From Nitrososphaeria archaeon (GTDB lineage: Archaea > Thermoproteota > Nitrososphaeria > JACIWG01), in contig JARVJP010000009.1 in the NCBI GenBank assembly GCA_029776065.1, forward strand, positions 516,514-580,513: a stretch of DNA of 64,000 bases, read 5' to 3'. Positions within the stretch are counted from its first letter, which is position 1; each line of letters opens with the position of its first letter. This document shows positions 1-64,000 of the stretch, one piece after another. The notes below the pieces were generated by a model. The model ran no database searches and had not been told where the DNA came from. It worked only from the letters and a program-made list of their open reading frames with translations. The position numbers and the translations under genes are program-made.

Positions 1-204
1 GATAGACCCGTTTAACGCTCTAAAAGATTCGAGCATCCCTGTAAAGAGGATGCATTGGTCTTCAGATAATAGGACATAGCTCCCACCCCAGAAGTTTGTC
101 AGATAATAGATGTTCTCAGGTGATGAGACTAGGACATATCTTAAACACATTCTTTCAGCCTTTGAAAGAAGATTCTTCCTTCTCTCAGCTAAGTTAGGAA
201 ACAA
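1..204 (-). CDS. M24 (Xaa-Pro dipeptidase-like) peptidase, N-terminal fragment
   Basis: This reading frame starts near 204 and runs off the left edge of the window, so only about 68 residues are visible. The translation contains VSSPENIYYLTNFWGG, the hallmark of the creatinase/prolidase N-terminal domain that precedes the metal-dependent pita-bread domain of M24 aminopeptidases. The metal ligands would lie outside the window. The start is taken as TTG at 204, which gives a sensible beginning (FPNLAERR). An ATG at 150 is an alternative but would cut into the domain. The frame is closed upstream by a stop at 238-240. An AT-rich TATA-like element at about 235-246 would place transcription start close to the TTG. 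It diverges from smc. The family call is firm from the motif. Substrate and exact product are not visible. Confidence 0.7.
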   Translation of the reverse strand, partial: MFPNLAERRKNLLSKAERMCLRYVLVSSPENIYYLTNFWGGSYVLLSEDQCILFTGMLESFRALNGSI

Positions 205-310
205 TCTATCACAGAAGCTTTTTCGGAGGTGAGTAATTTAAATTTACCTCCCTCCAACCTAAAAAATATTAATATTCTACTAATTGCTCTGTATGCTGTA
301 AAGAGTAATA
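205..310. promoter_or_regulatory. Divergent promoter region between the M24 peptidase and smc
   Basis: This gap separates two outward-facing genes. A TATA-like stretch at about 264-276 (AAATATTAATATT) lies some 35 bases before the smc start. A second at about 235-246 faces the peptidase gene. No strong Shine-Dalgarno sequence precedes either start. The assignment rests on position and base composition only. Confidence 0.4.
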
Positions 311-3300
311 ATGATTTACATAAAGAGAATAGAGATAGAAGGCTTCAAAACCTTTGGTAAAAAAGTAGTTCTAAACTTGGAGCCAGGATATATCTCTGTA
401 ACAGGCCTTAATGGGTCTGGAAAATCTAACATCTTTGACGCCATTCTTTTTGCCCTCGGAGAAAGTAGTTTAAAGACTCTGAGAGCGACTAATCTTAAAG
501 GCCTGCTCTTCGACGGTGGTGTAAGTGGTGCCAGGTCTTCCAAAGCTGTTGTTTCAATTCAATTTGATAATACCAGCAGAGAGATCCCTGTGGACTCGGA
601 CACGGTCACCTTCACTAGGGAGCTCCGTGAAAACGGTGAATCCGTTTTCAAGATAAATAACAAGCATGTCTCAAAACAGATGGTCCTCAACCTAACGCAG
701 TTGTGTCTAATATCCCCTGAAGCCTTCAACGTTGTGTTGCAGGGTATGATAAATAGGATTGCAGAGCTCAGACCGGATGAGCGTCGTCGTCTCCTAGAAA
801 GCTTGGTTGGTGTTGCGCAGTTTGATGAGAAGAAGGCTGAAGCTATGAAAAATTTAGAGCAAGCCACCCACAAACTTGAGATCGCCTTCGCACGAATTGG
901 TGAGATTAGGACGATGTTAAGGAAGAACGAGGAAGGTAGAAATAACCTCCTAAGGTATCGGTTTTTGGAAGAGGAAATAAGGTATTTGAATGCTATGAAA
1001 ACCTCTAAGTCGATCTTATCCCTCTCTTCAGCTATTAACTCTCTAAACTCAGACCTTGAGGAGGAGCGTTCTTCATTAAAGAAGAAGCAGCATGATAGGG
1101 AGTTGATAAGCTCTGAAATAGAATCACTTAAAGCGGCTAGAAGTGAATTCATAGCTTCTGTTTCAGATCCTTCTAAGACGTTCGTCAACTATGAAATGGA
1201 ATTGGCATCTTTACAGACCAGGATCTCTTCTCTAGATTCTTCTATTAGGAACTTAGAGCATAGAAACTTGGAGATAGAACAAGATTTAACTACACTCAAC
1301 AATATGCTTACAGGGCTTGAAACTGATGTAAGCGCCGTAAAAGTTTCTTTGGAAAAGATTAAAGCAGAAAAGGAAAACAAAGAATTAGAGAAAAATCAAC
1401 TATCTCAGAAGATCAAATCCTTGTCGGTTCAGATCAACGATAAAACAAAATATATTTCGGAAATAAAAATGGAAAAACTTCGCACAGAACAGAAGATAAG
1501 AAAGATAGACTCGTTTTTAGAAAAAATAAATTCACTTAAGAATAATCTTATCTCTGTTCAAACTAAATTGAATTACAGATATAGTGTTCTAGATAGTAAA
1601 CAAAAGTCTTTTTCTGTTGTTTTAAATGAATTAAGGCAGACTTTGACTAATCTAGATAATCTTCTACAAGCCGAATCTTCTCAAATTGTTTCAGTCTCTA
1701 AATCATATGAAGACATAGAGAATCGTAGGAGAATCATGATCGACGCTATTCGAGCTTCGTTAAATACTATGGAGAAGGTACAACTAACGATAGTAAAGGC
1801 TGAAATGGCTAGGAGAATTGCTAAGCAGGTCTTTGATGCGGAAGGCTTGCAAAGACTTGTAGACCTCGCCAGAACAGGCGTGGTGGGAAGTGGAATTGGT
1901 TTTGTGAGGGATATAATCCAGTTCGATGAACAGTACTCTAAAGCTGTACTTTCTGTTTGTGGTTTTTGGATCAACGCTATCGTAGTTAAGGACATTGAAT
2001 CCTCTCAGAAGCTCATAGAGCTAGCTGAAAAGATTTCCACCAAACAGTTTAACATGGTCGTCCTTTCAGAGATCAATCCTGTAAAGGTCACTAAGCTGCC
2101 AGAGGATCTAAATATCCTCGGATATCTTTTTGAATTGGTAAAGGTTCCTGAAGAATATGACAACCTAAAATACTTCCTGTTCCAGAACACCGTTCTCGTT
2201 AGGGATGAAAAGAGCGCGTTTGAGCTTTCTAAGGAAGGACTAAGGTGCGTTACTGTAGATGGTGCTGTGTTTGAACCATTTAACGCGGCGTATTTCTCGA
2301 GCTTTCCAAACTTATTCGAAGAAGCTGTTGTTCCTTATGGAGGGGAAGAATACTATAGCGAACTTGAAAAGGCAATTGTTCGTCTTAAAAGGTTGGTTGA
2401 AAGAAGACAAGAAGACTTAGCGAGCCTTGAAGTTAAAGGGAAAGACATGCTCGAAAGGAAGGCTTTGATCTCAAAGAACCTTGGCCAGATACATGGGGAA
2501 GTGGACGCGTTAATTAAGTTCGTTAAAAAGTATTCTGAAACATATGATATTAACCAGAAGAAATTCGACGCCGTCAAGGCTAAGCTCATGAAGGTCGATT
2601 CACGCTTAAAAAGATTGCAAGAGAAGTATGACAAGTTGCTTAGGAAAAAGCAAGCCTTATCAAGCGTAATCCAAAGCGAAGAAGAAAACACCCAAGCTCA
2701 GATGTTGCTAAGTCTTAACGACGAGCTTTCAGCCCTTAATTCACAGCATCAATCTGTTATTAATCAACTTAATGAGATCAATCTTCAGCTCACCCAAACG
2801 AAGAATAGACTTGAAAACGACCTCTTGGTGTCATATAACACTACCAAAAAGAGTATTGAAAAACTACACCTAGAACTTGATGCAAATAAGAAGAAGATCG
2901 AAGAAAATAGGGTTCTCCTAAAGGAAGCGCAATCCGCCTACGCTTCTTTAAAGTCGAAGGAAGAAGAATTTCGTCGTGCCTCAACAGATATGCAGAAGAC
3001 TTTGTCAGAATACGATTCGCAAATAGGTGAAAAGACAGCCCAGTTCAACTCTTTAAATGAATTAATAAGCAAGTCGACGGTTAGAATAAACCAGCTCTCC
3101 TCAAAAATTGAAAGTTTGAAAGAGAGGATGCAGTCGGAGTACAACACGTTAAGGATGTTCGGTTACGAGTCTACGATAGAATATTTAGATGGGTGTGAGC
3201 CTCTACTCTCGCTTCTTGAGCAGGAGGCATCCGAACTAAAGATGATGCTGAACTATTTAGCTGAGAAAGACTATGAGAACGTTTTTGAAAGCTATAAGAA

Positions 3301-3850
3301 CCTCTCTCTCCGAAGCAATCAACTAGAAGAAGAAAAGAATAGCATAATAGACCTAATTGAGCAGATAGAAGAGAAAAAGAGAAACGTCTTCATGGAAGCG
3401 TTTGAGAAGATAGATAGGAATTTAAGAGCGATATTCAAGGAGCTTACAGACGGAGACGCTTGGCTTGAAGTAGAAAAACCAGACGACATATTCCAAGGGG
3501 GGATTTATTTGATGGTTCGGTTTCCTGGTAAGAAACCTAAAGAATCACTGATGTTAAGTGGGGGAGAAAAGACTATCACAACTGTTGCATTTATATTAGC
3601 TATGCAAAGCGCCTTTAAGTCACCCTTTTACCTCTTAGATGAAATAGATGCTCACCTTGATGCTATAAACTTGGAGCGGCTCATAAACATACTTTACGAT
3701 AGGTCAAAAGAGTCTCAGATCATATTGATCACGCTAAAGGATGTGACGCTTTCAAAGGCCGATAAGATTTTTGGGGTTTATCAGAGAGAAGGTTATGCAA
3801 ACGTAGTAGAGTATACTCCTGGGATAAAAGTTAAGGAGGCTCAGCAATGA
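311..3850 (+). CDS. smc: Chromosome segregation ATPase SMC
   Basis: The protein has 1179 residues, the usual length for SMC. It shows the ABC-type head in two halves: a Walker A motif GLNGSGKS at residues 32-39, and near the C terminus the signature LSGGEK at about 1082-1087 and Walker B ending in D1110-E1111. Between them are two long heptad-rich coiled coils around a hinge at roughly 510-660. SMC dimers with kleisin partners compact and segregate chromosomes. The neighbours confirm this: the stop overlaps the start of scpA by four bases (ATGA), and scpB follows directly. This separates it from Rad50, which would have a zinc hook (CxxC) at the apex and a mre11 neighbour, neither of which is seen. 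ATG at 311 is the only start that keeps the N-terminal beta strand. Confidence 0.97.
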   Translation: MIYIKRIEIEGFKTFGKKVVLNLEPGYISVTGLNGSGKSNIFDAILFALGESSLKTLRATNLKGLLFDGGVSGARSSKAVVSIQFDNTSREIPVDSDTVTFTRELRENGESVFKINNKHVSKQMVLNLTQLCLISPEAFNVVLQGMINRIAELRPDERRRLLESLVGVAQFDEKKAEAMKNLEQATHKLEIAFARIGEIRTMLRKNEEGRNNLLRYRFLEEEIRYLNAMKTSKSILSLSSAINSLNSDLEEERSSLKKKQHDRELISSEIESLKAARSEFIASVSDPSKTFVNYEMELASLQTRISSLDSSIRNLEHRNLEIEQDLTTLNNMLTGLETDVSAVKVSLEKIKAEKENKELEKNQLSQKIKSLSVQINDKTKYISEIKMEKLRTEQKIRKIDSFLEKINSLKNNLISVQTKLNYRYSVLDSKQKSFSVVLNELRQTLTNLDNLLQAESSQIVSVSKSYEDIENRRRIMIDAIRASLNTMEKVQLTIVKAEMARRIAKQVFDAEGLQRLVDLARTGVVGSGIGFVRDIIQFDEQYSKAVLSVCGFWINAIVVKDIESSQKLIELAEKISTKQFNMVVLSEINPVKVTKLPEDLNILGYLFELVKVPEEYDNLKYFLFQNTVLVRDEKSAFELSKEGLRCVTVDGAVFEPFNAAYFSSFPNLFEEAVVPYGGEEYYSELEKAIVRLKRLVERRQEDLASLEVKGKDMLERKALISKNLGQIHGEVDALIKFVKKYSETYDINQKKFDAVKAKLMKVDSRLKRLQEKYDKLLRKKQALSSVIQSEEENTQAQMLLSLNDELSALNSQHQSVINQLNEINLQLTQTKNRLENDLLVSYNTTKKSIEKLHLELDANKKKIEENRVLLKEAQSAYASLKSKEEEFRRASTDMQKTLSEYDSQIGEKTAQFNSLNELISKSTVRINQLSSKIESLKERMQSEYNTLRMFGYESTIEYLDGCEPLLSLLEQEASELKMMLNYLAEKDYENVFESYKNLSLRSNQLEEEKNSIIDLIEQIEEKKRNVFMEAFEKIDRNLRAIFKELTDGDAWLEVEKPDDIFQGGIYLMVRFPGKKPKESLMLSGGEKTITTVAFILAMQSAFKSPFYLLDEIDAHLDAINLERLINILYDRSKESQIILITLKDVTLSKADKIFGVYQREGYANVVEYTPGIKVKEAQQ

Positions 3851-4488
3851 ATAGTCGAATTCCTCTAACAAAGGCTCCACTAAAGTTCCTTGTCGACCCT
3901 GAAGACATCTCAAAGAGGAGGGCATGGGATCTTAATGTTTCGGAACTGCTTAAGCAGTTCTACTCCGTTTACTCAGTAGAGGGATCCAAGGATTTGAGGT
4001 TGTTTGGGACGGTGGCTTTATCGTCCTCAATAATATTTAAACTCCAAGTTGAATCTTTCTTCTTATTTGAGAAACAGTCCACTAGAGTTGAAGTGAACGA
4101 AATCTCTTTGCCATCAATTATAGAGGTACCATATAGGCATGAATCGTATTCGACCTCTGTCGAAGACCTTTTGACCGCTTTAGAGAAGATAATCGCTTCT
4201 GCTTCAACCATTAAGGTGAAAAAAGAGGAAACGCTGGTTCCTGTTCCAAGCTTAGAGTTGCCTGTAGACCCCTTCATAATGAACATTAATGAGACCTTAA
4301 AGGAGTTTAAGAAAAAGCTTCTTTTGATCATGGATGAATCACATAAAATCAGTTTTAAGGGTATGGTTAAAGATCTGTCGATATTGGAGGTAGTTCGTCA
4401 TTTTATTTTATGCCTCTTTGTAGCTCAAGAGCAGTTTGCTGATCTTGAGCAAACAGGCGATGATATCATCATTAGGGTGTTGGTGTGA
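3847..4488 (+). CDS. scpA: Segregation and condensation protein A (kleisin)
   Basis: This 213-residue protein is the kleisin subunit of the SMC complex. The N-terminal part has the ScpA pattern of an aspartate-leucine-rich helix followed by a helix that would contact the SMC neck (about residues 25-80). The C-terminal 50 residues resemble the kleisin winged helix that binds the SMC head (KDLSILEVVRHFILCLFVAQEQ). It is somewhat shorter than bacterial ScpA of about 250 residues. The middle section is low in conservation, as expected for the flexible linker. Its ATG overlaps the smc stop, and its own stop overlaps the scpB start, so translation of all three is probably coupled. The name rests on weak sequence similarity plus very strong gene context. 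Confidence 0.85.
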   Translation: MNSRIPLTKAPLKFLVDPEDISKRRAWDLNVSELLKQFYSVYSVEGSKDLRLFGTVALSSSIIFKLQVESFFLFEKQSTRVEVNEISLPSIIEVPYRHESYSTSVEDLLTALEKIIASASTIKVKKEETLVPVPSLELPVDPFIMNINETLKEFKKKLLLIMDESHKISFKGMVKDLSILEVVRHFILCLFVAQEQFADLEQTGDDIIIRVLV

Positions 4489-5033
4489 TGAATAAAGAGG
4501 AAATAAGTGTCCTCAAAGGGAGGATTGAGGCGGCATTGTACGCTAGCGGTCGCCCTCTTAACTTAGATGATCTGTCTAAAGCAACAGGTGTTTACTCTAA
4601 AAGGAAGAATCTTTTGTTAGCTAGGGAAGTACAGTCTACTTATAACTCGTTTTCGAACGCTTTAGAAATCGTCGAACTTCAAGGTAACTTGTTTGCCATG
4701 CAATTGAGGTCAGAATATAACCAGATCGCTAGAAAGTTCGCTACAAAACCTTTAGTGCCCGAAGTCGTTTTAAAAACCTTATCTTATATTGCTTTTTATC
4801 AGCCAATAACGATTAAGGATATCGTTCATCATATAGGGCCTAAAGCATATAGGCATCTCTCTATCTTGACAGCTTTAGAGTTCGTCACTATTGTTTCAGG
4901 CTCTAAGCCTAGAACTTATATCACAACATCTCATTTCTCTGAATATTTTGGGTTAAGTAAGGACATTGAAGTTCTTAAGCAGGAACTTAGGGCTAGGACT
5001 CCTAAAGGGTTACAGATGCCTAAGAATACTTAA
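4488..5033 (+). CDS. scpB: Segregation and condensation protein B
   Basis: This protein of about 181 residues is the tandem winged-helix accessory subunit of the SMC-ScpA complex. The opening (KGRIEAALYASGRPLNLDDL) is the typical ScpB start, in which the first winged helix begins. A second winged-helix unit follows from about residue 95 (VLKTLSYIAFYQPITIKDI). ATG at 4488 shares one base with the scpA stop codon TGA. A GTG at 4485 is in frame and would add one residue. Third gene of a tight smc-scpA-scpB operon. Many archaea carry smc without an adjacent scpB, so the intact trio is worth noting. Identification is solid from both sequence and context. Confidence 0.9.
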   Translation: MNKEEISVLKGRIEAALYASGRPLNLDDLSKATGVYSKRKNLLLAREVQSTYNSFSNALEIVELQGNLFAMQLRSEYNQIARKFATKPLVPEVVLKTLSYIAFYQPITIKDIVHHIGPKAYRHLSILTALEFVTIVSGSKPRTYITTSHFSEYFGLSKDIEVLKQELRARTPKGLQMPKNT

Positions 5034-5054
5034 CGCGAGTGGCTGTAACTAAGG

Positions 5055-5066
5055 AAAAGTATATTA
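5055..5066 (+). promoter_or_regulatory. TATA box for the S8e operon
   Basis: AAAAGTATATTA lies about 45 bases before the S8e start. Transcription beginning 25 bases downstream would leave a leader of some 20 to 25 bases, containing AAGGTG at 5095-5100 as a plausible ribosome binding site. Confidence 0.4.
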
Positions 5067-5108
5067 CGCCATGATTTTTAACTTCAACCGCATCAAGGTG
5101 TTGTTAGA

Positions 5109-5495
5109 ATGCCTAAATACGTAGAGAATCTGGGTAAGCGAAAAGTAACTGGGGGAGTTAAAACACCAAATAGGGGGAGGAGAGCGTATGAGCAGCATAA
5201 TTACCCTATCGAAACTAAAATTAGCGAAGACCAGAGAATCATTAAGAAGACTAAGGGTGGAGGAATTAAGGTCAAGTCTTTATCTGCCCAGTTTGCGAAT
5301 GTGGTGGATCCTTTATCTAAAGTGACTAAGAAGGTTAAAATATTAAGGATGATAACTAATCCTGCTAGTAAAGATTTGACGAGAAAGAATATTATTACTA
5401 AGGGTGCGTTGATAGAAACAGAGCTCGGCCCTGCGAGGATCACATCGAGACCTGGGCAAAATGGCGTTGTTAACGCTGTTTTGACGAAGCGGTAA
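5109..5495 (+). CDS. rps8e: Small ribosomal subunit protein S8e
   Basis: The 128-residue basic protein matches archaeal S8e: the KVTGGVKTPNRGRRAYEQ opening, a central SLSAQFANVVDP segment, and a C terminus with GQNGVVNAVLTKR. S8e is a component of the 30S subunit shared by archaea and eukaryotes. It leads a cluster (S8e, SRP19, Gar1, TFB) that is familiar from other archaeal genomes. ATG at 5109 is preceded by AAGGTG as a likely ribosome binding site. Length and composition are normal. Confidence 0.95.
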   Translation: MPKYVENLGKRKVTGGVKTPNRGRRAYEQHNYPIETKISEDQRIIKKTKGGGIKVKSLSAQFANVVDPLSKVTKKVKILRMITNPASKDLTRKNIITKGALIETELGPARITSRPGQNGVVNAVLTKR

Positions 5496-5501
5496 TAAAA
5501 A

Positions 5502-5801
5502 TTGAAGGACTACAACCGTATAGTTTTGTGGCTGGATTATTTTAATTCAAAACTTTCTAGGAAGGAGGGAAGAAAAGTTCCTCTGAATATAGCGGTGAAT
5601 TCTCCTACTTTAGCTGAACTCTTAGAGTCTGTTAGAAGACTAGGGTATAATGCCGAAGCTGTGAACGCTAGATACCCTAAGAGGTATTATGTTGAAAGTG
5701 GCTATGTGTCTGTCAATAAAGTTAAGAGCAAGAACATGACTTTGAAGGAGGTAGCAAGGATACTAGGCTCTGTTAGAGGCGTGAGTCGGCAAAAGGATTA
5801 A
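5502..5801 (+). CDS. srp19: Signal recognition particle 19 kDa protein
   Basis: This 99-residue protein binds SRP RNA and helps SRP54 assemble on it, so it acts in co-translational targeting to the membrane. Diagnostic pieces are DYFNSKLSRKEGRKVP near the N terminus and the YPKRYYVESGYVSV segment near residue 60-75. The start is TTG at 5502, six bases after the S8e stop, so the genes are co-transcribed and probably translationally linked. Length is typical of archaeal SRP19. The SRP RNA gene and SRP54 are not in this window. Confidence 0.92.
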   Translation: MKDYNRIVLWLDYFNSKLSRKEGRKVPLNIAVNSPTLAELLESVRRLGYNAEAVNARYPKRYYVESGYVSVNKVKSKNMTLKEVARILGSVRGVSRQKD

Positions 5802-5832
5802 GTTTAAATTAGATGACATAAGTAAACCTGTT

Positions 5833-6060
5833 GTGAAGAAGTTAGGCAAAGTTTTACATCAGGCTAAAAGTGGAAACCTTATTTTAAAGACAGACATCTT
5901 TCTAAAGCCATCTGTGCCAGTTTATGATGCATCAAATAGGAAGGTTGGCTATGTTATCGAAACCTTCGGCCCTGTGTCATCACCATACGTCTCCGTAAAG
6001 CCGACTACGGATAGAGTTAGAAAGCTTATAGGGGCTCATTTATATATAGAAAGGGAGTAG
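5833..6060 (+). CDS. gar1: H/ACA ribonucleoprotein protein Gar1
   Basis: This 75-residue protein is the Gar1 component of H/ACA ribonucleoproteins, which guide pseudouridylation of rRNA through Cbf5. The single beta-barrel domain is recognisable from VPVYDASNRKVGYVIETFGPV and the following YVSVKP strand. Archaeal Gar1 lacks the glycine-arginine tails of the eukaryotic protein, as here. The start is GTG at 5833. No ATG or better start lies upstream in frame. It sits between srp19 and tfb, an arrangement seen in many archaea, where gar1 and tfb are commonly adjacent. Confidence 0.92.
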   Translation: MKKLGKVLHQAKSGNLILKTDIFLKPSVPVYDASNRKVGYVIETFGPVSSPYVSVKPTTDRVRKLIGAHLYIERE

Positions 6061-6065
6061 ATAAC

Positions 6066-6992
6066 TTGAGTACAGCAAGTGACGATTCTTCACAAAAATG
6101 TCCCCTTTGTGGTTTAGGGTTGATCAATGACCTTGAATCAGGGGAGTTGATATGCCCTAAGTGTGGTATAGTTGTTCGAGACAAAGTGGTCGACAGTCAT
6201 CCGGAATGGAAAGCGATCGATCTTGAAGATAAGCAAAGGCGTGTTCGAGTTGGAGCACCGATGACCTATCTTTTGCATGATGAAGGATTAAGCACACTAG
6301 TAGGTGACAAGCCTTACGGCCTCGGGTCGAACTTTCAGCAGGCTAATGATGCTAGAAAGATAAAGGCTACGTCTTCTATGGTTAGGGTGAATGCTGACGA
6401 ACGTTCCTTGATGAAGCTACTGGAGAAAGTAGATGATCTGGCTTCTAGACTTTCTTTACCAAATAATGTGGCTGAGACTGCTGCCTATTATATTCGATCC
6501 TCCAAGGTTAAAGCCTTCTCAAAGAATAAGGGGCAGAAGGAGATCGCTGCTGCCATGATATATCTGGCTTGCCGCGTTTGCAACGTTAATAGGACGTTGA
6601 AAGAGATTGTAGATCTTTCTGATTTACAGGAGAAAGATGTTGCTAAGTACTATCGCGCTTTAGCCCAGATCTTCCCAACCTCATCAGTTAAGAGGCCTCG
6701 AGTTTTAAACTACGTAACGAAGCTTTCTAACATATTGAACCTATCTATAAGAGTCGAACGTCTAGCTTTAGACCTAGCTAGGAAAGTTGAAGACTCAGAT
6801 ATCTCACTTGGTAAGAATCCAGCTGGTCTAGCTGCTGCCTGCGTCCATATTGCTGCAACCCTTTTCGATGAACCGGTTTCGTCAGAGAATATTGCTGCAG
6901 AACTAGGTGTGACACCTTTGACAGTTAGAAATAGGACAAAGGAAATCTTAAACGCCTATGACATAACCATATATGTTAAGGGTTTAAAATAG
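6066..6992 (+). CDS. tfb: Transcription initiation factor B (TFB)
   Basis: The 308-residue protein is the archaeal homologue of TFIIB, which bridges TBP-bound promoters and RNA polymerase. The N-terminal zinc ribbon has cysteines at residues 12, 15, 30 and 33. The B-reader region follows (DLEDKQRRVRVGAPMTYLLHD), then two cyclin-like repeats from about 110 to 305 that contact TBP and the BRE. The start is TTG at 6066, five bases after the gar1 stop. Everything needed for a working TFB is present, including the ribbon that is lost in some paralogues. Confidence 0.97.
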   Translation: MSTASDDSSQKCPLCGLGLINDLESGELICPKCGIVVRDKVVDSHPEWKAIDLEDKQRRVRVGAPMTYLLHDEGLSTLVGDKPYGLGSNFQQANDARKIKATSSMVRVNADERSLMKLLEKVDDLASRLSLPNNVAETAAYYIRSSKVKAFSKNKGQKEIAAAMIYLACRVCNVNRTLKEIVDLSDLQEKDVAKYYRALAQIFPTSSVKRPRVLNYVTKLSNILNLSIRVERLALDLARKVEDSDISLGKNPAGLAAACVHIAATLFDEPVSSENIAAELGVTPLTVRNRTKEILNAYDITIYVKGLK

Positions 6993-7018
6993 AAAATCTT
7001 ATAGCCAACTTCTCAGAT

Positions 7019-7030
7019 AAATATATTTAC
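7019..7030 (+). promoter_or_regulatory. TATA box for the RPC34-like gene
   Basis: AAATATATTTAC lies about 30 bases before the ATG at 7056, so the mRNA would have almost no leader. Assigned by position and composition. Confidence 0.4.
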
Positions 7031-7055
7031 ATATTAAAACCAGGGATGTGTATTT

Positions 7056-7508
7056 ATGTCGACACAACAATCGAACGAAGGTAATCTTCCAGAAGAAAAG
7101 CTTGATGAAGAAGAACTTGATCTGACTTCTAGGACATATAAGGCTATTGTTGAACATGGGATGGAGGGTATACTGCAAAGTCAGCTTTGGAAAGAACTGA
7201 ATTTGACTAGTAGGGATGGAAGTAGGCTCGCTATTAGGCTAGAAAAAAGAGGTATGATAAGACGTGAGCGTGTCCTCGAGAACGGCAGATGGACTTATCG
7301 ACTCTTCCCAATTAGGATGCCAATAAAGACGGCTTCAATCAGGGATGCTCCTTGTTTGACCTGTAAAGTAATCGAGCAATGCTCTACTGAAGGCCGTATT
7401 TCCCCTAGAGTTTGTAGCATGTTAGAGGAATGGGTTAGGAAAGAGTATCAAGAATATACGTCACATAAGGTAGTTATGAAAGTTGAAACTAAGTCAAGCC
7501 AAACGTGA
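7056..7508 (+). CDS. RPC34-like winged-helix protein with an iron-sulphur motif
   Basis: This 150-residue protein has an acidic N-terminal tail, a winged helix at about residues 25-85 (LWKELNLTSRDGSRLAIRLEKRGMI), and a C-terminal cysteine motif at C100, C103, C109 and C120. That arrangement matches the archaeal relatives of the RNA polymerase III subunit RPC34/RPC39, described in Crenarchaeota and Thaumarchaeota and thought to carry a 4Fe-4S cluster. A role as a transcription factor or polymerase accessory protein is inferred from the family, not shown here. Its position immediately after tfb fits. The end overlaps the next gene by 26 bases. Confidence 0.7.
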   Translation: MSTQQSNEGNLPEEKLDEEELDLTSRTYKAIVEHGMEGILQSQLWKELNLTSRDGSRLAIRLEKRGMIRRERVLENGRWTYRLFPIRMPIKTASIRDAPCLTCKVIEQCSTEGRISPRVCSMLEEWVRKEYQEYTSHKVVMKVETKSSQT

Positions 7509-8079
7509 TTATTATAGGAAGAAGGCAAAGAAGGAAGGGTATAGGAGTAGGGCTGCCTTTAAACTCTCAGAACTAGTCAACAAATATCAGTTGATCCAAG
7601 AAGGTGACTATGTTGTCGATTTTGGCTGTGCGCCAGGCGGATGGCTTCAAGTGACAAGTAAGCTAGTTGGTGCTGAGGGAAGAGTCTTCGGCTTCGATCT
7701 GAAGAAGGTCGACATCAACCTCAGCAACGTCTATACATATGTTCTTGACGTTACGTCTCCTGATGCCTTGAATTTTGTTAAGAAATCGGTTGTTTACGAG
7801 GTTGATTTGATATTATCTGATCTGGCTCCCAATATTGTTGGGGTCTGGGAGCTTGATCATGCTAGACAGATAGATTTAACTTTAAGGGTTATAGATATGG
7901 TGCCTCATCTTCTAAGACCAGGAGGTAATTGCGTGTTTAAGATCTTCCAAGGTCGATACCTCGAATTGGTGAGGGATAGGTTAAAGGAAATGTTTGAAAA
8001 GGTATTCGTCACAAAACCTTCTGCGAGTAGGAAGGAGAGTAGTGAAGTATACGTTGTTTGTTTATCTTTCCTTGGTTAA
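7483..8079 (+). CDS. rlmE: RlmE/FtsJ-type RNA 2'-O-methyltransferase
   Basis: This 198-residue SAM-dependent enzyme methylates ribose 2'-hydroxyls of RNA, most likely 23S rRNA or tRNA. The SAM-binding motif DFGCAPGGW is at about residues 46-54, and the K-D-K-E catalytic tetrad can be assigned to K27, D113, K153 and E188. It is the minimal catalytic domain, without the TRAM extension found in some archaeal homologues. The start is TTG at 7483, inside the end of the RPC34-like gene. No later start preserves the N-terminal RDYYRKKAKKEGYRSRAAFK segment with K27. The 3' end overlaps the convergent trm1 by 18 bases. Confidence 0.93.
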   Translation: MKLSQAKRDYYRKKAKKEGYRSRAAFKLSELVNKYQLIQEGDYVVDFGCAPGGWLQVTSKLVGAEGRVFGFDLKKVDINLSNVYTYVLDVTSPDALNFVKKSVVYEVDLILSDLAPNIVGVWELDHARQIDLTLRVIDMVPHLLRPGGNCVFKIFQGRYLELVRDRLKEMFEKVFVTKPSASRKESSEVYVVCLSFLG

Positions 8080-9231
8080 GTTCAATAATATATCATTCAC
8101 TACTTCTGATGGTGCATTTGTTTTAACTGCTTTACTGTTCAGAATGGTTCTCGAAGCGTAGAAGTTTCTCTGTTTTAACTCTCCGATGACCTTATCAATT
8201 GATGGTGTATTAATCTGTAGCCTATCACAGATCATGCTTATTGAATAATAGGTGGGAGGTCCGTCAGCTTCCTCCTTCGCTGTATTAAGCATTCTCTTAT
8301 ACTTTATGAGGCTAAGTTCTTCAGCTTCCTTTATCATTTCATTTATAAAGTTTGCGTCAAATAGTCTTCCAATCCACAGAGGTCCTCCGCACTTTACCTC
8401 CGCTCCACATACCTCGCATATTAGTTTGGGTGTATTAGAATTTGTTCTATTGTTACATTTCGGGCAGTGGTTTATGTAGCCGATGTTCCTGAGCGACTCA
8501 TCCCCTGCCTTTGCCCCACTTCGAACTTGGATGTATACTCTCATATAATGTCTTGTAGAATGGCAGAACAGTGGGTTAATGCCTTTGTCATATCTGGCTG
8601 CTGAAAAGGCTAGTGCGCTGTAGAGCAATCTTATACCTACCTCATGGCAATATTCTGTGTGGAGGGATAACCCAAAATATTTTCTAAGCGCTACATGTGG
8701 ATGTAAGCCACAAAGTACTGGGGTGTCTGTTGCGGTTATAGAAATCATCCCGTCTTTTTTCGCGGTCTTCAAAGCGTCTTCTAAGTAGGGGGCAGGTGTT
8801 CCGAAGGGGTCTACATCAATTATATCAAAGAAGTTTCCTTCCTTTCTGTTTGTTGTTAGGAAATGGTTTGCATCGTCATTTGATAAGATGCATTTGTCCG
8901 CCACACCGTTACTTTCTATGTTATATTCAGCGATTTCAATCGCGTTAGGGTTTATATCGTTCAGATAAACTTTGTAAATTTCTGTTTCTTTGGCTACCCT
9001 TATCCCTCTCACCCCTATTCCACATAAAATATCAGAAAATGTTAAAGGTCTTGACTGGATGCGGGAGAAGGTTTGATAAACTATTACTGAGAGATCTCTG
9101 CTTTCTATCCCCTTTGGGTTGAAGAAGGCTGGTTCTTTCGGCGGGTAATCGAGTCTAAGGCTGTCCTTTGGTATTAGTAGCTCCGTTTTTCCTTCTTTAT
9201 AGTTAATCATATCTTGATGCATTATGTTCAA
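8062..9231 (-). CDS. trm1: tRNA (guanine-26 N2)-dimethyltransferase Trm1
   Basis: The protein of about 389 residues is the SAM-dependent Trm1, which forms N2,N2-dimethylguanosine at position 26 of tRNA. The methyltransferase domain contains SDILCGIGVRGIRVAKE and VDPFGTPAPYLEDAL, the latter being the family hallmark. A C-terminal zinc-ribbon insertion has paired cysteines (CPKCNN and CEVCG). The track-style start at 9231 is TTG. ATG codons at 9222 and 9210 are in frame and plausible. It follows endonuclease III by three bases, so the two probably form an operon. Confidence 0.94.
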   Translation of the reverse strand: MNIMHQDMINYKEGKTELLIPKDSLRLDYPPKEPAFFNPKGIESRDLSVIVYQTFSRIQSRPLTFSDILCGIGVRGIRVAKETEIYKVYLNDINPNAIEIAEYNIESNGVADKCILSNDDANHFLTTNRKEGNFFDIIDVDPFGTPAPYLEDALKTAKKDGMISITATDTPVLCGLHPHVALRKYFGLSLHTEYCHEVGIRLLYSALAFSAARYDKGINPLFCHSTRHYMRVYIQVRSGAKAGDESLRNIGYINHCPKCNNRTNSNTPKLICEVCGAEVKCGGPLWIGRLFDANFINEMIKEAEELSLIKYKRMLNTAKEEADGPPTYYSISMICDRLQINTPSIDKVIGELKQRNFYASRTILNSKAVKTNAPSEVVNDILLNLTKER

Positions 9232-9234
9232 CCT

Positions 9235-9909
9235 TCATTTTAAGGGATAAAAAAGACCCTTTGATGGGCAGTATCTTTCTACAGGGCAGATAGGGCACTT
9301 TGGACTCCTCGCGATGCAGACCTTTCTTCCAAAGTTTATTATCGCTAAATGTGCCTCAACTCTTCTCCCAGCTGGCAAAAGCCTCTCAAGTTTACTTCTT
9401 ATTTTGAAGTAGTCATCTCTATTATCCGTTATACCTAGCCTTTTCGAAATCCTACTCACATGAGTATCAACAGGTACTATGTCTGCGCCTTTAGAGAAAG
9501 CCATGAACACGTCGACTGTCTTAGGTCCTATCCCCCTTATTTTAGAAAGAAACTTGGATACCTCTTCTTGGTTCATCTTTTCTATTTTTTGGCTGTCTCC
9601 TAACTCTTCTTTAACACGTTTAGCCAATTCAATGATGCGTGGCGCTTTGACGTTGTAAAGGCCTGCAGGTCTTAAACAGTCTATGATCTCCTCTTTTGAG
9701 GCTGAAAGGATGGAGTCAGGGTCTATTCCAACACGTTTTCTAAGAAGTGCAATAGCTTTGAATGTATTTTTGTCATTCGTGTTTTGGGAAATTATTATGC
9801 TTACTAGGTTCTCAAATTGGGTTCCAGGCCTAATCTCTCTTTTCGCGTAAAACTTTTTCGTTATCGTTTCCAACATAGACCGTTGAATTTCGCTCTCAAC
9901 AACCGTCAT
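9235..9909 (-). CDS. nth: Endonuclease III (DNA glycosylase/AP lyase)
   Basis: This 224-residue enzyme removes oxidised pyrimidines and cleaves the abasic site in base excision repair. The helix-hairpin-helix IRGIGPKT contains the catalytic lysine at K130. The general base aspartate is D148 in VDTH. A 4Fe-4S cluster is predicted from C198, C205, C208 and C214, in the family spacing of six, two and five. All key residues are present. The ATG at 9909 faces away from the THEP1-type gene, with which it shares a divergent promoter region. Confidence 0.96.
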   Translation of the reverse strand: MTVVESEIQRSMLETITKKFYAKREIRPGTQFENLVSIIISQNTNDKNTFKAIALLRKRVGIDPDSILSASKEEIIDCLRPAGLYNVKAPRIIELAKRVKEELGDSQKIEKMNQEEVSKFLSKIRGIGPKTVDVFMAFSKGADIVPVDTHVSRISKRLGITDNRDDYFKIRSKLERLLPAGRRVEAHLAIINFGRKVCIARSPKCPICPVERYCPSKGLFYPLK

Positions 9910-9971
9910 TATATAGGGGAGAGATTTGTAAAACTACATAAATGTATTGTTCATAACTTGGTCTGATAGCG

Positions 9972-10514
9972 TTGGTAAAGAAAATCTTCGTCACCGGCGA
10001 TCCAGGTGTCGGCAAGTCCACTCTCCTAAGTAGAGTTGTTTACCAACTAAGATCTAAAGGCCTAATGATAGGTGGTGTGCTTACCCGTGATATCCGAGAA
10101 AGAGGTGTTAGAACTGGTTTCCAGATTCAAAGTCTCTCAGATGGCACGACTGGGATCTTAGCGTCTGTTAGTTTGAAGGTTGGTCCTAAAATTGGGAAGT
10201 ATGTGGTGAACTTGAACGATCTGAAAAATGTGTTCGCCTCCGCAATATTGTATGCGATTGACTTTTCTGATGTCGTTGTCTGCGACGAAGTAGGACCTAT
10301 GGAGCTTCTCTCACCCGAGGTTAGAAAGGCTATAGAAACCTTAATAGAATGTAATAAACCGGTTTTAGGCTCTGTTCACAAAAGGCTCCGCGACCCAATA
10401 ATTGAGAAGATATCTAATTCTCCTAACATTAAAGTTTACGAACTAACTATTGAAAACCGAGACCAACTCATAAGGGTTATTGTAGATGAAGTCTCATCCA
10501 ATCTCTGGGGATGA
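9972..10514 (+). CDS. THEP1-family nucleoside-triphosphatase
   Basis: This 180-residue P-loop NTPase belongs to the THEP1 family of small NTP phosphohydrolases. The P-loop GDPGVGKST is at residues 9-17. The family's next conserved piece follows (GGVLTRDIRERGVRTGF), and the Walker B strand VVVCDEVGPMEL is at about 97-108. Biochemically studied members hydrolyse all NTPs, but the physiological role is unsettled. The start is TTG at 9972. The stop overlaps the RNase HII start by four bases, so translation is probably coupled. Confidence 0.88.
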   Translation: MVKKIFVTGDPGVGKSTLLSRVVYQLRSKGLMIGGVLTRDIRERGVRTGFQIQSLSDGTTGILASVSLKVGPKIGKYVVNLNDLKNVFASAILYAIDFSDVVVCDEVGPMELLSPEVRKAIETLIECNKPVLGSVHKRLRDPIIEKISNSPNIKVYELTIENRDQLIRVIVDEVSSNLWG

Positions 10515-11176
10515 CTATGGAGGACACCACAATTGGGGGAATAGATGAAGCTGGGAGAGGCGCACTTATAGGTCCACTAGTAATCGCAGGTGTATCCATA
10601 GAATCGTCAAAAATTGATCTGCTACGGAATTACCATGTTAAGGATTCTAAGGTTCTTCTTCCTTCAACGAGAAATCGCCTTTACGATTTGATCGTTTCTA
10701 CTGCCAAGAAAGTATATGTTGTTGAAGTATCACCTAAGGAAATTGATGAGTACGTCTTACATGGTAAAAAATTAAGGAAGCTAAACTACTTGGAATCTCT
10801 TAAGATGGCTAAAATCGTGGACGTTCTGGAAGCAGAAGTAGTTTATGTGGACTCAGCCGACGTCAACCCTGATAGGTTTGCTCAAGAGATATATTCTGCT
10901 TCTAAGTTAAAGCCAAAGATCGTTGCCGAACACCATGCCGATCAAAACTATGTTGTGGTTTCTGCTGCTAGTGTTGTTGCCAAGGTGACGAGGGATAGGA
11001 GAATTGAAGAACTAGCTAGCAGATATGGTTTTTTCGGAAGTGGTTACCCCTCGGATCCTCGGACGATGAAGTTTTTGGAGGATTGGATCAGAGCTAGAAG
11101 CGTTCTCCCGGACTTTGTAAGGAAGTCTTGGAAGTCTCTTAAGAAGGTTGGGGTAAAGAAGATCGACGAATATTAA
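10511..11176 (+). CDS. rnhB: Ribonuclease HII
   Basis: This 221-residue enzyme cleaves RNA in RNA-DNA hybrids and at ribonucleotides misincorporated into DNA. The first catalytic pair is D12-E13 in GIDEAGRGALIGP. Other family blocks are KDSKVL, the YVDSADVN segment with another acidic ligand, and SVVAKVTRDRRI. Length agrees with archaeal RNase HII. ATG at 10511 overlaps the stop of the upstream NTPase gene as ATGA. Confidence 0.95.
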   Translation: MTMEDTTIGGIDEAGRGALIGPLVIAGVSIESSKIDLLRNYHVKDSKVLLPSTRNRLYDLIVSTAKKVYVVEVSPKEIDEYVLHGKKLRKLNYLESLKMAKIVDVLEAEVVYVDSADVNPDRFAQEIYSASKLKPKIVAEHHADQNYVVVSAASVVAKVTRDRRIEELASRYGFFGSGYPSDPRTMKFLEDWIRARSVLPDFVRKSWKSLKKVGVKKIDEY

Positions 11177-11189
11177 TTAAACTGCTCAA

Positions 11190-11876
11190 CTACTTTTTCG
11201 CAACTATTAAGGCATGATCCTTGTCAAAAGGGGCTAACCAGATTGTTTGTACATGTTGGAATCCAGCGTTTTCAAGCTTCTTTTCTTCCTCATCAAAGAC
11301 TTTAGAAGGCTCTTTTGCAACGTTGATGCTTCTCGACTTAACGATCAAGAACAGATAGCCACTGTCTTTTAAGTAGAAATTGCAGTTCTTAATTGCTATT
11401 TCGGTTTGGTCTGGTTGAGCAATGTCACAGTAAACGATATCCACCTTTCCAAACACGCCCACATATTTCTCAGGTTTTCTTGCATCTTCGACGATCGTTA
11501 CAATGTTCTTTCTATATTTGGCACATCTGTCGATGAATTCGTTCGCAACTCTAGGTGCAAACTCCACAGCGAAGATGACACCCCCCTCCCCTACGATATC
11601 TGAGATGTGGCTGACGGTTGTACCGGTGGATGCACCTAGATAGAGTACTCTAGATCCTTCTTTGAATGGAAACTGTTTTAAATCGTTTATTAAAGCAGCA
11701 GCCAGTTTGCTCCTGAATGGGTCCCATAATCTATACTCTACTCCATCTATTTCAATCGTCTTCTCTCCGTAGACGGTTATACCTGGGGTAAGGTTCCCTG
11801 TACAGATCTTCTTTCTTTTATCATCTAGTATCCAGTAAACTCTTGACGAGCGTTCATCTAAGATAGCCTTTACCAA
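11190..11876 (-). CDS. flpA: Fibrillarin-like rRNA/tRNA 2'-O-methyltransferase
   Basis: This 228-residue SAM-dependent enzyme is the catalytic subunit of C/D-box ribonucleoproteins. The fibrillarin signature is clear: the short N-terminal beta domain ending in YRLWDPFRSKLAAAL, then VLYLGASTGTTVSHISDI and a CDIAQPDQTEI segment carrying an active-site aspartate. The start is TTG at 11876, three bases after the nop5 stop, an operon order (nop5 then flpA) conserved across archaea. The guide RNAs are not encoded next to it as far as I can see. Confidence 0.96.
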   Translation of the reverse strand: MVKAILDERSSRVYWILDDKRKKICTGNLTPGITVYGEKTIEIDGVEYRLWDPFRSKLAAALINDLKQFPFKEGSRVLYLGASTGTTVSHISDIVGEGGVIFAVEFAPRVANEFIDRCAKYRKNIVTIVEDARKPEKYVGVFGKVDIVYCDIAQPDQTEIAIKNCNFYLKDSGYLFLIVKSRSINVAKEPSKVFDEEEKKLENAGFQHVQTIWLAPFDKDHALIVAKK

Positions 11877-11879
11877 GGA

Positions 11880-13070
11880 CTATCTTTTCCTCCCCTTTGC
11901 CTTTTTAAACTTCTTTTTTGACCTTACTTCCTCTTCACGAACCTTCTCCTCCGATTTCCTTATCTCATTTATACGGGCTACTAAGCTTTTTTCGATCGAT
12001 GGATCAAGTTTCCTCCTATAAAGATCTATTCTAGCAGCTATTGCTATTTTTGCAGCTAAGGCTCTAGCTATTCTCCCTCTCTGCCATTTTTTAGCATCAT
12101 GTATCAGCGTGTGCTGGAAGATTATTCCATGCTTTGGAGGTCTAGCTCCTGTTTTTATAGCCCTAAATATCGCTTTTTCAGCTCCTAGAATTTGGATGGT
12201 ACTTGATGGCAGGACCGCTAACTTCTCTAAGCCTCCAGCCTTCGCAATTAGCCTTGCGCCTATCGTTGCTCCTAGGATCTGCGTCAAATTAGGTGCTATT
12301 TGTTTCATGACGTTCTCCACAAAGTTCGACATCCTCCTTCTGACCTCATACGTTTCTTTGACGTGGTTTGAAAGCATCACTAAATGTTCCAAGTCTTCCT
12401 CACGGAAGGCTCCTCCACGGGATCTTTGCGCTGCATTTAAAAGCGCCTCCTTCTTGGTACCTGAAAACCTTGTCTTCTCAAGTTTTTCCTCATCCAGATT
12501 CCTTCTATCCCCAATATCTGATACAAACTTACATAATTCTACTGGGTCCTCATAGAACTGGAGTATCTCTGGAAAGTGTATCTCATACCATTCTTTTACT
12601 CGTGTTCCAAGGATATTTATCATCTTGTCAAGTTCGTCTAACGCTAGGACTGCTTGCATCGCCTGCAAGTCGAGTCGAGTTGATTCCTCTGTTATCTTGA
12701 GTTCAGATTGCTTTAGGCTGAACTCCCTTAATAGTTCGAAGGCTTTCTCTTCGTTTTCTGCGAAACCTGATTCTATTATTATCCTAATCTTTTCAGAAAA
12801 TATTTTTGATAATGCTTCTTCAGATAGAATATCGATGTTCACTGTGTCGGAGAGTGCTCTTTTGAGTTCGTGTGACTGTACAAGAACTGTTTCTATTTTG
12901 TGAAGTTTGATTTTGTTCCGCGCCTCTTCAATTAGGTCATGCTCTACTCCCTCGAGGAGCCTCTTATATTCGAGTGCTGCGTTCTTCTTGTAGTGAATCT
13001 TATCTACGACATTTAAATTTTCGTCGAGAAAGCTTACACCTGCTTCATGGGCAAATATTATGGTATTCAA
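11880..13070 (-). CDS. nop5: C/D-box RNP scaffold protein Nop5 (Nop56/58-like)
   Basis: This 396-residue protein bridges fibrillarin and L7Ae-bound C/D guide RNA. The NOP domain is seen from about residue 240 to 360, including APNLTQILGATIGARLIAKAGGL and the GARPPKHGIIFQH loop that touches the RNA. A coiled coil precedes it (about 110-230), and the lysine-arginine-rich tail (KKKFKKAKGRKR) is usual. The N-terminal domain that binds fibrillarin occupies the first 100 residues. The start is TTG at 13070. It is the first gene of the nop5-flpA operon, divergent from pyrD. Confidence 0.95.
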   Translation of the reverse strand: MNTIIFAHEAGVSFLDENLNVVDKIHYKKNAALEYKRLLEGVEHDLIEEARNKIKLHKIETVLVQSHELKRALSDTVNIDILSEEALSKIFSEKIRIIIESGFAENEEKAFELLREFSLKQSELKITEESTRLDLQAMQAVLALDELDKMINILGTRVKEWYEIHFPEILQFYEDPVELCKFVSDIGDRRNLDEEKLEKTRFSGTKKEALLNAAQRSRGGAFREEDLEHLVMLSNHVKETYEVRRRMSNFVENVMKQIAPNLTQILGATIGARLIAKAGGLEKLAVLPSSTIQILGAEKAIFRAIKTGARPPKHGIIFQHTLIHDAKKWQRGRIARALAAKIAIAARIDLYRRKLDPSIEKSLVARINEIRKSEEKVREEEVRSKKKFKKAKGRKR

Positions 13071-13157
13071 GTTCTACACTTCTTACACTACCGCTTGACA
13101 ATCTTCCTTATAAATTATCTCTGCCTATAAAGGAAACCTTTTTGCTTAAGTACTTCT

Positions 13158-14084
13158 ATGACAATATTGTTGGATATGTCACTTAATTTCCAAGTAAAAC
13201 TTGCTAGCTTAGAGATGGATAACCCTCTGATGCTCGCCTCTGGTGTTCTTGGAATGTCTCCATCTACTATTAGACGGGTTGCCTCTTCAGGGGCAGGTGG
13301 TTTAGTTACGAAGTCAATCGGGTTAGATGCCAGAGATGGTTATAGTAATCCAACAGTGTATGTTTGCGGGTACTATGGTCTCTTGAACGCGATGGGTTTG
13401 CCTAATCCAGGTGTAGATCACGTGGTGGAAGAGTTCTTAAATCAAGATTTTAAGTTCCCTGTTGTTTACAGTATATTTGGTTCCTCCCCTGGAGACTACT
13501 CCAAGATCGCAAGGAAACTGCTTAGGCTGAAACCTTCTGCTTTCGAGCTAAATCTATCATGTCCCCATGTTAAAGAAGTGGGTTCGCTGATTGGTCAGGA
13601 TCCAAAGATGGTATACGATGTTGTAAAGGAGGTTAAACAATCTGTAAACGTCCCGGTTTTCGCGAAGATAACTCCCAATGTGGCTGATGTGGTGGAAATT
13701 GCTAGAACAGCTGTTAAAGCAGGCGCAGACGCTATTGTCGCTATAAACACAGTTAAGGCAATGGTGATAGATGTTGATGCCATGAAACCTGTTCTAGGTA
13801 ATAAGGCAGGAGGTTTATCTGGGCCTGCGATAAAGCCTATATCTATAAAGATTGTTTACGATCTTTATGAAAACTTGAAGGTGCCAGTTGTCGGAGTTGG
13901 TGGGATTCAAACATGGAAGGATGCTGTGGAATACTTTCTTGCAGGGGCTAGGGCTGTTCAAATAGGGTCTGCTATAACATGGAAAGGGCTTGCTGTCTTC
14001 AAAGAAATACTATTTGGGCTTAGAGAATATATGATGGAAAAAAGGTTTTCCTCTATAGATGAAATCGTTGGAGGCGCTCATTAA
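13158..14084 (+). CDS. pyrD: Dihydroorotate dehydrogenase, class 1B catalytic subunit
   Basis: This protein of about 308 residues oxidises dihydroorotate to orotate in pyrimidine synthesis, using FMN. The FMN-binding barrel is evident from NPLMLASGVLG, a central ELNLSCPHVKE containing the class 1 catalytic cysteine, and VVGVGGIQTWKDAVEYFLAGA at the phosphate site. Having a cysteine rather than a serine, together with the adjacent pyrK, makes it class 1B (NAD-linked). ATG at 13158 is preceded at the right distance by CTATAAAGG. A second in-frame ATG at 13176 gives the more family-like N terminus, and I cannot decide between them. Its stop overlaps the pyrK start as TAATG. Confidence 0.94.
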   Translation: MTILLDMSLNFQVKLASLEMDNPLMLASGVLGMSPSTIRRVASSGAGGLVTKSIGLDARDGYSNPTVYVCGYYGLLNAMGLPNPGVDHVVEEFLNQDFKFPVVYSIFGSSPGDYSKIARKLLRLKPSAFELNLSCPHVKEVGSLIGQDPKMVYDVVKEVKQSVNVPVFAKITPNVADVVEIARTAVKAGADAIVAINTVKAMVIDVDAMKPVLGNKAGGLSGPAIKPISIKIVYDLYENLKVPVVGVGGIQTWKDAVEYFLAGARAVQIGSAITWKGLAVFKEILFGLREYMMEKRFSSIDEIVGGAH

Positions 14085-14923
14085 TGGTTTCTCAGAAATT
14101 ATTTGATTTGGATGCGAACACTCTTAGAATAAGGAATGTTGTTAAGGTTTTAAGGTACAGCACTAAGTACGCTATCATATTCTTCCGTGATGAACGTGTT
14201 TTAAGGACTGAGGCTGGGCAGTATCTGATGGTATGGGTTATTGAAGATGATGAAATCCCTCTCTCCGTCTCACACGTTGAAGATGACGGTTTATGTGGTG
14301 TTACAGTTAAGGGTGTTGGAAGGACGACGAACGCGCTTTGCTCAATTTCCGAAGGCTTAAAGTTAGGGATAAGAGGCCCATTTGGGCGAGGCTACAAGGT
14401 TAAGGGTAAAAAACCCTTACTGGTTGCAGGGGGGATAGGTGTTGCCTCTATTCGCCTCTTAGCAGTTAAGATGACCAAGCTGGGAGTTTTCCCAACCCTA
14501 ATTATAGGCACTAGAAGTGCCGATGATAATATTTTCCACAACGAATTTTTGGATCTAAGTGAGAACGGTTTTCTAAGATATATTCCAGTCACAGATGATG
14601 GTTCGCTTGGAGAAAAGGGCTTGGCAAGTGAGAAGGTAGACAAATTAGTTAGAGCAGAGGAATTTGACCAACTTTATGGCTGTGGTCCTGAAAAGATGCT
14701 TTACGCGTTATTCAAAATAGCTTTGAAAAAAGGAATTCAAGTACAGCTCTCACTTGAGCGTTATATGAAATGCGCTGTAGGGATTTGTGGTCAGTGCTCA
14801 TTAGACGACTCAGGGCTTCTAGTATGCGAGGATGGGCCTGTCTTTAGTAATAAAGACCTGTTAAAATCCAATGACTTTGGAAGATTTGTTAGGACTGCTT
14901 CAGGGAAGAAGCTTCCAATCTAG
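14084..14923 (+). CDS. pyrK: Dihydroorotate dehydrogenase electron transfer subunit
   Basis: This 279-residue protein carries FAD and a 2Fe-2S cluster and passes electrons from PyrD to NAD. The ferredoxin-reductase fold shows a flavin region around residues 50-110 (VTVKGVGRTTNALC), a nucleotide-binding GGIGVASIRLLA loop, and a C-terminal iron-sulphur motif with CAVGICGQC followed by LVCEDGPVF. It is slightly longer than bacterial PyrK. The ATG shares one base with the pyrD stop. Together they make the heterotetrameric class 1B enzyme. Confidence 0.93.
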   Translation: MVSQKLFDLDANTLRIRNVVKVLRYSTKYAIIFFRDERVLRTEAGQYLMVWVIEDDEIPLSVSHVEDDGLCGVTVKGVGRTTNALCSISEGLKLGIRGPFGRGYKVKGKKPLLVAGGIGVASIRLLAVKMTKLGVFPTLIIGTRSADDNIFHNEFLDLSENGFLRYIPVTDDGSLGEKGLASEKVDKLVRAEEFDQLYGCGPEKMLYALFKIALKKGIQVQLSLERYMKCAVGICGQCSLDDSGLLVCEDGPVFSNKDLLKSNDFGRFVRTASGKKLPI

Positions 14924-14991
14924 TCATTAAAAGCCTGGGTTGAAAGGGTAACACTTATTTATGGCATGGGAGGTTGTTTTGATGATAGAAT

Positions 14992-15159
14992 ATGCCGACG
15001 CATGGAAGCCTTACAAAGGCGGGAAAGGTTAGGTCTAAGAGCCCTCTACAGAAGAAGGAGCATAAGCCTTCTCCAATTCCTAGGGAAAGAAATAGAGATA
15101 ATTATGTTAAACGGTTTATATTAAAAAGAAAAAGTGGACAGAACTGGTTAATAAGGTAA
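14992..15159 (+). CDS. rps30e: Small ribosomal subunit protein S30e
   Basis: This 55-residue basic protein is short and easily missed. Reading from ATG at 14992 it begins MPTHGSLTKAGKVRSK and continues with KPSPIPRERNRDNY, the conserved S30e core. It ends in NWLIR before TAA at 15157. S30e is present in TACK archaea and eukaryotes, so it is a useful lineage marker here. In eukaryotes it is made as a ubiquitin-like fusion, but this gene is free-standing. A TATA-like TTATTTATG at about 14955-14963 lies some 30 bases upstream. It sits between pyrK and elp3 on the same strand. Confidence 0.92.
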   Translation: MPTHGSLTKAGKVRSKSPLQKKEHKPSPIPRERNRDNYVKRFILKRKSGQNWLIR

Positions 15160-15193
15160 ATGATTTTATTCCCTAATAAACGAGAAAGTACAG

Positions 15194-16792
15194 ATGCAGG
15201 GTCGCAATAATGATTTTGTTGCTGCATGTAAGAAGATTGCTGAGCTAATATTAGTGAACCCACCAAGGGATAATAGTTCCCTTTACTCTCTAAAGGTAAG
15301 AGTGGCGAAGGAGTTTGGGTTAAAATCTGTGCCAAAGAATTCCGATATCTTTTCAATGGTCCCACAAGAAAGGAAGACCGTTTTACAGTCACTTCTCAAG
15401 ATAAAACCTGTTCGCTCTGCATCAGGTATTATAGTTGTTGCTGTAATGTCCAGGCCATACCCCTGTCCCCAGAAGGCGCCTTGTGTTTATTGTCCTGGGG
15501 GTGTTCAGTTCAACACTCCACAAAGTTACACAGGTTATGAGCCAGCAGCAGCAAGGGGTAAAGAACACAATTATGAACCTTATTCACAGGTTAAGCGCCG
15601 GCTCGATCAGCTAAAAGCTATAGGCCATGTCGTTCAGAAGGCTGAATTGATAGTGATGGGTGGAACTTTTCTTCACCAACCTATAGAATACCAAGAATAT
15701 TTTGTTAAAGGATGTTTTGACGGCTTAAACGGGTGTGTTTCTAATTCCCTTGAAGAAGCTTTTAAACGTAATGAGAAGGCTGATGTCAGATGTGTTGGGT
15801 TGACATTTGAAACTAGACCTGATTTTTGTAAGGAAACCCATGTCGACTTGATGCTAAAATATGGTGCGACAAGAGTTGAAATCGGCGTTCAAAACCCCTC
15901 TGACAAAATCTATCACATGGTGGGAAGGGGGCATACATTAAAGGACGTTAAAACAGCATTTAGAGTGGCTAAAGACTCAGGCTTGAAGATTGTTGCGCAT
16001 ATGATGCCAGGGTTGCCTGGTTCATCTCCTAGGCTAGATCTTAAAGGTTTTCAAAGGCTGTTCGAAGACGAAAGCTTTAAGCCGGACATGCTGAAGATCT
16101 ATCCTACACTTGTAGTTAAGAACTCTAAGCTGTATCACATGTATGTAAACGGGGAATATAAACCCTACACTGAAGAGGAAATGGTTGGTATTGTAGCAGA
16201 AGCTATGTCCATGGTTCCATACTGGGTTAGAATCATGCGGGTTCAGAGGGATATTGCGTCTAACTTGATTATAGCTGGAATTAAGAAGGGTAATCTGAGA
16301 GAGTTGGCGCATGAGCGTTTAAAGGAAATGGGAAAGACATGTCGTTGTATAAGATGCAGGGAGATAGGCTTACTTAGTTTGAGAAATAGAAGGTTTAGTC
16401 GAGATGTTTTCACTTTACATAGGATCGATTATGACGCCTCTGGTGGAAAGGAAGTTTTCTTATCGTACGAAAACTCGGATAGGTCTGCCCTGATAGGTTT
16501 TCTAAGGTTGAGAAAACCCTCCGATGTCGCGCATAGGCCGGAGGTTGAAGATGCCTCTGTTGTCCGTGAACTTCACATATATGGGCTCGCTGCTCCAATA
16601 GGCTTTAAGGTGGAGGGAAGTTGGCAACATAGAGGTTATGGTAGAAGATTGTTAGATGAATCTGAGCGAATCGCTAAAGAAGAGCATGGCTCTAGTAAGA
16701 TACTTGTCACGAGCGCTGTAGGGGTTAGAGAATACTACAGAAAGCTGGGGTATTCCAGTATGGGACCATACATGGGGAAAAAACTTTTTTAA
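15194..16792 (+). CDS. elp3: Elp3-type tRNA uridine-34 modifying enzyme (radical SAM plus GNAT)
   Basis: This 532-residue protein is the archaeal Elp3, which builds the carboxymethyl group on wobble uridine 34 of tRNA. The radical SAM domain has its cluster-binding cysteines at C91, C97 and C100 (CPQKAPCVYCPGG), followed by the SYTGYEPAAAR segment and EIGVQN. A cysteine set CRCIRC lies near residue 380, and the C-terminal acetyltransferase domain contains WQHRGYGRRLLDESE, the acetyl-CoA loop. Archaea have Elp3 without the other Elongator subunits. The first start is ATG at 15194. Its end overlaps the convergent creatininase-family gene by four bases. Confidence 0.95.
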   Translation: MQGRNNDFVAACKKIAELILVNPPRDNSSLYSLKVRVAKEFGLKSVPKNSDIFSMVPQERKTVLQSLLKIKPVRSASGIIVVAVMSRPYPCPQKAPCVYCPGGVQFNTPQSYTGYEPAAARGKEHNYEPYSQVKRRLDQLKAIGHVVQKAELIVMGGTFLHQPIEYQEYFVKGCFDGLNGCVSNSLEEAFKRNEKADVRCVGLTFETRPDFCKETHVDLMLKYGATRVEIGVQNPSDKIYHMVGRGHTLKDVKTAFRVAKDSGLKIVAHMMPGLPGSSPRLDLKGFQRLFEDESFKPDMLKIYPTLVVKNSKLYHMYVNGEYKPYTEEEMVGIVAEAMSMVPYWVRIMRVQRDIASNLIIAGIKKGNLRELAHERLKEMGKTCRCIRCREIGLLSLRNRRFSRDVFTLHRIDYDASGGKEVFLSYENSDRSALIGFLRLRKPSDVAHRPEVEDASVVRELHIYGLAAPIGFKVEGSWQHRGYGRRLLDESERIAKEEHGSSKILVTSAVGVREYYRKLGYSSMGPYMGKKLF

Positions 16793-17526
16793 AGAGGGTT
16801 TTCTGAAGCTCTTTTTATAAGATCTATTATTGTTTTCTCAATGTTTTTGCATACTTCATTAAAGAAGTTCTTGGACTTCTGTGCGTCAAAGTGGGGGCTG
16901 TCTCCTTTCTCCCCTTTTATAATTGAGCCTAACTTAGGGTACATCCAAATGCCCGCTACTCTTTGAGTTTCCTGCCTTTTATCGTAAAGACTCTCCTTAA
17001 CGAGTCTTTCATTTGTTGCTAACATCGCAGCCGTTTCGGCTAATGCTGCATGGCCAGACGAATTGATTTTAAAATGTCTTTGGACAAGTTCCTCGCTTAA
17101 AATCCACCAATCAATGTTAACTATTCTGACTCTAGCTGTGTTATAAGCTCTTTCTGCAGCTTCTTTTATGCTGTCTATGTTTCCAGCGTGGCCATTTATC
17201 AAAATGATGTTTACGAAACCTGATTTTGCGAAGCCAACAAATATATCATAAAGGTAGTTTGTAAATGACGATGAACTTATTGGGATTGATCCGGGGTAAC
17301 AGCTGAGCGATGTCGTTACACCATAGTATATCGGAGGTGCGATAAACGCGTTAACTCTCTTCTCTAACCTTCTTGAAATTTCAATCGGGATTAATGCGTC
17401 AGTTGCTATTGGCAAGTGTGGGCCATGTGCTTCTATCGTTCCTATTGGAACAATAACCGTGTTGAAACCTTTATCTAACATTTTCATAATTTCAGGCCAA
17501 CATTTGGTGCTAAAATCTTCCGCCAT
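16789..17526 (-). CDS. Creatininase-family amidohydrolase
   Basis: This protein of about 245 residues belongs to the creatininase family of metal-dependent amidohydrolases. The metal-binding motif VPIGTIEAHGPHLPIATD and the later LINGHAGN are both present, as is a downstream glutamate in the HAALAETAAML segment. Family members act on creatinine, mycofactocin precursor or FAPy-type intermediates of riboflavin and F420 synthesis. In archaea the relative ArfB removes formyl groups in that pathway, and this could be such an enzyme, but nothing nearby decides it. The start is taken as ATG at 17526. A GTG at 17535 is possible. Confidence 0.8.
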   Translation of the reverse strand: MAEDFSTKCWPEIMKMLDKGFNTVIVPIGTIEAHGPHLPIATDALIPIEISRRLEKRVNAFIAPPIYYGVTTSLSCYPGSIPISSSSFTNYLYDIFVGFAKSGFVNIILINGHAGNIDSIKEAAERAYNTARVRIVNIDWWILSEELVQRHFKINSSGHAALAETAAMLATNERLVKESLYDKRQETQRVAGIWMYPKLGSIIKGEKGDSPHFDAQKSKNFFNEVCKNIEKTIIDLIKRASENPL

Positions 17527-17634
17527 TTGGATCACTGTTTACTAAAGTTTCTTCTGATTTAACTTTTTGCCATTAAATTATCAAGTTCTATAATGTTATT
17601 AAAAGTGGTATACCGTTTTCTATTTGTCAGATGG

Positions 17635-17642
17635 TTATATTA
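17635..17642 (+). promoter_or_regulatory. TATA box for the 17665 operon
   Basis: TTATATTA is centred about 26 bases before the ATG at 17665. Transcription would start at or next to the start codon, giving a leaderless mRNA. Confidence 0.45.
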
Positions 17643-17664
17643 GATAGGTTACATCTTATGGCTG

Positions 17665-18897
17665 ATGTCTGAAGGGCCTGATGTTCAAATAAGGTTTGGG
17701 TATACTATAAACGGTTCTTTGGATGTGCATGTTTTTGAATCTGATGATATTTTAGTACTAAATGATCAAGCTGAATATTATGTTGTCTATTTGCTTCAGG
17801 TCTTGAAGAGGGCTGGCATCGCCTTCGATTTTTACGACCTTGTAGGCGAAACTATCGGTGCATTGTCTTCCGACTTTCCGTTGGTCAATGGGAGAAGTCT
17901 TGTTTCTTCAGTTTTAGTATATGAAGGTGAAGATTATTTATCATGGAGCAGGCTTGTCGCAGAAGCGTTTAAGGTGTCCTTGTCTCTTGGTGAAGACGAA
18001 TTCCTCTTTCTAAATTCAATTTTACAGACTTTATATAAGCAGAGTCATAATGTAAATCTGCTACAGGTCTTAAGTAGTATTCGCTCTTACGATTCCCAGG
18101 AGTTATCCTTTATTGAGCGGTCAACTGCTTCTCGACTTAATTGGAGATTCTACTTGATCAGCGATCTTATGTTAAGCTTAATATCTGATAAGAACCTTGA
18201 GCTTACATCTAAACAACAGACCGTCTTCGATCTCTCAAAGATTTCTTCTATAGAGGGAAGGATCCTAACTTTTTCCATCGAAGTTGCTAAAGAATTAAAC
18301 AATGGGAGGAAAGTTCAGATAGTGTACTTGGGTAATTTGCACTCAAACGTCAAAGTCTGTGTGATAAAGTACATGAAGTTGATACGACCTTTTTGTTCCG
18401 CAGCAACGATCGTAGCTTCAAAACCCCATTTTCCTGATTGGCTTGTTAAGAACTTTGGGTTATTGATCTTAGATGAACACTCTCTAACCCTGTTTAACAA
18501 AGGTGCTAAGGATATAAGAATAGAACCGTTCTCCCATGGCGAACTACTTTACAAGAGAGGCGACTCTTTGACTCCTTTTTTGTTTGAGAAACCAACATTT
18601 AAGGTTGAAGGTGTAGTAAGTGAGCGAAATGTTGTAAGAGATAAGACCGTTTCTGATATTGATATCGCAAAGAGAATAGTGAAGTTACTCGTAGTCTCTA
18701 ATAACGTGACCAGAGTAGGGCTTATCCAGAGCCTCTCTGTGGATCTCCCAACAGAAGTTACAGAATACGTTTTACAAGAGTTGATCTCACTAGGCTATAT
18801 CATTTGTGAGGTAAAAAAGACCAAAACAGGTCTGGTAACCCGTCTCACATTATCTATGGATGGTCGTGCTTGGGCCTCAAAGGAAGGTGTTGTCTGA
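17665..18897 (+). CDS. HerA/FtsK-like pseudo-ATPase with C-terminal winged helix
   Basis: This 410-residue protein has no name that I know. Read segment by segment it follows the HerA/FtsK-type ATPase fold. DDILVLNDQAEYYVVYLLQVL sits where the P-loop should be, followed by a DFYDLVGE strand. TVFDLSKISSIEGRILTFS matches the family's 'DLS' strand, and QIVYLGNLHS occupies the Walker B position. ATIVASKPHFPDWLVKNFG matches the strand where active members have 'QRPS..P..V..N', and a HGELLYKRG piece matches the family's 'GEALV.G'. Neither the GxxxxGK(S/T) lysine nor the acidic Walker B pair is present, so ATP hydrolysis is unlikely. Residues from about 335 look like a winged helix. ATG at 17665 follows a TATA box. 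The stop overlaps the RecA-like gene start. The fold assignment is my inference. Confidence 0.5.
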   Translation: MSEGPDVQIRFGYTINGSLDVHVFESDDILVLNDQAEYYVVYLLQVLKRAGIAFDFYDLVGETIGALSSDFPLVNGRSLVSSVLVYEGEDYLSWSRLVAEAFKVSLSLGEDEFLFLNSILQTLYKQSHNVNLLQVLSSIRSYDSQELSFIERSTASRLNWRFYLISDLMLSLISDKNLELTSKQQTVFDLSKISSIEGRILTFSIEVAKELNNGRKVQIVYLGNLHSNVKVCVIKYMKLIRPFCSAATIVASKPHFPDWLVKNFGLLILDEHSLTLFNKGAKDIRIEPFSHGELLYKRGDSLTPFLFEKPTFKVEGVVSERNVVRDKTVSDIDIAKRIVKLLVVSNNVTRVGLIQSLSVDLPTEVTEYVLQELISLGYIICEVKKTKTGLVTRLTLSMDGRAWASKEGVV

Positions 18898-19907
18898 TGA
18901 GCCACATCGTGACAGGACTTGAATCGTTGGATGAAATATTGGATGGAGGGCTTCCAAAGGGTGCCTTAATGCAAGTATTTGGTGAAAAGGCGGTAGGAAA
19001 GAGCATTCTTATCTCCCAACTTGCATACAAGAATCTTGAAAACAAAGAGAATAGTTTGATCATTGATACTGAGCAGGGCTTTAAGAATACGATAGCATGC
19101 TATTGGCATCAGAGGTTTAGTAAAAGGTTTGGGCTAGAACCGATTATACAATACCCTTTGGTCAAAAGGTTTGCAGTAAAAGGGCGCGAGAGAAGGGTTA
19201 ACGAATCTGAAGTAAAGTCAGCAATTGAAGCCGCCTTATCATCACTGAAAATAAACTATACAAAGGCACAATTAGAGCAAGCAAGTTGGTCCTTTCTCCC
19301 CGAAGTTGAATTAGAGTATAAAGTTTCTGATAAACCAACTATATTCGTCTTAGAAGTGCCTAATCTACATGATTTGCTCCTGTTGCACGGAATACGGTGT
19401 GATCTCTTGATCAGTGAGTCTGGAAGGGTTGAAGTTCGACTCTTACCTGGAACTAGCTTTAACGCAATTGAAAGTTCTTTGGGGAAGATCATAAAAGAGA
19501 ATAAAATCTCTTTCATATCTTATGATAGTCTCTCGATGCCACTTAAGTCTACATTTGTTGGCACTCAAGACTTCCCAGGGCGTTCCGCAGCTATAGCATT
19601 AATACTTGGCCAAGCTCAAAAATTATGTGCTGCACAGAATGTCTGTATCGTATCATTAAATCATGTAACCATTCACCCAATAACAGGGCAGAATAAGCCC
19701 TATGGAGGTCAGATCGTTGGTTACGATTTTAAATTTAGTCTTCTCCTTGAAAAAGCGCATTATTCAATAGTAGACGATAGGACGGTTGTAAACCATTCGT
19801 TTGCTAAAGATGCAAACAGGGTTCTTAGGATCCATAGGCACCCATCATATCCTGAATACTCGAAATCTATCGCTCTAAAACTTGGAGACGAAGGATTTAT
19901 TCAATAG
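18897..19907 (+). CDS. RecA/RadA-like ATPase with a large internal insertion
   Basis: This 336-residue protein has a RecA core. The opening IVTGLESLDEILDGGLPKG and Walker A GEKAVGKS (about 29-36) are close to RadA/RadB, and a Walker B-like strand ISFISYDSLS is near residue 207. SLNHVTIHPITGQNKPYGG resembles the L2-side region of RadB/RadA. Between the Walker motifs are about 145 residues, roughly twice the RadA distance, so a domain of some 70 residues is inserted. There is no RadA N-terminal helix-hairpin-helix domain, so it is not the main recombinase. The start is ATG at 18897, sharing a base with the upstream stop (TGATG). A TTG at 18870 is a weaker alternative. A function in DNA repair or regulation is only a guess. 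Confidence 0.7.
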   Translation: MSHIVTGLESLDEILDGGLPKGALMQVFGEKAVGKSILISQLAYKNLENKENSLIIDTEQGFKNTIACYWHQRFSKRFGLEPIIQYPLVKRFAVKGRERRVNESEVKSAIEAALSSLKINYTKAQLEQASWSFLPEVELEYKVSDKPTIFVLEVPNLHDLLLLHGIRCDLLISESGRVEVRLLPGTSFNAIESSLGKIIKENKISFISYDSLSMPLKSTFVGTQDFPGRSAAIALILGQAQKLCAAQNVCIVSLNHVTIHPITGQNKPYGGQIVGYDFKFSLLLEKAHYSIVDDRTVVNHSFAKDANRVLRIHRHPSYPEYSKSIALKLGDEGFIQ

Positions 19908-19913
19908 ATTATT

Positions 19914-21032
19914 ATGCTCAAAGCCTTAAAATTCTTCTCTTTAATCGTTCTTCTCATAATCTGCTTTACTATATTATCCTCTATAGCGCTTGTCGTTATC
20001 CAAAAGCTAAGCAATAGCTGGGGTACCTTATATACATGTATTGTATGGGGGTCCTCTCTTTTATTCGTTTCCGTAAATATCCTTGATCTCACTGTAGGAA
20101 GAAGGTTTTCTAGGGGAATAAAAAACTCTCTAAAAAATCTCCAACTTTACACATCAACCTTATTTTTATTATACTTACTACTAAGGTCTTTAATTGATGG
20201 TTGGATCGTTTTAATACTTTACCTATCAACCATTGTTTACATAAAATTAGGAAAAAATGTCACGTTGTCGAATAAATTTATGTTTGAAGAATTTGATGGC
20301 CCAATAAGAATCAGGGGATTACTGGTTAACGAATTTACAATGTTTCTACAGTTGTACCCTTTAATGGATTTCAACGCCATTAAAGATGCACTATTCAAAT
20401 TAGGTGATGAAATCTTGATCCTAAGGTCAAACTCGGGTAGAAGCGCTTATCTAAAGGTTTCTTCCAAACAGATCCTTAGAAAAAGAGGTAAAGAAGTCTT
20501 TTTAAAGAAAATTGGGCGTAAAATATCTGAAGCTGGCCTGCTTAAGCTATGCCTATTAAGAGTCGTTGATATGAACGAGGCATTCAATATATTAAATTTT
20601 AAACATTCCCTTAAAGAAAGAACATCTACAAATATAATTTCTGACCTGATTATATTGAAGACTAAAAGAAATTTGAATGCTTTACTCTCTCGGAAGGGAT
20701 GCAGTTCTATTAAGGTCTTCTGCATAGGAAAATACTGCGAGGAGGTTCCGGTTAAGCTTGGCTTTGACGATTTTAACTTTTTGAATGATCTCGGATTTGC
20801 GTTCTGCAAGTCCTTGATTGTTCTGAAGAAGATCAATATTAATGGGCAAGTTTCTATAAAGGTAAATGTTTACGAAGAAGGAAATAATCTAACTTTAAGT
20901 ATCCTCTCCTCTCCAAAGGTGACATTAAGTAAAGAACAGTTGCGAATACAATGCACCATCTACTCCATCGACCCGTTGACCTTTAGTTATGCTAAAAAGC
21001 CTGTTTCAGAGCGATGTTTACAAAAAGGTTAA
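19914..21032 (+). CDS. Membrane protein of unknown function
   Basis: This 372-residue protein is not recognised. The first 120 residues hold four probable membrane helices (about 5-30, 37-58, 78-97 and 98-115). A basic stretch GRRFSRGIKNSLKNL between helices two and three suggests that loop is inside the cell. The remaining 250 residues are soluble and mixed alpha/beta, with basic patches such as SSKQILRKRGKEVFLKKIGRK. It starts six bases after the RecA-like gene and so belongs to the same transcript. Its end lies about 30 bases before the gatD start chosen here. The context suggests that it works with the RecA-like and HerA-like proteins at the membrane, an inference from operon structure alone. 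Confidence 0.65.
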   Translation: MLKALKFFSLIVLLIICFTILSSIALVVIQKLSNSWGTLYTCIVWGSSLLFVSVNILDLTVGRRFSRGIKNSLKNLQLYTSTLFLLYLLLRSLIDGWIVLILYLSTIVYIKLGKNVTLSNKFMFEEFDGPIRIRGLLVNEFTMFLQLYPLMDFNAIKDALFKLGDEILILRSNSGRSAYLKVSSKQILRKRGKEVFLKKIGRKISEAGLLKLCLLRVVDMNEAFNILNFKHSLKERTSTNIISDLIILKTKRNLNALLSRKGCSSIKVFCIGKYCEEVPVKLGFDDFNFLNDLGFAFCKSLIVLKKININGQVSIKVNVYEEGNNLTLSILSSPKVTLSKEQLRIQCTIYSIDPLTFSYAKKPVSERCLQKG

Positions 21033-21064
21033 ATCAACTTCTATTATATGCAACTCGGAGAATA

Positions 21065-22387
21065 TTGAAAGACACTTCAGGATATAAGGGTGCTTTGAAG
21101 GCCTTTTTGGAAGCTCATAACATCGGCGCAGGTGACATTGTAGTGGTTAAAACAGATAAAGATGAATATAAGGGTACAGTAATACCAAGATATGAATACG
21201 CGTCACAAGACTTTCTAACTTTAAAACTTCCTAATGGGTATAATATCGGTGTTGAGTTTAATAAAATAAGATCAATAAAATTGGTTGAAGAACATGCCCC
21301 TCCTGCCTTTGCACCACAACATTTAACCGCTCCTAAAAAGGGTCTGCCTAAGGCTGTAATAATAAGTACAGGTGGTACGATTGCGAGCAGAGTGGATTAT
21401 AGAACAGGCGGAGTTAGGCCGGCTCTTTCTGCCTCTGACCTCCTCTCTGTCGTTCCTGAATTGGGTGATATAGCGCAAGTTGACGCAGACCTCCTCTTTA
21501 GCATATACAGTGAGAACATGACGTTCTCGCATTGGAGTAAACTTTCTGAAAGGATTTACAATTATATCAAGGAAGGATACAACGGGGTTGTTGTAACCCA
21601 TGGTACCGATACCATGGGATACGCAGCTGCAGCTCTTAGTTTTGCTCTTCATAAAACGCCGATCCCAATTTTACTTGTTGGGTCGCAAAGATCTTCAGAC
21701 AGGCCTTCCTCTGATGCAGCCTCTAACTTAATTGCTGCAATGGTCACGTCTCTTAAAGCCCCGTTTTCCGGTGTTTACGTTTCCATGCATGAATGGGTTT
21801 CAGATGAGAGAATCAGTATCCATGTAGGAACAAAGGTTAGAAAGCTGCATACAAGTAGAAGGGACGCGTTTAAGTCCATCAACACGAGTCCAGTTGCTGT
21901 ATATAAGGATGGTGAATTAAATGTTCTTAGGAATGATCTACCAAAAAGGGGTGTCTCTGACGACTTTCGAATCTTTCCCAAGTTTGAAGAGAAGGTTAGC
22001 TTAATCAAGTTCTATCCGGGCTTTGACCCTTCGATCATTGAAAGCTTGTATCAGAAAGGATACAAGGGTTTAGTCTTAGAAGGGACTGGTTTAGGTCATG
22101 TAAATAAGTTGACTGCCGATTCCCTGAAAAAGTTGATTAGAGATGGCTTTATTGTATGTATGACTTCACAGTGTATTTATGGGAGGGTGAGGCTTACCGT
22201 GTACGACACAGGGCGTGATCTCCTTGACGCAGGCGTTCTACCTCTAGAAGACATGCTTCCAGAAACCGCGTTTGTAAAACTTTCATGGTGTCTTGGAAAT
22301 TTCGAGAGGGAAGAAGTGTCTAAGATGATGCGTTCGAATATCGCTAATGAATACAATTCCAGACTGCTCCTTGAAGAGGTTGAGTAG
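21065..22387 (+). CDS. gatD: Glutamyl-tRNA(Gln) amidotransferase subunit D
   Basis: This protein of 440 residues is the asparaginase-like subunit that releases ammonia from glutamine or asparagine for GatE. The asparaginase motif VIISTGGTIASR, the VVTHGTDTMGYAA block and the VGSQRSSDRPSSDA segment supply the catalytic threonines, aspartate and lysine region. A small N-terminal barrel (IGAGDIVVVKTDKDEYKGTV) is specific to GatD. I place the start at TTG 21065 because GGAG stands just before it. The ATG at 21014, overlapping the previous gene, would add 17 residues. GatD and GatE are found only in archaea, and serve to make Gln-tRNA in the absence of GlnRS. Confidence 0.93.
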   Translation: MKDTSGYKGALKAFLEAHNIGAGDIVVVKTDKDEYKGTVIPRYEYASQDFLTLKLPNGYNIGVEFNKIRSIKLVEEHAPPAFAPQHLTAPKKGLPKAVIISTGGTIASRVDYRTGGVRPALSASDLLSVVPELGDIAQVDADLLFSIYSENMTFSHWSKLSERIYNYIKEGYNGVVVTHGTDTMGYAAAALSFALHKTPIPILLVGSQRSSDRPSSDAASNLIAAMVTSLKAPFSGVYVSMHEWVSDERISIHVGTKVRKLHTSRRDAFKSINTSPVAVYKDGELNVLRNDLPKRGVSDDFRIFPKFEEKVSLIKFYPGFDPSIIESLYQKGYKGLVLEGTGLGHVNKLTADSLKKLIRDGFIVCMTSQCIYGRVRLTVYDTGRDLLDAGVLPLEDMLPETAFVKLSWCLGNFEREEVSKMMRSNIANEYNSRLLLEEVE

Positions 22388-22388
22388 A

Positions 22389-24281
22389 GTGAGCTATGAT
22401 AAGGTTGAACTAAAGACAGGTCTTGAAATACACCAGCAACTGGATGTAGGGACTAAACTATTTTGTGACTGTCCGACAATAGAAACCGATGTAGCGCACA
22501 CTAAGATTTTGAGGCGTCTCAGGCCTACTCAAAGTGAGTTAGGCCAAATAGATCCAGCAGCGCTCTACGAGTTTAAAAAGAAGAAGTTCAACGTGTACCT
22601 ATATAATCAAACATCTGCTTGTTTGGTTGAATGTGATGAAGAGCCTCCTCATCCTATAAATATGAATGCTGTAAAAGCGGCTATCACTGTTGCTCTGGCA
22701 TTGGATTCAAAGGTAGTTCGAGAACTACATGTTATGAGAAAGATAGTTATAGATGGTTCAAATACAACAGGCTTCCAACGCACAGTTCTAATTGCTTTAG
22801 GCGGATCCCTTAAAGTTGATGGCATGGACATACCTGTTCAGACAATTTCATTAGAGGAAGATGCTGCAAGGATCATAGAAGAGAAAGAAAATTATAGAGT
22901 TTTCTCTTTAGATCGTTTAGGTGTCCCCCTCGTAGAAATCGCCCTTGCTCCTACAACAGTTGACCCTGTAACAGTTGAACGTATTGCCCTTGAATTAGGT
23001 CGGCTACTAAGGTTGACGAAGTTGGTTGCAAGAGGCCTAGGAACTATAAGACAAGATCTTAACGTTTCTGTTCACGATTTTAAACCCTCTGAAGTCAAAG
23101 GTGTTCAAAGACTGGACTTGATTCCAAAGGTGATTGAATATGAAGCGAAGAGGCAAGACTATCTTTTCAAGGTTTCTAATGAACTCAAAGCTAAAGGACT
23201 TACCGCAGAAAAAGCTATTGGTACATATGTTGATGTAACGAAGCTTTTAGAAGATGTTTCCTCACAAATTGTAAAAAAGGCTTTGAAAGAGGACAAGACT
23301 ATTTACGCTATTAAACTAGTCGGCTTCAGAGGCTTACTAGGGAGAGAACCATTTCCTGATGTGCGATTGGGGTTAGAATTGGCTGATGTGGCAAGAGCAC
23401 ACGGTCTTGGAGGTGTACTTCATTCTGATGAACTACCTGGATACGGTATATCTAAAGAAGAAGTTAAAAGGATAGAACGTGTGTTAAAAGTTAGAGAAGA
23501 TGACGGTTTTTACTTGGTCTTCGCCTCTAGTGATGATGAAGAAGCATTAAACGCCATACGTCGAAGAGCCATAGCCTTTTTTGAAGGCCCAATTCCTGAG
23601 ACAAGAGGGCCATTGGCTGACGGCCGGACTAAGTATTCAAGGCCTAGACCAGGTGCTGCGAGGATGTACCCTGAGACAGATATCCCTCTAATTAAAGTAA
23701 CCGATGAGCTTATTAATGAATGTATGACACGGGTTCCTAAGCCATGGATTGAAGTGTTAAACTACTATGTTACCACGTACCACCTTAACGAAAAGCTAGC
23801 TACTCAAATACTTGATTCAAACTATTTGTCCTTATTCGAAAAGGCATGTTCAGAAACTAACTTGTCCCCCACATTCTTGGCTGTATCGCTCACTGAATTG
23901 ATTGTTAGTTTGACTAGGGAGGGTGTAGATACTTCATTCCTAGATGATGTTCGACTCTTAGAACTCTTTAAGTTGGTTGACTCAGGACAAGTATCCAAAG
24001 AAAGTGTTTTAGACGTTATGAGGTATATGTGCCAGAATAAGGTCGGATCTGAAGCTGCTTTAAAAGCAATGGGGATAAAGGCAATTTCTGAAGAGGTTCT
24101 TAGAAGTATTATATTAAGAGTTATAGACTCAAATATTAGGTTGGTCGAAGCGCAGAAGGAAAGAAGTTTTGGAGCGTTAATGGGATTGGTTATGCGGGAA
24201 GTGAGAGGGAAGGTCGATGGTAAGAAGGTGTCTACTGTCTTAAGAGAAGAAATCAAAAACCGTCTCGAAAGTAAACGATAG
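22389..24281 (+). CDS. gatE: Glutamyl-tRNA(Gln) amidotransferase subunit E
   Basis: This protein of about 630 residues activates the misacylated glutamate of Glu-tRNA(Gln) and transfers ammonia to it. The amidase-like cradle starts with ELKTGLEIHQQLDVGTKLFC, and the kinase region includes LEEDAARIIEE, DRLGVPLVEIAL and RGLGTIRQDLNVSV. The AspRS-like insertion is seen at about 270-400 (LKEDKTIYAIKLVGFRG), which distinguishes GatE from GatB. The C-terminal helical tail ends in the YqeY-like domain. I prefer GTG at 22389, with GAGG about eight bases before it, because GatE proteins begin close to the GLEIHQQL motif. An ATG at 22347 lies inside gatD and is less likely. Confidence 0.94.
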   Translation: MSYDKVELKTGLEIHQQLDVGTKLFCDCPTIETDVAHTKILRRLRPTQSELGQIDPAALYEFKKKKFNVYLYNQTSACLVECDEEPPHPINMNAVKAAITVALALDSKVVRELHVMRKIVIDGSNTTGFQRTVLIALGGSLKVDGMDIPVQTISLEEDAARIIEEKENYRVFSLDRLGVPLVEIALAPTTVDPVTVERIALELGRLLRLTKLVARGLGTIRQDLNVSVHDFKPSEVKGVQRLDLIPKVIEYEAKRQDYLFKVSNELKAKGLTAEKAIGTYVDVTKLLEDVSSQIVKKALKEDKTIYAIKLVGFRGLLGREPFPDVRLGLELADVARAHGLGGVLHSDELPGYGISKEEVKRIERVLKVREDDGFYLVFASSDDEEALNAIRRRAIAFFEGPIPETRGPLADGRTKYSRPRPGAARMYPETDIPLIKVTDELINECMTRVPKPWIEVLNYYVTTYHLNEKLATQILDSNYLSLFEKACSETNLSPTFLAVSLTELIVSLTREGVDTSFLDDVRLLELFKLVDSGQVSKESVLDVMRYMCQNKVGSEAALKAMGIKAISEEVLRSIILRVIDSNIRLVEAQKERSFGALMGLVMREVRGKVDGKKVSTVLREEIKNRLESKR

Positions 24282-24374
24282 AGTAAACTATTGGTTAAGT
24301 AATTAAAACTATAGAAAACTCGCACTATTATAAAATCTTTATATTCAATTTACATTTACGTTTGCAGGATAAGT

Positions 24375-24878
24375 ATGCGTTTAAGAGTTAAGTTTGGGCA
24401 CGCTGAGGTCGAATTCGAGGGCACACTGGATGAAATGGTTTCAGCTATCGATTTAATCCCTAAAATTATTGATATTGAGAAGGAAATCAACGGTTTAAGA
24501 GGAGAGGAATTGAAGGTTGAAAATAAAGGTTTAGGTAGCGTAGAGCCTATAACTAAACCTGTTGAACAGGTTGACGTCTTTCCTCCCACAATACAAATTT
24601 CAAAGGAGGACTCTATAGCTGACATAATAATAAAGGTTATCAACTCTCCATGGGGCAAGGTGCCGAGAAGACTTGAAGAAGTAAAAAAAGCATTAGAAGT
24701 CTTTGGATTTACCCTTCCGAGGTCTACAGTCGCGGTTACACTACTCAGGCTCACTAAGTCAGGTAAGATTAGACGTTTTAAGGATAGTTCAGGAGAGTTT
24801 GTCTACTCCCTACCGATTTCTGCGATAGTCGACCAAAATCCTTTACAGCTAGATAACGAAACCAATAAATCCAACTAA
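24375..24878 (+). CDS. Small winged-helix protein with N-terminal E-x-EF-x-G motif (A)
   Basis: This 167-residue protein is not recognised by name. Its first 30 residues form a short beta-rich unit, RVKFGHAEVEFEGTLDEMV, followed by an amphipathic helix. A charged linker leads to a winged helix at about 85-150 (EEVKKALEVFGFTLPRSTVAVTLLRLTKSGKI) that would bind DNA. The same layout appears in the next two proteins. TTTATATTC at about 24338-24346 could be its TATA box. It starts 93 bases after gatE and is followed within 20 bases by a similar gene. A regulator is the natural guess. No target is visible for it. Confidence 0.65.
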   Translation: MRLRVKFGHAEVEFEGTLDEMVSAIDLIPKIIDIEKEINGLRGEELKVENKGLGSVEPITKPVEQVDVFPPTIQISKEDSIADIIIKVINSPWGKVPRRLEEVKKALEVFGFTLPRSTVAVTLLRLTKSGKIRRFKDSSGEFVYSLPISAIVDQNPLQLDNETNKSN

Positions 24879-24895
24879 AGCAAAGGTGATGCATA

Positions 24896-25396
24896 ATGTC
24901 AGAAATAAACAAAGTGAACGTAACAATTACATTTGGATTATTACGGGCTGAGTTTTCAGGAACCCCTGAAGAAGTAGTTAAACTTTTTAATCAATTCATC
25001 ATGCAGCAGCTACCGCAATACGATCTTGCGCAGAAGATCTCTTTGAACTTCACATTAAATGACCTTATGTTAGCCTTCGCTAACTTTATTAGAATAACTC
25101 CGGAGGGTGCCAGAATCTGGTCAACAGACCTTAGCGATAAAGAAATCATCGCCTTACAACTTGTCGCGACCAAGATAGAGTATTTGATGAATAGAAGGTC
25201 TTCCCCATCCCTCTCCTTACAAGAGATACAAGCGAGTACAGGGCTCAATAGTAAAAGCATCAGTTCTAGGCTCAGTGAACTTGTTAAAGCAAACCACGTG
25301 GAACGTGAAACCACTGATAAAGGTGTGATGAACAAAATTACGACAGTAGGGATAGAATGGCTAAGACAGCAGCTACAGAAAAAATTAAAGACCTAG
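24896..25396 (+). CDS. Small winged-helix protein with N-terminal E-x-EF-x-G motif (B)
   Basis: This 166-residue protein resembles the preceding one in plan. The N terminus reads VTITFGLLRAEFSGTPEEVV and continues into a helix. The middle (residues 50-90) is helical. The C-terminal part from about 95 is a winged helix (LSLQEIQASTGLNSKSISSRLSELVKANHVERE) with a recognition helix rich in serine and lysine. The start is ATG at 24896, about 17 bases after protein A, with AAGGTG just before as a ribosome binding site. Its end converges with gene C on the other strand. It is likely to be a DNA-binding regulator. The partner or signal is unknown. Confidence 0.65.
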   Translation: MSEINKVNVTITFGLLRAEFSGTPEEVVKLFNQFIMQQLPQYDLAQKISLNFTLNDLMLAFANFIRITPEGARIWSTDLSDKEIIALQLVATKIEYLMNRRSSPSLSLQEIQASTGLNSKSISSRLSELVKANHVERETTDKGVMNKITTVGIEWLRQQLQKKLKT

Positions 25397-25404
25397 GATA
25401 TCTC

Positions 25405-25782
25405 TTAAAGGGGAGGCTTTTTTTGGACGTAATGGTAGTTTCTGGCCTCTCCCTCCCTAGTAAGCAAACCCTCTCTCACAAGGTCTGTTAATGCGTGGGA
25501 AATCGCAGACCTATCGTAATGGTAACCTCTCCTAGCTAATTCCTCATCTACCTCGGAGAGCCTTTTTGAAACTATAAACCACCCCTCTCGCCACATTTTT
25601 TCAAGAAGTCCTCTACAAGTCACACCTCCTAAGTCCTTTACTTCGTAAGGTGTTGCACCTGTCGATGTCTTCTCAAACCCTGCGAGGACCTTTGCGACTA
25701 CCTCGGTTACCTTATCTTCGTCACATTCTAGTTCGATCTCCCAACTTCCCCTCTTGAGTTTGATCCTGACGATGTTGTTCAT
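25405..25782 (-). CDS. Small winged-helix regulator with related N-terminal motif (C)
   Basis: This 125-residue protein has the same two-part plan: an N-terminal strand pair VRIKLKRGSWEIELECDEDKV, then a helix, and a C-terminal winged helix (about 50-120) with RSAISHALTDLVREGLLTRE. The gene lies head to head with nurA, its ATG at 25782 being 20 bases from the first of two palindromes. A half-site (TTGTTCA, 25775-25781) overlaps its own start codon. That makes it the best candidate for the protein that binds those sites, repressing both itself and nurA-herA. This is an inference from position. It is not a family I can name. Confidence 0.65.
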   Translation of the reverse strand: MNNIVRIKLKRGSWEIELECDEDKVTEVVAKVLAGFEKTSTGATPYEVKDLGGVTCRGLLEKMWREGWFIVSKRLSEVDEELARRGYHYDRSAISHALTDLVREGLLTREGEARNYHYVQKKPPL

Positions 25783-25801
25783 AGAGCGACCCCACTATTG
25801 T

Positions 25802-25822
25802 TGTTGTTCAAGTTGAGCAACA
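25802..25822. promoter_or_regulatory. Palindromic operator 1 (nurA-herA promoter)
   Basis: The sequence reads TGTTGTTCA, AGT, TGAGCAACA: nine-base arms with one mismatch around a three-base centre. It ends directly before the TATA box of nurA-herA, in the place of the BRE, so a bound protein would block TFB and TBP. It is a near-copy of the second site at 25848-25868. Confidence 0.6.
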
Positions 25823-25830
25823 TTTATATC
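25823..25830 (+). promoter_or_regulatory. TATA box of the nurA-herA operon
   Basis: TTTATATC lies about 33 bases before the nurA ATG at 25859 and directly after operator 1. Transcription 25 bases on would begin at about 25850-25855, inside operator 2, and give a leaderless mRNA. Confidence 0.55.
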
Positions 25831-25847
25831 CTGACCTTGCCCACCTA

Positions 25848-25868
25848 TATTGTTCAACATGAACAACA
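25848..25868. promoter_or_regulatory. Palindromic operator 2 (over the nurA start)
   Basis: The sequence reads TATTGTTCA, ACA, TGAACAACA: the inner seven bases of each arm are perfectly complementary, with one mismatch in the outer two. The centre is 46 bases from that of operator 1. The ATG of nurA (25859-25861) sits in the spacer and first arm base, so some of the palindrome is also coding. Confidence 0.6.
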
Positions 25869-26911
25869 AAATAAACATTCCTATAGAAGATTCAAAAGAA
25901 AGCGTTAGCGCATTCTTCGATAAAACTTTCACCTACTTGTCCGACGTTAAAAGGGTTTTTGGAAAAAAAATGATATTCCATGATAGAAACTCAGACGAAC
26001 TAAAGCCAATTGTCTCTCTCTCTGAGATGCCTATGCCTTTAAACATCGAAGTATTTGACCAGGTAGAAGAAGCCTGTGACATTATAAGTATAGATTCTTC
26101 TTGCATCTCTATAGGTGAAACTGAAGATGGTACGGTATACGCCGTTAAATCGGGTGTTTCTGTATACAACAGTTCTAAGCCCAAGTCTTTTCACATTTAC
26201 GGCCCTTATCTTGTTTACCTTGACGAGCAGGTTATTAGGCAGATTTATCGCGATAATCCGTTTAAAGAAAAGCTCGTCAAGCTAGTCACACTTGATAATG
26301 AATATGCAAAAGATTTAGTTCGAGTTATAATTGAAAGGGAAGTTCAAAGGTATATGGCTACAAAGTTTGAGAATAGCATAATACTAGTTGATGGATCACT
26401 TAAGCCTTCTTTGTTTGAGGTGGAAGGATGTTCATTAAGTGAGGTTATGGACATCTCAAAGGAGCGAGGGAACACGTTCTTAGGTGTCTCTAAACGAAGC
26501 AAGTTCAAGCTTATAAAGAAAATCTTAACTCACCTTGAACTATTAAATTACGCTCCTGTTAAAGTTGATGTTCATCACATACTAGACAACCTAGTAACTA
26601 AACTTGAAGGCCACATATTTGTTGTGAAGTTCAAGAGGCATGGTTACGCTTTCAGGGTGGACGTTCCATACGATTCTCTACTCCACGTTGACGTTTTATT
26701 AGGAAAGGTGTTGTGGAACGATGGTTTTAAGCATGGTTACCCAGAATCATTAATCATGGCACACAGCGTTTCTATCTTTAATGCGGTTGAACAGGTTTCT
26801 ATAAAGAGTGCGTTAGCTCGCTCATTGAACATCGTCCAGATACCCACTAGAAAGTTAAGGAGGTCTATCCTAGGAGGTTTAAAATTTGAGGGAGGTCTAA
26901 CGAATATATGA
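25859..26911 (+). CDS. nurA: NurA 5'-3' nuclease
   Basis: This protein of 350 residues is the NurA nuclease that works with the HerA translocase to resect DNA ends during homologous recombination. The NurA fold is recognised by the first acidic strand ISIDSSCISIGE (D79) and by the IILVDGSL strand (D178). A conserved basic stretch near the end is KRHGYAFRVDVPY. The start is ATG at 25859. A TTG at 25850 would add three residues but lies before the expected transcript start. The stop overlaps the herA ATG by four bases. mre11 and rad50, common neighbours in other archaea, are absent from this window. Confidence 0.88.
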   Translation: MNNKINIPIEDSKESVSAFFDKTFTYLSDVKRVFGKKMIFHDRNSDELKPIVSLSEMPMPLNIEVFDQVEEACDIISIDSSCISIGETEDGTVYAVKSGVSVYNSSKPKSFHIYGPYLVYLDEQVIRQIYRDNPFKEKLVKLVTLDNEYAKDLVRVIIEREVQRYMATKFENSIILVDGSLKPSLFEVEGCSLSEVMDISKERGNTFLGVSKRSKFKLIKKILTHLELLNYAPVKVDVHHILDNLVTKLEGHIFVVKFKRHGYAFRVDVPYDSLLHVDVLLGKVLWNDGFKHGYPESLIMAHSVSIFNAVEQVSIKSALARSLNIVQIPTRKLRRSILGGLKFEGGLTNI

Positions 26912-28377
26912 GGATTGTCTCGAAAAAAGATGATGAGATAGTTGTGCTAGCTCTGCCAAGTGAAGATATCCCAAAAGGTGGATACTTGGTCATAGATGAC
27001 ACTTCTGTGAATAAGGAGATGGTGGTTCAAGTCTACGATGAAACATATCTAGACTCTTCAAGTTTCCTAGATGAAATCGTAAGAGACGAAGTCATCAAGT
27101 CTTCTGCTCCTTCAACAGAAAATGACCCTCTTCAGATAAGTGCTCTGTCTTACATGTTGATGGATATGCGCTTTTTAAAATGCAAGATTAGGGGGACGTT
27201 CCAAGATGGTCACTTCATTCCCATATCAACTTGGTTACCATCTAGAACGAGTTCTAAGATAAGGTTGGTTAAAGTAAACGAGCTCTACTCGAAGATACTT
27301 GGGAGAACGGATCTAAACGTGGCGATCGGCACCACGACGGATGGGCAGCCATATCATATTAGTCTAAATAACTTAGACGGCCAACTCAATATAATAACTG
27401 GGAAGAAGGAATCTGGTAAGTCTCATCTATCTAAAATACTTGTATCAAAGTTGGTTGAAAATGGGGCGTATGTAATCGTCTTCGATATCAACAACGAATA
27501 CGCTGGAATAGTGAAAAAGACAGATGGCTCAGAAACAGCCATCTCCAGAAAGTTTCTCAGAATGAAACCTAGTGAAAACCTGATCTTCTCCCTAGAATAT
27601 ATTGGAAAGAGGACTTTGGTGAACGTGCTCCAAAATGTTTTGGATACACCTGGTGTTACATTAAGAGAATTTATTAGAATAATTGATGATCTACAATCTA
27701 AAGGCTGTTTGACAATAAAGGAACTGGGGGAAGCGATTCAGAACTGGAAATGTAATGAATTTGTTCGCGATGCCCTTTTTACAAGGTACTATTCACTGCT
27801 TTCTTCAAAACTTTTTTCCGACGACCTCGAGGACACATTCGATGTCGAAAAAGTGTTACGACAGTTCCACGAAGGGCTAGCCCTTGTTATCCAATTGGGC
27901 AATACTTCGCCTCTAACTCGCAAAATCGTTGTTGAAGCATTACTAAATAAATTATGTGATCTACTTGAAAGTGGTCGAATCCCACCTATCTTTCTTTTCG
28001 CTGAAGAAGCGCACCTCTACCTAAGAGACACATACTGGGATGACATAGTTACCAGAATGCGCCATTACGGTGTATTCACCACGTTCATTACCAATCAACC
28101 TGACGCGATACCAAACGGTATTTACAGGCAGGCTGACAACATATTCTTATACAATTTTGTGAATACAAACGATCTAGAAATGGTTTCTCGTGCGTCTACC
28201 GTAGATGTCGAAACCATCAAGTCACTTGTTAGAACCCTTCCACCAAGACATTGTCTTATTATTGGGAAAGTTGCTGCTAGCATGCCGACTTTAGTTAAAG
28301 TTGCTTCGCTCGACTTTCAAGCTATGGGTGAAACAAAAAGATTCTTTAAGAATAGGTTAGCAGTAGTTATGCACTAG
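26908..28377 (+). CDS. herA: HerA hexameric DNA translocase
   Basis: This 489-residue ATPase is the partner of NurA. The N-terminal beta-barrel (HAS domain) covers roughly residues 1-130. The P-loop GKKESGKS is at 165-172, and the Walker B region ends in the two acidic residues E366-E367 of FAEEAHLYL. VTRMRHYGVFTTFITNQPDAIP provides the sensor strand and arginine-finger region. All the residues for ATP hydrolysis are present, in contrast with the relative at 17665. It overlaps nurA by ATGA. A T-rich run (CCTTTTTTG) at about 28398-28406 may end the transcript. Confidence 0.92.
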   Translation: MRIVSKKDDEIVVLALPSEDIPKGGYLVIDDTSVNKEMVVQVYDETYLDSSSFLDEIVRDEVIKSSAPSTENDPLQISALSYMLMDMRFLKCKIRGTFQDGHFIPISTWLPSRTSSKIRLVKVNELYSKILGRTDLNVAIGTTTDGQPYHISLNNLDGQLNIITGKKESGKSHLSKILVSKLVENGAYVIVFDINNEYAGIVKKTDGSETAISRKFLRMKPSENLIFSLEYIGKRTLVNVLQNVLDTPGVTLREFIRIIDDLQSKGCLTIKELGEAIQNWKCNEFVRDALFTRYYSLLSSKLFSDDLEDTFDVEKVLRQFHEGLALVIQLGNTSPLTRKIVVEALLNKLCDLLESGRIPPIFLFAEEAHLYLRDTYWDDIVTRMRHYGVFTTFITNQPDAIPNGIYRQADNIFLYNFVNTNDLEMVSRASTVDVETIKSLVRTLPPRHCLIIGKVAASMPTLVKVASLDFQAMGETKRFFKNRLAVVMH

Positions 28378-28410
28378 ACGTCAAGTAATTTACTATGCCT
28401 TTTTTGAAAA

Positions 28411-28421
28411 CTTATTAAATG
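28411..28421 (+). promoter_or_regulatory. TATA box for the XRE-type regulator
   Basis: CTTATTAAATG lies 21 to 31 bases before the ATG at 28442. This supports that ATG over the in-frame ATG at 28430 and indicates a leaderless mRNA. Confidence 0.4.
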
Positions 28422-28441
28422 ACATTTGAGTGATGATATTG

Positions 28442-29131
28442 ATGTCACTACAGTACGATGAAATCTTAAAGAGAATTGTTGGTGATGTGGTTTTAAGTGA
28501 CAACGTTGGATTAGCTCTGAGGTCTTGGCGAGAGAAACTAAATGTGAAACAGGTTGAACTCGCTAAACATCTAGGGATTTCTCCCGCAGTACTCAGCGAC
28601 TATGAGAGTGGGAGGAGAAGCTCGCCTGGAACCACATTCGTAAAGAAGTATGTGAAGTCATTAGTTGATATTGATCAGAAAGGTAACAAGATATTAGGTA
28701 AACTAGATGTACCACTTAGTGAAACCGCCATATTGGCCATAGGTGAATACAAGCAATCGATCGGTGCGAAACAGATCGTTCAAGCTCTTGATGCAGAGGT
28801 TCTATCTGGGGAAGAGCTGCTTAATCAGCAGATACATGGTTACACGGTCCTTGACAGTATAAAGACTATTTTGACGATGTCAGGCCTAGATTTCATAAAG
28901 ATATTTGGTTTTAACTCAGAGCGTGTTTTGGTGTTTACAAAGGTCGGTCTTGGGCGTTCCCCCATAGTTGCAGTTCGAGTTTCACAGGTGAAACCTAGAA
29001 TGGTGGTTTTGCATGGTCCAAAGCAGGTTGACCCACTTGCTGTGGAAATCTCGAAGAAAGACAATATAATACTTTGCATAACTAGGTTGCAGTCAGAGAA
29101 CCAGGTAATCGCTAATCTTCAAAGGTTTTAA
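28442..29131 (+). CDS. XRE-type transcriptional regulator
   Basis: This protein of 229 residues has an N-terminal helix-turn-helix of the Cro/C1 type at about residues 22-75: WREKLNVKQVELAKHLGISP followed by LSDYESGRR, a textbook recognition helix. The C-terminal 120 residues form an alpha/beta domain (LDFIKIFGFNSERVLVFTKVGLGRSPIVAVRV) found with this helix-turn-helix in many archaea, probably for ligand binding or dimer formation. It belongs to the archaeal family of predicted regulators of unknown targets. I choose ATG at 28442 because of the TATA box. It is a separate transcription unit after herA, and a link to nurA-herA is possible but not shown. Confidence 0.82.
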   Translation: MSLQYDEILKRIVGDVVLSDNVGLALRSWREKLNVKQVELAKHLGISPAVLSDYESGRRSSPGTTFVKKYVKSLVDIDQKGNKILGKLDVPLSETAILAIGEYKQSIGAKQIVQALDAEVLSGEELLNQQIHGYTVLDSIKTILTMSGLDFIKIFGFNSERVLVFTKVGLGRSPIVAVRVSQVKPRMVVLHGPKQVDPLAVEISKKDNIILCITRLQSENQVIANLQRF

Positions 29132-29182
29132 CCAACAAAATTTTCTTAGTGAAACAAAAATAGGGGTTGTGGGCATCTAGCC

Positions 29183-30658
29183 TTATTTGACTGTTAATGG
29201 GCCCATAACTGGTTGAGGGTTTGCTCTTGCATAGACTAAGGCTACTCTCATTGCTTTGTCCAGTGTTAGAAAGCCGTAACCCGCGTCACGGCCTTTCCAA
29301 GTGTAAGTTACCACTTCAAAGCCACTGAAGACGTCGGAGACATAAGCTCTCCCACCTTTCATTGGAACACTTGACGCTGCTCTATCTAGTATATACTCAA
29401 CATCTTTTTGGTTGAACCATGGATATCGCTCAAGAATTAACGCCGCTATCGCCGATACATGAGGTGCTGCTTGGCTCGTCCCCCAGACCGCGTAGAAGGA
29501 CTCCGCGTATGGGCCTTCTGGTTTATAGGGGCCTCTAATCGCAGCTCCTGGTGCTGACACATCTAATACCCTCCAAGTCTGTCCAAGGTCTGAATTTGGT
29601 CTACCACTAAAGTCTGTTAGATAGACGTGCCAATTGTTCATGTACATCTTTTCTGTGTTGGGGTCATACACCTTGTTTTTGGTGTTGAGTTTTTCTGGTA
29701 CATCATTCCACCACCAATAGTAGTTGTAGTAGCCTCCACCGTATTCCTGTGTCCAACCTGCTGCCGCAGTAGAAATGACCTGAGAGTATGCCCCTGGCCA
29801 TTCCATTCCCTCTTCACCGTTATTCCCAGCTGATGCTACAACTATCACACCATTGCTGATGGCGTAGTCTATCGCTTCCTCTATTATCTTAGTTGGCGAT
29901 GGCCCTCCTAAGCTCATGTTGATGACGATTTTAACGCCGTATTCGGCTGCTAAGTCTCCTACGTACCTTATGCCTGCTGCAACCATCTCATCTGTTCCAC
30001 CGGAGTAGAAATAACCATTCCCATCAGGGTCAAAAACGACCCAGTCATCTAACACAAGTACAGGGATTATGGTTACCTTCGGTGCCACCCCCTTCACCCA
30101 ATAATCTTCTCCTAACCTTGAGAAGAAAAATCCGGTTATAATGCTTGTGACGTGTGTTCCATGTCCTGAACCCCAACCAAATCCATTTGCATCTGGGTTT
30201 CCTTCGTCATGCGTTAGAAAGCCTCTGTCACTTCTTAATGGTCCATACGAGAATAAACCATCCTCTGAGAAGTTTCCTCCCTCTCCAACGTAGAACACGT
30301 CATGTGTGAACCCGATTCCCCACTCCTCTTTGATATTTACCATCGACTCTGGGAAATAGGTCAGGTAATTTGATAATAGACCTGTGTCTAAGACCGCTAC
30401 GTATATTCCCTCCCCATCATCAGTTTCCTCCGCATTAACCATGTCAACATTGAATGGTATAGGATCATGTGGTGTAACCAGCTCCATGTCGGTTATCTCC
30501 AGCGCCTTGAATACATCTACATGGTTCTTAAGCTGCCTTGCCACAAACTTTTGGCCATTATAAGTAAAGGCGTGTACAGAAACGTTCGCTTCAGAAAGCA
30601 ATGGAAGTAGCGATGAAATAGCTAGGATCGTTATTATAAGTATTATCTTTATTCTCAT
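29183..30658 (-). CDS. Secreted subtilisin-like serine protease (S8)
   Basis: This 491-residue protein begins with a clear signal peptide (residues 1-24, KIILIITILAISSLLPLL). The catalytic triad is D91 in VAVLDTG, H166 in GHGTHV and S395 in GTSQAAPH, with the oxyanion asparagine in SAGNNG near 279. A long insert between D91 and H166 and an aromatic, tyrosine-rich loop (about 305-320) may bind metal or substrate. The mature enzyme should act outside the cell, probably on peptides for nutrition, although no peptide transporter is adjacent. There is no C-terminal anchor. The gene stands alone between convergent and same-strand neighbours. Confidence 0.93.
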   Translation of the reverse strand: MRIKIILIITILAISSLLPLLSEANVSVHAFTYNGQKFVARQLKNHVDVFKALEITDMELVTPHDPIPFNVDMVNAEETDDGEGIYVAVLDTGLLSNYLTYFPESMVNIKEEWGIGFTHDVFYVGEGGNFSEDGLFSYGPLRSDRGFLTHDEGNPDANGFGWGSGHGTHVTSIITGFFFSRLGEDYWVKGVAPKVTIIPVLVLDDWVVFDPDGNGYFYSGGTDEMVAAGIRYVGDLAAEYGVKIVINMSLGGPSPTKIIEEAIDYAISNGVIVVASAGNNGEEGMEWPGAYSQVISTAAAGWTQEYGGGYYNYYWWWNDVPEKLNTKNKVYDPNTEKMYMNNWHVYLTDFSGRPNSDLGQTWRVLDVSAPGAAIRGPYKPEGPYAESFYAVWGTSQAAPHVSAIAALILERYPWFNQKDVEYILDRAASSVPMKGGRAYVSDVFSGFEVVTYTWKGRDAGYGFLTLDKAMRVALVYARANPQPVMGPLTVK

Positions 30659-30724
30659 TTTCCCCTATCCAAATAATTTTGAGAATTAACAATAAATACT
30701 TTTAGCCAAAAAAATGATCAGTTT

Positions 30725-32404
30725 TTAGGTTTTTAAAACCTCACTGATTTTTACCCTGTTCTGGTCCCAAGTATCTCTTTTCCTCACCGTAACCGTATCG
30801 TCTTCTAATGTCTGATAGTCTATGGTTATGGCATTAGGGACACCTATTTCATCAACTCTAGCGTACCTTCTTCCGATCGACCCATCGTCGTCATAAAGTA
30901 CAGAAATGCCCTCTGCCTTGATCATGTTGAAGACTTCCTTTGCCTTTTCGTCAAGTCCATCTTTCTTCACCAATGGGAAGACCGCGAACTTATATGGTGC
31001 GATGTCCTCCTTTAAAGAGAGAATCACTCGATTCTCCCTCTCTGAATAGGCATGTTCAAGAGTAGCGCATATTATTCTCTCTATACCAAAACTAGGTTCA
31101 ACCACGTGTGGAATGAACTTTCTGGTTGAAATCGTTTCTTCTACTTCTTTTAAAGTGAAATACTCCCTTCCAAGCACTACCCCCTCAAGCTCTATCTTAC
31201 CAACTTCATTCAATTTTTGTGCGAGCGTTTTGGGATCGTATTTTGAGATCTCCACGAATATTTCTGAAGCTTTCCCATTAAATTCGTCCTTTACCCTCTT
31301 AGAGTTGACGTACGCTAAAGTCTTCTTCTCTCTCATCGGTTCTTTGAGTTCTTCTACTACATACATATCGATGCTTCCCTTGAGCGTGTGCGACTTCAAG
31401 TCATAATCTTGCCTGTACGCGTGCCCCGCAACTTCGATCCACCCATATTTCTCTGTTAGAACTTCTTGATCATAGGTTTGTGCAGAATAATGTGCCCTCT
31501 CTCCCTCTAACTTCGCCTTAAACCTTTGGAACTCGGATTTTACGCCGAGTTCGTTCAAGAACTTTTGTGAGAGTGCCATAAAGAATGCGAGCCATGGTTG
31601 TATGATGTACCCCTTATCGATGGCCTCCTTTGCTGACAACCTATATGGGATCTCATCTCCTCTAGCTACCTTTTTCTCATCAAGTATATTCATCTTTATG
31701 TCATCGACTTGATGCAGGTATTCACAGCTGTTATTATTTGGGTTGAAGAAGAATTCAAGTTCTATTTGAGAGAACTCTCTCAGTCTTATTAAGCCCTGTC
31801 TAGGTGATATCTCGTTTCTGTAAGCCTTTCCGATTTGAGCGACCCCTAAAGGCATCTTTCCCCTGTTGCTCTCATAGATCTGTTTAAACTCAACAAACAT
31901 TCCCTGCGCAGTCTCTGGCCTTAAAAAGCCAATGTTTTCACTATAAGGTCCTATGTTGGTTTGAAACATGGTCAAGAAGGCAGTTACTCTCCAACTACTT
32001 TGTCTGCATTCTGGGCATAAGATTTTATTCTCATTCATCAAATGTTCTAGAACATCAAGTCTTGTGGACTCTGATACTTGGATTCCTTGTTCTGCAAGAA
32101 GATGGTCGGCTCTGTATTTGTTATGGCATTTTAAACATTCGCTCATCGCGTCTTTGAATGAACCGACATGTCCAGAGGCTTCGAAGACGACATAAGGTCC
32201 AATTGTCGGTGACTCTATCTCAATAAAGCCATATTTATCAAGGAACATCTTTTTCCAAAGTCGCACGATGTTGTCTTTAAGTTTTGTACCAAGATCTCCA
32301 AGTACATAAAACCCTCCTACCCCTCCATAGGCTTCGTAAGCTTGCCAATAGAACCCTCTCCTCTTGGCTAGGGAGGTAACTTTATCCGTCAAACTTTCTT
32401 TCAT
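30725..32404 (-). CDS. glyS: Glycyl-tRNA synthetase, archaeal/eukaryotic alpha2 type
   Basis: This 559-residue class II synthetase charges tRNA(Gly). Motif 1 and 2 regions are clear (GFIEIESPTIGPY and FRPETAQGMFVEF, with RNEISPRQGLIRLREF). Motif 3 is FGIERI near residue 440, and the C-terminal anticodon-binding domain begins near APYKFAVFPLVKKDG. A CHNKYRADHL and CPECRQ pair may form a zinc site. Length is normal for the family. The start is ATG at 32404. The gene lies downstream of rpo12 on the same strand. Confidence 0.96.
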   Translation of the reverse strand: MKESLTDKVTSLAKRRGFYWQAYEAYGGVGGFYVLGDLGTKLKDNIVRLWKKMFLDKYGFIEIESPTIGPYVVFEASGHVGSFKDAMSECLKCHNKYRADHLLAEQGIQVSESTRLDVLEHLMNENKILCPECRQSSWRVTAFLTMFQTNIGPYSENIGFLRPETAQGMFVEFKQIYESNRGKMPLGVAQIGKAYRNEISPRQGLIRLREFSQIELEFFFNPNNNSCEYLHQVDDIKMNILDEKKVARGDEIPYRLSAKEAIDKGYIIQPWLAFFMALSQKFLNELGVKSEFQRFKAKLEGERAHYSAQTYDQEVLTEKYGWIEVAGHAYRQDYDLKSHTLKGSIDMYVVEELKEPMREKKTLAYVNSKRVKDEFNGKASEIFVEISKYDPKTLAQKLNEVGKIELEGVVLGREYFTLKEVEETISTRKFIPHVVEPSFGIERIICATLEHAYSERENRVILSLKEDIAPYKFAVFPLVKKDGLDEKAKEVFNMIKAEGISVLYDDDGSIGRRYARVDEIGVPNAITIDYQTLEDDTVTVRKRDTWDQNRVKISEVLKT

Positions 32405-32454
32405 GTCAATTGCACTATGGCTCTTAATCTCTTTGCAGCGTGGACTGTTAAAGT

Positions 32455-32619
32455 TTACGTTGCCTTTATAATTTTGACCACCGATGGTCTCTTTTTCTTA
32501 AGTATTCTATAACCACATATGCACTTAATTTCTAAGAGTTTAGACAACTCTGTTGACGATATCGTCGTGCCACATCTTACACATTCGTAATAGACCTCTC
32601 CAGAGGACTGCTCGCTCAT
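32455..32619 (-). CDS. rpo12: DNA-directed RNA polymerase subunit Rpo12 (RpoP)
   Basis: This 54-residue protein is one of the smallest polymerase subunits and is too short for most gene lists. It reads YYECVRCGTTISSTEL, then KCICGYRILKKKRPSVVKIIKAT, which is the Rpo12 (eukaryotic Rpb12) pattern with the glycine-tyrosine-arginine and the basic tail. The first zinc knuckle is CxxC. The second is CxC (C-I-C) instead of the usual CxxC, a one-residue deletion. ATG at 32619. It lies between the DegT aminotransferase and glyS on the minus strand. Confidence 0.85.
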   Translation of the reverse strand: MSEQSSGEVYYECVRCGTTISSTELSKLLEIKCICGYRILKKKRPSVVKIIKAT

Positions 32620-32645
32620 GTCAGCATAATCCCCTAGTTATGTCT

Positions 32646-33746
32646 TTATAAGAATTTCTTAACAGCCACCTTAAGGGTTTCCACGACCTTCATCCTATCT
32701 TCTTGTGATAGGGCTGGGTGTACCGGTAGCGATATCACATGTTCAGCTGCTGATTCACAATTCGGTAAGCATTGCTGGTTGTCTTTAAACAATGGTAGTT
32801 TGTTTAGTGGGATTGGATAATAGACGACTGCGCCGACACCGTTCTCTCTTAGGTACTGTACAATTTCATCACGTTTCCCCTTAACGTATAGGGTGTATAT
32901 GCTCCAGTTTGATTTGGCATAATCTTCTTCTACTGGCGTTATAACGTCTTTGATCTTCGAAAGCTCTTCGTTAAAGAACTTAGAATTCTCTCTTCTCGCT
33001 TTGATGAATCTATCAAGTTTCTTCATCTGCTCGGTTGCTATCGCTGCCTCAATTTGAGGCATTCTTAAGTTCAGTCCTAATATTTTAGAGTCATAAGTTT
33101 TGTGTTGCCCGTGAGATCGGATCATTCTCAGTCTCTCTGCGATTTCGTCATCGTTTGTTGTGACTACTCCCCCTTCGCCGCTTGTTATTATTTTGGTTGC
33201 ATAAAGGCTGAAACATCCGATTAAACCGATGCCTCCTGTCATTCTACCTTTGTATTCTGACCCAAGTGATTGTGCTGCGTCCTCGATTACAGATATATTG
33301 TTTTCTTGCGCTATCTCCATAACTTCATCCATCTTTGCTGGGTGGCCGTAGAGGTGGACTGGGATAATTATCTTTGTGTTATTTGTAATATTCTTCTTTA
33401 TCTCATCTATTGAAATGCAGTAGGTTCTCTGTTCTATGTCAGCAAGTTTGATTCTGGCTTTAACGAATAAGCTTGTTGTAGCTGTAGAGGCGAAAGTGAA
33501 TCCAGGTGCTATTGTCTCATCACCTTCTTTCACGTTCAACGCTATTAAAGCGGCTAAGAGGGCTGAAGTGCCTGAATTCACCGCTACCGCGTGTTTAACT
33601 TTGACAAATTCAGCGAATCGTCTCTCAAACTCTCTGACGAACTTCCCACCTTCAAAGCTTGAATCTGTTAGATAAAGGCTTTCCAGAACTCTCTGTGCTG
33701 CTTCTTTTTCTTCCTTCTCAATTATCGGTCTATTTATCGGGATCAT
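32646..33746 (-). CDS. DegT/DnrJ/EryC1-family PLP-dependent sugar aminotransferase
   Basis: This 366-residue enzyme of the DegT/DnrJ/EryC1 family transfers an amino group to a nucleotide-linked keto sugar. The PLP lysine is K185 in LYATKIITSGEGG. Also present are NSGTSALLAAL, the aspartate of IEDAAQSLGSEYKG that pairs with the pyridine nitrogen, and HGQHKTY followed by LGLNLRMP. No other sugar-nucleotide genes are close, so the substrate is unknown. The start is ATG at 33746 with GGGGA just before it. The GTG at 33758 would add four residues. Confidence 0.9.
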   Translation of the reverse strand: MIPINRPIIEKEEKEAAQRVLESLYLTDSSFEGGKFVREFERRFAEFVKVKHAVAVNSGTSALLAALIALNVKEGDETIAPGFTFASTATTSLFVKARIKLADIEQRTYCISIDEIKKNITNNTKIIIPVHLYGHPAKMDEVMEIAQENNISVIEDAAQSLGSEYKGRMTGGIGLIGCFSLYATKIITSGEGGVVTTNDDEIAERLRMIRSHGQHKTYDSKILGLNLRMPQIEAAIATEQMKKLDRFIKARRENSKFFNEELSKIKDVITPVEEDYAKSNWSIYTLYVKGKRDEIVQYLRENGVGAVVYYPIPLNKLPLFKDNQQCLPNCESAAEHVISLPVHPALSQEDRMKVVETLKVAVKKFL

Positions 33747-33869
33747 AGCCTTCCCCACATCAAAGGTTTGTGAGACCTTTCTTTATTCCTTACGGATAAG
33801 CTAAGACCAATACTCATCTAGTAAGTATAGATGACCATTTTATGAATCGATTTTCTTATCTGGCGATCG

Positions 33870-34220
33870 TCAGTTATGCGAATAAAAAAGTAACGCGATC
33901 AAATTAGATGCCAAGAATAGGATGCTTACGAAGATTGTTGTAATTACATTTAACGAGAAACCTATGTTCGCGAAGACGAGGGTCGAGTATATCTGGTAGG
34001 AGAAGACTATTATATTAAATACCATCACACTTATTTTAATAAAGGGCTTATATGGTGAAAACCTTTTAACATATGTTGCCGCAAGTGCTAGAAGGTTCAC
34101 AATTCCCACATAGAGCATTTCGTATGAGGTAATATCAAAGATTGGGGATATGGTGAAGACGATACCTGTGAAAAGGAAAAGAAGTATTGAAGGTGAAAAG
34201 GCTCTGCTTTTAGTGCTCAT
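33870..34220 (-). CDS. Small membrane protein of unknown function
   Basis: This 116-residue protein has four predicted membrane helices (about 10-30, 33-50, 62-80 and 88-112) separated by short loops, with a basic loop VKRFSPYKPFIK between the second and third. No known motif is visible. It starts at ATG 34220 and diverges from polB. A structural or transporter-like role cannot be assigned. Continuous open frame and hydrophobic periodicity support it as a real gene. Confidence 0.5.
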   Translation of the reverse strand: MSTKSRAFSPSILLFLFTGIVFTISPIFDITSYEMLYVGIVNLLALAATYVKRFSPYKPFIKISVMVFNIIVFSYQIYSTLVFANIGFSLNVITTIFVSILFLASNLIALLFYSHN

Positions 34221-34303
34221 CTTAAAACACTTCCATATAAGCGAATTTAAGCATTTTTAAAAAGTTTATCAAAAACCTCTTTAGGCATATTATTGGAGGA
34301 TTC

Positions 34304-36841
34304 ATGCCATACGAACAACTTAAGAGAAAGTTAGAAGAGCTTACAGCGCACACTTCGATGTTAGACGAAGGTCTTTTAGTTTCAGCAGGTTATGATGGCG
34401 ATCAAAAGAAAGCCTATTTGATGTTTTATTCGCCTAAATTAGAAAGGAGTTTTGTTTGGCGTGATAATACAGGACATAAACCGTATTGTTTCACAAAGGT
34501 TGAGGATGATAAGCTTGAATCAATTAAGAAAAGATCTGATGTTGTCGAAGTTAAGGATACCTTGAAATACGACATGTTTACTGGGGAGGAAATACATGTC
34601 AAGAAGATTGTTGTTACGAACCCATTATCCATTGGTGGTGGTAAGGGTGAGCAGAGTTTAAGAAACATTATTCCTTGTTATGAAGCTGACATAAAGTACT
34701 ATGAAAACTACCTTTACGATTTCCAGTTCACGCCTGGAACTTTTTTTAAGATAGAAGACGACAGACCAATCCCAATTACTTTAGAAGCTGATCAAAGAGT
34801 CAAAGAAGAGCGAGAAGCTCTTGAGAAGAGCTCTAAGGCCGAATTCATCCCCTATGTCAAAATATGGTCGAGTCTCCTGACCCAACCCCTTCCTAAAATA
34901 AAAAGAGCGTCGTTAGATATTGAAGTGGCATCCCCTAACGCCTACCATATTCCCTCGCCTCAGGAAGCTGAGCACCAAGTAATAGCTGTCTCGATGTATG
35001 GTAGCGACGGGAGGAAGAAGGTTTTCCTACTTAAAAAAGATGGCAGTCCACTTGGTGACTTAAAAATCGACGAGGCTGAGGTCTCGTTTTTTGATAAGGA
35101 AGAGTCCTTACTTGAAGCAGTCTTCCTCAACATGTTGGACTATCCATTCATAATTACTTATAATGGTGATGAATTTGATTTGAACTACCTGTATCATAGG
35201 GCTAAAAACTTAGGATTTACAGACGATGTTATACCAATAAACTTGGGAAGAGACCAAGCTTGGATAAAACATGGTGTTCACATAGACCTTTACAAATTCT
35301 TCGCTAACCATGCTTTGAAAGTTTACGTGTTTGAATCAAAGTATGTTGAGAACACGCTCAATTCTGTTTGTGAAGCGATAATAAACGAATCCAAGATCGA
35401 ATTTGAAGGGTCCATCTCCGACCTTCCGATTCTAGAGTTAGGAAGGTATTGTTTTAATGACGCTAGAATAACCTACATGTTAACAAGTTACAACGACGAT
35501 GTAGTAATGAGGCTTTTGATTGTGATTGCAAGGGTTGCGAAGATGCCTTTTGAGGACTTGGGGAGACTTGGTGTCTCAAATTGGATTAGAAGCCTCATGT
35601 ACTTTGAGCATAGGCGAATTAATGCTCTGATCCCCACTAGCGAGGAAGTCTCTGCACGTGGAACCATTTACTCTACTGCTATAACAAAGGGTAAAAAGTA
35701 TCGTGGTGCATATGTCCTAGAACCTGAAGCTGGTGTCCACTTCGATGTAGCTGTCCTGGACTTTGCTAGTCTCTATCCAAGTATAATAAAAGTGTACAAC
35801 CTGTCCTATGAGACGATCTTGTGCGGCCATAACGAATGTAGATCTAATGTAATCCCGGAAACTCCCCACTGGGTTTGCAAGAAAAGGTATGGTATAACCT
35901 CACTTATCATCGGCTCGTTAAGGGATCTTAGAGTGAAGTTCTACAAACCCTTAGCTAAAAAATATCCTCCGGAATCGGACCAAGCGGTCCTCTTCAATAC
36001 AATATCACAAGTTCTTAAGGTGATCCTCAACGCTAGTTACGGTGTCTTTGGCACTGAAGCTTTCCCCCTATACTGCCCTCCTGTAGCTGAGTCTACAGCC
36101 GCTGTCGGCCGTTATCTTATTTTGAAGACAGTAGATGAATGTAGAAGGAGAAATATTAAGGTGGTCTATGGGGACACCGACTCGCTTTTCATATCGGGTG
36201 CCGCAAAAGGAGAGGCAGAAAAGATGATTGAGTGGGCTGAGGAGGTTCTAGGGATAGAGTTGGACTTGGATAAGGTCTACAAGTATGTCGCGTTTAGTAA
36301 GAGGAAGAAGAATTATCTGGGTGTTCTACCTAACGGCAACTTTGTCCTAAAAGGATTCACCGGTAAGAAGAGTAACACTCCGAAGGTGATTAAGGATGCT
36401 TTTTACAATGTGGTTGGTATACTAAGTAAAGTAAACTCGCAATCAGATTTTGAAGCCGCGAGGGAGGAGGTAAAGAAGTATCTAAAAGATATTACAAACA
36501 GTCTAAGAAAGAAGGAAATACCATTAACAGACCTTTCCTTTAACGTGATGATAAGTAAGGATATAAGCGAATATGTGGACACCACCCCTCAACATGTTAA
36601 AGCAGCAAAGCAGCTAGAAAGAACTGGAAAAAAGATTAAAGGTGGCGACATAATCTCGTTTGTGAAGACAACGACCCCTGATGGTGTTAAGCCCACTTCT
36701 CTAGCTAAACCAGAAGAAATAGACTCGAACAAGTACATCGAATACATGAAAAGCACCTTCGAGCAACTCCTAGACGCATTAGGCTACGAATTCGATGAAG
36801 TAGTTGCCTCTACGAAGCTTGAAGACTTCTTTTGGTCGTAA
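34304..36841 (+). CDS. polB: Family B DNA polymerase
   Basis: This 845-residue enzyme is a replicative or repair polymerase with proofreading. The exonuclease domain has its first acidic pair at D205 and E207 (SLDIEVAS) and a second block YNGDEFDLNYLY. The polymerase palm has motif A DFASLYPSII (D486) and motif C YGDTDS (D624, D626), with KVILNASYGVFG as motif B. All catalytic residues are intact. GGAGGA stands before the ATG at 34304. The N-terminal uracil-recognition pocket cannot be judged from motifs alone. The gene is single, next to an agmatinase-family gene. Confidence 0.96.
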   Translation: MPYEQLKRKLEELTAHTSMLDEGLLVSAGYDGDQKKAYLMFYSPKLERSFVWRDNTGHKPYCFTKVEDDKLESIKKRSDVVEVKDTLKYDMFTGEEIHVKKIVVTNPLSIGGGKGEQSLRNIIPCYEADIKYYENYLYDFQFTPGTFFKIEDDRPIPITLEADQRVKEEREALEKSSKAEFIPYVKIWSSLLTQPLPKIKRASLDIEVASPNAYHIPSPQEAEHQVIAVSMYGSDGRKKVFLLKKDGSPLGDLKIDEAEVSFFDKEESLLEAVFLNMLDYPFIITYNGDEFDLNYLYHRAKNLGFTDDVIPINLGRDQAWIKHGVHIDLYKFFANHALKVYVFESKYVENTLNSVCEAIINESKIEFEGSISDLPILELGRYCFNDARITYMLTSYNDDVVMRLLIVIARVAKMPFEDLGRLGVSNWIRSLMYFEHRRINALIPTSEEVSARGTIYSTAITKGKKYRGAYVLEPEAGVHFDVAVLDFASLYPSIIKVYNLSYETILCGHNECRSNVIPETPHWVCKKRYGITSLIIGSLRDLRVKFYKPLAKKYPPESDQAVLFNTISQVLKVILNASYGVFGTEAFPLYCPPVAESTAAVGRYLILKTVDECRRRNIKVVYGDTDSLFISGAAKGEAEKMIEWAEEVLGIELDLDKVYKYVAFSKRKKNYLGVLPNGNFVLKGFTGKKSNTPKVIKDAFYNVVGILSKVNSQSDFEAAREEVKKYLKDITNSLRKKEIPLTDLSFNVMISKDISEYVDTTPQHVKAAKQLERTGKKIKGGDIISFVKTTTPDGVKPTSLAKPEEIDSNKYIEYMKSTFEQLLDALGYEFDEVVASTKLEDFFWS

Positions 36842-36893
36842 GGCTCTGCATAAGATTTAACTTCCTACCCCCCGTATAGTCGAATGGGAAAGT

Positions 36894-37751
36894 ATGAGTT
36901 ATAAAACACTTTTCCTCCAAAATACGGGGAAGATTATAGAAATGGGTGACCCAAAGAAGCCTATCGGAAAGGTCTTTGGGGTGCCATTCGATTTGACTAG
37001 CTCTTACAGAGCTGGCTCCAAATTCGCTCCTCAAGCAATAAGGTCTGCGTTCAACAACATTGAGATCTTCTCCAAGGTTTTCAATATAGACTTAGAAGAG
37101 GTATACATCGAAGATCTAGGTGATGTGACTATATCTCACGATGCTAGAACCACCGCAGACCGAGTCTTTAGCCTTTGGAAGGAGTTTTTAGAGGAGAAGG
37201 TGCCTACCTGCATGTTGGGTGGGGAACACTCAATATCTTATGGCTCCATCTCTGCACTTCCTGAAGACGTTGGGGTTGTTATCTTCGATGCACACTTAGA
37301 TTTAAGAGATGAACTTGATGGATCAAACTTTACCCATGCTACCTACTTTAGAAGGCTCCTAGACAAAATGGATCACAATCGTTTTTTGCATCTTGGATCA
37401 AGAGCTGCTTGTAAACAGGAGTGGGCTTTTGCTAAGTCGAAAGGTCTCAACGTATTAGAAGCTGATAGATTCCCGCAGGATGCATGTAAGGCCTATTTTT
37501 TTAATGAACACAAAAAGTTGTATTTCTCCATCGACATGGATGTCTTTGACCCTGCATACGCTCCAGGTGTAGGTAACCCAGAACCCGCTGGTATTTCGCC
37601 AAAGGATTTTTTAGTCTTCCTAAAGAAATTGAGGCAAAGCGACCTAGTCGGATTCGATATTGTCGAAGTTTGTCCCCCTTATGATAACGGAAATACAAGT
37701 GTTTTAGCTGCTAAACTGATGATGGAACTCTTCTGTAGTACCCTCGTGTAA
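36894..37751 (+). CDS. speB: Agmatinase/arginase-family ureohydrolase
   Basis: This 285-residue enzyme has the three metal-binding blocks of the ureohydrolase family: GGEHSISYG, VIFDAHLDLRDE and SIDMDVFDPAYAPGVG. The two-manganese site is complete. The most likely reaction is agmatine to putrescine and urea, in polyamine synthesis, because most archaeal members are agmatinases. Arginase, guanidinobutyrase or formiminoglutamase cannot be excluded. It follows polB by 52 bases and may share its transcript. Confidence 0.85.
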   Translation: MSYKTLFLQNTGKIIEMGDPKKPIGKVFGVPFDLTSSYRAGSKFAPQAIRSAFNNIEIFSKVFNIDLEEVYIEDLGDVTISHDARTTADRVFSLWKEFLEEKVPTCMLGGEHSISYGSISALPEDVGVVIFDAHLDLRDELDGSNFTHATYFRRLLDKMDHNRFLHLGSRAACKQEWAFAKSKGLNVLEADRFPQDACKAYFFNEHKKLYFSIDMDVFDPAYAPGVGNPEPAGISPKDFLVFLKKLRQSDLVGFDIVEVCPPYDNGNTSVLAAKLMMELFCSTLV

Positions 37752-37925
37752 TAGGCAAAAGGATCATAAGAAAACATCTTCGCTAAGAGGTCAATGAAAA
37801 AGAATCATTGTCTCGCCACAGACTAAGGAACAACTGGGGCGAAAAAAGAGCGTCTGCTAAAGGGTTGGAACGAAGGTGTTAACCCGCAATGAAGATGGTT
37901 AATAAAAGTGTCCCAGTTCCTTAAA
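37752..37925. other. Intergenic region, no gene recognised
   Basis: This is the largest gap in the window, about 200 bases to the next start. I looked for a tRNA, a C/D or H/ACA guide RNA and a short reading frame, and found none that I could support. Only the promoter of the next gene is evident at its right edge. Confidence 0.4.
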
Positions 37926-37927
37926 TA

Positions 37928-37936
37928 TTTATATCC
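37928..37936 (+). promoter_or_regulatory. TATA box for the glycerol-3-phosphate dehydrogenase-like operon
   Basis: TTTATATCC ends 22 bases before the ATG at 37959. This shows that an upstream in-frame start at 37908 cannot be used and predicts a leaderless mRNA. Confidence 0.5.
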
Positions 37937-37958
37937 ACACCGTTTTACTGTCGGCTTA

Positions 37959-39458
37959 ATGTCGGTTGAAGAAGTCGTTGTTATAGGCGCAGGTATTGTT
38001 GGTGCGTGTGTAGCGCGCGAACTTTCTAAATATGAAAATTTGAATATTAAATTGATCGAAAAGGAGATCGATGTTTCTTGTGGGACAACTAAAGCAAACA
38101 CTGGCATTATACACGCAGGGTATGATGACGACCCAATGCAATACCCAGTTCGAGCGGCTCTTTGTTCAAAGGGCAACGCGTTATGGCATAATATGGTGGA
38201 AGAGTTAGGTCTCCATGTAAACTGGTGTGGCTCAATAGTTGGTGCTACAAATGAAGACGAAATCACCGTGCTTGAAACGTTGTTGAAAAGGGGTATTACC
38301 AATAACGTACCAAACTTAAAACTATTAATTGGAGAGGAAGCTAGACGATTAGAACCTAAACTCAAAAACCTAAAAGCCGCTTTGTATGCGCCAACTGAGG
38401 GAACAATCCTCCCATTCGAAGCTGCGATCGCTATCGTTGAAAACGCAAAGTCAAACGGGGTTCTACCGGTTCTAGAAACTGAAGTAGTCAATATAGAACA
38501 GAAAAATGGCGGTGGTTTCCTAATAAAAACCTCCTTAGGTGACTTCAAAGCCGATTGGGTGATCAACGCAGCAGGACTCTACGGTGATGAGGTCTCAAAG
38601 ATGGCTGGCATTTTGAGGACAAATAATGGTGTAAGCATCGAGATACACCCTCGACGTGGTGAATACTGGATTTTTCCATCTGAATACGGTTCCCCTGTCA
38701 GACACATTGTCTTCCCTACCCCGACTGGGGCTACTAAGGGGATCTTGTTAACCCCTGACCCTGAAGGAAGTCTACTGGCTGGCCCAAACTCAGAGGAGCT
38801 CTCTAGTATAGATAAAGAAGACAAAGCCACAACTAGGATAGGTCTTAACGAAGTTTACAAGTACATCACTGAAAAATGGGGGCCAATACTCCCTCCTAAG
38901 AATAAATGTATCAAGAACTTTGCTGGGTTGAGGGCTGAGCCTCAACATGGAGACTTTATCGTAGAAGGATATGAAAGGTGCACGGGATTTATTAATGCAA
39001 TTGGAATACGCTCACCTGGCCTTACATCAGCACCGATGATTGCCAAAGAGGTTCTTAACCTTATGGCCAAGCAAGGCTTCAGGGGTAAAGTGAAGGAGAA
39101 ATGGAATCCTCACAGGGAACCTATCCCCAGAACACTCTTCCTTCCTTACGAACAAAGAGGACGCTTGGTATCCGCAGACAGTAGGTATGCTCACCTTGTT
39201 TGTTGGTGCGAAGGTGTAAGCGAAGGTGAAATCGTTGAAGCGATTAAACGAGGTGCAAGAACTATACAAGGTATAGGATTTCGAACTAGAGCGGGCCTTG
39301 GTAGGTGTCAAGGAATGTCCTGCCAATCTAAGATCGTTGAAATACTTAGCAGGGAGTTAGGGATTCCGCCTGAAAAAGTGCTTTTAAAGTCTAAGGGAAG
39401 CGAGGTTCTAACTTGCGGTATTAAAGATCTTGTAGGTGTCTTTAATGAACCAAATTAA
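37959..39458 (+). CDS. FAD-dependent glycerol-3-phosphate dehydrogenase-like protein with BFD domain
   Basis: This 499-residue protein has an N-terminal FAD-binding fold (VVVIGAGIVGACVAREL) and the DAO-type layout of anaerobic glycerol-3-phosphate dehydrogenase (GTTKANTGIIHAGYDDDP, and ENFAGLRAEP-like KNFAGLRAEP). The C-terminal region from about 405 is a BFD-like 2Fe-2S domain with LVCWCEG and GRCQGMSC cysteines. It probably oxidises glycerol-3-phosphate, or another 2-hydroxyacid, and gives electrons to its partner encoded next. The start is ATG at 37959 because the TATA box lies between it and an upstream frame extension. No glycerol kinase is adjacent. Confidence 0.82.
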   Translation: MSVEEVVVIGAGIVGACVARELSKYENLNIKLIEKEIDVSCGTTKANTGIIHAGYDDDPMQYPVRAALCSKGNALWHNMVEELGLHVNWCGSIVGATNEDEITVLETLLKRGITNNVPNLKLLIGEEARRLEPKLKNLKAALYAPTEGTILPFEAAIAIVENAKSNGVLPVLETEVVNIEQKNGGGFLIKTSLGDFKADWVINAAGLYGDEVSKMAGILRTNNGVSIEIHPRRGEYWIFPSEYGSPVRHIVFPTPTGATKGILLTPDPEGSLLAGPNSEELSSIDKEDKATTRIGLNEVYKYITEKWGPILPPKNKCIKNFAGLRAEPQHGDFIVEGYERCTGFINAIGIRSPGLTSAPMIAKEVLNLMAKQGFRGKVKEKWNPHREPIPRTLFLPYEQRGRLVSADSRYAHLVCWCEGVSEGEIVEAIKRGARTIQGIGFRTRAGLGRCQGMSCQSKIVEILSRELGIPPEKVLLKSKGSEVLTCGIKDLVGVFNEPN

Positions 39459-41115
39459 TACACACCTGTTAATTGTAGGTGGCGGTGCAGCAGGCCTCGC
39501 AGCAGCATGTAAAGCTTATGAGGAAGGGCTAGATAATGTTCTGATAGTTGAAGGCTCAAAGGAACTTGGTGGAATTCTTCTCCAATGTATTCACACAGGC
39601 TTTGGGTTAGAATACTTCAAAGAAAATTTAACAGGTCCTGAATACATGCAAAGGTTTCTGGACAAAATTAGGAAGTACGGTATTCAAGTTATGACACAAA
39701 CTATGGCTTTGAAAATTGATAGTAGATCACGCTATGAACATATTGTCACAGTGAGTAGTCCAGAAAAGGGTTTCTTTAACATTGATGCGAAAGCTGTAAT
39801 CATGACTACAGGTTGTAGAGAAAGAGGACGTGACGAATTGAATATTCCTGGTGATAGACCTGCAGGTGTGATGACCGCGGGAACCGCTCAAAGGTACATG
39901 GATGTCTACGGCTACCTACCAGGGAAAGAGGTTGTCGTAGTAGGCTCTGGGGACATAGGTCTGATAATGGCTCGACGCTTCTCCCAAGAGGGTGCTAATG
40001 TTAAAGGCGTGTATGAAATTCTACCTTATGCGTGCGGGCTCAGGCGGAATCAGTCACAGTGCTTGAAAGACTTCGGGATCCCTCTCCACCTTAGTAGTAC
40101 AGTGATCCAAATAAACGGTAAAAAAAGGGTAGAAAGCGTTATAGTGTCAAAGGTGGATGAAGCCTTTAACCCTATACCAGGCACAGAAGAAGAGGTTAAA
40201 TGCGATGTTTTGATTCTCGCAACAGGCCTACTTCCTGACACCCGTTTTCCTAAGCTTCTACCAGAGGGAATTGGTTTAAAAATAGATCCTGGCACAGGTG
40301 GGCCAATAGTTAATGATCTATTTGAAACAAATATACCTAATATCTTTGCCGCTGGAAATTTTCTCCTTGTAAACGATACCGTTGACGATGTCACAATCCA
40401 AGGTGAAGTGGCAGCTATCTCGGCTGCGAAGGCTTTAGCAGATAAGAGCCCTGTAGATGTCGATTGGAAGCACGCTATTGTAGGGGAAGGGATACGGTTT
40501 GTTGTCCCCCAAATGTTTAGTGGGAATAAGGATGTTTGCTTTTATATGAGAGTTACCAGACCTGCTGAAAACGTATTCATCGAGGTTCCAGAAGTGGACA
40601 AACGCTTTTTCAACAGAATTGTTAGGCCACCTGAAATGATAAAGTTGGTTTTAAGCGAGGAACAATTGTCTTCTGGAAACTTAACCTTCAAAATAAAGCC
40701 CTCAACAAGTTTTCTTAAAGCAGCAGAACCAATTCAAATACGCGAAGGGAGAACATATAAGGAGATAACCTGTATTGTGTGCCCTGTTGGGTGTCAAACC
40801 ATGGTGGAGATGGTCGGTGATCAAGTTAGAGAGATTAAGGGTGCCACATGTACTCGTGGTATAGAGTTTATAAGGCAGGAGGCTGTCTGCCCCGTTCGAA
40901 TTCTTTTTACTGTGGTTCCTGTTGAAAATTCATCGTCTGTTAAGGTTTTACCAGTTAGATCTGATAAACCTGTTGAGAAAAACCTTCTAAATGAAGCATA
41001 TCGGCGATTGGCAACTTGTAGGGTTAAGGCTCCGATCCAAGCTGGAGATTTGATTGTAAGAGATTTTCCATGTCAAGGCGTCAACATCGTTGCTTGCAGA
41101 ACTGTGTTATCTTAG
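39445..41115 (+). CDS. FAD/NAD(P)-dependent oxidoreductase fused to DUF1667
   Basis: This 556-residue protein joins two units usually encoded separately. Residues 1-420 are a pyridine nucleotide-disulphide-type oxidoreductase, with LLIVGGGAAGLAAACKA for FAD, VVVVGSGDIG for NAD(P), and TNIPNIFAAGNF. From about 435 the C terminus is a DUF1667 domain (CIVCPVGCQTM, later TCTRG and VCPVRI), whose cysteines may bind a metal or an iron-sulphur cluster. In Thermotoga-like operons these accompany a GlpA-like dehydrogenase as separate genes. The start is ATG at 39445, overlapping the partner gene by 14 bases. GTG 39436 is an alternative. Confidence 0.82.
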   Translation: MNQINTHLLIVGGGAAGLAAACKAYEEGLDNVLIVEGSKELGGILLQCIHTGFGLEYFKENLTGPEYMQRFLDKIRKYGIQVMTQTMALKIDSRSRYEHIVTVSSPEKGFFNIDAKAVIMTTGCRERGRDELNIPGDRPAGVMTAGTAQRYMDVYGYLPGKEVVVVGSGDIGLIMARRFSQEGANVKGVYEILPYACGLRRNQSQCLKDFGIPLHLSSTVIQINGKKRVESVIVSKVDEAFNPIPGTEEEVKCDVLILATGLLPDTRFPKLLPEGIGLKIDPGTGGPIVNDLFETNIPNIFAAGNFLLVNDTVDDVTIQGEVAAISAAKALADKSPVDVDWKHAIVGEGIRFVVPQMFSGNKDVCFYMRVTRPAENVFIEVPEVDKRFFNRIVRPPEMIKLVLSEEQLSSGNLTFKIKPSTSFLKAAEPIQIREGRTYKEITCIVCPVGCQTMVEMVGDQVREIKGATCTRGIEFIRQEAVCPVRILFTVVPVENSSSVKVLPVRSDKPVEKNLLNEAYRRLATCRVKAPIQAGDLIVRDFPCQGVNIVACRTVLS

Positions 41116-42977
41116 CCGTAGAACTTTGGGCGCTTAGAGAGTTTCTTGGGTAGAGAAAGTGGCTTAAAGGGCATACCATCGGTTTGATTCTTTACTTCCG
41201 TGATTAATTCTTCAACCTTCATCTGCTTTAGTTTTCCTCCTTGTGAACCTCTAACTCTAACAGTCAATATATCTGATTTCTTTTCTTTTTCGCCCACTAC
41301 CAAAATATATGGAATCCATTCTTTCTCTGCGTCCCTAACCTTCTTCCCCATCGTCATAGGCCTATCGTCCAAGTCCACCCTTATCCCTTTTTCCTCGATC
41401 TTTTCTGCGACAGTCTGTGCGTGAGTGTAAAGTTCTTCCGTCACAGGTATCACTCTAACTTGTACTGGTGAAAGCCAGAGTGGCAACATGGGCACTTTTC
41501 CCTCAGACTGCATCATATACGCCTTCTCAAGTATTGCGTAAACATCTCTCTCGATCGCTCCACTAGGTGAATTGTGCAATATTAATGGGAAACGTTTTTC
41601 CCCTTCTTCATCTGTGTACGTTATGTTGTATCTACGAGCGTTTTCTATGTCAATCTGGTCCGTTGAAAGGGCTGATGCTTTGTCGAGGCTGTCGACAAAG
41701 TTGAACTCCCATTTAAGGACAAAGTAGAAGAACTTTTCATCCCACATTTCAGTTAATGCTGGTTTACCGAATAAGCTGAGGAGTGATACGATGAAGTCCT
41801 TGTTTTTCTCATAGAAGTCCCTAGTGAATCTTATTGCGAGCTCATAATCGTCCTTTGAAAACCCTAAGCTAGCTAAAACTTCCATGCTGAGCTGGAACCT
41901 TCTTAAGAACTCTGATTTCACCTGATCCATGTCTGCGCATAGAGCGTGGCAATCAGGCATAGTGAATGCTCTAAGTCTACGCAGTCCTGTGAGTTCCCCA
42001 CTCTTCTCCCTTCTAAAACTGTATCGAGTAAGTTCATAAAGCCTTATTGGAAGCTGTTTGTACGAAATTTGAGTATCATGAGCCATCAAGAATTGGCCGA
42101 AGCAAGCACTAAATCTCAGGAAGAACTCTTTGTCATCTGAAGTTAAAACGTATTGTCTAGCAGGAAACCTATTTAAGTAATCGTAAAGACTTGGGTGTTG
42201 AAAGTCGTACATGATGGGCGTCTCCACCTCCATAGCTCCATATTCTATCACCTTCTGTGTGACCAACTGCTCTATGAGCGACTTTATTAGTCGCCCCTTC
42301 GGGTACCAGCGTAGATTGCCTTGGTCGCTTGCAGGCTCATAGTCGGCTATTTCTAACCTCTGCATTAAGGCGACGTGAGGTGGAACTCCCTTTACAGCTC
42401 TCACCTTAGACATTTCGTACTTTGAAAACTTCTCCAACCTTTTATGTTTTGAAAAGTCGAATTGTTCTACTGGTATGAGTTCACCCTGCAGGGTTAGAAT
42501 GTTCCAGTAGGATCTTATCTTTTCCTCTGCTTTTAGTGCTTTTGAAATAGGCTCTTCTGCTCCTCCTTCGGATGAGACTACTCTAAACTGCTCAGCTAAA
42601 GGGTGGCCTTTTATCCTTAGTGAGAACTGTTTATTCCAACCAAAGGGAGCTCTATAAACTTCAATTCCAACTTCTCTAGCGTATTCCTCCATCTTTTTTA
42701 AGACCTTCAAAGCGTTATATGGGCTTGCTAGCTTTGAGCTTAGGTGCGCAAATGGGTATATTAGAGCCTTGTTTGTCTTTAGTGTGTTTAATGATGACTT
42801 AGTCTCATTGATGGCGTTAACTGCAACTTTCTCGTCATCGTTTTCCTCTACCGAGGTGAAGAGGACTACTAATTCCTCTAATCTTTCCTCTTTTTTATCA
42901 TTTTCTTCTGCTAAAGCGATCTCCTTTTTTATTAGCCTGTATTCGATATAATCTAGGTGGAGTTGTAGTATTCTCAA
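41112..42977 (-). CDS. thrS: Threonyl-tRNA synthetase, archaeal type
   Basis: This 621-residue class II enzyme charges tRNA(Thr). The first 140 residues form the archaeal editing domain, related to D-aminoacyl-tRNA deacylase (MRILQLHLDYIEYRL), which removes misplaced serine. The catalytic core contains YPKGRLIKSLIEQLV, the motif 2 region LTRYSFRREKSGELTGLRRLRAF, and a CxH pair for zinc. The anticodon-binding domain begins near LPLWLSPVQVRVIPV. The start is TTG at 42977, ten bases after the preceding small gene. Its 3' end overlaps the convergent oxidoreductase by four bases. Confidence 0.96.
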   Translation of the reverse strand: MRILQLHLDYIEYRLIKKEIALAEENDKKEERLEELVVLFTSVEENDDEKVAVNAINETKSSLNTLKTNKALIYPFAHLSSKLASPYNALKVLKKMEEYAREVGIEVYRAPFGWNKQFSLRIKGHPLAEQFRVVSSEGGAEEPISKALKAEEKIRSYWNILTLQGELIPVEQFDFSKHKRLEKFSKYEMSKVRAVKGVPPHVALMQRLEIADYEPASDQGNLRWYPKGRLIKSLIEQLVTQKVIEYGAMEVETPIMYDFQHPSLYDYLNRFPARQYVLTSDDKEFFLRFSACFGQFLMAHDTQISYKQLPIRLYELTRYSFRREKSGELTGLRRLRAFTMPDCHALCADMDQVKSEFLRRFQLSMEVLASLGFSKDDYELAIRFTRDFYEKNKDFIVSLLSLFGKPALTEMWDEKFFYFVLKWEFNFVDSLDKASALSTDQIDIENARRYNITYTDEEGEKRFPLILHNSPSGAIERDVYAILEKAYMMQSEGKVPMLPLWLSPVQVRVIPVTEELYTHAQTVAEKIEEKGIRVDLDDRPMTMGKKVRDAEKEWIPYILVVGEKEKKSDILTVRVRGSQGGKLKQMKVEELITEVKNQTDGMPFKPLSLPKKLSKRPKFYG

Positions 42978-42986
42978 TTAGAGGTT

Positions 42987-43196
42987 TCACCTTGATAAGA
43001 ACGCTCTCTCAAACTCTCTCTCTTTCTTTGTCTCCTTTTTCCACTGTTTATAATGTTCGTGGCAGAGGTAGACTCTCCTAGACTGTCCGCTTACCTTAAG
43101 TTTGCTTTTTGAAGTCTGCTCCAAACTAAGTGAACGCTCCGCCGTGTTCTTACAACCTTCAACCATGCAGTTTACTCCTTTATCGACTCTGCCCAT
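42987..43196 (-). CDS. Small zinc-finger-like protein
   Basis: This 69-residue basic protein is not recognised by name. It has four possible zinc ligands, C10 and C15 (NCMVEGCKNT) and the later cysteine-histidine pair in YLCHEHYKQW, followed by a lysine-glutamate-rich helix. This looks like a small zinc-bound module that could bind nucleic acid. It starts at ATG 43196 and lies ten bases before thrS, so it is probably co-transcribed with it. Its function is unknown. Confidence 0.6.
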   Translation of the reverse strand: MGRVDKGVNCMVEGCKNTAERSLSLEQTSKSKLKVSGQSRRVYLCHEHYKQWKKETKKEREFERAFLSR

Positions 43197-43244
43197 ACCC
43201 AGTTTCGCCGTCCTAAAGTGTTAATATATCTCAAAATATAAGTT

Positions 43245-43832
43245 ATGCGGATAAAATTGGTTTTAAACAGAATTAGAGAGAAGATTAACCCTGTTCTTTC
43301 TTATATTGGTAAATATTTTTCAATGTTAGGTATTCCTGCGTGGGGTTGGACACTTTTTGGTTTAACCTTCTCTTTGTTTTCTATGTTGTTTTATATGACA
43401 CAAAGTTATGTTAACGGAACTTTTGGTGGAATCTTCTTTCTCCTATCGGGGTTTATGGATGTTGTTGATGGTGCTGTGGCGAAGTACACTAACACTATAT
43501 CGAAGCTCGGTAACTTTGTCGACTCTACTGCCGATAGACTTGGTGAAATATTAGTTTGTTTTGGTCTCTTAGTCGGAGGTTGGGCTACTGCTGATATCTT
43601 GTTTATTATGATTACGTTCTCAATCATGGTAAGCTATGTCAGAGCCAAAGGAGATTCCCTGAATGTGGATCTGAGAGGGTTTGGTCTCGGTGAAAGGGCT
43701 GAGAGAATGTTTGTCCTAGCGATATCCAGTATACTAGGCTATACTTATTATGGAATACTGATAGTTTGCGCATTGGCTATCATAACCTTTTTACAAAGAT
43801 CGATCTTCATTATGCGCCTTTTAAGAAAATAG
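43245..43832 (+). CDS. CDP-alcohol phosphotransferase (archaetidylinositol phosphate synthase-like)
   Basis: This 195-residue integral membrane enzyme carries the CDP-alcohol phosphotransferase motif at residues 72-97: D72, D75, G76, A79, then G89, D93 and D97, with the usual spacing. The arginine normally found after the alanine is lysine (K80). Five or six membrane helices are visible. In archaea such enzymes link an alcohol phosphate such as inositol phosphate to CDP-archaeol to make ether-lipid headgroups. That substrate is the likeliest but is inferred from family practice only. An AT-rich TTAATATATC precedes ATG 43245 by about 20 bases. Confidence 0.82.
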   Translation: MRIKLVLNRIREKINPVLSYIGKYFSMLGIPAWGWTLFGLTFSLFSMLFYMTQSYVNGTFGGIFFLLSGFMDVVDGAVAKYTNTISKLGNFVDSTADRLGEILVCFGLLVGGWATADILFIMITFSIMVSYVRAKGDSLNVDLRGFGLGERAERMFVLAISSILGYTYYGILIVCALAIITFLQRSIFIMRLLRK

Positions 43833-43846
43833 GGGAAACAGAGCTC

Positions 43847-44122
43847 TTATCTCTGCTTTCTTTCCTCCTTAGCTCTGACCTTTGTGACACCAAAGTGGAC
43901 CGCACATGATATGCAGTAGTACCTTGTAGCTCTCTCTGAGGGGATATATGTGCCTGCAGTTCTAAGTTCTTTAGCTAAGGTCGCGTCCATGAAGCTGATC
44001 CTCCTAGTATCTTTCTTAGCCTTGTCCCTGGGGACCATTGCCCCACAGTTCGAACATTGTACGTAATCAGATCTCCCTTTACCACCTTTTCCACGACCGC
44101 GGCTTTTACGTTTTTTTGTCAA
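43847..44122 (-). CDS. rps26e: Small ribosomal subunit protein S26e
   Basis: This 91-residue basic protein matches S26e: a basic glycine-rich start (KKRKSRGRGKGGKGRSDYVQC), a CSNCGAMVPRDKA zinc knuckle, and a YYCISCAVHFGV second knuckle. S26e occurs in TACK archaea and eukaryotes. I choose TTG at 44122 because GAGGAG lies just before it. The TTG at 44137 would put that site inside the gene. It converges on the CDP-alcohol phosphotransferase gene. Confidence 0.92.
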   Translation of the reverse strand: MTKKRKSRGRGKGGKGRSDYVQCSNCGAMVPRDKAKKDTRRISFMDATLAKELRTAGTYIPSERATRYYCISCAVHFGVTKVRAKEERKQR

Positions 44123-44209
44123 GCTTGCTCCTCGCAAAACTGCTCTATCTTGATATAAAAGAATTTCCTAATAAGATGGTTTATTGTTGGGCGTTAAAGC
44201 ATCATTGGT

Positions 44210-44222
44210 AAATATTAAATAT
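44210..44222 (+). promoter_or_regulatory. TATA box for the SAH/MTA deaminase gene
   Basis: AAATATTAAATAT lies 26 to 38 bases before the ATG at 44248, favouring that start over GTG at 44236. Confidence 0.4.
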
Positions 44223-44247
44223 CGTATGTTATACTGTGTGCAATAAG

Positions 44248-45567
44248 ATGGGTAACTCTCTTTTTAAAGTCAAATACGTTGTCACATGTAATGAGTCTTT
44301 CCAGATTTTACATGATGCTGCGATAGCAGTAGAAGATGGGGTTATAACCTACGTCGGAGATAAAGATAAAGTTCCTTATAGTCTAGGCAACTTTGACTAT
44401 GTATTCGACATAAAAGGCGGTGTTTTGATCCCTGGGCTTGTTAACTGCCACGTTCACGCTGCCATGACATTATTCAAAGGTGTCGCCGATGACCTGCCTT
44501 TAAAAAGATGGCTTGAGGAAGTGATATGGCCTCTTGAAGATAAGCTCGACTCCAAATCTCTCATTTATGGTAATTATGTTGCGATAATGGAGATGTTGTC
44601 AAGTGGTACGACCACCTTCGCTGATTTCTACTTTTTTGATGAGCTGATAGAAGCTGTTAAGGTAATTCCTATTCGAACTGTAGCCACTTTACCGCTATTA
44701 GATAAGCTCCCTAATTCAGAGAAATTTTGGAGTAGGTTAAAGAATGTGAAAAGCTACGAACATAAAATCAGTGAGGTTCCAGGTGGTCTTATAAGTTTAG
44801 CGCTTGGTCCTCACGCTATATACTCATGTAGTGAACAGCTATTAAGAGAAGTTTTAATGGTCTCTGACAAGTACTCTATTCCTGTTCACATGCACGTCTC
44901 AGAAACTAAATACGAGTTTGATCTCGTAAAGAAGGAGTATGGCCTTAGCCCTGTAAAGTACCTTGATCGACTCGGGCTTCTTAATAAGAGGCTTTTTGCG
45001 GCGCACTGTGTGTACCTCGATGAAGGTGATGTTCAACTTCTTTCTGATAGGAAAGTAAGCTGTGTACATAACCCTTCCTCTAACCTGAAGCTCGCTTCAG
45101 GTATTATGCCTTTATACGATTTACTTAAGAAGGGGGTGAACGTCTGTCTAGGTACAGATGGATCTGCTAGCTCAAATTCGTTGAATCTGTTATCTGAGAT
45201 GCGGTTAACAGTCTTACTACATAGGGGGGTAAGGTTAGACCCTAGCTTTCCTACAGCTAAAGACGCTCTACTCATGGCTACATTAAATGGTGCTAAAGCG
45301 CTTGGTTTAGATGATAAAATCGGTAGTATAGAAGTTGGTAAAAGAGCTGATTTCGTTATACTTGATGGTCGAAGCCTACACCTCCTCCCAGAAAATAACA
45401 TCGTATCTAATATCGTCTACTCTTCCTCTCCCTCTGATGTATCATATAGTGTTGTGGATGGTAGGGTGCTTTTTGAGAACGGCAAGTTCGTAGGCTTGGA
45501 TTCGGAAAATGTGTTGTCGTTGTTTAACGAATTAGCAGTATCTATTTGGAAGAGTAGGGGAGGCTAA
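44248..45567 (+). CDS. mtaD: 5-methylthioadenosine/S-adenosylhomocysteine deaminase family amidohydrolase
   Basis: This 439-residue metal-dependent amidohydrolase has the TRZ/ATZ-type deaminase layout: VNCHVHAAMTLFKG for the first metal histidines, HMHVSETKYE, FAAHCVYL, and a LGTDGSASSNSL aspartate. It should deaminate S-adenosylhomocysteine, methylthioadenosine or a related nucleoside to the inosyl form. Its neighbour on the other strand, overlapping by four bases at the 3' ends, is S-adenosylhomocysteine hydrolase, which supports a role in the same cycle. Substrate preference cannot be read from the sequence. Confidence 0.85.
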   Translation: MGNSLFKVKYVVTCNESFQILHDAAIAVEDGVITYVGDKDKVPYSLGNFDYVFDIKGGVLIPGLVNCHVHAAMTLFKGVADDLPLKRWLEEVIWPLEDKLDSKSLIYGNYVAIMEMLSSGTTTFADFYFFDELIEAVKVIPIRTVATLPLLDKLPNSEKFWSRLKNVKSYEHKISEVPGGLISLALGPHAIYSCSEQLLREVLMVSDKYSIPVHMHVSETKYEFDLVKKEYGLSPVKYLDRLGLLNKRLFAAHCVYLDEGDVQLLSDRKVSCVHNPSSNLKLASGIMPLYDLLKKGVNVCLGTDGSASSNSLNLLSEMRLTVLLHRGVRLDPSFPTAKDALLMATLNGAKALGLDDKIGSIEVGKRADFVILDGRSLHLLPENNIVSNIVYSSSPSDVSYSVVDGRVLFENGKFVGLDSENVLSLFNELAVSIWKSRGG

Positions 45568-46808
45568 ATTTTCCATTTTGTTAAGTACTCCTTTTGCTCA
45601 TCAGACAATTCATCAACTTGTATTGCTTCAGATTTTAACTTCCCAAAGATGACTTCTTTATCGACTTCCTCAGGGACATCGTATACTTTAGGTTCTAAAC
45701 TTCTTTTCTCGTTTAGATAAAGTATTGAGAGCAGTTGGGTTGCGAAGCTTAAATCCATGATTTCAATTGGATGACCGTCCCCTGCTGCAATATTTACTAA
45801 TCTCCCTTCAGCTAGTAAGTAGAGTTTCTTGTCATTGGGAAGGACATACTCGTCAACATTTTTTCTTACGTTTCTACATGCTTTCGCCATATCTTTCAAC
45901 GTGTTCACATCGACTTCTACATCAAAATGGCCTGCGTTCGCAAGGATCGCCCCATCCTTCATGACCAGAAAATGTTCTCGTGTAAGTACTCTGTAGTTGC
46001 CTGTAGCCGTAATAAATATGTCTCCAACCTTCGCAGCATCCTTTACTCTCATCACATCTAAACCGTCAAGATGCGCTTCAAAAGCAGAAAACGGGTCTAC
46101 TTCCGAAATGATCACCTTCGAACCTAAGCCTCTAAATCTTTGCGCTATCCCTCTCCCAACCCATCCATACCCTATTATAACTACGTTCTTGCCGGCTACA
46201 AGCATGTTAGTGGTTCTCAGAATCGCATCTACGACGCTTTGCCCACTTCCATATTTATTATCAAAGATTCTTTTACTCTTAGCGTTGTTTACTGCTATTA
46301 CAGGGAACTTTAAGGTGTTATCCTTTTGCATCGCCCTGTATCTGAGAACTCCTGTTGTTGTTTCCTCGGTTCCACCTATAACGGTTTCCGTCATATTCTT
46401 CTGATGAAGTAGTGCACCTAGGTCGCCTCCGTCGTCAACGATTATATTTGGTCTCTGATCCACTATTCTTTGGAGGTTTTCATTGTACTCTTCCACCGTC
46501 TCATTGTACCATGAATAAACATGAGACACTCTTTTGGTTAATGCTGCTGCAACGTCGTCTTGAGTAGTCAAGGGGTTGGAAGAGGTTATAGAAACCTCTG
46601 CACCAAGCTCCTCTAAAGTTGAAGCTAGTAAAGCAGTCTTCGCCTCGAGGTGCAAGCAGATTCCAACTCTAACTCCTCTTAATGCTTTCGATTTGCAATG
46701 CTCTTCTAGAAGCCTCCTTAAAACAGGCATTCTCATCCAAGCCCATTGCATCTTCTTTTCTCCCTCTGGATATAATGAAAAGTCCTTTATTTGGTGCGGT
46801 TCATTCAT
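45564..46808 (-). CDS. ahcY: Adenosylhomocysteinase (SAH hydrolase)
   Basis: This 414-residue NAD-dependent enzyme splits S-adenosylhomocysteine to homocysteine and adenosine. CLHLEAKTALLASTL, VDDGGDLGALLH, GGTEETTTGVLRYRAM and the NAD-binding VVIGYGWVGRGIAQRFRGLG are all present. The C-terminal residues VYDVPEEVDKEV are shorter than in eukaryotes, as usual for archaea, where the missing Lys-Tyr tail is common. ATG at 46808. The convergent mtaD gene suggests two alternative ways of clearing SAH in one organism. Confidence 0.96.
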   Translation of the reverse strand: MNEPHQIKDFSLYPEGEKKMQWAWMRMPVLRRLLEEHCKSKALRGVRVGICLHLEAKTALLASTLEELGAEVSITSSNPLTTQDDVAAALTKRVSHVYSWYNETVEEYNENLQRIVDQRPNIIVDDGGDLGALLHQKNMTETVIGGTEETTTGVLRYRAMQKDNTLKFPVIAVNNAKSKRIFDNKYGSGQSVVDAILRTTNMLVAGKNVVIIGYGWVGRGIAQRFRGLGSKVIISEVDPFSAFEAHLDGLDVMRVKDAAKVGDIFITATGNYRVLTREHFLVMKDGAILANAGHFDVEVDVNTLKDMAKACRNVRKNVDEYVLPNDKKLYLLAEGRLVNIAAGDGHPIEIMDLSFATQLLSILYLNEKRSLEPKVYDVPEEVDKEVIFGKLKSEAIQVDELSDEQKEYLTKWKI

Positions 46809-46946
46809 TTTTGCATCTCTTCCACTAATATCTCTTGGTTAAGGTTGTATCTTAAAAAGTTTGAAGGTTTGATCACTGAAATGTTTCTATAAGTTAGAAA
46901 TCATCTTCGCTAAGTTCTAACAACATCTATTATTTAATAAGAATTA

Positions 46947-48374
46947 CTAATACGCTCTGGCTGCTATAACAACCTTTTTCGCTTCTGAGCCACACCAAGC
47001 ACAAGGCCCCCATACATCTTCTGGTTTATCTATTCTACTCCCTCTGACTTCATAGCCTTTGGTATCGTATTTTATCCTCTCTGCACATTGTTGGTTGCCG
47101 CAGAAGTTCATCAAAATTATCTTATTATTAGACTCTTTTAGTTCCTCCTTGGTGTTTATTCTAACAATGGCGTTTTTTAGTTTCTCATTAGACCTATTTG
47201 TTAGGTTTTTCAATATGTCCTCCTTGTGTTTCAAAACTTCAACCTCTAGTTCGCATTCCTCAACTTCCCATCTTTTCCTTATGTCTCTTCTAAAAAAGGT
47301 AAGCTTCCTCTCAGATACCTCCCTTTCTCCAATTTCAATTCTCATCGGTGTTCCAATAAGCTCGTATTTGTAGAACTTTGCTCCTGGTCTCTCATCTGAC
47401 GCGTCAACAAGAGTTCGTATATGAATCTTTTCAAGTCTCTCCTCGACCTCTTTTGCTTTTGCGATCACTTCTTTCTCTTTCCCTTCCTTCGGAATTGGGA
47501 CTATCACGACTTGGATTGGCGCCACATCAAATGGAAGCACCAACCCAAATTCATCACCGTGGATTGAGATAACAGCAGCCGCCATCCTTGAAATTCCCGG
47601 GCCAAAACATGTTTGATGGACATTCTTTTTTTCTCCGGCTCTATCGAGGTAGATTACCTCAAATGGTTTAGAAAACTTCGTGCCGAGGTAATGTGTTGTC
47701 GCTATTTGTAAGACTTTTCCATCTGGCATTAGACAATCAAAGGCGAAAGTCTTCTCAGCTCCTGGGAACTTATCCCATTCCTCTCTTTCCACTACAATAA
47801 AGGCTAGACCAAACTTTCTTAAAGCCTCCTTCGTTATCTCAATGTCTTCTATAACCTGTGTTAAGGCTTGTTCCTTGTTCTCAAAGGCATCATGTGCCTC
47901 GATCCAGAAGAACTCTCTTCCTCTTATAAGTGGTTTTGTTGCCCTTGTCTCCTTTCTGTAAACGGTACCTGTCTGAAATAGTTTAAGCGGTAGGTCTCTA
48001 TAGCTGTGCACCCATAGGGCGTACATTGGATACATCGCTGTTTCGGATGTAGGTCTTAGAGCAAGCTCCTCCTCTCCTTCCTCTGCCCTGATTTTGAACA
48101 CTTCAGCTTCGAAACCGGTGACATGTTCTTGTTCTTTTCTGAGGTAGGACATTGGAATCACTATCGGAAACATGACTTGTTGATGCCCTCTAGAAATTAG
48201 GCTGCTTTCAAGCTCGTTCCTTATTAGGTTGATAATTCTCATCAAGTTCGGTCTGTAGACAACGAAACCCTTAACATTGTATCTAATGTCTACGAGTTCT
48301 GCTCTCTCCAAAATTTCAGAATACCATTCGCTAAATTGTTTTTCTTTGTCTGGTAATGCTCTTTCAGGTTGCAA
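46947..48374 (-). CDS. proS: Prolyl-tRNA synthetase, archaeal/eukaryotic type
   Basis: This 475-residue class II enzyme charges tRNA(Pro). It starts close to the core (KEKQFSEWYSEILERAELVD) and shows LALRPTSETAMYPMYALWV, RETRATKPLIRGREFFWIE at motif 2, and GPGISRMAAAVI at motif 3. The C-terminal zinc-binding extension has CGNQQCAERI and CAWCGS, typical of the archaeal form, which has no editing insertion. The start is TTG at 48374. Confidence 0.96.
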   Translation of the reverse strand: MQPERALPDKEKQFSEWYSEILERAELVDIRYNVKGFVVYRPNLMRIINLIRNELESSLISRGHQQVMFPIVIPMSYLRKEQEHVTGFEAEVFKIRAEEGEEELALRPTSETAMYPMYALWVHSYRDLPLKLFQTGTVYRKETRATKPLIRGREFFWIEAHDAFENKEQALTQVIEDIEITKEALRKFGLAFIVVEREEWDKFPGAEKTFAFDCLMPDGKVLQIATTHYLGTKFSKPFEVIYLDRAGEKKNVHQTCFGPGISRMAAAVISIHGDEFGLVLPFDVAPIQVVIVPIPKEGKEKEVIAKAKEVEERLEKIHIRTLVDASDERPGAKFYKYELIGTPMRIEIGEREVSERKLTFFRRDIRKRWEVEECELEVEVLKHKEDILKNLTNRSNEKLKNAIVRINTKEELKESNNKIILMNFCGNQQCAERIKYDTKGYEVRGSRIDKPEDVWGPCAWCGSEAKKVVIAARAY

Positions 48375-48455
48375 ATGTTCTCGCGTAGAAACTACCTTTA
48401 AGGCTTATTATATTCTTTCTTAAAGTTTATTTAGTATAGCTCTCAACGCACTAAT

Positions 48456-49109
48456 ATGGCGTTACTGGAGCTCATAGATGTTCTCTCAAAGTTTTTGGAG
48501 CAGCTGATAACTTGGCTAGGTTATCCTGGTTGTGTGTTGTTTGGCTTCTTTGGAAGCATAATACCATTCATCCCCGTCCCTTACTATGTTCAAGTCGTAC
48601 TTGTAGCCCAATACCTTGACCCTTTCCTAGTTTCCTTGCTCAGCGCGTTTGGAGCCATGGTAGCAAAGGTAATAATATTCTATGCTGCCAAGTATTCTTC
48701 GAAGCTTGCAGGATCCATGTCTAAGCAGAATGTAATCGCTCTTAGAAAGGTTAGTGATAGGTATGGTTGGCTTGCTGTCTTCCTTGTCGCAGCAACCCCT
48801 GTTCCAGATGACATGCTTTATGTAGTAATGGGTGCTTTAGGTTATAATATTATGCATTTTATAATTGCAGGGTACGCTGGAAAGCTTCTTATTACCATGT
48901 TCTTCGCCTATGGTTCAAGGCTCTACTTTCCACTCATTTCAATGCTTTTGGATACAATTAATAACGAATTTGTCGCAGTAGGCCTAACCGTCACAACACT
49001 TGCTGCTACCCTGCTGCTTTTGTACTGGGTTTACAAGTTGGATTGGACTAATATATTAGCGAGGTACTTTCCTTGGATCAAGGAGGAGATACCAGCTGAA
49101 AAAAGTTAA
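48456..49109 (+). CDS. DedA/VTT-family membrane protein
   Basis: This 217-residue protein has the plan of the VTT (SNARE-associated, DedA) family: a hydrophobic start with FFGSIIPFIPVPYYVQVVLV, a re-entrant loop, a conserved ATPVPDDMLYVVMGALGY second amphipathic segment, and four to five membrane helices in total. Family members are implicated in lipid scrambling and polyprenyl phosphate recycling, but the archaeal substrates are unknown. The gene stands alone between divergent proS and the EndoQ-like gene. Confidence 0.78.
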   Translation: MALLELIDVLSKFLEQLITWLGYPGCVLFGFFGSIIPFIPVPYYVQVVLVAQYLDPFLVSLLSAFGAMVAKVIIFYAAKYSSKLAGSMSKQNVIALRKVSDRYGWLAVFLVAATPVPDDMLYVVMGALGYNIMHFIIAGYAGKLLITMFFAYGSRLYFPLISMLLDTINNEFVAVGLTVTTLAATLLLLYWVYKLDWTNILARYFPWIKEEIPAEKS

Positions 49110-49199
49110 CTGCATCCCATTAAGGGTTGTACGTTTGACAATAGATTACACCTATAACCCCTTTGAATCTAAAGCGCTTGTTCCGTGGGGGGAGTTTAG

Positions 49200-50429
49200 A
49201 TGATCATCTATGCGGATCTACATTTGCATAGCAAGTACAGTCGTGCTACTAGCCAATCTATGGATCTAGAGAACATAGCCTTTGGTTCAAAGTTAAAGGG
49301 GTTGAACCTCGTTGGAACAGGGGACTTCACTCATCCGAAATGGTTTAACGAGTTGAAGAGTAAGCTAAAAGACTCTGAGGAGGGTCTCTACTTCTACAAC
49401 GGGTTGTACTGGATGCTCACATGTGAAGTATCATTAATGTACCCTCAAGATGGAAAGTTCAGGAGGGTGCACCATATACTTCACGCCCCATCCATTGAGG
49501 TTGTTGAACAGATAAACGATGCCCTCTCTAAGTATGGTGATCTCTCGGCTGATGGTCGCCCTACTTTCACGACACTTACAAGCCCTGAACTTGTCGATAT
49601 AATGGGCTCAATAGATAAGAACATATTCATTGTGCCTTCCCATGTTTGGACAACTTGGTACGGCATATTTGGTGCGTTCACGGGATTCGACTCAGTGGAG
49701 GAATGTTTTAAAGAGAAAACTGATCGAATCTTTGCTCTCGAAACGGGATTAAGTAGCCACCCTCCAATGAATTGGAGAGTAAGTAGTTTAGACCGTTTCA
49801 CCCTTTTAAGTAACTCTGATTCACATAGCCCTCTTCCCTCACGTCTTGGGAGAGAGCTCAATGTATTTGACCTGGATAAGCCATCTTATTACAAGATCTT
49901 CGAAGCGGTAAAAAATAAGGACAAAAAGAGGTTCCTCTACACGGTTGAAGTTCCCCCAGAATATGGGAAGTATCATTATACAGGTCATAGAAACTGTAAT
50001 GTCCTATTACATCCAAAGGAAGCGATGAAGCTCAATAACGTATGCCCTGTCTGTGGTAAGAATCTGACGGTAGGTGTTCTACAGAGGGTTGAAGAGTTGG
50101 CTGATAGAGAGGAAGGTTATCAGCCGAAGGATGCTATCCCATACAAGCTAGCACTTCCTTTATATGATGTGATCGCGTATCTACGTAAGACTAATACCCT
50201 TTATTCAAGAAAAGTTGAAGAGGAGCAGTTAAACTATATCAAGAAGGCAGGTAGTGAAATACGAGTCTTAATCGATCTTCAGAGACCTACTCTTGATCAA
50301 GTGGTAGGGGTTGAAGTGGCTTCTCTAATCGAAGGCTTCAGAAAACATTCTGTTAAGTTTGAACCAGGGTATGATGGTGTTTATGGTAAACCAGTACTAG
50401 ACCCTAGTAGAATAGATACATACTTTTAG
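49200..50429 (+). CDS. Endonuclease Q-like PHP-domain nuclease
   Basis: This 409-residue protein starts with a PHP domain (ADLHLHSKYSRATS, GTGDFTHP, and a SNSDSH block near 204) that binds metals. A zinc site follows (HRNCNVLL and NVCPVCGKNL), then a region GVLQRVEELADREEGY and a C-terminal segment resembling the helicase-like part of EndoQ. Archaeal EndoQ nicks DNA 5' to deaminated bases such as uracil and hypoxanthine. The arrangement and length fit this family closely. A strong ribosome binding site GGGGGGAG precedes ATG 49200. Confidence 0.8.
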   Translation: MIIYADLHLHSKYSRATSQSMDLENIAFGSKLKGLNLVGTGDFTHPKWFNELKSKLKDSEEGLYFYNGLYWMLTCEVSLMYPQDGKFRRVHHILHAPSIEVVEQINDALSKYGDLSADGRPTFTTLTSPELVDIMGSIDKNIFIVPSHVWTTWYGIFGAFTGFDSVEECFKEKTDRIFALETGLSSHPPMNWRVSSLDRFTLLSNSDSHSPLPSRLGRELNVFDLDKPSYYKIFEAVKNKDKKRFLYTVEVPPEYGKYHYTGHRNCNVLLHPKEAMKLNNVCPVCGKNLTVGVLQRVEELADREEGYQPKDAIPYKLALPLYDVIAYLRKTNTLYSRKVEEEQLNYIKKAGSEIRVLIDLQRPTLDQVVGVEVASLIEGFRKHSVKFEPGYDGVYGKPVLDPSRIDTYF

Positions 50430-50443
50430 TTCGTCCTTTGCTG

Positions 50444-51691
50444 TTAATTTCTCCTTCGATTTTGATCGAACTTATAATGATAACCCCTTCCCCTATTTCG
50501 ACGCCAATTTTTAGTCCTTTCGCCATACATCTTATTTGTGTACCCCCTATTATTGTCCCTTGCGTCGTAATAAGGTTCACTTTTCCCAAAGTAGAATGGT
50601 TTGATCTCAGCCTTGGTCATATGCTTTATCCTTAGATAGTCGTCGTACTCCATTCTCGAAACTAGCGTGAATGATTTTCCCTTTCCTCCTGCTCTCGCTG
50701 TTCTTCCTACCCTATGGAAATATATTAGTGAGTACTTTGGCACGTTATAGTTGATTACGCATTCGACATGGCTAATATCTATTCCTCTGCATGCTAGATC
50801 GGTCGCAACCAACACATCAAGGTTCTTAGTTCTGAACAAGTTCATGACGTAGTCTCTTCTACTCTGGCTTAGGTCTCCATGTAATGAAGCTGCATTATAA
50901 TGTCTCCTTCTCAGCTCATAGGCTATTTTATCTGTTCTGTTCTTTGTAGCACAGAATACAATAGCGCTACTTGGTCTTTGTTCCTCAAGTATTGTTAGGA
51001 GTGTTGAAAGCTTGTTCTCTTCTTGTACTGTGGTATAATACTGGTCCAATGTGTCAACTGAGGGTTCGTCCAGGTCAACAAGTATTCTCTTAGGCTGTCT
51101 CATGTACTTATTGGCTAGTTGTATGATTCTCTCAGGCATTGTTGCTGAGAATAGGCAGGTCTGTCTATTGGAAGATGTGTGATTCAGAATGTATTCCACG
51201 TCTTCGATGAAGCCCATATCTAGCATGGTATCTGCCTCATCTAAAACAACGAACTGTACTCTGTCTAAAACAAGTCTACCTCTATTTATTAAATCAATTA
51301 CCCTTCCAGGTGTTCCAACAACTATGTGAACACCATGGACTAGTGCCTCTATCTGCATAGTGATTGCTTGTCCTCCGTATATTGTGACAACCTTTACTCC
51401 GGTGTACTTGCCTAGTCTTCTAATTTCCTGTGTTATTTGTACTGCCAACTCCCTTGTAGGAGCTAGTATTAGCGCCTGTAGCGATAATTTCTTTAAGTCT
51501 ATTTTTTGTAACATTGGAACGATATATGCTGCGGTTTTACCTGTGCCTGTTTTAGCCTGTCCAATCACATCCTGGCCTGTTAAAAGTGGGCCAATAGCCT
51601 CCTCTTGTATTGGAAAGGTTTCAACAAGCCCAGCATCAAAAAGCCCCTCTTTAATTCTAGGGCTTAGTTCTAATTCTTGAAATTTTTTCAT
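50444..51691 (-). CDS. DEAD-box RNA helicase
   Basis: This 415-residue helicase has all core motifs: the Q motif region with FPIQEEAIGPLL, AKTGTGKT (motif I), PTRELA (Ia), VLDEADTMLD (II), FSATMP (III), VATDLACRGIDI (V) and HRVGRTARAGG (VI). The C-terminal tail is arginine- and asparagine-rich (KNWRRNRGRGYHYKFDQNRRRN) and would bind RNA non-specifically. Likely roles are ribosome assembly or RNA unwinding at low temperature. ATG at 51691. It converges on the EndoQ-like gene. Confidence 0.95.
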   Translation of the reverse strand: MKKFQELELSPRIKEGLFDAGLVETFPIQEEAIGPLLTGQDVIGQAKTGTGKTAAYIVPMLQKIDLKKLSLQALILAPTRELAVQITQEIRRLGKYTGVKVVTIYGGQAITMQIEALVHGVHIVVGTPGRVIDLINRGRLVLDRVQFVVLDEADTMLDMGFIEDVEYILNHTSSNRQTCLFSATMPERIIQLANKYMRQPKRILVDLDEPSVDTLDQYYTTVQEENKLSTLLTILEEQRPSSAIVFCATKNRTDKIAYELRRRHYNAASLHGDLSQSRRDYVMNLFRTKNLDVLVATDLACRGIDISHVECVINYNVPKYSLIYFHRVGRTARAGGKGKSFTLVSRMEYDDYLRIKHMTKAEIKPFYFGKSEPYYDARDNNRGYTNKMYGERTKNWRRNRGRGYHYKFDQNRRRN

Positions 51692-51871
51692 CTTTTCTCT
51701 TTCTCTTTTTACGCAAAATCGTAGTGTATGATTCGACTTGTAAGATTCGATATAACGACGGTCTTGCTCAGGTGCACCACTAAACAGCTGCTTATTATAG
51801 TTTTAAATATAGATAATTATTATTTGGCAAAAATTATATGTCTGAGAAAATCATGTGTTGCTGGGGGAAAG

Positions 51872-53419
51872 TTGTTTCCAAAGCCGTTAACTCGTCTCAA
51901 AATTTACACCCCTATTGGAAATACTCGAAGAGCTTTAATCATTTTAGCTATGAATTATGAAGTTCAACTTAATTCAGCTTTCGATGATAGAAATGTGTCT
52001 GAAAAGGCTAAGCCGGTCCAGCCTTCAACAGACCTACCATACGCTTTGACATTGTATGAAAAGGCAGAGCGCCTTGCTAAAGAGTATGGCATGTTATCTA
52101 TTGAATTGAAAACTGACGACGTCTCTTTAACTAAAGAGGATCTTGTTAGGTTCGAGGGTTTACTTGAGAAGTTCTCCAAAGGAGAGAGTAGTAAAGACGA
52201 GTTTCTAAAGGCTTATATAAAACTGAAGGCTTTCTGTAACCTTGAAAGCGAGCTTGAGAAAGTCGCTTGTACAGATAAGGTTTCAATAATCGACGTATGG
52301 GCAAGGACGATGGATGTAGATGTCATAATTGATTCAATAAAAAGCGCCTTCCCTGGAAGCGCGTTTGAGATTTTTGAGAAATCCCATGAGGATCATCACA
52401 AGGAGGAAGTTGAAAGTAAGCCGACATTGCTAAGTCGTTCTAGGGCGCCTGAAGTTTTCAGGAAGTTGGTCCTCTCGTTTGGAACACCCAAATCAAATGA
52501 GTTGGAACCATCCATTTTTATGGCTTTAACTTATCCGATTATCTTCGCCTTTATGTTCGGGGACTTAGGGCATGGTATCCTTTTGACTATTGCGGGTGTC
52601 TATATGTTTTTCATACAAAGGAAAGGTGTAAAACTTGGTGAGACACTTTCCATTATTGTGTCAGGAGCTAAGCTTTACATAATATTGGGTGTTGTTTCTT
52701 CAATTGTTGGCCTATTTATGTACAGAGAAGCCTTTGGAAGCCACGAGTTGGCACAAGAAATATACAATATCATGGGATTACCAGAAGTTCCAAACTATAT
52801 TTCTATTGGTATAGTTCGGATCCCAATTAGAATGAATCCTATCGAAACACCTTTGACTCTAGCTAGAATGTGTATTATTATCGCATTCTTTCAGATATCC
52901 TTTGGAATAATCTTATCAACAGTGAACGCTGCTAGAGCTAGAGAGAATTGGAAGATCGTCGGTAACATAGGTTGGCTTGCCTTCTATTGGGCTATTGCAT
53001 ACCTATTCTTCTCTAATGGTATAAATATGATCAACATAATTTTCAACTTTAACACCATATTGTACTACTTTCTACCCCCAATTTTAATACTGATCGTGGG
53101 AAGGGTAATGGAAGGTGGCTTTGGACAAGTTTTTGAAGCACTTGAACAGATGATCTCATTGATTTCGAACACTTTCTCTTACTTTCGAATTCTAGCCATT
53201 GGTGCCGCACACACGCTTTTTAGCAAGATCTTCTTCGACCTTGGGGCTTCAATAAATCTGTTCATCTTCATACCCTTACTCGCTTTAGGCACTGTTTTAA
53301 TAATGAGCTTTGAAGGAATGCTCGCGTTTTTGCATTGTTTAAGGCTTCATTGGGTTGAATTCTTTATGAAATTCTACTCAGGTACAGGAACTCGCTTTAA
53401 ACAATTTAAGTTAGTGTAG
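51872..53419 (+). CDS. atpI: A-type ATPase subunit I (a subunit)
   Basis: This protein of about 515 residues is the membrane stator and proton-channel subunit of the A/V-type ATP synthase. The C-terminal half has about seven membrane helices, with a conserved FGDLGHGILL turn and SYFRILAIGAAH. The N-terminal soluble part is shorter than in most relatives (about 650 residues in total). The start is uncertain. I prefer TTG 51872 with GGGGGA before it, because TTTTAAATATAG (about 51802-51813) is likely to be the promoter, so a start at 51728 would lie upstream of the transcript. It heads a cluster with subunits C and c. Confidence 0.85.
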   Translation: MFPKPLTRLKIYTPIGNTRRALIILAMNYEVQLNSAFDDRNVSEKAKPVQPSTDLPYALTLYEKAERLAKEYGMLSIELKTDDVSLTKEDLVRFEGLLEKFSKGESSKDEFLKAYIKLKAFCNLESELEKVACTDKVSIIDVWARTMDVDVIIDSIKSAFPGSAFEIFEKSHEDHHKEEVESKPTLLSRSRAPEVFRKLVLSFGTPKSNELEPSIFMALTYPIIFAFMFGDLGHGILLTIAGVYMFFIQRKGVKLGETLSIIVSGAKLYIILGVVSSIVGLFMYREAFGSHELAQEIYNIMGLPEVPNYISIGIVRIPIRMNPIETPLTLARMCIIIAFFQISFGIILSTVNAARARENWKIVGNIGWLAFYWAIAYLFFSNGINMINIIFNFNTILYYFLPPILILIVGRVMEGGFGQVFEALEQMISLISNTFSYFRILAIGAAHTLFSKIFFDLGASINLFIFIPLLALGTVLIMSFEGMLAFLHCLRLHWVEFFMKFYSGTGTRFKQFKLV

Positions 53420-53422
53420 TCC

Positions 53423-53833
53423 ATGTTAGCTCTTCTCAGCTATCCTCCACATTTCATAGAAGGTTATCAGTATGCCAAAAAGTGTGAAAATGAGTGTTAT
53501 AAGGACTGTCTGACCCAGCTCTCTTCCAATAAGAAAACCTGCTATTGCGAACACCAGTATGGTCAAGGAAAGCCCGAGGAATTCAAATCCTTGTCTTACG
53601 CTCATCTACTTCTAAGTACTGTATCTAAAAAACCTAGAATAAAATCATTTTGGAAATTTTACCTAAAGATGTTTTCTCCGTTCTTGATCTCGATTTTGGT
53701 AACTACCTTTAGTTATCTTTTTGGCCTTATGTTGTTTGCTTCTAAGTTACTCATTGCCTTGCTCGCGTTGGCATTAGGTCTTAGCACACTCCTGATAGGT
53801 ACAATAATACTATTTTATAGACTAAGGAGTTAG
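53423..53833 (+). CDS. Cysteine-rich two-helix membrane protein in the ATPase operon
   Basis: This 136-residue protein is not recognised. The first 75 residues contain six cysteines, five of them in CENECYKDCLTQLSSNKK and the following TCYC, which could bind a metal. The second half has two hydrophobic helices (about 85-105 and 108-130) in a hairpin. It starts three bases after atpI and ends seven before atpC, so it is embedded in the ATPase operon. A V-ATPase assembly or stator role is a reasonable guess. Nothing in the sequence proves it. Confidence 0.6.
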   Translation: MLALLSYPPHFIEGYQYAKKCENECYKDCLTQLSSNKKTCYCEHQYGQGKPEEFKSLSYAHLLLSTVSKKPRIKSFWKFYLKMFSPFLISILVTTFSYLFGLMLFASKLLIALLALALGLSTLLIGTIILFYRLRS

Positions 53834-53840
53834 AGAGGAC

Positions 53841-54893
53841 GTGTCTACGACTCATCGTTATTATGGGCCTGTTCTCGCAAAGATTAGAATAGGTAAAGGG
53901 AAGTTCTTAAAGCCAAAGAAGTTCAATTCCTTGACTTCTGCTGAAAATTTCCATGTCGCCCTATCGTATCTTAATGGTACGGACTACTGGGATTATCTCT
54001 CAACGTTTTCATTTGCTCACCCAACTCACATCGAATTAGAGCGTTGCTTGTACAAGTATTATTTTGATGAACTAGCAAAGATCTCAAAGCATTCACCTAC
54101 TAAAGGAGCTACCATTCTACAAATGCTTCATGATTGCGAGGTAGTAAACTCCATAGTCGACATGGTCATGTCAAAACACTACGGAGTTGATTTCAAAGCC
54201 TTTTCCAACTCTTTCTCTAAAAACTCTTTCTTTGAAGATAAACTTACAGAAGAATCGTACAAGGATGTTGGTTTATTAGCAGGTCTTATAAAAAATGAGC
54301 AATTAAGATTAGATGTGAGCGATCTCATTCTTATTGATACATCTGATCCAAACCTCATATCCTTGAAACTCAAATCTCTGTTTTGGAAACACCTTCTACT
54401 CGAGCTAAAAGGTGTCTCTAAGAAACCTCCTTTATCAAATATTATCCGTTGTCAACTTCTAAAAGCCAATATCATGAATTCCATTCGGCTCAGATCTCTC
54501 GGAATACCTAAAGAAGTCGTTCAAGAACATCTTATATATTACTCAACCATTGAAGCTAATTTATTTGATGGATTACTTGCATCGTCTGACTTTAAAGCAT
54601 ATGCTGAGTCGTCAAAGCAGTTGTTCTCATCACCAATAAACAAATTTCTGGCGATCATGGCTGAGAACTCCCCTGAAAAAATGAACGTTGAATATAGTAA
54701 AATAATTGCTAGAGAAGCTTACCGCGTTTTCTATGCCTACCCTCTCCAACCAGCCATCGCCTATGGTTACATGGTCTTAAAAAGATTTGAAATAGAAGAT
54801 GTTCTTCACATTTTGAAAGCTAAACTCCTAAATATCGATTTGGAAAGTATAAAAAAAGTTTTAATAGCTCCAAACGTTTTCCCAGATGTGTGA
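53841..54893 (+). CDS. atpC: A-type ATPase subunit C (d-like)
   Basis: This 350-residue helical protein matches the V/A-ATPase subunit C/d family, which links the central rotor axle to the membrane c-ring. Typical features are an all-alpha make-up with repeated motifs, YYFDELAKISK in the N-terminal repeat, and LRSLGIPKEVVQEHLI near the middle. The start is GTG at 53841, and the end overlaps the c subunit gene by eight bases. Sequence conservation is low in this family, so the operon position adds weight. Confidence 0.8.
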   Translation: MSTTHRYYGPVLAKIRIGKGKFLKPKKFNSLTSAENFHVALSYLNGTDYWDYLSTFSFAHPTHIELERCLYKYYFDELAKISKHSPTKGATILQMLHDCEVVNSIVDMVMSKHYGVDFKAFSNSFSKNSFFEDKLTEESYKDVGLLAGLIKNEQLRLDVSDLILIDTSDPNLISLKLKSLFWKHLLLELKGVSKKPPLSNIIRCQLLKANIMNSIRLRSLGIPKEVVQEHLIYYSTIEANLFDGLLASSDFKAYAESSKQLFSSPINKFLAIMAENSPEKMNVEYSKIIAREAYRVFYAYPLQPAIAYGYMVLKRFEIEDVLHILKAKLLNIDLESIKKVLIAPNVFPDV

Positions 54894-55209
54894 TAAAGGC
54901 TTGTATGAGTTGAAATACCGCTTTTTACTCTTGTTTTCCCTATTTACTATCTGTGTGCTTTTTGCTAATGGCGCCTACGCCGCAGATGGAACCACTTCGC
55001 AACTCTCATTTAAAGAGCTTGGTGCTGCAATAGCCTTCTGTGTAGCAGGGGCTGCAGCAGCTATAGGTATGGGGCAAATAGGTTCCACGGGAATTTCTGC
55101 GCTGGCTGAAAAGCCTGAATTGTTTAGCAAGGTTCTTATGCTTTTGCTCTTCGTAGAAGCTATAGCGATTTATGGTCTTGTGATAGCCTTCCTAATACTG
55201 TTAGGTTAA
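54886..55209 (+). CDS. atpK: A-type ATPase subunit K (c, proteolipid)
   Basis: This 107-residue protein is the rotor-ring proteolipid. It begins with a signal-like hydrophobic segment ending in AYAAD (residues 8-33), then has one two-helix hairpin: helix one with the glycine/alanine repeat AGAAAAIGMGQIG, and helix two carrying the ion-binding glutamate E91 in LFVEAIAIYGLV. The residue after E91 is alanine, not threonine or serine, which favours proton rather than sodium coupling. This is an inference. TTG codons at 54901 and 54910 are alternative starts. The catalytic A, B and stalk subunits are not in the window. Confidence 0.92.
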   Translation: MCDKGLYELKYRFLLLFSLFTICVLFANGAYAADGTTSQLSFKELGAAIAFCVAGAAAAIGMGQIGSTGISALAEKPELFSKVLMLLLFVEAIAIYGLVIAFLILLG

Positions 55210-55814
55210 CCTTTTTTGAAAGTCGAAGACTTCTTTATTAGTATGTAGAATAGGAACCCAGACATCAGAATCGCTAACCCTAGAACGTAATTTGACCCTG
55301 TTCCAAAGGCACTTGAGTAAAACACATATGAGGGTCCTGCTAGCATTAAAATTATAGAAGCAGCTGTGCCAAGTGCTTTAAGCGTTACATCAAATGAGCT
55401 GGTCTTGATCAGTAAGACAAGGAAAGAATACACCAACGTTAGTAAGGGCATTAGAGCAGCGTATTTCCCATCTATAAACAATGAGAATAGCCCTCCTAAA
55501 TCCACAAAGTTTACTGCCACTAGGCCTCCGAATAGCTCTATGATCAAGATTGTAAGAGCGATCTTCTGTAGTTTGGAAGGTATTTTCTCAAAGCTCCCGC
55601 TTGAGCTTTTCACATCAAAGCATGTTGCTACAACTAAGCCTAGGAATCCGGCTAAGAAAATTAATGGGTCCTTTGTAACTAAAAGGAACATATTATATAG
55701 CGTCCTATCCGCATCGCCAAGGACTATCAAGTAGTAGATAGAACCAAAGATCCCAGCTATGAAGGGCATCAGGTACATGATGATTGAAGCATCCTGCAAT
55801 CGTTCTTTTTTCAA
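55206..55814 (-). CDS. Membrane protein of unknown function
   Basis: This 202-residue protein has six probable membrane helices (about 12-33, 50-66, 85-105, 118-136, 145-165 and 175-193). No functional motif is visible. It starts with TTG at 55814 and lies between trmI and the ATPase c subunit, with which it converges by four bases. It is not part of the ATPase operon, being on the opposite strand. Confidence 0.6.
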   Translation of the reverse strand: MKKERLQDASIIMYLMPFIAGIFGSIYYLIVLGDADRTLYNMFLLVTKDPLIFLAGFLGLVVATCFDVKSSSGSFEKIPSKLQKIALTILIIELFGGLVAVNFVDLGGLFSLFIDGKYAALMPLLTLVYSFLVLLIKTSSFDVTLKALGTAASIILMLAGPSYVFYSSAFGTGSNYVLGLAILMSGFLFYILIKKSSTFKKG

Positions 55815-55846
55815 CTCTTGTCACCAAACATTTCTATAATAAGTTT

Positions 55847-56629
55847 TTAACTTTTTAAGATCGTTTTCCGTGCGAACATTAGATAAGCTGTATGCGCAAT
55901 CATCCTCGTCGATGGCCTACTCATCCCCTCCCTTACCTCGATGTTTCTAAGCAGCAACTCAACTGTATGGACATTTATAAAACCAAGCTTATGCAATTCT
56001 ATTGCAAGCTTCTCTGCCTGGTTGACAGTAGGTAATATTGCTGCTATTGCGCCACCACCTTTTAGGGCGTTATAGGCTGGGCTTGCAAGCCTCCACGGAT
56101 CTCCCACGTCGATCACAGCTATATCAACGTCTTTTTCGTCAAATCCCATAGAGGCATCCTTATTCTTGATCGTCACAAAGTCTCTCAGACTAGATCTTTT
56201 CAAGTTCTTTTCAGCTACCTCAATAAACTCTGGTCGCATTTCATAAGTAAAGACATGACCATCTGGGCGGACAAAGTTGGCCAAAGCGGTAGTTAAGGCT
56301 CCACTTCCTGTGCCTGCTTCGATAACGGTGGCGCCAGGCGATAGCCCGGTCTCTAGAATTATCAATCCAACATCTTTAGGATAAACTATTTGCGTGGTTC
56401 TAGAGCTTTTCATAACGTAGTCTATGAGATAAGGTCTAAGGACTGCCATCTTCGCTCCTAGATTGGTTTCGAAGACTTCCCCATACTCTTTTCCTATAAC
56501 TTCTGACAACTCAATGTATCCTAAGTGTGTGTGAACCTTCGCTCCATGGGTAGCTTTGACTAACCAATTCTTACCTTTGGAAGCGTATATCAAGATATTT
56601 TCTCCCTCTTTAACTTTGTTATCAACCAT
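55847..56629 (-). CDS. trmI: tRNA (adenine-57/58 N1)-methyltransferase TrmI
   Basis: This 260-residue SAM-dependent enzyme methylates N1 of adenine 58, and in archaea also 57, of tRNA. The N-terminal small barrel KVHTHLGYIELSEVIGKEYG is followed by a YPKDVGLIILETGLSPGATV linker and the SAM motif EAGTGSGALTTAL. VIDVGDPWR is the catalytic strand. It works as a tetramer. The start is ATG 56629, and GTG 56632 would add one residue. It stands alone on the minus strand. Confidence 0.93.
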   Translation of the reverse strand: MVDNKVKEGENILIYASKGKNWLVKATHGAKVHTHLGYIELSEVIGKEYGEVFETNLGAKMAVLRPYLIDYVMKSSRTTQIVYPKDVGLIILETGLSPGATVIEAGTGSGALTTALANFVRPDGHVFTYEMRPEFIEVAEKNLKRSSLRDFVTIKNKDASMGFDEKDVDIAVIDVGDPWRLASPAYNALKGGGAIAAILPTVNQAEKLAIELHKLGFINVHTVELLLRNIEVREGMSRPSTRMIAHTAYLMFARKTILKS

Positions 56630-56752
56630 CACAATAGACTAAGGGTATCTGCTTTTAAACTCTGTCGAAGGCTATACTGGCATGAGATTTATTTGAAGGG
56701 TTAATGTTTAAATAGTATATGTAATCATCTGGGAAAGAGGCAAAGATCAAAC

Positions 56753-57010
56753 TTGGCAGAGGAAGAAGGCTCAGAAATGCGTGGAAGAAGACCAGGAAGA
56801 AAGTTTCCATCGTCTTATTTCAAAGAAAAACCAGTTAAAGTTGGTGACGTAGTCGACTTGACCATTAGTGAAATCAGTAGAAGAGGAGACGGGCTCGCAA
56901 GACTTCAAGGATATGTAATATTTGTGCCGCACACCAACAAAGGCGATAGTGTTAAAGCGAAGATCGTTCAAGTGCTACCAAGCCACGCAGTGGGCGAAGT
57001 GGTCCAATAG
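56753..57010 (+). CDS. TRAM-domain protein
   Basis: This 85-residue protein is a TRAM domain with a short arginine-rich N-terminal tail (GRRPGRKFPSSYFKEKP). The RNA-binding barrel contains VGDVVDLTISEISRRGDGLAR and ends in AVGEVV. Small TRAM proteins of archaea act as RNA-binding, cold-shock-like chaperones. The start is TTG at 56753. It stands as a single gene with a strong hairpin and T run after it. Confidence 0.9.
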   Translation: MAEEEGSEMRGRRPGRKFPSSYFKEKPVKVGDVVDLTISEISRRGDGLARLQGYVIFVPHTNKGDSVKAKIVQVLPSHAVGEVVQ

Positions 57011-57027
57011 ATTTTTATAAAGATGAG

Positions 57028-57058
57028 CCTGAAGCTAACTTCAGGTCCAATTTTTTTT
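57028..57058 (+). terminator. Hairpin and T-run terminator after the TRAM gene
   Basis: CCTGAAG at 57028-57034 and CTTCAGG at 57039-57045 form a perfect seven-pair stem around a four-base loop. A run of eight T begins at 57051. It lies 18 bases after the TRAM stop codon. Archaeal termination needs mainly the T run, so the hairpin may also stabilise the transcript. Confidence 0.7.
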
Positions 57059-57101
57059 ATTCAAAAGATTTTTTTATAGGATTTTAATACTATAAGACGG
57101 T

Positions 57102-58031
57102 TTGCACATATTAAACACTACGTTTGAAGATATTAGGTTGATGAAGATCCGTGGTGCTGGACGAATTGCAAGAGCTGCGGTTAAGGCTCTTGGAGACTAT
57201 GGTACTTCTCTTGATGTAGGTGTAAGTAGTGAATTTGTTGCGAAGATAAGAGAAGCTGGGGAATACTTGAAAGGCGCTAGGCCGACTGCGGTCTCGCTTC
57301 CCAACGCCATCAACTACGTTGTTTTGAACTTTGAAAAGGAAGCTAAGGATATGGAAGATGTGGCGTCTTTAAAGAGGGTGTTAAAGAAGTATTGCGAGTT
57401 GTTCGTAGAAAGAAGCGAATCAGCGGTAGAGAAGATCGGCCTAATAGGAGCTCGACTCATCCAAGATGGAGACACTATTCTAACCCATTGCAACAGTGAA
57501 GCTGCGATCTCGGTTATACTAACGGCGCATAACCAACAGAAGAACATTAAGGTTTTTTGTACGGAGACTAGACCAAAGGGTCAGGGATACTTGACATCTT
57601 CTAAACTCGCCAAAAATGGAGTTGATGTCACATTGATAGTGGATTCCGCGGTGAACTTCTTCATTAAAAAAGTTGACCAAGTCGTTGTCGGCGCAGACGC
57701 TATTTATGTGAATGGTGCTGTCGTCAACAAGGTTGGGACCTCGCAAGTTGCTTTAGTAGCGAATCAAGCAAAGTGCCGCTTTATGGTGGCTGCTGAAAGC
57801 TATAAAATCGCTCCTAACACTTTTGTAGGTGAATCGATACCGATTGAGGAACGCTCCCCTGACGAGATCGCTCCAAAGGAGTGGGCGCAAGAAAACAAAG
57901 AGGTTAAAATTCGCAACCCCTCCTTCGATATAACTCCTCCTAAGTATATTGACTCTATCATAACAGAGGTTGGCATTTTCCCACCAGAAGGTATAATACT
58001 GCTTTATAAAGAAACATATGGGTTAGGGTAG
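57102..58031 (+). CDS. e2b2: Ribose-1,5-bisphosphate isomerase
   Basis: This 309-residue protein is an IF-2B-like enzyme. It has the KIRGAGRIARAAV start and the THCNSEAA loop with catalytic C130, and D199 in VGADAIYVNGAVVNKVGT. The enzyme turns ribose-1,5-bisphosphate to ribulose-1,5-bisphosphate for RuBisCO in the archaeal AMP pathway. The cysteine and aspartate positions are close to those published for the Thermococcus enzyme. Neither AMP phosphorylase nor RuBisCO is in the window. A TATA-like TTTTATAG at about 57072-57079 lies some 25 bases before the TTG start. Confidence 0.85.
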   Translation: MHILNTTFEDIRLMKIRGAGRIARAAVKALGDYGTSLDVGVSSEFVAKIREAGEYLKGARPTAVSLPNAINYVVLNFEKEAKDMEDVASLKRVLKKYCELFVERSESAVEKIGLIGARLIQDGDTILTHCNSEAAISVILTAHNQQKNIKVFCTETRPKGQGYLTSSKLAKNGVDVTLIVDSAVNFFIKKVDQVVVGADAIYVNGAVVNKVGTSQVALVANQAKCRFMVAAESYKIAPNTFVGESIPIEERSPDEIAPKEWAQENKEVKIRNPSFDITPPKYIDSIITEVGIFPPEGIILLYKETYGLG

Positions 58032-58135
58032 CTACAATTATTGAGCATTTGATCAATTTGAGCTGAAGGCTAATCCAGAGATATAATGTATCCTATTTCA
58101 AGTGATTATTACACTCAATTTTTGAACTAATAGCT

Positions 58136-58432
58136 TTAGACAAGATCTTCGTCGCCGATCTTTTTTATGTATTTGTTCTTTAACTTAATATTCAACTTGT
58201 AGTCGTTAGGTGTTGTGTTTTCGACAGTAATCCTCCTTATTGTGAGACCACACTTGTTACCTGCGATAAGTTTTCCTCTTAAGCATGTCACATAAGCACA
58301 ACTTTGAGGGGTACATGGCTCGTTTACGAAACTACACCAAGGTCTTCCTTCCCGAAAAACTAGTGTTCTTCGACCACATCGGAAAAACTCGCATCTGGCT
58401 GTGCACAGTTTGGCCGTGGAATTTTCTTCCAT
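58136..58432 (-). CDS. Cysteine-rich small protein of unknown function
   Basis: This 98-residue protein has eight cysteines in its first 62 residues (CTARCEFFRC, RPWCSF, EPCTPQSCAYVTC and NKCG), then a basic, cysteine-free tail. The spacing suggests one or two zinc or iron-sulphur sites. I do not recognise the family. It starts at ATG 58432, 62 bases after the endonuclease gene on the same strand, so it may be the last gene of that operon. Confidence 0.6.
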   Translation of the reverse strand: MEENSTAKLCTARCEFFRCGRRTLVFREGRPWCSFVNEPCTPQSCAYVTCLRGKLIAGNKCGLTIRRITVENTTPNDYKLNIKLKNKYIKKIGDEDLV

Positions 58433-58494
58433 TACTGCTCACTAATTACCTGTTGGTTTGGGGGATGTGCAATTAAAAGTTTTCTAAAACTCCC

Positions 58495-58854
58495 TTACGC
58501 TTTCCACCATTCAAAAGCCAAGTACTTTGGAGGTTTCTCCTTTTCCACTATAGCTATTATGAACTTTTTTCTAACGGTTGTAGCCAGCCTGCCAGAAAGA
58601 ACAACATAGGTTGCAGAAAGCTTATCCTTATATTCAACCACTTGAACTAAGTAGGGTGCGTGGTCTATTCCAGGTCCGCGTTCATACACTGCGAAATCGC
58701 AACCGAATTTGATTCCAGGCAGGACTACGTGCCCCTTGTCTCTTAAGTTTTTGTAGACGATATACTTTGAATCGAAGTCCTTATAGTCTCTTTGGCAGAT
58801 CTTGAACAACTGGTTAAAGGATATTTCTGCACCATCTGTGTTTAACACTCTCAA
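58495..58854 (-). CDS. endA: tRNA splicing endonuclease, catalytic C-terminal part
   Basis: This 119-residue reading frame is the catalytic domain of the archaeal tRNA-intron endonuclease. The three active-site residues are visible: Y57 in AVYERG, H65 in GIDHAPYLV and K96 in VRKKFII. It begins with TTG at 58854, but no ribosome binding site precedes it. Nine bases upstream lies a TGA (58864-58866). Before it, in the same frame, is the N-terminal domain (next entry). Read as one, the frame has about 180 codons, and the catalytic residues fall at 118, 126 and 157, close to the published numbers for M. jannaschii (115, 125, 156). So this gene looks split or interrupted rather than short by nature. 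Confidence 0.85.
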   Translation of the reverse strand: MRVLNTDGAEISFNQLFKICQRDYKDFDSKYIVYKNLRDKGHVVLPGIKFGCDFAVYERGPGIDHAPYLVQVVEYKDKLSATYVVLSGRLATTVRKKFIIAIVEKEKPPKYLAFEWWKA

Positions 58855-58863
58855 TAGTTTTTT

Positions 58864-59037
58864 TCAACTAGATACAATGGCTTCTATAACGTCTAGAACC
58901 AGTGGTGCAGAAAACTCTGAAGTCTTCGGTTTATGTATACCCATTGGTTTGCCAAAAAAACCAATTTTATAAAGGTGTTGGGCTTCTTCTATATTCCATA
59001 CCATTATCCTGTTACCTAGCAGTTTTCCTGTGTACAT
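58864..59037 (-). CDS. endA: tRNA splicing endonuclease, N-terminal domain, ending at an in-frame TGA
   Basis: This 57-residue reading frame from ATG 59037 matches the N-terminal domain of archaeal EndA: YTGKLLGNRIMVWNIEEAQ, LYKIGFFGKP and LVLDVIEAI. It stops at TGA, 58864-58866, and the frame continues with KKLL into the catalytic domain without any shift. Comparison with the A. fulgidus sequence, as I remember it, puts the stop inside the domain linker with no gap on either side. Two polypeptides that assemble, readthrough, a recent mutation or a sequencing error are all possible. It starts 17 bases after the DUF47 gene. Confidence 0.75.
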   Translation of the reverse strand: MYTGKLLGNRIMVWNIEEAQHLYKIGFFGKPMGIHKPKTSEFSAPLVLDVIEAIVSS

Positions 59038-59053
59038 TTTATCTACTTTTAAT

Positions 59054-59707
59054 CTATATCCCTAAAGCTAATATGGTGGCTGCGTCTGTAGCTCTTAAGC
59101 ATTCATCTGATATATTCTCAATTCTATCTATAATGTCTAGGGCAAGAAGTACCCCAACCTTGTTCGGCATGGTTGGCGGTAATTTCATACTTAGTGTTCT
59201 GTATTTGGTGTCGATCTCTTTTTCTAAGTTTTCGACTTCTAATGCTAGGTCAGGTACTCTTTGCGGGTTGATTGTTAACATCCTTACTACTTCACTCATC
59301 TTTTGTGAGCAGTCTATTACCATTAGAATTAATTCCTCAAGTTCTTTTTCGATGTTCAATTTCTTGAATATTTTTGGATCCATCTGACCAAACCTGAATG
59401 TTACAGCGTAAACGTAATCAACAACCTCTTCAATTGAGTACGCCGATCTGAGAACGTCTTCTCTGTTCATTATAATGCTTCCCATACTCATAAGCTCTTT
59501 TATTAGGCTCCTCCTATACCTTTCAACTTCATCCTCGACTCGTTTTGCTTCCTCTATGTGCTTTGTCACTCCATCTTTATTGTTGTTTAAAAGTTCGTTG
59601 TACGCGTTTAATAGGATTCTAACCCCTTCGACGACCTTTCTAGACTCGTCTGTTAGCAGCGATAATGTCTTCCGCTTGGCTCTGAGCTCAGATTCTCCTT
59701 CGTACAT
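59054..59707 (-). CDS. DUF47 (PhoU-like) family protein
   Basis: This 217-residue all-helical protein belongs to the DUF47/PhoU-like family (TIGR00153 type). It has a KHIEEAKRVEDEVERYRRSL helix with charged metal-binding residues, and the repeat-like LALDIIDRIENISDECLRATD near the end. Relatives are often encoded next to a Pit phosphate transporter and are thought to regulate it. No transporter is adjacent here. It lies between hexulose-6-phosphate synthase and the endonuclease. ATG at 59707. Confidence 0.8.
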   Translation of the reverse strand: MYEGESELRAKRKTLSLLTDESRKVVEGVRILLNAYNELLNNNKDGVTKHIEEAKRVEDEVERYRRSLIKELMSMGSIIMNREDVLRSAYSIEEVVDYVYAVTFRFGQMDPKIFKKLNIEKELEELILMVIDCSQKMSEVVRMLTINPQRVPDLALEVENLEKEIDTKYRTLSMKLPPTMPNKVGVLLALDIIDRIENISDECLRATDAATILALGI

Positions 59708-59765
59708 GTCGAGTCAAGGTGTATTAGACCTGTTCACTTATAATGCTTTTCGTTTCCTTGCGGAT

Positions 59766-60449
59766 TTACCTTTCTATTCTCCTAATGTTTTTGTTTATTT
59801 CTTCTTTAAAGAGGGACGCCATTCTCCCTGGTTCTTGGCATGTGGTTATAGCCCTTCCAACTACGATCACCTTCGCTCCTGCCTTTATCATCGAACCTAC
59901 GTTATTTAGATTCAATCCGCCTGCAGCAGATACTATGAGCCCTGTCCTCTCCACTATGCTTCTGACTAGATCGAGCTTTTCTTCAAACTTGACCCCTGTT
60001 TTTTCTTGGTCGATCGCTGTGTGAACGCATATCATGTCGACTCCGAGGTCTTTTAATTCGATGGCTCTTTTTAGTGGTTCTTTGACGCCCAAGAGATCTG
60101 CCTTTAAGATCGCATTCTTTTCTCTGGCTGCTTTAACAGACTCTTGAATTACCTCATTTGGTGCAAGTCCTGATACAGAGACTATGTCCGCACCTGCCTC
60201 GGAAGCTAAGGTCACTTCAACCCATCCAACATCTAATGTCTTCATATCTGCGAGGACCATTTTATCTGGTAGTCTCTTTTTTAGTTCTGTAACTGCCTTT
60301 ATCCCTTCTGCCTTTATTAGAGGGGTTCCAGCTTCGAATATGTCAACGCTCTTTGTTACATTTAAAGCGATCTTCAACGCGGTCTTCAAGTTTATAAGGT
60401 CTAACGCGATCTGGAGTTTCGGTGTTTCAAAATATCTGTTTTTGTCCAT
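59766..60449 (-). CDS. hxlA: 3-hexulose-6-phosphate synthase
   Basis: This 227-residue barrel protein is related to orotidine 5'-phosphate decarboxylase but has the pattern of 3-hexulose-6-phosphate synthase: LQIALDLINLKTAL, DIFEAGTPLIKAEGI, VLADMKTLDVG and SVSGLAPNEVI. It joins formaldehyde to ribulose 5-phosphate, or runs in reverse to make pentose in archaea that lack the oxidative pentose phosphate route. The usual partner, 6-phospho-3-hexuloisomerase, is neither fused nor adjacent. The start is ATG 60449, and a TTG at 60452 is in frame. Confidence 0.85.
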   Translation of the reverse strand: MDKNRYFETPKLQIALDLINLKTALKIALNVTKSVDIFEAGTPLIKAEGIKAVTELKKRLPDKMVLADMKTLDVGWVEVTLASEAGADIVSVSGLAPNEVIQESVKAAREKNAILKADLLGVKEPLKRAIELKDLGVDMICVHTAIDQEKTGVKFEEKLDLVRSIVERTGLIVSAAGGLNLNNVGSMIKAGAKVIVVGRAITTCQEPGRMASLFKEEINKNIRRIER

Positions 60450-60563
60450 CAATTATACCATCTTTTAGTATTGCCTTAAACTTTTACAGCCACTTATGGC
60501 GTCTTTAAGCTTTGTTCTCACTTCTTCAAAGTTTAATAGTACACTTTCTGTTCTCTATTTGGG

Positions 60564-61079
60564 ATGAGTTTAGAGGTCTTCTATAAGAGGGTGAGCGTTA
60601 GAAGGTATAAGCCAGACCCTGTCTCAGATGATTTAGTCACTAAAATACTCGAAGCTGCTCTCCAGTCGCCTTCTGCGGGTAATATCCAACCTTGGCATTT
60701 GTATGTGATAAAAGATAAGGGTCTTAAGAGGAAGATCGCTACTAGCGCCTTAAACCAGACATTCATAATTGAGGCGCCTGTTGTGTTGGTGGTGTGCGCT
60801 GTACCTGAGAGAAGTGCCTCAGTCTATGGTAAAAGGGGTAAGCAGCTTTATTGTATTCAAGACACTGCCGCGGTTACTATGAGCATTTTACTCGCGTCTA
60901 CTATGTTAGGTTTGGGTTCTTGCTGGGTTGGTGCTTTTGATGAACACCTTCTGCGCGCAACTCTGCAAATTCCCAAAGAATTTGCTCCTGTAGCAATAGT
61001 TCCAATAGGGTATCCTCAAGTATCCACAAGGAAGCCTCCTAAGATGGATGTTGCAAAGGTGTGTACTTATTTACCGTAA
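60564..61079 (+). CDS. Nitroreductase-family FMN enzyme
   Basis: This 171-residue protein has the nitroreductase fold: the opening FYKRVSVRRYKPDPVSDDLV, the SPSAGNIQPWHLYVI loop that binds FMN, and MLGLGSCWVGAFD near the C terminus. Members reduce nitro compounds, flavins or quinones with NAD(P)H, and physiological substrates of archaeal ones are unknown. Its stop abuts the convergent DNA ligase gene. ATG 60564. Confidence 0.88.
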   Translation: MSLEVFYKRVSVRRYKPDPVSDDLVTKILEAALQSPSAGNIQPWHLYVIKDKGLKRKIATSALNQTFIIEAPVVLVVCAVPERSASVYGKRGKQLYCIQDTAAVTMSILLASTMLGLGSCWVGAFDEHLLRATLQIPKEFAPVAIVPIGYPQVSTRKPPKMDVAKVCTYLP

Positions 61080-62849
61080 TTAAGAAGTTTGTTCCCCTTC
61101 TCTGCTGATTTTACTGAGCTTTCTTTGATAGAGTTCAATGATTTCTCTGACGGTTGTTGAATCCTCTGGTGCTTTATCGTCTCTGATCCTTCCTGTGAAT
61201 TTAGGGAATCTTAAAGCTAGGCCTGTGTCTTTCTTGAAGATCCCGTAGCCTGCGGTATAGATGGGACTTAACGTGATCTCTGAAGCTATAACCTCGATCA
61301 CGATTTGCGGGATAAACCATACATCTACTTTTACGTTTGAATTCACACGACTATGCTTATCCTTTATCTTGTACTGATTTAATATCTTTTGGAATTTTTC
61401 AAGGTCTTCGTCGGTGAATCCTGTGCCAACCTTGCTCACAGACTCGAACATGTCTTTCTCGTCATCATAGGCTGCAAGTAGGTATGCGCCATATTTTCCA
61501 GTTCTCTTCCCTTTACCATAAAATGCTCCAACTATCACTAAGTCTAGAGTGTCAGCTAACTCGCTGCGGTATTCCCTCTTCAGCTTTATCCAGCTAAACT
61601 CTCTCGCACCTGCTCTATATACGCTGTTAGGGTCTTTGATGACAACGCCCTCACATCCTTCAGAGATCGCTTGGTTCATGAACTTCTCGATCTCTTCTGG
61701 GTTTGAAGTTGTTACGTTTGGAACAACCTTTATTGAAGCGTCTTCCTCGACGTTTTCTATTAGTAGTCTTCTCCTTTGTTTATAGGGTGTTTGCGTAAGG
61801 TCTTTTCCATTTAAGGCTAAGATGTCAAAAAGGTATAGCATAGTCGGAACTTCCTCCATGGTCTTCTCTACCTCGTACTTTCTTCTCCGGTGCATTAGTT
61901 CTTGGAAAGGCCTCATCTCACCTGTGTTTGGGTCAACTGCTACGATCTCTCCTTCAACGATACCTTCTTTGAATAGTAGGTTGTTTTGCGCGGTCTTAAC
62001 TATGTCAGGGAAATGATGTGTGATGTTCTCAAGTCTCCTTGAGAAAAGGGATACGCCATCTTTCTTATGTATTTGAACCCTTTCCCCATCTAGCTTGTAT
62101 TCTACTGAAACCTCTCCTCCCATCTTCTCAACAACTTCTTGGGCTGTTGTTAACCTTTCTGCTAGCATCGACCTTATCGGCCTTCCCGTTGTTGCGCTGA
62201 ATTTTCTCAAGGCTTCTACTCCTTCTTTCGCCAAGACCTTCGCCACTATACCTAGATCGCTGGAAGAATTGTACGCCTTCTCAATCAATTCTCTATTCTC
62301 CTTTCCTCCGGTAAAAGCGCTAGCTAAGCCATCTAATATTGTGTAATCTGCCACGCCTAACCTTAGTGTTCCTATTACAAACCTGATCAGGTATTTTGCC
62401 TCTAGAGGTGAGCTTTCGCTGAGAAGTCCTGAAAGTATTCTAAGTTTGGTCTCCTGCGCCCCAGGGCCAGAGACTTTAGCTACCTTATCCAGAGATGAAT
62501 GAACTCTCTCCACAGTTAATGGCTCAGAGAATAACGTTATTTGTTTCTTTTTTTGGAGGAGCTGTTCAGCGACGCTCCCAAGGTCTCCGATCTTTGATGT
62601 TTGTTGAGCTATCTCTTCTACATCTATTCCGGTAATATTCGATAAGGCTTTCGCTGCAAGCTTCTCCGCTATGCCGATTTCGACGCCTAAGTAGTCTGGG
62701 TACAACTTCCCCTGTATCATGTATACGACTTTATCTATTGTTTCTGGGTCTGTCTTCTGAAACAACTCTGAAAGTATACTTATCATTTCTAATCTCTTTG
62801 TCGTTCCTGAGAGCTTCTCAAGCACGTTTGCGAATTCTTTGAACTCCAT
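61080..62849 (-). CDS. lig: ATP-dependent DNA ligase
   Basis: This 589-residue enzyme seals nicks in replication and repair. The nucleotidyl lysine is K252 in VEYKLDGERVQIH (motif I). Other motifs are RRLENIT, VEGEIVAVD, CEGVVIKDP and SWIKLKREY. The N-terminal DNA-binding domain and C-terminal OB fold are complete. ATG 62849 gives MEFKEFANVLEKL, the usual start, and is preferred to an upstream TTG at 62861. The cofactor (ATP or ADP) cannot be told from the sequence. Confidence 0.96.
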   Translation of the reverse strand: MEFKEFANVLEKLSGTTKRLEMISILSELFQKTDPETIDKVVYMIQGKLYPDYLGVEIGIAEKLAAKALSNITGIDVEEIAQQTSKIGDLGSVAEQLLQKKKQITLFSEPLTVERVHSSLDKVAKVSGPGAQETKLRILSGLLSESSPLEAKYLIRFVIGTLRLGVADYTILDGLASAFTGGKENRELIEKAYNSSSDLGIVAKVLAKEGVEALRKFSATTGRPIRSMLAERLTTAQEVVEKMGGEVSVEYKLDGERVQIHKKDGVSLFSRRLENITHHFPDIVKTAQNNLLFKEGIVEGEIVAVDPNTGEMRPFQELMHRRRKYEVEKTMEEVPTMLYLFDILALNGKDLTQTPYKQRRRLLIENVEEDASIKVVPNVTTSNPEEIEKFMNQAISEGCEGVVIKDPNSVYRAGAREFSWIKLKREYRSELADTLDLVIVGAFYGKGKRTGKYGAYLLAAYDDEKDMFESVSKVGTGFTDEDLEKFQKILNQYKIKDKHSRVNSNVKVDVWFIPQIVIEVIASEITLSPIYTAGYGIFKKDTGLALRFPKFTGRIRDDKAPEDSTTVREIIELYQRKLSKISREGEQTS

Positions 62850-62955
62850 GATGGTTATCAAAAGGGATAACGTCTGATTCTGTTAATTTAACTTTTCTTT
62901 TTATAAATAGAAAGGTTAATTTATTCGAACATTAGGTGTCTTGATTTGATAGTTA

Positions 62956-63279
62956 ATGGGTGGAGTAAAGAGAAGAAGCATAACTTCAGAAGAAAAGGCT
63001 CAAGCAAGACAAGCTGAAGAACAAGCTGCTAAGCAAAAATCTGAAAAGAGGGGTGGGAAGCCACAAAAACGTGAAGGATACAGTGAATGGGTTAAAGACG
63101 AGAAAGCAGCTGTATCTCAGATCAAATCTATGAAAGCCTTGACCTTGTATTCAGTAGCAAAAGCTTTAGGTGTTACAGCTTCTGCCGCAAATCAGTTCTT
63201 AAAGACTTTAGAGTCTAAGGGGTTAATTGTTAAAGTAGGCGGATTCAGCGGCCACTATATTTATGAGTTTAAAGAATGA
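62956..63279 (+). CDS. rps25e: Small ribosomal subunit protein S25e
   Basis: This 107-residue basic protein is S25e. The lysine-rich N-terminal arm (SEEKAQARQAEEQAAKQKSE) leads to a winged helix with MKALTLYSVAKALGVTASAAN and FLKTLESKGLI. It is present in TACK archaea and eukaryotes and supports the lineage inference. A TTTTATAAATAG box stands about 50 bases before ATG 62956. Confidence 0.93.
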   Translation: MGGVKRRSITSEEKAQARQAEEQAAKQKSEKRGGKPQKREGYSEWVKDEKAAVSQIKSMKALTLYSVAKALGVTASAANQFLKTLESKGLIVKVGGFSGHYIYEFKE

Positions 63280-63284
63280 TGATC

Positions 63285-63662
63285 TTATTCTATGCGTTCC
63301 ACCTTAACGGTCTCACTGTGAACTATTACATTTAATAGTTCTAGTCCGGTCTCTACTTCCCCAAGAATAGAATATTTTCTGGTGACTCTACTATCCTCTA
63401 AGAAGATCACTATCGCGCTTTCTTGTGGGCTGAAAGCGATCTCTCCCTTTTTGAACTCTTCTCTTATCTTCTCTTTTCCCGAGACTACGTTAATTGGCAT
63501 TATAACCATGTTGTTTTGCCTTACGATATGTGTTTCGAACGGTATGACTCTGTTTATGCGAAGTAATGTAGAAGGTGAGAGGTGCCTGTACATGCTCGCT
63601 ATAACTTCTCCTCGGCCTATGATGGTTATACGAAATCTTTGTTTGGAAACGGTTCTGTTCAT
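63285..63662 (-). CDS. Cyclophilin-like fold protein (TM1367 type)
   Basis: This 125-residue protein resembles the archaeal and bacterial cyclophilin-like family of TM1367: GEIAFSPQESAIVIFLED, followed by YSILGEVETGLELLN. The fold resembles cyclophilin but the proline-isomerase residues are not conserved in the family, so activity is unknown. It converges on rps25e with a five-base gap. ATG 63662 is preferred to TTG 63665. Confidence 0.7.
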   Translation of the reverse strand: MNRTVSKQRFRITIIGRGEVIASMYRHLSPSTLLRINRVIPFETHIVRQNNMVIMPINVVSGKEKIREEFKKGEIAFSPQESAIVIFLEDSRVTRKYSILGEVETGLELLNVIVHSETVKVERIE

Positions 63663-63782
63663 CAACCCTTATGTTCAAGAAGTTAAATAATTAGCTTCTT
63701 TATAACATTTTTTCAAGGTTGTTACCGAAAGTTTCAAAAAGGACTAGGTTGAAGGTTGATAGCGGTGGAGTGTATTCTTTTT

Positions 63783-64000
63783 ATGCCGAAAAAGACTTCT
63801 AAGAAAACAGCGCAGAAATCGTTTATCGGTCCACCAAGGCTTACAAAGTATGAGAGAGCAAGGATAATTGGTGCTCGCGCACTTCAACTCTCATATGGTG
63901 CACCTGCGTTTATACCAAGAGAGGGGCTGTATGATGTTACAGAAATCGCAAAAAGGGAGCTCGAAGCAAAAGCGCTTCCTATATCGATAAGGAGACAACT
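63783..64000 (+). CDS. rpo6: DNA-directed RNA polymerase subunit Rpo6 (RpoK), partial
   Basis: The last gene runs off the right edge, with 72 residues visible. LTKYERARIIGARALQLSYGAP is the Rpo6 (eukaryotic Rpb6, bacterial omega) signature, and DVTEIAKRELEAKALPISIRR continues it. It stabilises the clamp region of RNA polymerase. ATG 63783 is chosen. In-frame TTG and GTG codons at 63756 and 63765 lie upstream and cannot be excluded. Confidence 0.9.
   Translation, partial: MPKKTSKKTAQKSFIGPPRLTKYERARIIGARALQLSYGAPAFIPREGLYDVTEIAKRELEAKALPISIRRQ

Follow-up and report, generated by a model that had tools for sequence, protein, structure and literature searches.

Does the tRNA splicing endonuclease gene (endA) of a Nitrososphaeria archaeon, which carries one in-frame TGA, encode a split or recoded enzyme, or does the TGA mark a local lesion in an ordinary gene? 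The gene lies in a window of 64,000 nucleotides, the whole stretch of DNA that was analysed (contig JARVJP010000009.1, positions 516,514 to 580,513 of the forward strand). On the minus strand of the window, a frame begins at ATG 59037, meets TGA at 58864–58866 and is open in the same frame to the stop at 58495, exactly as an initial reading of the bare sequence (the sequence-only reading) had described. That reading offered three accounts of the TGA: a two-piece endonuclease split at a domain boundary, UGA readthrough, and a mutation or read error. The third is the one favoured by the evidence.

Translated with X for the stop, the frame matches the N-terminal domain PF02778 at residues 3–78 and the catalytic domain PF01974 at residues 88–168, both over cut-off. 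The catalytic triad of Y118, H126 and K157 is present, in agreement with the sequence-only reading. The TGA is codon 58. It had been placed at the junction of the N- and C-terminal domains, but it falls well inside PF02778, and PF01974 begins only at residue 88. The features of the gene are as follows.

58495–59037, minus strand: whole endA alpha subunit gene (N-terminal domain, lesion, catalytic domain, stop), 64–68% identical over the whole length to intact same-family orthologues.
58882–59037, minus strand: N-terminal part, codons 1–52 (ATG to GAA), read in the family frame, with the conserved columns held to E52 except for one substitution at residue 50.
58878–58881, minus strand: net gain of one base (GCCA), placed by codon comparison with relatives; the exact base is not fixable.
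58857–58877, minus strand: segment with the family-like reading LYLVEKN in the +1 frame, identified by profile score.
58864–58866, minus strand: nominal TGA, an out-of-frame overlap of the conserved GTT-GAA (V-E) codons.
58856–58865, minus strand: net loss of one base, within the A7 run and the bases immediately following; the nominal frame is family-like again from LLRV on.
58495–58854, minus strand: C-terminal part, which is read in the family frame and keeps its catalytic domain intact; the conserved columns from 81 to 180 are all held (PF01974, 1.6e-29).

A PhoU-like DUF47 gene (PF01865) is located directly upstream of endA (59054–59707, minus strand), and a similar-looking frame precedes endA in a distant relative (L246), so the neighbourhood may be conserved. 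Directly downstream is a 98-residue cysteine-rich open frame with no Pfam match (58136–58432, minus strand).

The origin of the TGA emerges from comparison with four genomes of the same family (L003–L006). Their EndA proteins share 64–68% identity with the present one and have the same length and the same triad, but are unbroken in all four cases. At the site of the lesion, codon comparison shows that the four genomes read E-G-L-Y-L-V-E-(K/R)-(N/K/R)-(L/F)-L in a single unbroken frame, whereas the nominal frame here reads E-A-I-V-S-S-stop-K-K-L-L. The residues AIVSS ahead of the TGA are foreign to the EndA family. The +1 frame of the same DNA reads LYLVEKN, as in the relatives. Scored against a profile of 80 relatives, LYLVEKN reaches 17.1 bits, compared with −13.2 bits for the nominal frame and a mean of 16.6 bits for the relatives themselves. 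It ranks top among the 127,960 seven-codon stretches in the six frames of the whole window, none of the others attaining 17.1 bits.

Because the family reading LYLVEKN stands in the +1 frame, one base has been gained at 58878–58881 and one lost at 58856–58865. The comparison thus shows a pair of cancelling one-base indels, about 15–25 bases apart, that bracket family sequence at approximately codons 53–60. The TGA is a by-product of the displaced frame rather than a stop within a frame that is otherwise normal. The exact inserted and deleted bases are not fixable from one sequence, and the loss may fall within the A7 run or immediately downstream. Neither indel is clearly restricted to a homopolymer, and the run at the site of the loss has seven A also in two of the four near relatives. 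The sequence-only reading had the frame continuing unshifted past the TGA. The same nominal frame does resume, but the family sequence around the TGA lies in the +1 frame between the two indels.

This displacement bears directly on whether endA is read as it stands, by UGA readthrough or by a ribosomal +1 shift followed by a −1 shift, to yield one full-length protein. Such recoding would agree with the resumption of the nominal frame past the TGA, and the +1-frame A-AAA-AAC fits the general archaeal −1 slippery pattern X-XXY-YYZ (PMC8211752). An interrupted archaeal gene whose frame changes close to an A-rich run is also known, the fucA gene of Sulfolobus (Saccharolobus) solfataricus, which involves a −1 programmed frameshift (PMC8211752). 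However, fucA uses one −1 shift, whereas endA would need both a +1 and a −1 shift, with two separate signals, and no relative shares the arrangement. The Y and the L of the segment that readthrough would replace with AIVSSx are each shared by at least 95% of relatives. TGA serves as an ordinary stop, as the sequence-only reading had noted, and ends 88 of the 347 open frames longer than 300 codons on the contig. A search for tRNA-Sec and SelB, which that reading had suggested, found neither over curated cut-offs in the genome (about 95% complete), which argues against a selenoprotein or UGA recoding. With the residues before the TGA out of frame, the readthrough proposed earlier is not supported, and recoding of either kind is highly unlikely.

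A true two-piece alpha subunit would consist of residues 1–57 and a restart piece from TTG 58854, assembling with each other and with a beta subunit. The TTG is nine bases past the TGA and both pieces are otherwise conserved; as a restart site it is possible but unsupported. The break, however, cuts the N-terminal domain (3–78) instead of separating the two domains, and the first piece ends in out-of-frame sequence. Nor is the arrangement conserved. Alignment with EndA of relatives, another check suggested at the outset, finds 80 of the 80 orthologues compared unbroken, and none of the 61 nearest genomes besides this one contains a short alpha frame. The proposed split at a domain boundary is therefore not supported, and a two-piece enzyme of any kind is extremely improbable. 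Overall, it is very doubtful that alpha is really translated from the interrupted gene in this lineage alone, be it by recoding or by restart and two-piece assembly. A wider search, covering 400 genomes of the class, returned, among the matches listed, two other short alpha frames, both with trivial causes. An ambiguous or masked base in one (G346) and a contig start in the other (G227) make the frames look short, and they were rejected as precedents.

The gene is otherwise well preserved. Among 80 relatives, 57 columns show at least 95% conservation, and the gene holds 54 of these. It departs from them at residue 50, as does the nearest relative (L003), and at residues 55 and 56, which fall within the displaced segment. 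As two of the three departures are confined to the shifted part, the gene is not decaying; outside that part, endA alpha displays no sign of decay.

A second complete endA beside a decaying copy, a possibility raised by the sequence-only reading, is not what the genome contains. The assembly searched comprises 16 contigs and is about 95% complete. Its only other EndA, at C3:101602–102069, is unbroken but has lost the catalytic His, and is thus the structural beta subunit and not a second catalytic enzyme. The catalytic His is replaced in all seven readable beta sequences, that of this genome included, and most of the 60 nearest genomes of the class also possess the pair of alpha and beta genes. 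Thaumarchaeota are reported to have EndA of the alpha2-beta2 type, with alpha and beta paralogues in one genome (PMC4090602); in this type alpha is catalytic and beta is structural (PMC12397907). The beta subunit therefore neither replaces endA alpha nor shows it to be redundant. In the beta EndA of two same-family genomes (G002 and G003; L229 and L230), Asn takes the place of the triad Lys, which the beta of this genome keeps.

An active alpha subunit should be needed in this organism. According to ARAGORN, four tRNA genes of this contig (Trp, Met and two Ser) contain introns, and the tRNA-Trp at C3:256072–256206 (L191) is called with a 59-base intron. Because these introns are called in a genome whose only other EndA is without the catalytic His, an active alpha would be expected. 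In Haloferax, repression or knockdown of endA impairs growth and the maturation of tRNA and rRNA (PMC7714728).

The quality of the assembly was assessed by a frame scan of contig C3 (775 kb), a single contig that makes up 45% of the genome. A total of 152 stretches (139 kb) with matches to relatives' proteins were scanned for stops and frame changes, and no other comparable break was found. The sole other flag is a stop close to the C-terminus of a methyltransferase (contig 572312–573172), where the protein of a relative extends past the end; it was set aside as a length difference. As a control, single-base deletions were planted in 149 stretches, and the scan flagged 109 of them, a sensitivity of about 73%; for short cancelling indel pairs without a stop the sensitivity would be lower than for single deletions. 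The scanned stretches contain 11 A7 and 21 T7 runs without other breaks. The scan and its control do not support a generally noisy assembly. A run of 10 N at C3:171288–171297 (L187) may be a scaffold gap. Indel errors in metagenome-assembled genomes were sought in the literature by a strict combined query, which found nothing.

Since the contig is clean elsewhere, it is unlikely that two random errors arose independently within about 25 bases. The proximity of the two indels suggests one local cause: a weak consensus spot, mixed strains or one complex mutation. The clean contig also weighs against a technical cause, in that it points to a single cause, either a local problem or a real complex event. 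The indel pair, or one complex mutation, could accordingly be real and very recent, in all or part of the sequenced population. Alpha would then be truncated or altered, and the cells would survive through coexisting intact alleles or through slight readthrough, slippage or restart. The clean background and the closeness of the two changes are consistent with such a mutation, and the absence of other decay fits a recent event. Yet the enzyme should be needed, given the introns called in four tRNA genes and the harm done by endA knockdown in Haloferax (PMC7714728), and the TGA lies between the two indels, so that the second fails to rescue the first. A recent mutation is thus rather unlikely, though it deserves to be taken seriously. 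A technical cause, namely a local consensus or assembly error, is probable instead, since the rest of the gene is undamaged and its product should be required.

The best explanation, which we hold with some confidence, is that endA at 58495–59037 encodes an ordinary catalytic alpha subunit of the heterotetrameric (alpha-beta)2 archaeal tRNA splicing endonuclease, with a local cancelling indel pair. The pair would stem from a local error of consensus or assembly, the genome being clean elsewhere. The true gene of the organism would yield a normal full-length alpha subunit, and this would pair with the intact beta to cut introns from pre-tRNAs. The pairing of alpha and beta is inferred by analogy with known (alpha-beta)2 enzymes. 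An alpha subunit of this type has an unbroken reading frame; here the nominal frame contains a stop, which comes from the displaced frame. A full-length same-family orthologue matches alpha subunits of the crenarchaeal (alpha-beta)2 type (PDB 3p1z, 3ajv, 2zyz and 2cv8) over almost its whole length (3p1z, 7e-44). The likeness extends to the same triad and to alpha and beta paralogues in one genome. The only difference is the cancelling indel pair in this one assembly.

A split or recoded essential enzyme would, if true, add a new endonuclease architecture. The lesion in endA is not such an architecture. It carries a caution instead: an "in-frame" stop between two good blocks of homology can be what two mutually cancelling indels leave behind, and these are revealed only by checking the other frames against relatives.
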